IMG/VR virus record: IMGVR_UViG_3300005664_000051
Location: 1 to 28,558 of that record
Source: a virus
Reading direction: 5' to 3' (one strand)
DNA length: 28,558 nt
This document shows positions 1-28,558 of the stretch, piece by piece. A program made the translations under genes and the position numbers. The notes beneath the pieces were generated by a model, which saw nothing but the letters and a program-made list of their open reading frames with translations, did no database searches and had not been told where the DNA came from. Every line of letters starts with the position of its first letter. The first letter of the stretch is position 1.

Positions 1-354
1 CGTGAGTATAAAAGGGCTAAGTATGGTGTGGATGCAAACTATAAGTACAATCTACAACAAAACGCGCTTCGTTGGGCTAAAAATAATAGATGGTACATGA
101 ATGCGCAAAGCAACTTTAGAAGAGCTGCTGAATTGCGCCGAACGCCTGCCTGGCTTACGCAGCAAGATTGTCAGTTGACTGAGGCCAAGTATGCAATGGC
201 TAGGTGGCTGGGTGAAGTAGTTGGTGTTGCGTACCATGTAGACCACGTTATTCCACTTCAGGGCAAGCTAGTATCAGGATTACATGTACCAGATAATTTA
301 TGTGTGCTGCGTGGCGACCTAAATGCAAGTAAGGGTAATAAATGGGTGCCTTGA
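1..354 (+). CDS. HNH endonuclease, 5' end outside window
   Basis: The reading frame is open from the first base, so the true start probably lies upstream; the first in-window start codon is GTG at 28. The C-terminal half carries an HNH-type signature: YHVDHVIPLQGK, then SGLHVPDNL, then a lysine/asparagine-rich end. This matches the small phage HNH nucleases whose DH pair and downstream Asn form the metal site. The basic, Tyr/Asn-rich N-terminal part also fits that family. The gene overlaps the terminase start by 13 bases. HNH genes beside terminase are common in phages; some assist packaging and others are mobile. The sequence does not decide between these, but the homing-like motif favours a mobile gene. 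Confidence 0.8.
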   Translation, partial: REYKRAKYGVDANYKYNLQQNALRWAKNNRWYMNAQSNFRRAAELRRTPAWLTQQDCQLTEAKYAMARWLGEVVGVAYHVDHVIPLQGKLVSGLHVPDNLCVLRGDLNASKGNKWVP

Positions 355-1895
355 CTCCGGCTATTCTACTTGATGCGCTGAAACGTGAAAAAGAGAAGCG
401 GCTAGCTGAAGAAAGCCTCTTCCATTTCACACGTCAGGCGTTCTCAGTAATTGAACCCGGCAATAAGTTTAGCACAAACTGGCATATAGAGCTTATTTGT
501 GATGCGCTTGAGGCTGTCACGCATCGCGAGATAGACAACCTGTTGCTGAACGTTCCACCAGGTTGTATGAAAAGCATCCTTGTATCGGTGATGTGGCCTG
601 CATGGCTTTGGATTGGAGACCCGCAGGCTAGAATGCTGTCAGCTTCGTATGGTGAAGACCTTTCCACTAGAGACGCTATGAAGACCCGTGAAATCATAAC
701 ATCTGAATGGTTTCAACGTAATTGGCCTTATGTGCAAATTTCTAAGGGACAGGACACTAAGACACATTACGCAAATACCGAAACGGGTTGGAGGCTTGCA
801 ACGTCAGTCGGCGGGCGCGGTACTGGCCTCCACCCATCGTATAAGGTGGTAGACGACGCGCTAAACGCGCAGCAGGCGGCATCAGAGGCTGAACGTCGCA
901 GAGCTACTGAGTGGTTTTTTGGCACTTTGGCAACACGCGGCGCCTCCAGAAATGCACAAACAGTGGTAGTCGCCCAGAGATTGCACGAGATGGACGTTTG
1001 TGGCGAAATATTGGAGCGAATGCCTGAGCAGTATGAGCACATTTGCTTACCAATGCGCTATGAAACGGCAATGGCAAAACCTACAAAAGCGCTTAAGTTA
1101 TCTGACCCACGTAGTGTAGAGGGTGCGCTACTTTGGCCGGAGTTATTCCCTGAAAAGGTTGTGAAGCAACTTGAAGTAGCCCTAGGAGAATATGGGTCCG
1201 CAGGTCAATTGCAGCAAAGGCCCGCGCCAGCAGGCGGAGGTATACTAAAAACAGCGCATTTCCAAAAATGGCCTGCAGGCAAAGATTTGCCAGAGTTTGA
1301 GTTTGTCATGCAAAGCTGGGACTGTGCCCACACCGAGAAGACAACTGGTGACCCAAGTGCTATGCTTGCTTTCGGGCTATGCAAATATGAAGGCAAACAG
1401 ATAGCAATATTATTGGATATAGTAGCCGAGCATTTGTCTTATCCAAATCTTAAAAAGCGGGTTATTGAAGAGTGGAAATCAGCATATGGCGAGACTGCCC
1501 GTCGCGCCGACCTTATATTGGTAGAACAGAAGGCTTCAGGGCAGTCTATCCTACAAGATTTGAGGCAGGCAGGCATACCCGCACGTGCATATAATCCGGG
1601 CAAGGCTGATAAAATTACTAGGGCGCACATGGTAGCACCCCTACTCGAATGTGCGGTAATATATATACCGGAGTCTACAAAACGCAAGGGCGAGTTTGTA
1701 AGTTGGGCGCAAGGCTTCTTAAAAGAAGTAGAATTGTTCCCGAATTCCAAGCATGACGATCAAGTAGATTGTTTTACGCAAGCGCTGATCTATTTCAAAG
1801 ACGCCGGGTGGCTAGCATCTGGTGCATACGAAGAAGAAGATGAAGACGAGTATGCAGACGACAAAAAGCAAAGAAAGAACCCGTATGGCACCTAA
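342..1895 (+). CDS. terL: Terminase large subunit
   Basis: DNA-packaging motor: an ATPase that pumps DNA through the portal plus a nuclease that cuts concatemers. The N-terminal ATPase domain has a Walker A-like NVPPGCMKS (about residues 70-78), a Walker B-like VVDD (169-172) and a coupling-type TVVVAQRLHE segment (207-216). After the conserved GQLQQRPAPAGGG linker comes an RNase H-like nuclease domain with candidate metal ligands D327 (SWDCAH), E395 (LVEQK) and the HDDQVD motif at 471-476. The length of 517 aa is normal. The start is supported by AAGG seven bases upstream. A small subunit is not visible and probably lies upstream of the window. The C-terminus is acidic, then basic. Confidence 0.96.
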   Translation: MGALTPAILLDALKREKEKRLAEESLFHFTRQAFSVIEPGNKFSTNWHIELICDALEAVTHREIDNLLLNVPPGCMKSILVSVMWPAWLWIGDPQARMLSASYGEDLSTRDAMKTREIITSEWFQRNWPYVQISKGQDTKTHYANTETGWRLATSVGGRGTGLHPSYKVVDDALNAQQAASEAERRRATEWFFGTLATRGASRNAQTVVVAQRLHEMDVCGEILERMPEQYEHICLPMRYETAMAKPTKALKLSDPRSVEGALLWPELFPEKVVKQLEVALGEYGSAGQLQQRPAPAGGGILKTAHFQKWPAGKDLPEFEFVMQSWDCAHTEKTTGDPSAMLAFGLCKYEGKQIAILLDIVAEHLSYPNLKKRVIEEWKSAYGETARRADLILVEQKASGQSILQDLRQAGIPARAYNPGKADKITRAHMVAPLLECAVIYIPESTKRKGEFVSWAQGFLKEVELFPNSKHDDQVDCFTQALIYFKDAGWLASGAYEEEDEDEYADDKKQRKNPYGT

Positions 1896-2277
1896 GTGGC
1901 TAGATCGCACGCTTGTCGTTTGCCCGTACTACTTCACAGTGGCTACGAGCGAAGAGCGCTATCGCAAAGCGATGAGACGTTTCAAGATGACAGACCTACC
2001 GCCCTGGCTGAGCAAAGGAGCGAACGCCACTGCACACAGCTTCGAGCATAGCTCGGGGGACTTAGCGGCAATTGTATGTATAGATGGTAAAGGAAAGTCA
2101 GTCCCACAAATTGCTGGCCTATTGACGCATGAGGCCATGCACATTTGGCGATGGACACAAGAGCATTATGGTGAAAAAGAGCCAAGCGCCGAGTTCGAAG
2201 CCTACGCAGTCCAGTCGCTGACACAGCGCATGATGGAAGAGTACGAGCGTCAGACCAAAAAGAAGAAGGGGAAATGA
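1885..2277 (+). CDS. Small HExxH putative metallopeptidase-like phage protein
   Basis: A 130-aa protein whose ATG lies inside the last codons of the terminase gene (11-base overlap). An upstream in-frame ATG at 1822 is less likely because it would overlap deeply. The sequence shows THEAMH at residues 81-86, an HExxH zinc-protease-type motif, followed about 17-20 residues later by EFEAYAVQ, whose glutamate could be the third zinc ligand. A lysine-rich tail ends the protein. Small proteins of this type occur near terminase genes in podovirus-like phages, without an established function. A role in head maturation would be speculation. There is no signal peptide or membrane segment. Confidence 0.75.
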   Translation: MAPKWLDRTLVVCPYYFTVATSEERYRKAMRRFKMTDLPPWLSKGANATAHSFEHSSGDLAAIVCIDGKGKSVPQIAGLLTHEAMHIWRWTQEHYGEKEPSAEFEAYAVQSLTQRMMEEYERQTKKKKGK

Positions 2278-2278
2278 G

Positions 2279-2806
2279 ATGGGCATCCTGACAAAGATCA
2301 TGCAGGCGTTAAAGCTAGCAGCAAAGCCTACTCGTGAATTGCCCCCAGGCTATGCAATACGGGAGTTCGGGCCTGAGCAGCGTCAAGCTATTGACGAAAT
2401 ACTTGGCCCTTTGCGCGCAGTGGGCAGTAAGGTGGACCCAGATGACCGCGACATCTTCACGGCCATGCGCAACACTTTCAACGTCAATCCAGATGCTCGG
2501 ACGCGCTTTTTGTTCACGCCTGAGGGCCAAGTGGCCGGGGGTTATCAGCTAGCCTCTCGGGACAAAGGGCGTTATATACCGAATGTGGCAGTGGCTGAGC
2601 AGGGGAACGGCTATGGTCGCATGTTGATGAACCACGCAATCGATACACGCGAAGCCCCAACCTTCCTCATTTCAGCTCCAGGCAAAGAGGGATTTTACAG
2701 AAAAGCAGGGCTCAGCGAAAAGTCAGACGATGGCATTTCATCATTTCACTTTAGGCAGGGTGGCTTAGTGCAGTATTCAAAGGAGAAGTGCTCATGCCAG
2801 AAATGA
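2279..2806 (+). CDS. GNAT-family N-acetyltransferase
   Basis: 175 aa. The acetyl-CoA-binding motif A is visible as VAVAEQGNGYGRMLM (103-117), with the Q-x-x-G-x-G pyrophosphate loop, and the family's typical C-terminal FYRKAGL lies at 139-145. The domain is therefore a compact GNAT fold from about residue 25 to 157. The substrate cannot be told from sequence. The extreme C-terminus adds a basic/cysteine tail containing RQGGLVQY, which resembles tails on other proteins in this window. An AAGGGG site lies upstream of the ATG, and the gene starts one base after the preceding stop. Its position between terminase and portal suggests expression with head genes. Confidence 0.85.
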   Translation: MGILTKIMQALKLAAKPTRELPPGYAIREFGPEQRQAIDEILGPLRAVGSKVDPDDRDIFTAMRNTFNVNPDARTRFLFTPEGQVAGGYQLASRDKGRYIPNVAVAEQGNGYGRMLMNHAIDTREAPTFLISAPGKEGFYRKAGLSEKSDDGISSFHFRQGGLVQYSKEKCSCQK

Positions 2807-3738
2807 AAGCCACACCACGGAACTCAGTTCTCGGTATGATCGCTGACGCCCTTAAAAAGGCACGTGAAGTAGGCAATAAGGCTGATTTGCCCGTAGTAGG
2901 CGGCCTGGGTGATTTGCTCATCGGTAAGATGCCTGACGAAGTCAACGAGTGGTCTTACGGCAATGCACCGCTTCAAGTAGTAGGCGGCGGAACCGGGAGC
3001 CGGGTGCCACAAGTCAAGCAAGGCCGAGCTGAAGGCCTTGTAGATACACTGCTGAATGGCCCAGGCTTAGCGCAAGCGGCTAAGGCGTTGCCAAGGATGG
3101 CCGTCGGCGCTCTGGATCGTATGGCCCAGAACGCAGCACCAGCTCTAGTACGTCAAGCAGGTGCAGTTAAGCCACGCGGCGGTAATTGGCTAAGGTCGGG
3201 CGGCACTGAGTACATTGATGAGCTACTTCAACCGTATGCAAGGCGTGGTAATATCTATAGTCAGGAACAAAAGGATTTTGAGCAAGTAGACCCGATGATG
3301 GGCGCGCTGAACAATTGGATTCGCGGGCCAATGACTAAGTACGTCAAGCGTGATCTTGGCACAGCCGAAGACCCGCTGCTACGTCTTGCAGATGAAGGCA
3401 TCTCTACACTTCCAAAAGACCAACTACTTAATCCACCTTTCTGGGCTAAGACCCATGCTCGCGAAAGCCGCAAAGCAAGTGGCCTTCCGCAACCCGATCT
3501 TGGTGGCTATGCACAAGGGTGGTCAGACCTAGCAGATGGTATGGTGCTTCCAGTAGAGGTCGGTGGTGTTCGCACAGGTTACGGTCAACATTGGGGTGGT
3601 ACACCAACGCCACCAGATAGTCCGTATTGGAAGGATTTGGTGCAACGCGAAGGCGAGTGGCTGGGTAAATTGCCAGACGATGCCAAAGTACACCAATTCA
3701 CAGGCGATGAGTCGCTTGGTCATTTGGGGTTCGGTTAG
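2794..3738 (+). CDS. N-terminal part of an amber-interrupted conserved phage protein
   Basis: 314 codons to an in-frame TAG at 3736. The ATG at 2794 has an AGGAG site eight bases upstream and is preferred over a GTG at 2788. The Gly/Ala-rich N-terminus has segments such as PVVGGLGDLLIG and LNGPGLAQAAKALPRMA. The rest is hydrophilic, with RGNIYSQEQKDFEQ and aromatic-rich loops. The frame continues without any other stop for another 295 codons to 4623, and the joined product matches the layout of a single long protein that I recognise in related phages from its C-terminal HCVGGYC region. No specific function can be assigned to this part. It may make a truncated protein, be read through, or be a mutant allele. 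Confidence 0.8.
   Translation: MPEMKATPRNSVLGMIADALKKAREVGNKADLPVVGGLGDLLIGKMPDEVNEWSYGNAPLQVVGGGTGSRVPQVKQGRAEGLVDTLLNGPGLAQAAKALPRMAVGALDRMAQNAAPALVRQAGAVKPRGGNWLRSGGTEYIDELLQPYARRGNIYSQEQKDFEQVDPMMGALNNWIRGPMTKYVKRDLGTAEDPLLRLADEGISTLPKDQLLNPPFWAKTHARESRKASGLPQPDLGGYAQGWSDLADGMVLPVEVGGVRTGYGQHWGGTPTPPDSPYWKDLVQREGEWLGKLPDDAKVHQFTGDESLGHLGFG
3736..3738 (+). other. In-frame amber codon inside a conserved gene
   Basis: TAG at codon 315 of the gene starting at 2794, in the context GGT TAG CTG. The 25 codons between it and the next ATG (3814) are open and protein-like (KHGLNAGDELPPGLRLKPQD), so coding sequence clearly runs on in the same frame. TAG is an ordinary stop for other genes here, including the coat gene (14786-14788). 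That argues against wholesale recoding and leaves readthrough, mutation or sequence error. No suppressor tRNA gene is visible in the window. Confidence 0.85.
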
Positions 3739-3813
3739 CTGGTCCAAACACTCAAACATGGCCTTAACGCTGGTGATGAACTGCCACCGGGCCTACGCCT
3801 AAAGCCACAAGAC

Positions 3814-4623
3814 ATGCAGCAGATGGGCATGGAAAAGGCTGTACGTTACATGAATGACGTGGAGAACTTCAAGAAAGTCCAGGCCGAGCGTGAAGCTGCC
3901 AGGCTGGCCGAACAAATGGGCAAACAGGGCAAGCTAGTTAAAGAGTTCCCATCAGGCCACCGCATGGTTGAGTTGAGCAAACCAGAAGCCATGGACGAGC
4001 AGATGATGGCCTCCATTAGACAAAATGCAGACGGGTCGTTTAGTCCACTTGATGCGGATGGCAAGGTTATTCAGCGTCGCGAAATGATGGACGGCAATTT
4101 GACAGATGTGGTTGAGCAGAATGCAGAAGATGCCTATCTGGGTGGTATGCTGGCCAATGAAGGCAATGCGATGCAGCACTGTGTGGGGGGCTATTGTAGT
4201 GATGTGAGTAAGGGTACACATCGCATCTATTCATTGCGCGATACCAAGGGTGAACCGCACGTCACCATTGAAACATCTGGCCCATTTGATACGCAAGGCT
4301 ATGACTCCGATGACAACACAATATACCAAATATTTGGTAAACAGAATACCAAGCCAAAAGATGAGTATCTACCAGCTATCCACGATTTTATTCGATCAAA
4401 CAATTATGGCCTAGCCGATAAGTCATTGGCAGATAGTGTAAACCTAAAGAACGTCAACGGTAAGTACTACACCCCGCAGGAAATAGAGGCTATTAAGCTT
4501 GACGGCAAGCACCCAGATCAACCGTGGATACTGGATTATTTAGCCAACGAAGAAATACGTGGCTACAAAGACGGCGGCCTGATTCACGGGGACGACGATT
4601 TTGCGATGCCTGGGCATTTTTAG
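3814..4623 (+). CDS. C-terminal part of the interrupted protein (HCVGGYC / PcfJ-like domain)
   Basis: 269 codons from the first ATG after the amber, in the same frame as the gene starting at 2794. The ATG has no Shine-Dalgarno sequence, so independent initiation is doubtful and the true coding continues from 3739. A charged helical stretch is followed by MQHCVGGYCSDV and RIYSLRDTKGEPHVTIE, a signature of a widespread phage/plasmid family related to PcfJ-type proteins of unknown biochemical role. QIFGKQNTKP and a terminal DFIR block follow. The C-terminus YKDGGLIHGDDDF carries the Gly-Gly motif seen on three other proteins here. The gene ends in two consecutive TAG codons (4621-4626). Confidence 0.8.
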   Translation: MQQMGMEKAVRYMNDVENFKKVQAEREAARLAEQMGKQGKLVKEFPSGHRMVELSKPEAMDEQMMASIRQNADGSFSPLDADGKVIQRREMMDGNLTDVVEQNAEDAYLGGMLANEGNAMQHCVGGYCSDVSKGTHRIYSLRDTKGEPHVTIETSGPFDTQGYDSDDNTIYQIFGKQNTKPKDEYLPAIHDFIRSNNYGLADKSLADSVNLKNVNGKYYTPQEIEAIKLDGKHPDQPWILDYLANEEIRGYKDGGLIHGDDDFAMPGHF

Positions 4624-4632
4624 TAGTATAAT
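4601..4632 (+). promoter_or_regulatory. Candidate promoter for the portal operon
   Basis: A perfect TATAAT (4627-4632) lies 38 bases before the portal GTG. A TTGCGA hexamer at 4601-4606 is the nearest -35-like match, but its 20-base spacing is longer than the sigma-70 optimum. The same geometry (TTG-type hexamer, 20 bases, TATAAT) recurs at 10146-10177. The site overlaps the end of the preceding gene and its doubled TAG. Confidence 0.45.
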
Positions 4633-4644
4633 AAGCGAACAGAG

Positions 4645-4656
4645 GCCGTGCACGGC
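4645..4656. promoter_or_regulatory. 12-bp GC-rich palindrome in the portal leader
   Basis: GCCGTGCACGGC is a perfect palindrome centred 18 bases after the TATAAT and 20 bases before the portal start codon. It could be an operator for a dimeric repressor, or a small 5' hairpin. Only its symmetry and position support this. Confidence 0.35.
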
Positions 4657-4670
4657 GCAAAGGATTACTC

Positions 4671-7397
4671 GTGGATAATGAACTTTCAGTTGATGAATTA
4701 ATGGCACCTGACATTGAGGAGTACATTGAGAATGAAGACGGCTCAGTGGAAATCCCAATTGAAGGTGCCGAGAAGGTCGACACAGGCTTCCTCGACAACC
4801 TCGCTGAAGTGTTCGATGACCACGAACTCAACGTCATTAGCTCCGAGCTTATTGAGCTCGTAGAGCTTGACAAGAAGTCACGCGAAAAGAGGGATGCGCA
4901 ATATGAAGAAGGCCTTCGTAGAACTGGTCTCGGCGATGATGCACCGGGCGGAGCCGAGTTTGACGGCGCTAGCAAAGTGGTACATCCAGTTCTGGCCGAA
5001 GCCTGTGTGGATTTCTCCTCGCGTGCAATAAAGGAGCTCTTCCCCGCCTCCGGCCCAGTCAAGCCCTGGGTGGTTGGCGACACGACACCGAAGAAGCTTG
5101 AAAAGGCCAATCGTAAGTCGCGTTACATGAATTGGCAGCTCACGACGCAGATCCAAGAGTATCGGGCCGAGTTGGAGCAACTGCTCACTCAACTCCCAAT
5201 GGGCGGATCGCAGTACCAGAAATTCTGGCGCGATGATCGCAAGCGCAGAATCTGCAATGAGTTTGTGCCGATCGATGAAATCTTCCTCCCATACAGCGCA
5301 ACGAATTTCTATACAAGTCCTCGGGTTACACACCGCCAGTCCATCACGCGCATGGAGTTCAATCGCCGTGTGCGAAGCGGTCTCTATCGTGACGTCTTCA
5401 TTACAGACACCAACCACGCACCCGAAGAGTCAAAGGCCTCCAAAGCTAATGACAAAATTGAAGGTCGCGAGGAGGATGGATACAACGAGGACGGACTCCG
5501 CGCGGTTCTGGAAATATACTGCTGGTTAGAAACCGAAGCTGACGACATTACGGGGGGTGAGTATGCGCCGTACATCATCACTATTGACGAGGACACTGAG
5601 AAAGTTCTGTCTATATACCGTAACTGGGCAGAGTCTGATGATCGCTTTGAGAAGCTGGACTGGATCGTCGAGTGGAAGTTTATCCCATGGCGGGGTGCTT
5701 ACGCTATCGGTCTACCTCACCTCATCGGCGGTCTCAGTGCGGCTCTTACAGGCGCTCTGCGGGCACTTCTAGATTCGGCGCACATCAACAACGCTCCGAC
5801 CATGCTCAAACTCAAGAGCGGTCGGATTGTTGGTCAGAACACGCAAGTCAACGTCACGCAGGTTTGTGATATTGAAGGCCCGGCCGGCATCGATGATATT
5901 CGCAAGCTCGCCATGGGCATGCCATTCAATCCGCCGAGCCCAGTGCTTGCCGGTCTGATGGACAAGCTGTATGCGCTAGCTAAGGGCGTTATCGCTACAG
6001 CCGAAGACAAGATGGACCAGGTTGGCGATCGTACGCCAGTTGGTACCACGCAGTCTATCATAGAGCAGGGTTCCGCGACCTACTCCGCTATCCACGCACG
6101 CCTGCATGAATCACAGAAGAAAGCGCTGTCCATCATTCACCGCCTGAATGGCGAGTTCATTGAAGATGGTCAGATGCCGGAAGAGCTGGGCGAGATTCCA
6201 GTTCTGCAGGAAGATTTCAAAGGCACGATGGATGTCGTACCAGTCTCCGATCCAACGATCTTCTCCGAGACACAACGTTTTGCGCAAAACCAAGCTATCA
6301 TGCAGATGGCCCAGATGGACGCGCAAAACCCGCACATCCCCTGGAATCAAGTCAATGTGCGTCGTCGCATGCTCAAACAGATGCGCATCGAGAATATCGA
6401 TGAACTGCTGCCTGCGCCCAAAGAGCCAGTCACTGCCGACATCCTCACTGAGAATGCACAGTCGCTGCAAGGCACCCCACTGAAGGCGTCCGAGGAGCAG
6501 AATCACCTGGCCCACATCCAGGGTCACATGGCGTTCATCGAGTCGCCAATGCAACTGGTCAATCCGCTTGTACCACCGCAGGCACTGATGGGCTTATTCC
6601 AGCACGTCGGCGAGCACATGCAAATGTATGTCACGCAGGTGACTAAGGAAGAGATGGTTCGTCTTTCGCAAGAGATGTTCGGTGCCGACGAGGACTCCAT
6701 CATTGCTCAAGCCACGCAAGCAGCAGCCATGCGCGTATCCAGTGAAATGGCAGAGCTGATGGACAAGGTAGCAGGCCTGCAGCAACAGATTCAAAGCCGC
6801 ATGCCGAAACCACAGCTTCCGCCAGAAGTCCAAGCTTCCATCGAAATCGCCAAGATGGACATCCAGCGCAAGACGCAGATGGACCAAGCGACATTGCAAA
6901 GCAAGCAAGCTGAGCAGCAAGCTAAGCAGCAGTATGAACAGGCTAAGCTCCAGATGGAAGGCGCAGCGGCACAGTTTGAGCAGCAGATGACTCAGGCGCA
7001 GCAAGCCTTTGATAATCAGCTTGAGCAAGTACGCGTACAAGCTGAAGTTCAATCCGACCAGCTCCGTGCACGCGTCGAACTGATGGCGAATGAGCAGGAC
7101 AACCATCAAAAGCAGATGACAGAGCTGTTGAAGAATCGCGATGACAATGAGACCAAGATTGCCATTGAGCAAATGTCGCAGCAGCTGAGCGCCATGAGCC
7201 AACAAACACCGCCGGAGCAAGTAGACATCACCCCGCACCTACAAGAGTTGAACCAAACCCTGTCACAGATGGGCAAGGATCAAACCAGCAACGCGCTTGG
7301 TGAAGTGATGAACGGCCTGCGTGCTACGATTGAAACGCTCAACAAACCTAAGACTATTATTCGTGATGCGCAAGGCAAAGCACAGGGGATTCAATAA
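4671..7397 (+). CDS. Portal protein
   Basis: 908 aa, starting at GTG with an AAAGGA site upstream. The portal is the dodecameric ring at the packaging vertex through which DNA enters and leaves. Portal-type features are SKVVHPVLAEACVDF, the acidic N-terminal region, VPIDEIFLPYSATNF, the WKFIPWRGAYAIGLPHLIGG segment (about 332-350) and MGMPFNPPSPVL. The C-terminal third (about 690-860) is a long Gln/Met/Ala-rich coiled coil with many Q-Q pairs, probably an extended barrel or crown region. Total length is at the long end for portals, as in podoviruses with large barrels. The endolysin gene overlaps its stop by one base (TAATG). Confidence 0.92.
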   Translation: MDNELSVDELMAPDIEEYIENEDGSVEIPIEGAEKVDTGFLDNLAEVFDDHELNVISSELIELVELDKKSREKRDAQYEEGLRRTGLGDDAPGGAEFDGASKVVHPVLAEACVDFSSRAIKELFPASGPVKPWVVGDTTPKKLEKANRKSRYMNWQLTTQIQEYRAELEQLLTQLPMGGSQYQKFWRDDRKRRICNEFVPIDEIFLPYSATNFYTSPRVTHRQSITRMEFNRRVRSGLYRDVFITDTNHAPEESKASKANDKIEGREEDGYNEDGLRAVLEIYCWLETEADDITGGEYAPYIITIDEDTEKVLSIYRNWAESDDRFEKLDWIVEWKFIPWRGAYAIGLPHLIGGLSAALTGALRALLDSAHINNAPTMLKLKSGRIVGQNTQVNVTQVCDIEGPAGIDDIRKLAMGMPFNPPSPVLAGLMDKLYALAKGVIATAEDKMDQVGDRTPVGTTQSIIEQGSATYSAIHARLHESQKKALSIIHRLNGEFIEDGQMPEELGEIPVLQEDFKGTMDVVPVSDPTIFSETQRFAQNQAIMQMAQMDAQNPHIPWNQVNVRRRMLKQMRIENIDELLPAPKEPVTADILTENAQSLQGTPLKASEEQNHLAHIQGHMAFIESPMQLVNPLVPPQALMGLFQHVGEHMQMYVTQVTKEEMVRLSQEMFGADEDSIIAQATQAAAMRVSSEMAELMDKVAGLQQQIQSRMPKPQLPPEVQASIEIAKMDIQRKTQMDQATLQSKQAEQQAKQQYEQAKLQMEGAAAQFEQQMTQAQQAFDNQLEQVRVQAEVQSDQLRARVELMANEQDNHQKQMTELLKNRDDNETKIAIEQMSQQLSAMSQQTPPEQVDITPHLQELNQTLSQMGKDQTSNALGEVMNGLRATIETLNKPKTIIRDAQGKAQGIQ

Positions 7398-7813
7398 TGG
7401 CAAGTCGGCGTATCAGTGACTTAGAGCCAATTGTTCGCAAGAAGGCTGAGGCCTTTGAGGCAGCTTGTAAGGCTGAAGGTCTTGACATCCTTATCTACTG
7501 CACTTACCGTTCACCGGAGGAACAAGATGAGCTCTACGCACAAGGTCGCACCAAACCCGGGAACATTGTTACTAACGCTCGTGGCGGCCAATCTTTCCAT
7601 AACTTTCGCTGTGCATTCGACTTTGTTCCGCTTTTGGCTGGGAAGCCTCAATGGGGTGACAAGGCACTCTACCTTAAAGTAGGCATCGTTGCCGAGTCAG
7701 TTGGTCTTGAGTGGGCCGGCCGCTGGACTGGCAAGTTAAAAGAAACAGCACACTGCCAGTTCTCCAATGGGCTGTCACTGCGCGATCTGCAGCTTGGTAA
7801 AAAGGTGCAATGA
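7397..7813 (+). CDS. Endolysin, M15 family L-Ala-D-Glu type peptidase
   Basis: 138-aa cell-wall peptidase expected to cleave the peptidoglycan stem peptide at lysis. The M15 signature is visible: YRSPEEQDELYAQGR (37-51), a zinc-binding SFHNFRCAFDF (H68 and D75) and ETAH (E116 as likely catalytic base, H119 as third zinc ligand). The family norm is SxHxxGxAxD; here Gly is replaced by Arg and the Ala position by the Ala of CAFDF, a small deviation. There is no signal peptide, so release depends on a holin. It is translationally coupled to the portal upstream and to the next gene by ATGA. Confidence 0.9.
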   Translation: MASRRISDLEPIVRKKAEAFEAACKAEGLDILIYCTYRSPEEQDELYAQGRTKPGNIVTNARGGQSFHNFRCAFDFVPLLAGKPQWGDKALYLKVGIVAESVGLEWAGRWTGKLKETAHCQFSNGLSLRDLQLGKKVQ

Positions 7814-8253
7814 TGCATCAAGATGACCCCCAATGGGACGGTAGAGAGCGCCGAGAAACCAGCGGCAGAAGGTCTTTGCCAGAAGCCGAAACGCACATCT
7901 TAATCTCCGAGACTCGGGAAATGGTACTCAAACAAGAAGAACGTATTCATCAAGTCAGCGGAGAAGTTAAAGAAGTCTCTGGTAAGATAGACCGCATGCA
8001 CTCCGATCACATGGCGGCTCTTACGCAGCAGAACAACACAATTGGTGAAATTCACAAACTATTCAAGGCCGCGTTCCCGTATGGGAATGTCGAGGAGCAT
8101 CGTATGAAGCACATCGCCTGGGAAAAGAAAGAGCAAGAAGACCGCGAGTTTTGGATAAAGCTCAAACAGAACACGATCAACTGGGTAGTCGTCGCAGTCA
8201 TTGGCTGGGGTGGCCTCGCACTTTGGGCAGCATTCTTACAAGGACCTAAATAA
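7810..8253 (+). CDS. Single-TM phage protein of the lysis block
   Basis: 147 aa with a charged, heptad-like region (about residues 35-75: ILISETREMVLKQEERIHQV and similar), then a basic/acidic stretch, then one hydrophobic segment near the C-terminus (about 123-143, WVVVAVIGWGGLALWAAFL). This topology suggests an inner-membrane-anchored coiled-coil protein. Its position between endolysin and 3TM holin suggests a lysis role (holin partner, antiholin or spanin-like), but no family motif proves this. ATGATG starts are in tandem; the first overlaps the endolysin stop. No separate lipoprotein spanin is visible nearby. Confidence 0.7.
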   Translation: MMHQDDPQWDGRERRETSGRRSLPEAETHILISETREMVLKQEERIHQVSGEVKEVSGKIDRMHSDHMAALTQQNNTIGEIHKLFKAAFPYGNVEEHRMKHIAWEKKEQEDREFWIKLKQNTINWVVVAVIGWGGLALWAAFLQGPK

Positions 8254-8255
8254 TC

Positions 8256-8471
8256 ATGGGCGTTCGTACATTATTGAGCTCGGTTCGCCGAGACGTGACC
8301 TCCACTGCATACGAAATCTGGGAAGAAGCCGACAGCAGCGTCGTACAGTACATCGGAGACAGCCCTGTGGGTGGTGGTGGTGGTGCCGCCGCAGCAGCAG
8401 ATAGCGTTGTAACTGTTGATTGCATGACGATGGATCAGCTTGTTAACAAGATTAACGCATCATCTTTCTAA
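8256..8471 (+). CDS. Small hypothetical protein with Gly5-Ala5 linker
   Basis: 71 aa, starting three bases after the preceding stop. The N-terminal half is charged and helical (MGVRTLLSSVRRDV). It is followed by an uninterrupted run of five glycines and five alanines encoded by GGT/GCN simple repeats (about 8371-8398), then a short hydrophilic end (MDQLVNKINASSF). Two short segments joined by a flexible linker are all that can be seen. I do not recognise the family. Its place between lysis genes makes expression with them likely. Confidence 0.6.
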   Translation: MGVRTLLSSVRRDVTSTAYEIWEEADSSVVQYIGDSPVGGGGGAAAAADSVVTVDCMTMDQLVNKINASSF

Positions 8472-8484
8472 TCCTCTCTGCACA

Positions 8485-9027
8485 ATGAACTGGCTCGAAG
8501 TTGTAGGTAAGCTCGCCCCAACGGTTGCCACTGCACTTGGTGGTCCGTTGGCAGGTACAGTAGTGTCCGCGATCGGTGCGCTCTTTGGTATTGCTGAGCC
8601 GACGCAGGACAAGATCAAGGACATCATCGAGAATGGCCAAATGACCGGCCAGCAGATCGCTGACCTCAGGACGCTGGAAATGAAACTCCAGCAAGAAGAG
8701 AAGGAGCTCGGTTTCAAGTATGCTGATCTGGAAGTACAGGATCGGTCCAATGCTCGTGACCGTGACGCCAAGATCATCTCCGCCACAGGCCACAACTACC
8801 GGGCCGACACCATGTTCGTTCTGGCTGTGTTTGTCACCTGCGGTCTGGTGTGGATGATCTGGAAAGACCAAAGCATCAATGAGTACGTAAAAGGTATTCT
8901 GACGCTAGTCGTCGGCCGCTTTCTGGGCTACCTGGATAACATCTACAGCTTCGAGTTCGGTACTACCCGTAGTAGTCGTGGCAAAGACGACACCATCAAC
9001 ATCATGGCTAACAAGGAGCCCAAATAA
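8485..9027 (+). CDS. Holin, 3TM family (gene-transfer-release type)
   Basis: 180 aa. The ATG at 8485 is preferred over an upstream TTG because the family starts with this short Met-Asn-Trp segment, though no good ribosome site is visible. The N-terminal hydrophobic segment with ALGGPLAGTVVSAIGALFG, the helical middle with QDRSNARDRDAK, and two C-terminal hydrophobic segments (about 110-130 and 137-153) match the holin-of-3TMs family known from gene transfer agents and many phages. It would make inner-membrane lesions that let the cytoplasmic endolysin reach peptidoglycan. Its stop overlaps the next start (TAATG). Confidence 0.8.
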   Translation: MNWLEVVGKLAPTVATALGGPLAGTVVSAIGALFGIAEPTQDKIKDIIENGQMTGQQIADLRTLEMKLQQEEKELGFKYADLEVQDRSNARDRDAKIISATGHNYRADTMFVLAVFVTCGLVWMIWKDQSINEYVKGILTLVVGRFLGYLDNIYSFEFGTTRSSRGKDDTINIMANKEPK

Positions 9028-9488
9028 TGGCTGCTGGTCCAATCATCACCTACCGTGCAAATATTGCACACGTCGCCCCGAATGACCTCGTCGGCGCAAA
9101 CCTGCGCATGGCCCTGGTCTCCAGTGCTTACACCCCGGACGCTTCAAACACTGGCCATACGGCTTGGGCTTCAGTCTCCGCAAACGAAATCGCAGGCGGT
9201 ACGGGCTACACTACCGGCGGCTATAGCTTGACTGGTGCGGTGGCTACTGTCACGAATGGCTTCAAGGTCTCATCTGGCAACCCTACGTGGACAGCTACTG
9301 GCGGCTCAATTCCTGCTTGGCGCTATGCCGTACTCTACTGGCTTGGCACCATCGACGGTGTGGTCAATCCAGTGATTGGCTACTGCCTCGGCGACTCTAC
9401 CCCGGCTGACGTTCCGGCGACCACCGTCGGCAACACCCTGACTATCAACTGCCCTGCTGGCGGCTGGTACGACACGACTGAGGTCTAA
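9027..9488 (+). CDS. Beta-rich virion-type protein
   Basis: 153 aa, Gly/Thr/Ala-rich with alternating beta-strand patterns (GGTGYTTGGYSLTG, TVTNGFKVSSG, WRYAVLYWLGT) and ending in a WYDTTEV tail. Proteins with this GYtxGG...WtAtGG...RYAVLY layout are common near structural genes of tailed phages and are usually labelled hypothetical or structural. A head-decoration or tail-accessory role would be inference. It begins within the holin stop codon, so it is co-translated with the lysis genes despite its structural appearance. Confidence 0.7.
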   Translation: MAAGPIITYRANIAHVAPNDLVGANLRMALVSSAYTPDASNTGHTAWASVSANEIAGGTGYTTGGYSLTGAVATVTNGFKVSSGNPTWTATGGSIPAWRYAVLYWLGTIDGVVNPVIGYCLGDSTPADVPATTVGNTLTINCPAGGWYDTTEV

Positions 9489-9490
9489 TC

Positions 9491-9535
9491 ATGCTGCTGC
9501 TCAAATCCACCTCTGAAGTGATGCAAATACAATGA
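9491..9535 (+). CDS. 14-codon micro-ORF, possible remnant or coupling leader
   Basis: ATG CTG CTG CTC onward encodes only 14 residues before TGA. It starts two bases after the preceding stop and ends in an ATGA overlap with the next small gene. It may be a leader that feeds ribosomes into that gene, or the N-terminus of a formerly longer gene. Nothing proves it is translated. Confidence 0.25.
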   Translation: MLLLKSTSEVMQIQ

Positions 9536-9666
9536 TTTTGGAAGTGTATCAGCGTTTAGGCCTTGACAAAAACAATAGCATGGTTACCGGTACCTCGTCT
9601 ATAACTTTTGCAGGTATTGAGCTAGTGTTGTCTGGTACAAATACCGTCACTACCCAAAGACAATGA
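9532..9666 (+). CDS. 44-aa conserved phage small protein
   Basis: Encodes a 44-residue peptide beginning MILEVYQRLGLD and ending in a Thr-rich TVTTQRQ strand. The layout (ILxxYQRLGLD, then a Thr/Ser-rich block, then a short beta segment) is one I recognise from many podo- and siphophage structural regions, where such 40-50-aa proteins lack an assigned function. ATGA overlaps at both ends tie it to the micro-ORF before and the 160-aa gene after. Confidence 0.6.
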   Translation: MILEVYQRLGLDKNNSMVTGTSSITFAGIELVLSGTNTVTTQRQ

Positions 9667-10145
9667 GTATCATAGCTGACTCGATTGCAAAAATAGGCGT
9701 AGGTTATGGCGTTAAAGCTGTAGCCTCGCTAGGCTTCCTCAGCCAGAAAGTGCAAGAGGGCCGGTCAGGGTACTGGCGCCTATTCTTTACGCAGTTACAG
9801 GAAGATGCATTAAAACCAAAGGAGGCTGAAAAGCAACCTGAAGCTTTCAAGGAGCCGTATACACTTGAGGAGCAATCCGATGGCTCTGTAGATGTGGTAT
9901 TTGGTAAAAAGCCTGTAAGCAAGGTCAGACCCGTAGAACAAGCACAAGAAACAAAAACACCAGTGCAGCGCCCCATTGTTGTGCCATTACAGGAAACTAC
10001 AATATTTGAAAGCGCTAGATTGGTGGCGCAGGTACAGTTAATGCTTGTGCAGTATGTAGGACATAACGTAGCACTGAAAAATAAAAAGGTGGTGGTAACT
10101 GATGATGAGGAGGAGGATATTGAGCTTCTTCTATTAGCGGCGTAG
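9663..10145 (+). CDS. Hypothetical protein with acidic C-terminus
   Basis: 160 aa, not recognised. The N-terminus is short and mildly hydrophobic (IGVGYGVKAVASLGFLS, about residues 11-27). The middle is rich in Pro, Lys, Glu and Gln (AEKQPEAFKEPYTLEEQ). Near the C-terminus, a VAQVQLMLVQYVGHNVAL segment is followed by VVVTDDEEEDIELLLLAA. The mixture suggests a partly disordered virion or assembly protein, but this is a guess. It starts by ATGA overlap and ends with TAG, so the portal/lysis operon ends here before the promoter-like site at 10146. Confidence 0.65.
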   Translation: MSIIADSIAKIGVGYGVKAVASLGFLSQKVQEGRSGYWRLFFTQLQEDALKPKEAEKQPEAFKEPYTLEEQSDGSVDVVFGKKPVSKVRPVEQAQETKTPVQRPIVVPLQETTIFESARLVAQVQLMLVQYVGHNVALKNKKVVVTDDEEEDIELLLLAA

Positions 10146-10177
10146 TTGTACCGTATCGGGTTTTTTCGCTGTATAAT
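10146..10177 (+). promoter_or_regulatory. Candidate promoter upstream of 10201
   Basis: A perfect TATAAT at 10172-10177 lies 23 bases before an ATG that has a strong AGGAGG site (10190-10195). TTGTAC at 10146-10151 could be a -35 with the same 20-base spacing as the site at 4601-4632. A six-T run in the spacer (10161-10166) follows a very short CCG/CGG stem, too weak to call a terminator. Confidence 0.45.
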
Positions 10178-10200
10178 GTAAGCAACTTCAGGAGGTTAAT

Positions 10201-10362
10201 ATGGGTAAGTTGGCACAGAAACTGGGTGGTCAGAGTCAATCTCAAATCCAGTGTTTGAAAAAAGGCGGCATGGTTCATGACGATGCCAAACAAGACAAAG
10301 CAATGATTGCCAAAGAGCTGAAAGCTCGGGGCTTGAAGTGCAGTGGAAAGGTGAAGAAATAA
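10201..10362 (+). CDS. 53-aa basic KKGG phage protein
   Basis: A short, lysine-rich protein starting behind a near-perfect AGGAGG site. The core LKKGGMVHDDAKQDKAMI followed by KELKARGLK matches a family of roughly 50-aa proteins often found among phage head genes, with no proven function. The Gly-Gly-hydrophobic core resembles the tails of the GNAT, the interrupted protein and the ejection protein in this window. High charge and small size fit a DNA-associated or internal capsid component, but that is inference. The stop overlaps the next start (TAATG). Confidence 0.75.
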   Translation: MGKLAQKLGGQSQSQIQCLKKGGMVHDDAKQDKAMIAKELKARGLKCSGKVKK

Positions 10363-10592
10363 TGGCAAAGTTCGAAGTCACATATGCTGACGGCACCGTC
10401 AAGATTGAAGAACAGTCTGACTGCCACACGCTTGAGCAGTTCATCAACTGTCGTTTCGGTACTGGTGGTCTTCCTGACAAGATCGTGCACCTTGATGAAT
10501 TGACCGACGACGCTGGCGAAGAAGTCAAGCCGGTCGAAGAAGTCAAGCCGGTCGAAGAACACCATAAAGCGGCGCCCAAGAAGACAAAATGA
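10362..10592 (+). CDS. 76-aa hypothetical protein with duplicated EVKPVE tail
   Basis: The ATG at 10362 overlaps the preceding stop and is preferred over an upstream ATG at 10338 that lies inside the previous gene. The N-terminal part (about 1-50) looks like a compact alpha/beta fold starting MAKFEVTYADGTVKIEE. The C-terminus is low complexity, with EVKPVE encoded twice in tandem, then His, Ala and Lys. No family is recognised. It is coupled by ATGA to the next gene. Confidence 0.7.
   Translation: MAKFEVTYADGTVKIEEQSDCHTLEQFINCRFGTGGLPDKIVHLDELTDDAGEEVKPVEEVKPVEEHHKAAPKKTK
10521..10556 (+). repeat. Tandem 18-bp duplication
   Basis: The unit GAAGTCAAGCCGGTCGAA occurs twice head to tail (10521-10538 and 10539-10556) without a mismatch, adding six residues in frame to the disordered tail of the 76-aa protein. 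Identical copies suggest a recent slippage event. Confidence 0.9.
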
Positions 10593-10786
10593 TCCCTGAT
10601 CGTTTTGTGGGAGCTTACGTTGGTGAGCTTAAAACGGCTATATCAGACCTAAAGGATGATATAGCTGTAACCAATTTCGGAACGCCAGAAGGTCCATACC
10701 ATGTTGGCATGCTTCAAGGGCGCGTAGCCGGCATGGAAAATGCCTTGCGTATTCTTGAGGGCATCTGCGAGAAGCAGGACGTCTAA
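10589..10786 (+). CDS. 65-aa helical hypothetical protein
   Basis: Starts by ATGA overlap with the 76-aa gene. The protein is predicted to be mainly helical: VGELKTAISDLKDDIA, then a loop with GTPEGPYHVGML, then GRVAGMENALRILEGICEK. Small proteins of this helix-loop-helix kind are common in phage head regions. I do not recognise a domain. It is the last gene before the structured leader at 10793-10859. Confidence 0.65.
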   Translation: MIPDRFVGAYVGELKTAISDLKDDIAVTNFGTPEGPYHVGMLQGRVAGMENALRILEGICEKQDV

Positions 10787-10792
10787 TTTAAA

Positions 10793-10859
10793 TCCACCTC
10801 ACTTTCCGACGGGAAAGGAAGCCAGTCTCCGGCTTCACGAGGTGGACCTTTACGGAGAC
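10793..10859 (+). promoter_or_regulatory. Predicted three-way-junction RNA with pseudoknot in the leader of the GroES-like gene
   Basis: In the 89-base gap between the stop at 10786 and the ATG at 10876, four perfect pairings are visible: an 8-bp closing stem TCCACCTC (10793-10800) with GAGGTGGA (10839-10846); hairpin 1 CTTTCC/GGAAAG (10802-10807, 10812-10817) with loop GACG; hairpin 2 GAAGCC/GGCTTC (10818-10823, 10831-10836) with loop AGTCTCC; and a possible pseudoknot between GTCTCC of that loop (10825-10830) and GGAGAC (10854-10859). The hairpins abut without a linker, which favours coaxial stacking. The element sits just before the Shine-Dalgarno sequence (10865-10869), so it could control translation or protect a 5' end. 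It is not one of the riboswitch or ribozyme classes whose cores I can recognise. Confidence 0.7.
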
Positions 10860-10875
10860 ATAATGGAGAATCGTC

Positions 10876-11283
10876 ATGATTCCAGCTTCAAAGTTAGAAG
10901 ATGCATTCCCGGAAATCAACCCGGGCGTTTATCCAAAAGGCGCGCGAGTAGTCGTCCAGCTCCGCACCGTGCGTACCATGACTGCCAGCGGTATCGCCCT
11001 TGTTGAAGACACGAAACAGTTCAACAAAGCCAATACGCAACTCGGCAAAGTCATCTTCCTAGGTCCGATCGCCTACTGCAATCGTGACACGGGTCAGCGC
11101 TGGCCCGAAGGTGTTTGGGTAAAGCCCGGTGATTACGTGCGCGTTCCTAAGTTCGGCGGCGATCGCTTCGAGCGCAAAATCCCAGGTACGTCCGACACCG
11201 CAATCTTCACCATCTTCAGCGACCACGAAATCATCGCGCAGGTCGACCCAGAAGTCTTTGAAGAACTGGACGACATCCTATGA
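10876..11283 (+). CDS. GroES-like (Cpn10-type) co-chaperonin
   Basis: 135 aa. The ATG at 10876 has GGAGA seven bases upstream; another ATG at 10863 is out of frame. GroES-like features are the start MIPASKLEDAFP, RVVVQLRTVRTMTASGIALV (the region that forms the mobile loop in GroES), LGKVIFLGP, WVKPGDYVRVPKFGG and a terminal FSDHEIIAQV. The family folds as a beta-barrel whose heptamer caps GroEL. Phage versions (T4 gp31 is the classic case) adapt the host chaperonin for coat folding. No GroEL gene is seen here. The location just ahead of scaffold and coat genes fits that job. It carries a structured leader. Confidence 0.82.
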   Translation: MIPASKLEDAFPEINPGVYPKGARVVVQLRTVRTMTASGIALVEDTKQFNKANTQLGKVIFLGPIAYCNRDTGQRWPEGVWVKPGDYVRVPKFGGDRFERKIPGTSDTAIFTIFSDHEIIAQVDPEVFEELDDIL

Positions 11284-11594
11284 GCAACGACAACCAAATC
11301 GAGGACATGATACTTCGCAAAGGCCTGACGGCTCCGCGAGTCACTCCTGCGCGTATCGAAGAGCTTATCGAGCGGGTAAGTCATACCTACGAAGTCCAAG
11401 GTACCAGCACTTTCTGCCACGCTTTCCTAGATGGTAAGTTCTACCTTGGCACTGGTCATTCGGCATGCGTCTCTCCTGAGAACTTTGATGCCGGTGTGGG
11501 TCGGACGATAGCATTCAGTAATATGGCCTCAGCCATGCGCAGCAAGCTCTGGGAACTTGAAGGTTATGCACTCTACAAGGAGCTGAACAAGTGA
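11280..11594 (+). CDS. N4 gp49 / Sf6 gene 66 family protein
   Basis: 104 aa, ATGA-coupled to the GroES-like gene. The C-terminal three quarters fit this phage family: a helix with RIEELIERVSHTYEVQ, then GTSTFCHAFLDGKFYLGTG, SACVSPENFD, GRTIAFSNM and the characteristic LWELEGYALYKEL end. The family is widespread in podoviruses, and its molecular function is unknown. An AAGGAG in its last codons serves as ribosome site for the next small gene. Confidence 0.85.
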   Translation: MSNDNQIEDMILRKGLTAPRVTPARIEELIERVSHTYEVQGTSTFCHAFLDGKFYLGTGHSACVSPENFDAGVGRTIAFSNMASAMRSKLWELEGYALYKELNK

Positions 11595-11749
11595 AAACCA
11601 TGACCTTTGAAGTAACACCGGAAGAAGCCAATTTGATTTTGGCAGGACTTTCCGAATTGCCGGCAAAGATTTCATTGGCACTTATCAACAAGATTCAGCA
11701 GCAGGGCCAGGCCCAGATGAATCAAGCGCAGGAGCAGAAGAATGTCTGA
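11591..11749 (+). CDS. 52-aa small phage protein
   Basis: Starts at GTG 11591 (GTGA overlap with the preceding stop) with AAGGAG eight bases upstream. An in-frame ATG at 11600 is worse placed. The peptide reads MTFEVTPEEANLILAGLSEL followed by a helix with KISLALINKIQQQ and a Gln-rich end. The pattern of a short strand, helix and Leu-Pro, then a helix ending in Gln/Ala is common among small phage proteins that precede the scaffold gene. Its function is unknown. It overlaps the scaffold start by eight bases. Confidence 0.7.
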   Translation: MKTMTFEVTPEEANLILAGLSELPAKISLALINKIQQQGQAQMNQAQEQKNV

Positions 11750-12716
11750 CCAAGATATTGAGCTTGACCTTACAAACGGCGAGGAAGTCGTCAGCAAGAC
11801 GGCCGTAGTCGAAAATGACACGGACGACGAACTTCAGACGAATAATACGCACGGCGACGAAGCCGATGAAAATTCGTCGGAAGGTGCAACTGAAGGCTCG
11901 AACGATTCAGAGTTAGCTGCGGCTGAAGACGACGACGAGCGCGAAGCCATTCGTCAGCGTCGACGCGACGAACGGAAGCACCGGAAAGAGGCACAGCGCG
12001 AGCGCGAAGATACCCTCCGCCGTGAGCTGGCTTCCCGTGATGCCGTCATTAACCAGATGCGCACCGAGCTGAATGCCATTCAAAACCGTAATACCGGCGC
12101 TGAGCTGGCTCAAATCGAAAACGGCAAGAAGCAGGCCGCCGAGGCCTACAAGTTCTTCAAAGACCAGATTCGCGTGGCAACTGAGCAAAACAATGGCGCC
12201 GCCGTTGCAGATGCCACCGAGAAGATGATGCTTGCACAGCGTCGCTTCGATGAGCTGCAAAACGTCGAGAAGGTCTTCAAGCAGCGTCAGACCACGCCGC
12301 AGCCACTCGACCCGCGCTTAGCCAATCATGCCCAGGCCTGGATGTCGAAAAACCCGTGGTACGATGCCTCGGGCAAGGACCAAGACTCCGAAATCGTCAT
12401 GCGCATTGACCAGCGCATAGCGCAAGAAGGCTGGGACCCCACCACGCCGGAATATTGGCAGGAACTCGATTCGCGGGTGAAAAAATATTTACCGCATCGG
12501 CAGAATAGCGGTAAAATAAGTAACACGAAGCCGAAAAGCGTTGTCGCCGGTGGCGGACGTGAGACGAGTACAACCAACACGCAGGCGGGTACGACCTACA
12601 AGGTATCTGCAGAACGCGTGAAGGCGCTGAAGGACGCAGGCATGTGGGATGATCCCAAGCTGCGTGCAGAAGCAGTTAAGCGTTTCCGTGACTACGACAA
12701 ACAACACAAGGCTTAA
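11742..12716 (+). CDS. Scaffold (capsid assembly) protein
   Basis: 324 aa, highly charged. A very acidic, Ser/Thr/Asn-rich N-terminus (1-70) is followed by a long basic/acidic coiled coil (about 70-185) including REAIRQRRRDERKHRKEAQ. Then come the NPWYDASGKDQDSEIVMRI and WQELDSRVKKYLP segments, and a C-terminal helical domain with VSAERVKALKDAGMWDDP and a basic tail (FRDYDKQHKA). This layout and a place two genes before the coat protein are typical of podovirus scaffolds, whose basic C-terminal helix contacts coat subunits. The protein would line the procapsid and leave before or during packaging. Confidence 0.88.
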   Translation: MSDQDIELDLTNGEEVVSKTAVVENDTDDELQTNNTHGDEADENSSEGATEGSNDSELAAAEDDDEREAIRQRRRDERKHRKEAQREREDTLRRELASRDAVINQMRTELNAIQNRNTGAELAQIENGKKQAAEAYKFFKDQIRVATEQNNGAAVADATEKMMLAQRRFDELQNVEKVFKQRQTTPQPLDPRLANHAQAWMSKNPWYDASGKDQDSEIVMRIDQRIAQEGWDPTTPEYWQELDSRVKKYLPHRQNSGKISNTKPKSVVAGGGRETSTTNTQAGTTYKVSAERVKALKDAGMWDDPKLRAEAVKRFRDYDKQHKA

Positions 12717-12728
12717 GGAGCGATCAGA

Positions 12729-13283
12729 ATGAGCGAAAACAAAATTTTGGGTAGCGATGACAGGCTGAAGAAGTCTGCGGCTGAACCCGTTCGCGGTGAT
12801 CGCGGAGAGGCAGATGCCTCACGCACTGACCAAGATGGTACCACAACCAGCATTGAAGAGCGCCGTCGTATGATCCGCGCTGAATGGGCTCAGGATGTGT
12901 TGCCAACACCGCCACAAGTTCCGGGTTGGCACTACTGCTGGCTAAGCACGACAAACTCTACTGATCCAATCTACAAGCGGATGCAGAAGGGCTACGAGCC
13001 GGTTAAAGCTATGGATATTCCAGGCTTTGCGCAGTACAAGTCTACCCAGGGCGAGTTTGAAGGTTGCGTTTCCTGCAATGAAATGCTTCTGTTCCGCATT
13101 CCGGAAGAGCTCTATCAGGAGATCATGATGATCTACCACTACGAGCGTCCGAATGAAGAAGAAGAGATTTTGAAGGCAAACGCCGTCGACAACCTCAAAG
13201 AACGCGATAGCAATGGCCGCAATCTTGGCGAAGTGGAACTCAATGCTCTCGCCCGGCGCGTCCGTCCTCCAAGTTTTTCGTAA
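12729..13283 (+). CDS. Conserved head-region protein between scaffold and coat genes
   Basis: 184 aa with a clear AAGGAG site 12 bases upstream of the ATG. The N-terminal 50 residues are polar and probably disordered. The central part is compact and aromatic (PPQVPGWHYCWLSTTNSTD, YEPVKAMDIPGF, EFEGCVSCNEMLLFRIPEEL), and the C-terminal helices are Glu/Asn-rich. Proteins with PGWHxCWLST...CNEMLLFKxPEE recur between scaffold and coat genes of many podovirus-like phages. No function is established; a minor head or assembly factor is plausible. Confidence 0.75.
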   Translation: MSENKILGSDDRLKKSAAEPVRGDRGEADASRTDQDGTTTSIEERRRMIRAEWAQDVLPTPPQVPGWHYCWLSTTNSTDPIYKRMQKGYEPVKAMDIPGFAQYKSTQGEFEGCVSCNEMLLFRIPEELYQEIMMIYHYERPNEEEEILKANAVDNLKERDSNGRNLGEVELNALARRVRPPSFS

Positions 13284-13293
13284 AGGATAGAAA

Positions 13294-13863
13294 ATGGCAC
13301 TTGTCGCCTCTCCTTATGGTTTCGTGCTGCGCAAACACCCGACGGGTCAAAGCCGCGCGAACACATACACAATCGCGTCCGCCTATGGCTCTGCCATTGG
13401 CTACGGCGATCCCGTTCTGCTCAATACTGACGGCACGCTCAACATCGGCACTGCCGGCGTCGACATCATCGGTATCTTCGCAGGTGTTCAATATCGCGAT
13501 GCCACAGGCAAGCCGACATTTGCCAAGAATTGGCCTGCCGGCCAAGTCGCAACCGACGTCGTTGCCTACGTCTATGACGATGCCGACAACGTCTACGAGG
13601 CTCAAGTCGCGGCCAGCGCCACGACCTACGTCCAGACTGCAATCGGCGCACAAGCCAATGCGGTGTTCAATGCACCGAACGCCACCACTGGTCAGTCCAC
13701 GTCTTCGCTGAATGCCACGCTGATCGCGGCCTCTTCGCAAGGCCAGTTCCGTATTATCGGTTTTGGTCCGGACGGCATCTACGATGCCACGCTGAACCCG
13801 TTCCCGACAGTCCTGGTGCAGATTGCTCAGCATCAGTACGTCGCCAACAAGACCGCTATTTAA
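13294..13863 (+). CDS. Head decoration / capsid-associated virion protein
   Basis: 189 aa, directly upstream of the coat gene, with AAGGA before the ATG. The protein begins MALVASPYGFVLRKHPTG and continues as a beta-rich, Gly/Ala/Thr-rich domain (GDPVLLNTDGTLNIG, VDIIGIFAGVQYRD, VVAYVYDDADNVYEAQV, a FRIIGFGPDG strand). This is the pattern of the SPYG-type virion proteins that usually accompany the coat gene and are thought to be decoration or minor capsid proteins. Codon use is GC-rich and resembles the coat gene, consistent with abundant expression. Confidence 0.75.
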   Translation: MALVASPYGFVLRKHPTGQSRANTYTIASAYGSAIGYGDPVLLNTDGTLNIGTAGVDIIGIFAGVQYRDATGKPTFAKNWPAGQVATDVVAYVYDDADNVYEAQVAASATTYVQTAIGAQANAVFNAPNATTGQSTSSLNATLIAASSQGQFRIIGFGPDGIYDATLNPFPTVLVQIAQHQYVANKTAI

Positions 13864-13876
13864 GGAGCATTGAAAA

Positions 13877-14788
13877 ATGGCTGGCACAATCATGCGCAGT
13901 ACTCAGTTTCGCTCGATCGTTGAGCCGATTCTGAATCAATCCTTCGACGGCGTGTACGACCAACGCACCGACGAGTACAAGCAAGTCTTTGCTACCGAAA
14001 ACGGCATCGCTCGCGCTTACCACGAAGAAGTCGTCCTGTACGGCATGGGCGCTGCGCCCAAGCTGCCAGATGGTCAGGCAATCACGTATGACGAGGGCGG
14101 TCAGCTCTACGTTCAGCGTTACACCTACGACGTCTACGGCCTGGCTTTCGCCCTGACCAAGGTCCTCGTCGAAGATGGCGACCACATCCGCGTTGGCTCC
14201 ACCATGTCCAAGCACCTCGCTCAGGCCATGGACGAGACCCTGGAAACGGTTACCGCCAACCACCTGAACCGCGCCTTCACCTCCGGCTACAATGGCGGCG
14301 ATGGTGTCCCGCTCATCTCGGCCTCGCACCCGGTTATCGGTGGCGTTCAAACGAACGTCCTCGTGTCGGCTGCCCTGTCCCAGACCTCTCTGGAACAAGC
14401 CCTGATCCAAGTTCGTCAAGCCCAGGACTCGCGTGGCAAGCGTATCCGCCTGACCCCGAAGAAGCTGGTTGTTCACCCGAGCAACATGCTGACCGCTGAA
14501 GTCCTGTTGAAGTCCGTGCTCCGCACCGGCACCAACAATAATGACATCAACCCGGTCAAGACCACCACGTCCCTTTCGGACGCCGTGGTTATTTCCCGCC
14601 TGACCTCGCCGACGGCTTGGTTCATGCAGACCGATGCCCGCGACGGCATGAAGGTCCTCTGGCGCCGTAAGCTGGAGAAGGCGATGGAAGGTGACTTCGA
14701 AACCGACTCCGTTCGTTACAAGTCCACCATGCGTTTCGGCTCCGGATGGACTGACTGGCGCAACATGTATGGGAACCAAGGGGTCTAG
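13877..14788 (+). CDS. Major capsid protein
   Basis: 303 aa behind a strong AAGGAG site. Coat-type sequence features are MAGTIMRSTQFRSIVEPI, FDGVYDQRTDEYKQVF, HEEVVLYGMGAAPKLPDG, the TYDVYGLAFALTKVLVEDGD segment, RAFTSGYNGGDG and a C-terminal TDSVRYKSTMRFGSGWTDWR. This is the coat family found in podoviruses with large Gln-rich portals, expected to have the HK97 fold. Codon use is strongly biased towards C-ending codons compared with neighbours, as expected for the most abundant virion protein. It ends in TAG and is followed by a strong terminator (14829-14865). Confidence 0.93.
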   Translation: MAGTIMRSTQFRSIVEPILNQSFDGVYDQRTDEYKQVFATENGIARAYHEEVVLYGMGAAPKLPDGQAITYDEGGQLYVQRYTYDVYGLAFALTKVLVEDGDHIRVGSTMSKHLAQAMDETLETVTANHLNRAFTSGYNGGDGVPLISASHPVIGGVQTNVLVSAALSQTSLEQALIQVRQAQDSRGKRIRLTPKKLVVHPSNMLTAEVLLKSVLRTGTNNNDINPVKTTTSLSDAVVISRLTSPTAWFMQTDARDGMKVLWRRKLEKAMEGDFETDSVRYKSTMRFGSGWTDWRNMYGNQGV

Positions 14789-14828
14789 ACCGGACGAATA
14801 GTTATATACAATCCGGTTAAAGTGTAGT

Positions 14829-14865
14829 AAAATAGCCTTACGATTAATTTTGTAAGGCTATTTTT
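14829..14865 (+). terminator. Rho-independent terminator after the coat gene
   Basis: A perfect 13-bp inverted repeat, AAAATAGCCTTAC (14829-14841) with GTAAGGCTATTTT (14852-14864), has a 10-base AT-rich loop and a run of five T (14861-14865). The A-run on the left arm would also give a U-tail on the other strand. The ATG of the following endonuclease gene is the next base (14866). Confidence 0.9.
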
Positions 14866-15561
14866 ATGTCTATACCTATTGGAAAAGCTTGTAATGTTGT
14901 TTTTTGTAATGAACTTGTCATAGCGCAGGGTCTGTGTGCAAAACACTATAAGCAAATGCAAAGACATGGTGCACCGTCTAAAGATGTATCTGCAAAAACC
15001 ATAGATGGTAAGAAGCTGCTAGATCATCCGCTGTACGCAACCTGGCGGAGCATTTGTAGAGTAGCACGCGGAACTCGCGTATGCCTTGAATGGCAGGACT
15101 TTGAGCAGTTTGTAAAAGACGTCGGTATAAAGCCGTTGGGCGCAAAAAGCCTTAGGCGCATTGATACGTCAAAAGCATATTCTAAAGACAACGCTAGGTG
15201 GCATGTCTCGGATACACCAGACAATACTAAGTTGGCCGCACGTGAGCGTATGCACGATTTCTACGCCGCAAATCCAGAGTATGCTAGATGGTCATCAATA
15301 AAATCCAAGTACGGACTTACCCAGGCTGAGTACTTAGAGCTTGAAGCTGCGCAAAACGGCGTTTGTGCTATTTGTAAAAAACCAGAGAAACGCACTACTA
15401 AGTCTGGGGAGCGGATGAACTTGCATGTAGATCATTGCCACAATTCCAAGCAAGTACGCGGGTTGCTATGTCATTCATGTAATACAGCCTTAGGCTTATT
15501 GGGCGACGATGTTGAGCTCTTTAGAACCGCCATAAAGTATTTGGTATCGAAGAAACTGTAA
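14866..15561 (+). CDS. Endonuclease VII-type (HNH-like) mobile endonuclease
   Basis: 231 aa. The C-terminal half matches the recombination endonuclease VII family: YGLTQAEYLELEAAQNGVC (about 145-163), a zinc-type CAIC (163-166), then LHVDHCHNSKQVRGLLCHSC with a DH pair and the second CxxC, then NTALGLLGDD. The N-terminal half has another CxxxxC-type cluster (CNVVFCNE), QGLCAKHYKQMQRHG and RRIDTSKAYSKDNARW, typical of homing-type phage nucleases that bind DNA. Base composition is more AT-rich than the flanking capsid genes. It sits alone between two structural genes, as a mobile gene would. No ribosome site is visible; the terminator hairpin occupies that position. Confidence 0.87.
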   Translation: MSIPIGKACNVVFCNELVIAQGLCAKHYKQMQRHGAPSKDVSAKTIDGKKLLDHPLYATWRSICRVARGTRVCLEWQDFEQFVKDVGIKPLGAKSLRRIDTSKAYSKDNARWHVSDTPDNTKLAARERMHDFYAANPEYARWSSIKSKYGLTQAEYLELEAAQNGVCAICKKPEKRTTKSGERMNLHVDHCHNSKQVRGLLCHSCNTALGLLGDDVELFRTAIKYLVSKKL

Positions 15562-15588
15562 CTCTATGTTACGCGGACGCGTTATAAT
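15557..15588 (+). promoter_or_regulatory. Candidate promoter downstream of the endonuclease gene
   Basis: TATAAT at 15583-15588 lies 49 bases before the ATG of the next structural gene. No good -35 is visible; TGTAAC at 15557-15562 sits at the spacing seen at the two other sites. A small CGGC-TTGC-GCCG hairpin (15596-15607) follows in the leader, similar in placement to the palindrome before the portal. Such a promoter would restart late transcription after the coat terminator. Confidence 0.35.
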
Positions 15589-15637
15589 TGTTTAACGGCT
15601 TGCGCCGCAATCTAGATAATGTCTCAGGAGATTTAAA

Positions 15638-16075
15638 ATGGGTACCTATGCTCAAGGAGCTCAGCAAGCTGGCTCTACCTCGGTAGCTTCTCGCGACTCA
15701 GGGTTTGCTACTTACGTCAAAGTGGTTCTAGTTCAAGCTACCGGCCAAGCTACGTTGGATATTCCTTCGTACCTGCCAGATGGCGCGCAAGTGCTGGACG
15801 TGCTATTTGACACGCTCACAGCTCACACCTCAGCTTCAGCCACCATTGCCATCGGCTTTACGGCAGGCGGCACCGATCTGACTTCTGCAACGGATGTCAA
15901 GACAACGGTCCGTACACGCCCGACCTTCACTGCAGCACAGCTGACAGCTGGTTCTTCGCTGGCTCACGACAGTGGCCAACCTGACAAAGCAATCAACCTG
16001 CGCTTGGCGCTTGGTACACCGACCTCGGCCGGCTTGACCAACGTCAACATTCTGTACGCGCTGAAGACCAACTAA
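15638..16075 (+). CDS. Small beta-rich virion protein
   Basis: 145 aa with a CAGGAG site upstream. After an Ala/Ser/Gly-rich N-terminus (MGTYAQGAQQAGSTSVASRD), the sequence alternates short hydrophobic strands and Thr-rich turns: YVKVVLVQATGQATLDIPSY, DVLFDTLTAHTSASATIAIG, NLRLALGTPTSAGL and NVNILYALK. The size and immunoglobulin-like strand pattern suit a capsid decoration or head-surface protein. It is the first structural gene after the coat gene, separated from it only by the endonuclease insertion. No specific family can be claimed. Confidence 0.7.
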   Translation: MGTYAQGAQQAGSTSVASRDSGFATYVKVVLVQATGQATLDIPSYLPDGAQVLDVLFDTLTAHTSASATIAIGFTAGGTDLTSATDVKTTVRTRPTFTAAQLTAGSSLAHDSGQPDKAINLRLALGTPTSAGLTNVNILYALKTN

Positions 16076-16080
16076 GGCCG

Positions 16081-16104
16081 GGGGACTTCGGTCCCCTACT
16101 CTTT
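16081..16104 (+). terminator. UUCG-capped hairpin, attenuator or weak terminator
   Basis: GGGGAC (16081-16086), TTCG, GTCCCC (16091-16096) forms a 6-bp stem closed by a C(UUCG)G tetraloop, an extra-stable RNA cap, and is followed by TACTCTTT. The U-tract is poor, so partial termination or mRNA-end stabilisation is more likely than full termination. The CCCC arm could alternatively pair with the AAAGGGG ribosome site of the next gene. Confidence 0.6.
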
Positions 16105-16116
16105 AAAGGGGCTAAT

Positions 16117-16386
16117 ATGAGTCTTGAAAAAGTTGGTTACTTCAACCAAGGTGTAACTGCTGGTGCACAAATCAAGACCGGACCAGCGGGCTTGTTTGGA
16201 TTGGTTTCTACTATTACCGGTGGCGCAGTCACGGTGTATGATGGCACCTCTACAGGGGGCGTAATTCTATTCACCAAGACTTTGGCCGTAGGCGAGGTAA
16301 TCCACTTTGGCGGCCTGGGTTTGGCGGCTAAGAACGGCTTGTTCATTGTAGTAGCTGCCGGCACCGTCAACGTTCTGTACACCTAA
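16117..16386 (+). CDS. 89-aa beta-rich virion protein
   Basis: ATG with AAAGGGG upstream. The protein alternates strands and Gly-rich turns: GPAGLFGLVSTITGGAVTVY, DGTSTGGVILFTKTLAVGEV and a C-terminal GLFIVVAAGTVNVLYT. Small all-beta proteins with this VTVYDG...GLFIVVxxGTxNVxY pattern are frequent among phage head or tail-fibre accessory proteins, with no proven role. The preceding hairpin may set its level relative to the 145-aa protein. Confidence 0.7.
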   Translation: MSLEKVGYFNQGVTAGAQIKTGPAGLFGLVSTITGGAVTVYDGTSTGGVILFTKTLAVGEVIHFGGLGLAAKNGLFIVVAAGTVNVLYT

Positions 16387-16388
16387 TT

Positions 16389-17369
16389 ATGGCTACCTCC
16401 GGCACAATCGGCAATACGGTAATAAACTCGGCAAAGCTGCTTGAGAAGGCTATCCGTCGCTGTGGGTTGTCGCCGCAGGCTCTTACGCCTGAAATGGTTA
16501 CCACAGCGCAGGAAGACATGTTCATGTTCCTGATGGGCATGAGCAACCGAGGGCTGAATCTTTGGTGTATTGACCAGCAATTGATACCGCTGGTCAACAG
16601 TAAGAAGACCTATGTTTTACCGGTCGGCACCACAGATGTATTGAACCTGCTCTTCTGTACCGCCTCGCGGGCCAGCTACACCTTGACTATCGGGGCCACT
16701 GATGCGACTGCAGCCAATAGTGATTCTACTTTTGATGTGGTGCGCTATGGTGTTAAGTTCAGCACTCTGCCTACTACATCATTCCTCTTCGAAACCTCAA
16801 ATGACGGCGTGGTTTGGACAACTGTCAGCACTGTTACTGCACTTCCTACAGTCAACCAGTATGGCTGGTACAATGTTGATCCCAAGCTTACAGCCAAGTA
16901 TTTCCGTGTTTCATCTCCTACGCTAGGGGTTGTTACCGACCTGCTGCTAGCGTCAGGCGTCCGCGAAATCAATATGACGCCATTCAACCGCGATGATTAC
17001 GCGGCGCAACCAAACAAAGATACTTCATCCGGTACAGTCGTCAACTACTGGTTCGAGAAGCTGATTAACCCGCAGATCACACTGTGGCCGGTGCCAAACG
17101 ATGACACCTGCCACATGAACCTTTTCCGTTATCGCCAGATTCAAGACATCGGCACATTGACGCAAGAAATTGAAATTCCATTGCGCTGGTATGAATCTAT
17201 TACTTGGCAACTAGCCGCGCGCTTGGCATTTGAAATTCCAGGCGTTGAACCGACGAGGCGTGCCGAGGTCATACAGATGGCCAACAGCATGACAGTGGAA
17301 GTAGAAGGCGGCGAGACCGATAGTTCACCAACCTACTTCGCACCAAATATCCGCTGCTATACGAGGTAA
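16389..17369 (+). CDS. Tail/head-completion protein with discoidin-like insertion
   Basis: 326 aa. The outer parts are helical, like P22 gp4-type/tail-tubular adaptors: AKLLEKAIRRCGLSPQALTP and MFLMGMSNRGLNLWCIDQQL at the N-terminus, and VVNYWFEKLINPQITLWPVP, IEIPLRWYESITWQLAARLA plus PTRRAEVIQMANS at the C-terminus. Inserted at about residues 95-195 is a beta-sandwich-like stretch with FLFETSNDGVVWTTVSTV and YFRVSSPT, the pattern of F5/8 type C (discoidin) domains. The core would join portal to tail, and the insertion would project outward. It starts three bases after the preceding stop with little ribosome-site signal, so it may be coupled. Confidence 0.75.
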   Translation: MATSGTIGNTVINSAKLLEKAIRRCGLSPQALTPEMVTTAQEDMFMFLMGMSNRGLNLWCIDQQLIPLVNSKKTYVLPVGTTDVLNLLFCTASRASYTLTIGATDATAANSDSTFDVVRYGVKFSTLPTTSFLFETSNDGVVWTTVSTVTALPTVNQYGWYNVDPKLTAKYFRVSSPTLGVVTDLLLASGVREINMTPFNRDDYAAQPNKDTSSGTVVNYWFEKLINPQITLWPVPNDDTCHMNLFRYRQIQDIGTLTQEIEIPLRWYESITWQLAARLAFEIPGVEPTRRAEVIQMANSMTVEVEGGETDSSPTYFAPNIRCYTR

Positions 17370-17372
17370 CCT

Positions 17373-17600
17373 ATGCCACAGTATCTACCCGTTAATCTGG
17401 GAGGTGGCACAGTAGCCATAGCGGTATGCGATCGCTGCAAGCGCAAAGTTCAATACGACGAGCTGCAAGCAGACGGCAACAGTCCAGGCCTCCGCGTGTG
17501 CACTGGCTGCCGTGATGTCAAAGACCCTTATAGATACCCTGCCCGCAAGACCGAGGTCATAGCCTTACGTCAACCGCGCCCTGATGAAGACCTGGAGTAA
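17373..17600 (+). CDS. 75-aa zinc-ribbon phage protein
   Basis: Two cysteine pairs, CDRC (about residues 20-23) and CTGC (43-46), about 20 residues apart, define a four-Cys zinc ribbon. Around them are MPQYLPVNLGG at the start, NSPGLRVC before the second pair, and DVKDPYRYPARKTE after. This arrangement recurs in small proteins beside podovirus head-completion genes, but no role has been proven. The close fit between the two adaptor-type genes suggests a virion or assembly part. Confidence 0.78.
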   Translation: MPQYLPVNLGGGTVAIAVCDRCKRKVQYDELQADGNSPGLRVCTGCRDVKDPYRYPARKTEVIALRQPRPDEDLE

Positions 17601-17603
17601 GCC

Positions 17604-18218
17604 ATGGCTGTAATGACCTACGATAGTCTTACGCAAAATTTGCAGACATACTGCGAGCGTTCAGACAGCCCATTCATCGACCAGATTCCGAGCTTTATCC
17701 AGCTCGCTGAGAATCGCATCGCCTCCGAGAACAAGCCACTAGGCTTTCTGCGCACAGTGGAAGGCCAGCTTAATGGTAATGTACTGACCAAGCCCACCCG
17801 TTGGCGCAAGACTCGCTCTATAGCCCTGATAGTCGGTGCCGAGCGCAAGTTCCTATACAATCGCAGCTACGAATTTCTCAGGGCGTACTGGCCCGATCCG
17901 ATAAAAGTTGATGTCCCGTATTACTACTCGGACTACGACTACGAGCACTTTTTTATCGCTCCTACGCCGGACCTACAGTACAGTTTCGAGTTACAATATT
18001 ACGAACTGCCGGAGCCGCTGTCTGCGAATAAACAGACGAATTGGACCACGCAGTATGCCCCACAACTGCTGCTATATGCTTCGTTAATGGAAGCAATGCC
18101 TTTCTTGAAGACCTCGGAACGTATTCCAGAGTTCCAGGGCTTGTACGATCGCGCAATGCAAGCTATTACCAAAGAAGACCAGGGCCGGGCGCTAGATGCC
18201 TCGGCTGTAAGGAGCTAG
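17604..18218 (+). CDS. Head-tail adaptor protein (P22 gp4-like type)
   Basis: 204 aa. A helical N-terminus (YDSLTQNLQTYCERSDSPF, IPSFIQLAENRIASENKPLG) is followed by a beta region (TRWRKTRSIALIVGAERKFL), YEFLRAYWPDP, the Tyr-rich segment VPYYYSDYDYEHFFIAPTP, and a C-terminal helix pair (TQYAPQLLLYASLMEAMPFL). This is the common phage-adaptor arrangement, in which a ring beneath the portal connects to the tail nozzle. It follows the zinc-ribbon gene by three bases and ends in TAG just before the fibre gene. Confidence 0.78.
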   Translation: MAVMTYDSLTQNLQTYCERSDSPFIDQIPSFIQLAENRIASENKPLGFLRTVEGQLNGNVLTKPTRWRKTRSIALIVGAERKFLYNRSYEFLRAYWPDPIKVDVPYYYSDYDYEHFFIAPTPDLQYSFELQYYELPEPLSANKQTNWTTQYAPQLLLYASLMEAMPFLKTSERIPEFQGLYDRAMQAITKEDQGRALDASAVRS

Positions 18219-18222
18219 TTGC

Positions 18223-20745
18223 ATGCCTAACTACACAGATGTTTTTGGTAATTATACCCTTCCGCCTTCGGAGTACGGCTATAGCCTTCTGGCGCTCGTA
18301 GCGGACGCCACAGCTGTATGGCCTTACAATTCTGATGGTGGTGCAGTAACAATTGCCAAGGTAATGGATGTTTCCTGCAATGCAGGGAATACCTTGACGC
18401 TGCCAAGTGCACTTGAAGTTTCTGTAGGCGAAGACTTTCTGCTTCGCAATATCGGCGCCAACGTGCTCACAGTCAATGATGCGGCTGGCGTCCAAATCGC
18501 CACAGTTGCTGTTGGTGCAGCATCGTATTTTTACTTGACGGACAACACCACTGCTGCAGGTATCTTCGGTGTAATCGGTTTTGGCGTCGGCACTTCTACA
18601 GTGGATGCCGCCTCGCTTGTTGGTTACGGCGTCAAAGCCATTGGCGCATCACTGAACCAGTCACACCCCGTAGTACCGTCTGCTTCCGGCATTTCGGTGG
18701 ACAACACCTATCGTGCCAAGCTCTTGGTGTTTACAGGTGGCACTGGCACATTTTCGCTCGTGTCAGCAGGCACGCTTGGTAACGACTACTTCGTCATGTT
18801 CCGCAACGACGGCACAGGTACTGCTACCATCGATCCAGCAGCCTCTGAGACTATCGACGGTCAGCTGACAATGCAAGTGCAACCCGGCGAGTCTTTGATG
18901 CTGATTTGTACGGGCACCCAATGGTACTCCGTTGGCTATGGCCGCTCTACCCTGTATCAGTTCACGCAACTGACCAAGGATGTATCAGCTGGCGGCACCG
19001 TCACGTTGACTGCTGCAGAAGCGTCCAACAAGCTGCTTACCTTCATTGGTAACCCAGCAGGCGCCGTGTCGGTAATCGTACCGTCCATCGTGGCAGTGTA
19101 CTACACCTACTCAAACATCTCTACCACGCAGACAATCACCGTCAAGACAGCGGCAGGGTTTGGTACTTCGATTACACAAGGTGCTCGGATCATTGCTATT
19201 TGTGATGGTACAAACGTGCTCTCCGCTCAGTCCGCCGTCGCCAATACGTCCGTCTCCTTGACCGACGGCAGCGCAGCAGTACCTGCCATCTTCTTTGCAA
19301 CGCAGACCAACACTGGCATCTTCAAGCATGGTACAGTGGACATTGGTTTTACCGTTGCAGGTGTTCAGCAAGGATGGTTCGGTACCGCGGGCTTAGCGGT
19401 TACAACCATTGGCCAGAACGATACTCAGCGCCATACAGTGCCCGCTGTGGCATCTGATACATTGGCGTTGCTTGCTGCAGTACAGACGCTCACAAACAAG
19501 AGCATCAGTGGCACCACAAACACCCTGAGTGCCATTGGTAATGCGTCGCTGGTTAATAGTGGTATCACAATCAATGGTTCGCCTGTCTCGCTAGGTGGTT
19601 CAGTCACAGTGACTGCCACAGCGTCCTCAGCATTGACCATTGGTACTGGTCTGTCGGGTACAAGCTACAACGGCTCGGCCCCAGTTACCATTACAATTGA
19701 TGCCACAGTAGCTACGCTGACTGGCGTACAGACCTTAACGAACAAAGGTATTGATCTTGCAAGCAACACGCTGACTGGTACAATAGCCCAGTTCAATGCT
19801 GCATTGACCGGTAACGACTTTGCCACGCTAGCTGGCGTGGAAACGCTTACCAACAAAACGATCAACGGTTCAAATAACACAGTCACAAACATTAGCCTCA
19901 CTTCGGGTATCACAGGCATCCTACCAGTAGCTAACGGTGGCACTAATGCAAGTACTGGCGCCACAGCCCTTGTAAACCTGGGCGAACGTACCTCAGCTAC
20001 TGGGTCAGAAATCCTCCCAGCAGGCACTACTGGGCAACGCGACGTTTCTCCAGTTGCTGGCTATTTCCGCTTCAATACCACAGACGCTACATTTGAGGGT
20101 TATAACGGTGCAACTTGGGCACCACTTAATGGAGAGGTAACACTTGCAGGCGTACAAACCCTAACCAATAAGACTTTGATTGCTGCTAAGCTAGACAAGG
20201 CACAAATAGGCGTGTCTGGTACAGCTACGCAGAATTTTACCCTGACAGCTGAAGCCGATGATGGCACGATGAAACTTGCGCGGGGTCTTCCTGGCGCGAC
20301 AACTCAAGACGTAATGACTGTTAATGCAAGCGGCGTTGTTGCGTTTCCTCAGAATACAAAAGTTGGCTTTGAAGCAACGCAAGGTTCAAGCGGCATTACA
20401 ACGTCAGGGATTATTCCTTTTTCTACCGTTGTAAGGAATGACGGAAGCTACTTTAGCTCAGGAAGATTCACCCCGTTGGTTGCTGGTTATTACAGCTTTA
20501 CTGCGTCTGCAACATTCTCAGTTGGCTCAATGAGCTATGCAGGTATTGAGCTTAAAAAGAATGGGTCCATAGGAAATCGGTCTATTTCACCCCCTTATTC
20601 ATCGAGTAACGCAATTGTCAGCGTTTCTCAAGAAATCTACATGAACGGCACAACTGATTATGTTGAGTGCTGGTATGCAGCCAGCCCAACTGGCGGAGAC
20701 GTAACAAGCGGCAAGTTCCAAGGTTCTTTGGTTCAGAGAGGATAA
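18223..20745 (+). CDS. Tail fibre with C1q-like C-terminal domain
   Basis: 840 aa, the probable receptor-binding fibre. AAGGAG lies upstream of the ATG. The N-terminal region (1-250) is beta-rich, likely the virion-attachment and shoulder part. From about residue 420 come four copies of a [V/E]-x-TLTNK repeat (near 422, 500, 537 and 641), typical of trimeric phage fibre shafts, with a TGILPVANGGT stretch between the last two. The C-terminal 135 residues look C1q/TNF-like: VGFEATQ, IIPFSTVVRNDGSYFSSG, FTPLVAGYYSFTASATF, IELKKNG and GKFQGSLV. A C1q-like head would form a trimeric jelly-roll tip. There is no catalytic motif for a depolymerase. Confidence 0.85.
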   Translation: MPNYTDVFGNYTLPPSEYGYSLLALVADATAVWPYNSDGGAVTIAKVMDVSCNAGNTLTLPSALEVSVGEDFLLRNIGANVLTVNDAAGVQIATVAVGAASYFYLTDNTTAAGIFGVIGFGVGTSTVDAASLVGYGVKAIGASLNQSHPVVPSASGISVDNTYRAKLLVFTGGTGTFSLVSAGTLGNDYFVMFRNDGTGTATIDPAASETIDGQLTMQVQPGESLMLICTGTQWYSVGYGRSTLYQFTQLTKDVSAGGTVTLTAAEASNKLLTFIGNPAGAVSVIVPSIVAVYYTYSNISTTQTITVKTAAGFGTSITQGARIIAICDGTNVLSAQSAVANTSVSLTDGSAAVPAIFFATQTNTGIFKHGTVDIGFTVAGVQQGWFGTAGLAVTTIGQNDTQRHTVPAVASDTLALLAAVQTLTNKSISGTTNTLSAIGNASLVNSGITINGSPVSLGGSVTVTATASSALTIGTGLSGTSYNGSAPVTITIDATVATLTGVQTLTNKGIDLASNTLTGTIAQFNAALTGNDFATLAGVETLTNKTINGSNNTVTNISLTSGITGILPVANGGTNASTGATALVNLGERTSATGSEILPAGTTGQRDVSPVAGYFRFNTTDATFEGYNGATWAPLNGEVTLAGVQTLTNKTLIAAKLDKAQIGVSGTATQNFTLTAEADDGTMKLARGLPGATTQDVMTVNASGVVAFPQNTKVGFEATQGSSGITTSGIIPFSTVVRNDGSYFSSGRFTPLVAGYYSFTASATFSVGSMSYAGIELKKNGSIGNRSISPPYSSSNAIVSVSQEIYMNGTTDYVECWYAASPTGGDVTSGKFQGSLVQRG

Positions 20746-20749
20746 AGCC

Positions 20750-21001
20750 ATGCCAGAAAAAGACCCGAACAACTGGAGCATGATACCTTGGCTTACTGGA
20801 CAACCGATTGAAGTTAGTTGGCGTGGCACTACGAGTTCCGGCGCATACATAAATATTTTAGTCGGTGGAACTATAATTGCACAATCTCAAAATAGTGCTA
20901 CTGCTGTGGGTGGTGTCTCAGCTTATTGTAGCGTACCTGCTGGGTCAGTCTATCGGTTTGAAGGTAGTGCAACTAAAGTGGCAGTGTTGGAACTTAAATA
21001 A
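20750..21001 (+). CDS. 83-aa fibre-accessory type protein
   Basis: The protein starts MPEKDPNNWSMIPWLTGQPI and is otherwise strand-rich, with YINILVGGTIIAQS, SAYCSVPAGSVYRFEG and VAVLELK. The alternating hydrophobic pattern and the PAG-x-x-Y turn suggest a small beta-sandwich like the tips or caps that follow fibre genes. It begins four bases after the fibre stop behind GAGGATA. The family is not recognised with certainty. The next gene overlaps its stop (TAATG). Confidence 0.65.
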   Translation: MPEKDPNNWSMIPWLTGQPIEVSWRGTTSSGAYINILVGGTIIAQSQNSATAVGGVSAYCSVPAGSVYRFEGSATKVAVLELK

Positions 21002-21513
21002 TGCGCTGGCTTCCCTATCTCCTTGCGTACGTCCCCCTGCAAATCTTGGCGTGGATCATTACGCCCTTTCTTCCACTGTTCAAAGAGCTTCGTCTTGGAA
21101 ACCTGAACAACGCCAATGAGTATGGCGTAGGCTATCGTCTGCCCGTTTGGCTCTCTTGGTTCGATACTCCTGACAATAGTTTAGTGGGCGATGAGGGATG
21201 GTTTGCAAAGCATCAAGATGCGGGTTACTGGGCAATGGTGGCATGGCTTTACAGGAACTCGCTGTACGGCCTCAAGTGGACAGTTCTTTCGAGGCCAATT
21301 AATGACGACCGTACAACCATCGGTACCGCTGTCAAACTTGACTATCATACCAAAAACTATGGCTGGAATTTCATATACCAGCATGACGGTGCTTGGCAAT
21401 ACAAGATTGTAAAGCCTATCTTTGGCAAAATATTCGTTGGTAACTTTGGTTGGTTGCTTGATGATATGTCACAAAAGCGGGCCCTATTCATGTTCTCCCC
21501 GAGGTTTAAGTGA
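21001..21513 (+). CDS. Membrane-anchored hypothetical phage protein
   Basis: 170 aa. A hydrophobic N-terminus (LPYLLAYVPLQILAWIITPF, about 4-23) looks like an uncleaved membrane anchor. It is followed by YRLPVWLSWFDTPDNSLVGD, a Trp-rich helix (WAMVAWLYRNSLYGL) and a beta-rich C-terminal half ending LFMFSPRFK. Proteins with WFxTPDNSLxGD...WRNxxYG are known from many phages of Proteobacteria, without a defined role. One could guess at a membrane-linked function in the infected cell. It is coupled to both neighbours (TAATG at the start, GTGA at the end). Confidence 0.75.
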   Translation: MRWLPYLLAYVPLQILAWIITPFLPLFKELRLGNLNNANEYGVGYRLPVWLSWFDTPDNSLVGDEGWFAKHQDAGYWAMVAWLYRNSLYGLKWTVLSRPINDDRTTIGTAVKLDYHTKNYGWNFIYQHDGAWQYKIVKPIFGKIFVGNFGWLLDDMSQKRALFMFSPRFK

Positions 21514-21890
21514 GACCAGATCAAGAGATGGCATTGGTGGGTGGTGGCGATTGTTACTCCCACTATCACAGTTTGGACCGTCAACCGACTCAAGACTTTT
21601 TACAGGGTCTTGAGTCGGTTGCCAATCAGTTTCAGGTTTCCGGCGACACGGTGCTTACAGGTCGAGAGGACTTCGTCATAGTGGACACCTCTGCAGGTAA
21701 CGTCGCAATAACAATGCCCCGCGCCATAAATGGCCTTGAGGTAGAGGTCATGAAACTCGTCCCCGCCTACAGCATCAATGTAGTGCCGGGAGGTACGGAC
21801 ACGATACTCAGCACTACGGGCGTCACATTTTCTGCTGGCAATGCGTCTATCCGATTCAAGGCGATCGGCACTGACTGGAGACCGATATGA
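21510..21890 (+). CDS. 126-aa tail/fibre-type protein
   Basis: The GTG at 21510 overlaps the preceding stop and has GAGG five bases upstream; an in-frame ATG at 21528 lacks a ribosome site. The sequence shows DCYSHYHSLDRQPTQDFLQG, an N-terminal pattern seen in phage virion proteins of fibre modules. A beta-rich domain follows: DFVIVDTSAGNVAITMPRA, VEVMKLVPAYSINVVPGGTD and IRFKAIGTDWRPI. That second part is like the short beta-helix/jelly-roll knobs of fibres. The coding sequence contains a perfect 15-bp inverted repeat near its start (21582-21621). Confidence 0.7.
   Translation: MRPDQEMALVGGGDCYSHYHSLDRQPTQDFLQGLESVANQFQVSGDTVLTGREDFVIVDTSAGNVAITMPRAINGLEVEVMKLVPAYSINVVPGGTDTILSTTGVTFSAGNASIRFKAIGTDWRPI
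21582..21621. repeat. Perfect 15-bp inverted repeat inside a coding region
   Basis: CAACCGACTCAAGAC (21582-21596) and GTCTTGAGTCGGTTG (21607-21621) are exact reverse complements around a 10-base loop. No T-run follows on the + strand, so it is not a normal terminator. It lies 72 bases after the GTG start of the 126-aa gene. Confidence 0.9.
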
Positions 21891-23131
21891 GCTTTCTTCC
21901 GCTTGACCAAATGGCCTACAAAGATGGTCCTAATCTTGACGTCTTCGGTCGGCTGCGCGTGTCAAACTCCACCACCGTGTTTGATTCGCAGCAAGAGTAC
22001 TCATCCTCACCGCTAGTAGTCGAGAACTACACAGCCGGCTCCGGTACTGCCGCACACTCCACTTTGACAAACAGCACCACGCTCAGCACCGTGAATGGCA
22101 CTGCTGCCAATCGCGCTATGCGCCAGAGCAAGGTGTACTGGCGCTATCAGCCCGGTAAGTCTCAACTAGTCAAGATGACCGGCGTACTTGCAAAGAGCGG
22201 AACGCCCACAGGCGCAGCGGTGGCTCGACTGGGCTACTACGACGACCGTAATGGACTGTTCTTTGGCCGCGACGCTACAGGCTACTTCGTCTGCGTAAGG
22301 ACCGATACCAGCGGTTCCGTAGTGGATACTAGGGTGTATCAGTCTGCATGGAACATGGACAAGATGGACGGCACTGGCCAATCGGGTGAGGTGCTGGACT
22401 TCACCAAAACTCAAATCTTTATCATTGACCTTCAGTGGCTAGGAGTTGGGCGTGTCAGAATGGGTGTTCAAGGCGACGCGGGTATAATCTACGTCCATGA
22501 GATACTGAATGCCAATATTCAAAGCACGGTGTACATGCGCACCGCCAATTTACCACTACGCTACGAAGTATTCAACGTAGGCGGCGCGGGTTCAAATATA
22601 TCGCTGGAATGTATTTGTATGGCGCTGGAGTCTGAAGGTGGAGTACAGGATGAGGGCGGTTATTCATTCTGTGCCGCAAACAAAGGTACTTCGATAAGCC
22701 TGCCAAATACTGCAACATTGACGCCTGTGCTTACAATGCGGTTACGTGATACCTTCAATGGCCTGACGTATCGTGGCCATGTGCATATCCAAAATGTCAT
22801 AATGAGCGTGGCTAATCAGGCTGTATACTGGGAACTGATATGGAATGCCGCCTCATTGACGGGTGCTGCCTTCAGCAATGTTGATGCAACTTATTCCGGC
22901 GTTGAATTTGATGTTGCTGCTACGGCGTATACTGGTGGTGTCGTGCTGCAGTGCGGGTATGAGGCGGCAGCCACAGCAGCCAAGCGTGTAGTAGGCATAA
23001 ACAACGCCATTGATAAGCTGATTTTGTCCCGTACCTACGCCAATACACGTGACACAATTACGTTGGCAGCCCGTGGGCTTGGTGGTGTAGCTACCGTGTT
23101 TGCGGCAATGAATTTTGAGGAGCAATACTGA
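21887..23131 (+). CDS. Virion structural protein, tail/fibre module
   Basis: 414 aa, ATGA-coupled to the previous gene. It starts MSFLPLDQMAYKDGPNLDVF and then GRLRVSNSTTVFDSQQ, a pattern found in large virion proteins of many phages (DxFGRLRVS...LFDSK). The rest is beta-rich, with RYQPGKSQLVKMTGVLAKSG, LGYYDDRNGLFFGRDATGYF, FIIDLQWLGVGRVRMGVQG and a C-terminal LAARGLGGVATVFAAMNFEE. These segments suggest a beta-sandwich sugar-binding-like domain. It is probably a structural part of the tail or fibre complex; no enzyme motif is visible. The next gene starts within its stop (TGATG). Confidence 0.75.
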   Translation: MSFLPLDQMAYKDGPNLDVFGRLRVSNSTTVFDSQQEYSSSPLVVENYTAGSGTAAHSTLTNSTTLSTVNGTAANRAMRQSKVYWRYQPGKSQLVKMTGVLAKSGTPTGAAVARLGYYDDRNGLFFGRDATGYFVCVRTDTSGSVVDTRVYQSAWNMDKMDGTGQSGEVLDFTKTQIFIIDLQWLGVGRVRMGVQGDAGIIYVHEILNANIQSTVYMRTANLPLRYEVFNVGGAGSNISLECICMALESEGGVQDEGGYSFCAANKGTSISLPNTATLTPVLTMRLRDTFNGLTYRGHVHIQNVIMSVANQAVYWELIWNAASLTGAAFSNVDATYSGVEFDVAATAYTGGVVLQCGYEAAATAAKRVVGINNAIDKLILSRTYANTRDTITLAARGLGGVATVFAAMNFEEQY

Positions 23132-24873
23132 TGGCCGAAATCAAGCAACTGTTCCAGATTACCACGCTACCCGGCGTCAAGCGCGATGGTACCCTGCTGG
23201 ACGGCGACGGCTATGTCGAAGCCCAGTGGTGCCGCTTTATCCGCAAAGAGGGCCGGCCGAAGAAGATGGGCGGCTACCAAGAAGTGTCCTCCCCACTTCC
23301 CGGCCCGATCCGTGCTATTCAAATGTGGTCACGTGGTGACTTCAATGCCATTGTCACAGGCTCTCAGTATGGTATCTTTCAAGCCAACGTCGATAGCAAT
23401 GGCGGAGCAGGTACCACCTACGATCGCACACCCGCTGCCTTACCTACGCTTGACGGTTGCTGGACTATGGACAACATGTATGATGCCGCCGTAGGCAGCC
23501 AGAACACGATCATCATCGCCCACCGCAATAACGCCCTGGCCAATATTGACGAACAGACTGCATACCCTGTCTATTGGGGCGTGGCTGACATGACCAACGC
23601 CTTCGTGCCGATTGCCGGGCTCAGTGTTTCGGGCGGCATCGTCTGTGTAGCGCCATACCTGATTTACTACGGCTCCGACGGACTGGTAGGCTGGTCAGAC
23701 GTCAACCAGCCGCAGACGCTTAACTCAGGCGATGCAGGCTCAGCACGCGTGACCGGTACGAAGGTAGTTAAGGCTTTGCCATTCCGCGCCGGTGGTGGAC
23801 CGTCTGCTCTGCTCTGGTCTCTTGACTCTGTGATTCGTATGGAGTACATCGGCGGCAATGCCGTGTTCCGCTTTTCCGTTGTGTCTGCGCAGTCCAGTAT
23901 TCTGTCTCAGAACTCCGTTATTGAGTATGACGGCGACTACTTCTGGATTGGCATTGACCGCTTCCTTGTCTACTCCGGTGGCAAGGTGCAGGAGCTGCCT
24001 AACGAGATGAACAAGAACTGGTTCTTTGATAACTTGAACTATACTCAACGCCAAAAAGTATGGGTTACCAAGATTCCACGCTACAACGAAATCATCTGGT
24101 TCTACCCCACAGAAGGCAATACAGAATGCAATCGGGCTGTGGTGTTCAACACGGCTTCAAAGGTGTGGTATGACTTTGAGTTGAGCCGCTCAGCAGGCTA
24201 CTACTCACAGGTATTCAACTACCCAATTTGGTCCGGTGATTCATCGCAGGTGCTTGTGCGCGTGAATTTGGCAGGGGTAACGGGGTCCTTTGTTGAAGGC
24301 GATAATGTCAGTGGCTCCACAACCAATGAACCAGCCATCGTGCTGAGAGTTGAGTCCTCCACATCGCTGCTTATTGCCCCACTATCTGGTGGGCGTACAA
24401 CACTGGTGACTGTCGGCGAAAACTTGACTAACAACTCACGCGCTGGTTCTGGCGGCGTGCTCGGCACCGTGCTCATCAACTCTGCGTATATCCACGAAAA
24501 GGGTATGAACGCCGTAACTACTACCAATGAAAAGGCACTTACCTCATATTTTGAGACCTCTGATTTTGGCTACCCAACGGGCGGCTCGCAGCAAAACAAC
24601 ATTCAGGGTATCAATCGTTGGACTCGCCTTGTACGTGTTGAGCCTGATTTCATAATGGAAGGCGACATGACTATGGAGGTAATTGGCAGCGAATTTGCGC
24701 AGGCCGTAGATACTTATAGCCAGCCGTTTACTTTTGACCAGAATACTGATAAAATAGACTTACGTGAGCAGAGAAGGCAGATTCGTCTTCGTTTCACATC
24801 TAATACCTTAAACGGGAACTTCGAGATGGGTCGTGTGATCCTGCATACCGAGCCCGGAGATGTGAGAAGCTAA
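23131..24873 (+). CDS. Tail nozzle / stabilisation protein (P22 gp10-like, tail-tubular B type)
   Basis: 580 aa. An N-terminal GVKRDGTLLDGDGYVEAQWC followed by FIRKEGRPKKMGGYQEV is the signature of the gp10-type podovirus nozzle. Repeated beta-propeller-like blades follow: GVADMTNAFVPIAG, PYLIYYGSDGLVGWSD, LLWSLDSVIRMEYIGG, YDGDYFWIGIDRFLVYSGG and TKIPRYNEIIWFYPTEG. The C-terminal region has RRQIRLRFTSNTLNGNFEMG, as in other members. The protein would extend the tail tube under the adaptor ring. At about residues 385-460 an inserted beta stretch (NVSGSTTNEPAIVLRVESS) interrupts the core. Confidence 0.85.
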   Translation: MAEIKQLFQITTLPGVKRDGTLLDGDGYVEAQWCRFIRKEGRPKKMGGYQEVSSPLPGPIRAIQMWSRGDFNAIVTGSQYGIFQANVDSNGGAGTTYDRTPAALPTLDGCWTMDNMYDAAVGSQNTIIIAHRNNALANIDEQTAYPVYWGVADMTNAFVPIAGLSVSGGIVCVAPYLIYYGSDGLVGWSDVNQPQTLNSGDAGSARVTGTKVVKALPFRAGGGPSALLWSLDSVIRMEYIGGNAVFRFSVVSAQSSILSQNSVIEYDGDYFWIGIDRFLVYSGGKVQELPNEMNKNWFFDNLNYTQRQKVWVTKIPRYNEIIWFYPTEGNTECNRAVVFNTASKVWYDFELSRSAGYYSQVFNYPIWSGDSSQVLVRVNLAGVTGSFVEGDNVSGSTTNEPAIVLRVESSTSLLIAPLSGGRTTLVTVGENLTNNSRAGSGGVLGTVLINSAYIHEKGMNAVTTTNEKALTSYFETSDFGYPTGGSQQNNIQGINRWTRLVRVEPDFIMEGDMTMEVIGSEFAQAVDTYSQPFTFDQNTDKIDLREQRRQIRLRFTSNTLNGNFEMGRVILHTEPGDVRS

Positions 24874-26775
24874 ATGGCTAACAGCTATACAAATCCAATC
24901 ACGACATCAGGTCTTACGACCTACAAAGCTAACCAGATGGGTGCTCTGCAGCCACTGGTTAGTGATTTGCTGACGCAGCAAGCTGCCCCGAATAGCTACG
25001 TCAAGCCCTTGATGCAAGGTGACTCCACGGCGATCAAGAATCGCCTTGCAGAGTACAACCAGTACGACGCATCAAAGATGGGCGGCCTAGCCAATTACTT
25101 TGCGCAGGCCGCCGACGCTCGTAATAAGAACAAGTTGTACATGAAGCCGACAGAGTTCAATTCTCTGCAGAACAACCTCTCCGGCATTGGCGCAGGCGTG
25201 ATGGGGAACATGTCCCCGCTGCTAACTGGCTTGAATGCGGTCGGTAATATGGGTGATAATACCTATTACGATCGCACCGCACTGACCAATCAGCTTAACA
25301 AGTTCTCTACTGCTGATCTGTCCCCATACCAGAATTTCAACAGTGTCAAGGGTGTCAAGCCAGTTACCTCGTTTGACGGTAAGACATTCTACAATAAGTC
25401 TGATCTTGAAGCACTGTCACAAGCAAAGAATTACTGGGCCGACGTAGACCCAGATTTTGCAGCTATCCTTGGTTCGGCTTATGGCCAAGATGATGGTGGT
25501 AAGTATATCAAAGGCTTGATCGACCCTACTAAATTCCAAAAGGGTCTGGGCGCATATGGCCAACAAGATATTGGTGGTGGTAAGTATAACATTCTTGGCG
25601 CCGACGGTTCGAACCTTGGCGTAGGCTATGACCCCGTCTCGCAAGCTATTGCCGAGTATGGTGGCCGTCCTGGCTCCTATGCAGGTGGCCCTGTATCTGA
25701 CTGGGAAGTGCTTGGTCAGTTGGTCAACGGTAAGGGTCAAGCTGGTAACCAGGAATGGGGTACACTGCCTATCAACCATGCTAACGAAACAATGGCTGGG
25801 GCCAACACGCTGTACGGCTCCACTCCGGTGTTCTACAATGGCAAACTCATAGGCTACAAGGCTGACTTTGGTACAGGCGCTGAGACCTATGACCGTGGTG
25901 GCAACGATAGCTTCAAGTCAAATCCTTTCGGTTACCAGGCATCACACAAAGGCAAGTCGCATAATTGGACTACGGGCGTAGGGCGAGACATCGACCCTAA
26001 CTCGTATGCCGGTCTTGTACAAGGTCTTGGTGGTACCAACTATTTTGTGCCTGTCTCGAATGTTGACAAGCTGCCGGGTTGGACCAACACCGAGAACTAC
26101 CAACACGCCGACGTGAAGAAGGGTTGGCTGCAACAAATCTGGGAGAATACCAGTCCCACCAGCCTTATTCTGCATCAAGACTTTGCTGACATGCAGCCGA
26201 TCGGCGCCGCGGTGGGCAACTTCTTCATCCCAGGGCTCGGCTCCGCGTTGAACGCACTTGACTCGTATTCCAAGGGCGATGCAAAGGGCGGTAACAAGTG
26301 GCTAGGCTCCGCCGCCTTGTCGTATGGTGGCGCGAACATGCCGGGTGCTGACGGTAGCTCGCTGTTCGGTACCGGCGTGGACCTAGGTAGCACTATGGCC
26401 AACCAAGCTGCGCAGGCTGCTATCATGGGTGGCGTCGGTACTGGCATCATGGGTGGCAGTCTCAAAGACGTGCTCATGTCTGCCGCAATGGGTGGTATCG
26501 GCTCAGCGGCTGGCAACGTTGTAGGTGGTGCAATGCAAGGCTCCAGTCCACTAGCTCAGGCATTTGCAAAAGCCGGTTTGAACACAGGGCTCGGTGCTTT
26601 GCGCGGTGGTTCTCGTGGTGCGCTGAGTGGTCTAATCAGTAGTGGTTTAGGCATGCTTGGCAATGCTGGTGGCCAGTACGCCAATAGCCAAGGCTACGGT
26701 AATGCGTACAACACAGCAATGACCATAGCAAATCCGGTTATCCAACAATTGCTGCGCAAGCGGCTCTATAAGTAA
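24874..26775 (+). CDS. Internal virion / DNA-ejection protein
   Basis: 633 aa, starting right after the nozzle stop. The N-terminal 450 residues are Asn/Tyr/Gly-rich with little hydrophobic character. The C-terminal part (about 445-630) is Gly/Ala/Ser-rich and mildly hydrophobic (AVGNFFIPGLGSALNALDSY, QAAQAAIMGGVGTGIMGG, AAMGGIGSAAGNVVGGAM, ALSGLISSGLGMLG), resembling glycine-zipper segments. Such regions in podovirus ejection proteins are thought to insert into or span host membranes during genome delivery. Position between nozzle and the next ejection-type protein supports this call. It ends in a basic RKRLYK. Confidence 0.75.
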   Translation: MANSYTNPITTSGLTTYKANQMGALQPLVSDLLTQQAAPNSYVKPLMQGDSTAIKNRLAEYNQYDASKMGGLANYFAQAADARNKNKLYMKPTEFNSLQNNLSGIGAGVMGNMSPLLTGLNAVGNMGDNTYYDRTALTNQLNKFSTADLSPYQNFNSVKGVKPVTSFDGKTFYNKSDLEALSQAKNYWADVDPDFAAILGSAYGQDDGGKYIKGLIDPTKFQKGLGAYGQQDIGGGKYNILGADGSNLGVGYDPVSQAIAEYGGRPGSYAGGPVSDWEVLGQLVNGKGQAGNQEWGTLPINHANETMAGANTLYGSTPVFYNGKLIGYKADFGTGAETYDRGGNDSFKSNPFGYQASHKGKSHNWTTGVGRDIDPNSYAGLVQGLGGTNYFVPVSNVDKLPGWTNTENYQHADVKKGWLQQIWENTSPTSLILHQDFADMQPIGAAVGNFFIPGLGSALNALDSYSKGDAKGGNKWLGSAALSYGGANMPGADGSSLFGTGVDLGSTMANQAAQAAIMGGVGTGIMGGSLKDVLMSAAMGGIGSAAGNVVGGAMQGSSPLAQAFAKAGLNTGLGALRGGSRGALSGLISSGLGMLGNAGGQYANSQGYGNAYNTAMTIANPVIQQLLRKRLYK

Positions 26776-26786
26776 GAGGCTCCATA

Positions 26787-28190
26787 ATGGCATGGGACGA
26801 TAGCGAATTCACATATGATCCGTCGATGTACGAGGACGTACCGATGGACAATAGCTACATGACGGACTTCTCCTCATACTTGGACCCAGGTTACCTCGAT
26901 GCGTTCAATATTGACAACATGCTGCAAGGGTTTGACCCCAGCGCGTTGCAGAACTTCGATCTTGGCTCCGGGCTCGGCTACTCCCCCGCAGGCTTGGACT
27001 ACAGTTCTCTTGGCATGCCGATGTCTCAGGACCTTGGCCAGCAGATGCGGAGCTCTCCCGATCTTATTGGCCAAAGCTTCAGCGCCGGGCAGCTGAGCTC
27101 TCTGGACCCTGCTGAAATTCGCCAGATCGGCACACCGGAGGCCCACCGTGCCGCTGACAATCTTGAGCAAGCTCAGCAACAACAAGAGCAGGAGCTCAGC
27201 CAGCAATTCGGTCTTGGTCAAGTACAGCAAGACATGTCACAACTATCAAATCCCGAATGGAGCAAGATGTACTCCAGCGGAATTTACGGCGATGATCCGG
27301 CCAAACTCGGCGACACCAGCAACCCGCTTTACTTTGACCAAGACACCGCTTTGCGCGATGAAATAAATCAGATGGGTTCTGCTGACCTTCTACGCACATT
27401 ACAGGACCAAGGCCTCTCTGATGAAGAAATTGCCAATGTGATGTCGGGTAACACCTCCGGGCGTGACGGTGCAAGCATTAGCTATGACTTTACATCGCCG
27501 GAACAGGAGCGCGCCATGGCTGCTCAGCGCCAAGCTATTCCGGGCTCTGTTGCCAAAGCCAATCAAGGCGTTCTGTCTAAGATGGCAAACGCTATGGGCT
27601 CGGCTCTCAAGCAGACCGGCTCTACGCCTTCAAAGAAGACCTACGTCACCAACCCGGACGGCTCTGTCTCCGTGGTGGATGAAAAGGCCTCTGCGGGTAC
27701 TTCCGGTACACAGGCCGGCCTTGCCGCTTTGAAGTCTGCATTGATGATGTATCAAGCGGTGGCAGGCAAGAACAAGCAGGCTGTGCAGAAGCGTGACTCC
27801 TCGGTGGCCAACACCGGCCCGCAGCAGAACGCAGCTGTGAACCGCAGAACTCTGTACGCGCGCGGTGGCGAAATCGAGGGTTTGCCACAAGACGTGAAAG
27901 GCGGCTTGCTCCCCGTTGCGCTGCGTATGGCCCAACACATGGCTAGCCGTAAGGGTTTTGTAGATGGCGAGGCGGGTGGTCAAGATGACGTGGTAGACCT
28001 CAAAGGTGCACCGGGTGAGTACATGATTGACGCCGATGTTGTTGCAGCCCTTGGCGACGGAAATAGTAAAGCCGGCGCAGCCAAGCTCGACCAGATGCGG
28101 CATAATGTAAGAAAGCACAAGCGCTCCGGCGCTCTGTCGCAGATTCCGCCAAAAGCCAAGTCAATCGACCAATACATGAAGGGGAAGTAA
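26787..28190 (+). CDS. Ejection-type virion protein with C-terminal phage signature
   Basis: 467 aa. The N-terminus (1-100) is Asp/Tyr/Met-rich (WDDSEFTYDPSMYEDVPM) and the middle Gln-rich, with helical segments (DNLEQAQQQQEQELSQQFG). Residues about 330-460 hold a conserved phage block: YARGGEIEGLPQ, GGQDDVVDLKGAPGEYMIDA, DVVAALGDGNSKAGAAKLDQ, MRHNVRKHKRSG and IPPKAKSIDQYMKGK. That block recurs at the C-termini of podovirus internal proteins next to the nozzle gene, without a solved function. The basic helix suggests binding to DNA or to other core proteins. A Gly-Gly motif (ARGGEI) links it to other genes here. Confidence 0.78.
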   Translation: MAWDDSEFTYDPSMYEDVPMDNSYMTDFSSYLDPGYLDAFNIDNMLQGFDPSALQNFDLGSGLGYSPAGLDYSSLGMPMSQDLGQQMRSSPDLIGQSFSAGQLSSLDPAEIRQIGTPEAHRAADNLEQAQQQQEQELSQQFGLGQVQQDMSQLSNPEWSKMYSSGIYGDDPAKLGDTSNPLYFDQDTALRDEINQMGSADLLRTLQDQGLSDEEIANVMSGNTSGRDGASISYDFTSPEQERAMAAQRQAIPGSVAKANQGVLSKMANAMGSALKQTGSTPSKKTYVTNPDGSVSVVDEKASAGTSGTQAGLAALKSALMMYQAVAGKNKQAVQKRDSSVANTGPQQNAAVNRRTLYARGGEIEGLPQDVKGGLLPVALRMAQHMASRKGFVDGEAGGQDDVVDLKGAPGEYMIDADVVAALGDGNSKAGAAKLDQMRHNVRKHKRSGALSQIPPKAKSIDQYMKGK

Positions 28191-28191
28191 C

Positions 28192-28558
28192 ATGGCCACG
28201 ACAGATACCCAATACCTGTATCCAGACACCTGGAACAATCTGTCCGACACGTCCTCAAACTACGCTGCCGGTTTCCCTGCATACCTGAATCAAGTTCAAC
28301 AGAACTGGTACGATCAGCCCCTCTCCACCGGTATCACACCGGAGCAGCAGCAGGCTATGAGCGGCTTGCAGGGCAGCAATTTCCAGCAGCAGGGTCAGCC
28401 AAACATGGCTCAGGCGGGTGGGCTGTATCAAGCTGGCTCTCAGTACGATCCGAACCAGCTTCAGCAGTATCTCAACCCGTATCAGCAAGGCGCCAATGCA
28501 GCAACGGTCCAGCAGTCCAACCAGAATCTATTTCAAAACATCCTAACGGGTGTCAATA
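28192..28558 (+). CDS. Gln-rich virion protein, 3' end outside window
   Basis: Open to the last base of the window (122 complete codons). The ATG follows the preceding stop by one base, with GAAGGGGAAG upstream. The visible part is rich in Gln, Asn, Tyr and Ser: MATTDTQYLYPDTWNNLSDT, FPAYLNQVQQNWYDQPLSTG, TPEQQQAMSGLQGS and YDPNQLQQYLNPYQQGANAA. This composition is typical of the third protein in podovirus internal-core modules, so an ejection or tail-associated protein is likely. Its size and C-terminal domains cannot be judged here. Confidence 0.75.
   Translation, partial: MATTDTQYLYPDTWNNLSDTSSNYAAGFPAYLNQVQQNWYDQPLSTGITPEQQQAMSGLQGSNFQQQGQPNMAQAGGLYQAGSQYDPNQLQQYLNPYQQGANAATVQQSNQNLFQNILTGVN

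Follow-up and report, generated by a model that had tools for sequence, protein, structure and literature searches.

What does an 89-nucleotide (nt) intergenic gap upstream of a phage co-chaperonin gene contain, and what might it do for that gene? The gap lies at positions 10787-10875 of a 28,558-base IMG/VR virus record (IMGVR_UViG_3300005664_000051), the whole of which was analyzed and is hereafter called the window. The original prediction placed in this gap a three-way junction with a pseudoknot between a hairpin loop and the 3′ flank, and the helix lengths and pseudoknot coordinates that it gave are confirmed. Specifically, a four-helix RNA spans positions 10793-10859, composed of P1 (8 base pairs, bp), P2 (6 bp), P3 (6 bp) and the pseudoknot PK (6 bp). 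To our knowledge, few phage leader pseudoknots are known. The features of the locus are as follows.

10589-10786, + strand: upstream open reading frame (ORF), 65 amino acids, function unassigned; its stop codon lies 6 nt 5′ of P1
10793-10800, + strand: P1 5′ strand, TCCACCTC, pairs with 10839-10846
10801, + strand: J12, an unpaired junction A, invariant in the alignment (9 of 9)
10802-10817, + strand: P2 hairpin, CTTTCC-GACG-GGAAAG, 6 bp formed by 10802-10807 and 10812-10817
10818-10836, + strand: P3 hairpin, GAAGCC-AGTCTCC-GGCTTC, abutting P2, 6 bp formed by 10818-10823 and 10831-10836
10825-10830, + strand: PK 5′ strand, GTCTCC, inside the P3 loop; all 6 PK pairs covary
10839-10846, + strand: P1 3′ strand, GAGGTGGA, pairs with 10793-10800 (8 bp)
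10854-10859, + strand: PK 3′ strand, GGAGAC, in the 3′ flank of P1, with its last base at -17 relative to the start codon
10865-10868, + strand: Shine-Dalgarno (SD) sequence GGAG of the GroES-like gene, outside the pseudoknot
10868-10882, + strand: weak hairpin, GAATC-GTCAT-GATTC, spanning the end of the SD and the start codon, without independent support
10876-11283, + strand: GroES-like co-chaperonin gene, 135 amino acids, identified by Pfam and PHROG

The downstream protein matches the Pfam family Cpn10 (PF00166; 30.7 bits, cutoff 21.1) and PHROG 3188, co-chaperonin GroES; the 65-residue upstream product has no match in Pfam or PHROG. The GroES-like gene sits in a stretch of head genes, with the portal gene on one side and the major capsid gene on the other. 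A tRNA search of the window leader found none. In their loop arithmetic, P3 and PK follow the classical H-type pseudoknot (6-bp stem, loop of 0-3 nt, 5-6-bp stem, 0-1 nt between stems), to which P1 and P2 add a side arm. The fold has a stability z-score of -3.26, with none of 200 dinucleotide shuffles equally stable, and when the leader is dinucleotide-shuffled, the full descriptor of a three-way junction plus loop-to-flank pseudoknot turns up in 2 of 20,000 sequences.

IMG/VR was scanned by protein and by DNA pattern, leaders were read and a covariance model was applied, which together brought to light eight further independent members (IMG/VR contigs L002, L010, L090, L091, L092, L094, L248 and L286). 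All nine members are diverged phages represented by uncultured contigs, and in each the element precedes an orthologous GroES-like gene. This holds even for L248, which was first found through an RNA pattern rather than through its protein. Neither L248 nor L286 was among the sequences used to build the covariance model, and they score 63.3 bits and 38.6 bits (E 4.8e-7), respectively. Whole-record searches reveal one clear copy per genome.

For the covariation alignment, segments of the nine sequences were registered by hand, and the linkers and one bulged L091 base were omitted. Of the 234 cells, 99.1% pair; shuffling the 3′ letters lowers this to 73.7%, and sliding them to 43-47%. Both sides change in 19 of the 26 pairs (5 of 8 in P1, 4 of 6 in P2, 4 of 6 in P3 and 6 of 6 in PK), and compensatory change maintains each of the four helices. 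The original prediction had staked its fold on base pairs that covary in homologous leaders, and these compensatory changes, together with the shuffles, indicate that the junction and its loop-to-3′-flank pseudoknot in the phage GroES-like leader are real. Because the PK strands had been picked by complementarity, we added a selection-free test, in which the longest complement of the P3 loop is sought in the whole 3′ flank. The result sums to 57 bp over the nine members; shuffled flanks give a mean of 37.1 bp and a maximum of 47 (0 of 2000 reach 57 bp), and permuting flanks between members reaches 57 bp once in 20,000 trials. RNAalifold, when given a MAFFT alignment and no structure, recovers P1, P2 and P3. 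On this comparative evidence, the structured RNA element is real and its fold is well established, yielding a compact RNA, tied to one gene, in which four helices including a pseudoknot are backed by compensatory change.

The 11 G·U cells on the + strand become A·C mismatches if read on the other strand, which favors an mRNA-sense RNA over a DNA element or an antisense RNA. A coding sequence was also considered and rejected, since the indels that distinguish members have lengths not divisible by three.

What is conserved in the alignment looks like shape rather than sequence. Constant positions cluster at the junction: the closing C-G pair of P1, the J12 A, the second P2 pair (U-A) and, in P3, the first pair (G-C) and the second (A-U). 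Among unpaired letters, conservation is limited to one A (9 of 9), an AC (7 of 9) and the GACG loop of P2 (7 of 9). Such shape-like conservation, with so few conserved unpaired positions, argues against a metabolite-binding pocket or a catalytic core. A small-molecule riboswitch would suit the 5′ leader position and the closeness of the pseudoknot to the ribosome binding site (RBS), and phages offer leader-RNA precedents in manA and wcaG (PMC2864571). However, the metabolite sensing suggested at the outset finds little to build on: the J12 A is the sole invariant unpaired position, a highly conserved unpaired pocket is lacking, and the nine members have no conserved alternative pairing. By contrast, nucleotides of the glutamine-II binding site are >97% conserved (PMC6698751). 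We therefore consider a riboswitch very improbable.

The same pattern bears on two other possibilities: that the element is cut out of the transcript as a phage RNA acting in trans or structurally, for example in the packaging motor, or that it is a ribozyme that cleaves itself. Its location among head genes, and directly after a tRNA in L248, would accord with such a role, and L286 gives a sub-threshold match to the HDV-like ribozyme drz-agam-1 (23.3 bits, cutoff 37). But this match occurs in L286 only and is absent from the other members scanned, the helix order is unlike the nested double pseudoknot of HDV, and a conserved catalytic core is missing. In addition, the element never occurs apart from the GroES RBS. 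The drz-agam-1 match was set aside, and a role of this kind seems improbable to us.

In scans against Rfam 15, no family reaches its gathering cutoff, in agreement with the original prediction, which recognized no known consensus. The element, previously uncatalogued, constitutes a new structured leader RNA family, although its general kind is known. EGFOA RNA (RF02955) aligns over P1, P2 and PK in L002 (15.4 bits, E 0.74, cutoff 37.7), and we treat this alignment as chance, as it is confined to L002 and is gone in a shorter query and in whole records. An EGFOA-like DNA pattern was found in four contigs, none of which has an Rfam match.

Three known RNAs invite closer comparison, and the element is assigned to none of them. 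The nearest functional precedent is the T4 gene 32 leader, a phage 5′ leader whose H-type pseudoknot, built of coaxial stems, lies upstream of the start codon and acts on translation of the next gene (PMC3014915). The phage element likewise places a pseudoknot in the 5′ leader of the gene downstream. However, the gene 32 pseudoknot is separated from the start codon by 67 nt that include an unstructured A/U tract (PMC3014915), whereas only 2-7 nt separate PK from the SD sequence, such that the pseudoknot abuts the RBS. Moreover, the gene 32 leader has no three-way junction and controls a single-stranded DNA-binding protein rather than a co-chaperonin. The nearest RNA by gene is Pseudomon-groES (RF01721; PMC2864571), a structured RNA candidate associated with groES that is found in Pseudomonas rather than in phages, and to which the phage element shows no Rfam match.

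By topology, the closest counterparts are the flaviviral exonuclease-resistant RNAs (xrRNAs), in which loop L3 of a three-way junction likewise base-pairs with letters 3′ of P1 (PMC5760640). This likeness, noted in the original prediction, holds for the loop-to-flank pairing but does not extend to membership. In xrRNAs the 5′ end pairs with the junction to form a ring, and our inspection of the nine leaders found no conserved complement for such pairs in the upstream letters or in J31. With this 5′-end threading contact absent, we reject membership. In addition, xrRNAs reside in flaviviral 3′ untranslated regions and the phage element in a 5′ leader of a bacterial DNA virus. Even so, the element provides a natural bacterial-virus junction with a loop-to-3′-flank pseudoknot that can be compared with nuclease-blocking RNAs of other viruses.

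In eight members P1 starts 0-6 nt past the upstream stop codon. In all nine, PK ends 12-17 nt 5′ of the GroES-like start codon and 2-7 nt 5′ of the SD sequence, a GGAG at -10 or -11. The leader gap in members is 81-91 nt, except that in L248 it measures 169 nt including a tRNA-Thr (UGU) gene (10069-10144). This gene separates the upstream ORF from the element, with 3 nt on the side of the stop codon and about 6 nt on the side of P1. The L248 element nevertheless stays with the GroES start, and thus it goes with the downstream gene. Among relatives that lack the element, the gap is at most 46 nt or the genes overlap, except for the hairpin-bearing L289 type described below.

We assign a probability of roughly one in two to the reading that the element is a cis-acting leader that sets expression of the co-chaperonin gene through ribosome loading. 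As comparison of the members shows, the + strand RNA folds into a three-way junction of P1, P2 and P3, with the P3 loop paired just 3′ of P1. The resulting rigid pseudoknot could be held at the 5′ edge of the RBS, or of the 30S footprint, where the folded block would set the efficiency of ribosome loading on the co-chaperonin cistron. That cistron would in this way be made independent of the abutting upstream gene and acquire its own dosage within the head-gene operon. The element might act constitutively or be read by a shape-recognizing protein rather than sense a metabolite, and this is the step we hold with least certainty.

Several observations count for the leader reading: the element precedes an orthologous gene in nine members, keeps a narrow spacing from PK to the start codon, is present in single copy and fills the gap, and to these are added the + strand G·U cells and the tRNA arrangement of L248. 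Others count against it. The SD sequence itself is outside the pseudoknot, no conserved alternative fold concealing it turned up in the nine members, and some sister phages are without the element. Furthermore, the narrow spacing could be explained by genome compaction alone. The weak hairpin over the SD sequence and start codon is found in all nine members, but in the window (-3.6 kcal/mol) it ranks ninth among 31 gene starts; because it is no stronger than at other window gene starts, we give it no weight.

Two more specific ways of coupling the fold to initiation were rejected. According to the original prediction, the pseudoknot could hide a decoy initiation site and steer ribosomes. The out-of-frame ATG at 10863 is indeed present, but only three of the nine members (the window, L091 and L094) carry it, and the steering model fails. 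Capture of the SD sequence by the P3 loop fares no better: TCTCC could pair with GGAGA of the SD in the window and L094, but the longest P3-loop complement is at the PK site in nine of nine members and never at the SD. In L286 this complement is the first of two tandem copies of CCAGAC, the PK 3′ strand (positions 2972-2984, CCAGACACCAGAC), making two alternative pseudoknots possible there.

The main rival to the leader reading is that the element serves the processing or stability of the mRNA at this joint of the operon, where its rigid fold would block exonucleases arriving from either side, or would shield the processed 5′ end of a transcript carrying the co-chaperonin and capsid genes. The start of P1 immediately past the upstream stop in eight members would suit this role, as would conservation of shape rather than sequence, and in L248 tRNA excision would put the fold at a new 5′ end. 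The pseudoknot between L3 and downstream letters is also common to flaviviral xrRNAs (PMC5760640), although the 5′-end-to-junction pairs of those RNAs have no conserved counterpart here and the upstream letters vary. Proximity to the RBS is not required of such an element. We regard this explanation as possible but doubtful.

Alternatively, a phage or host protein might bind the junction and make the element a protein-responsive translational operator, which would be a special case of the leader reading with a regulator added. The concentration of constant positions at the junction is consistent with this proposal. Against it, no candidate binder emerged, and GroES-like proteins are not known to bind RNA. 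Phage precedent exists in T4 gp32, which binds a pseudoknot 5′ of its own start codon (PMC3014915), but the nine leaders have no conserved unstructured A/U tract of the gene 32 kind. An operator of this type is, in our judgment, unlikely. We also entertain, quite tentatively, a new form of expression control in which the rigid three-way-junction pseudoknot, through its shape alone or by binding a phage protein, would adjust the supply of co-chaperonin to capsid production as infection proceeds. How a phage doses its own co-chaperonin relative to capsid protein becomes directly testable with this element.

A GroES tree groups the nine carriers with nine non-carriers at strong support (100/99), but carriers are not a single clade within this group, and several sister phages are without the element. 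Given this distribution, the simplest reading, which is not proved, is an ancestral element that was lost or remodeled in the L095/L096 group, L097 and L098/L289. Covariance-model searches of GroES loci and whole records found no members beyond the nine, and direct inspection of the leaders of L003, L004, L006 and L007 did not find the element. An RNA-pattern match in L174 was judged to be chance. Isolate phages gave no leader match, and bacterial genomes gave neither a GroES relative nor a convincing RNA (best 16.5 bits). The true spread may be wider than the nine IMG/VR members.

L098/L289 is sister to the carrier L090 (97/92) in the GroES tree. In L289 (2928-3000), and also in L098, L290, L304 and L305, an 11-bp hairpin lies where carriers have the element, with a weak possible 4-bp loop-to-flank pairing. 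This hairpin is perhaps a remodeled, simpler version of the element. In the element-less L095, L096, L303, L110 and L308, a short hairpin (for example AACTCT-GAAGG-AGAGTT) often contains or adjoins the SD sequence. These simple hairpins hint that the GroES-like start may be under structural control in several lineages.

By capsid protein, the nearest isolates are Caulobacter phages RW, GB2A, RLK and KcrB (64% identity). Pelagibacter phage HTVC023P shares the gene order of small ORF, GroES and capsid, and its GroES gene overlaps the preceding ORF, leaving no leader gap. Immediately 3′ of the major capsid gene, the window carries a recombination endonuclease VII-like gene (14866-15561; PF02945, 81 bits); an ORF of similar appearance occupies the matching place in L002 (8529-9239), and a homing endonuclease is annotated in Caulobacter phage GB2A. 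Elsewhere in the window, positions 7397-7813 encode a VanY/peptidase M15 family protein, likely a cell-wall endopeptidase, and a short in-frame tandem repeat (EEVKPV twice) occupies 10520-10560, close to the end of an ORF that spans 10338-10592.
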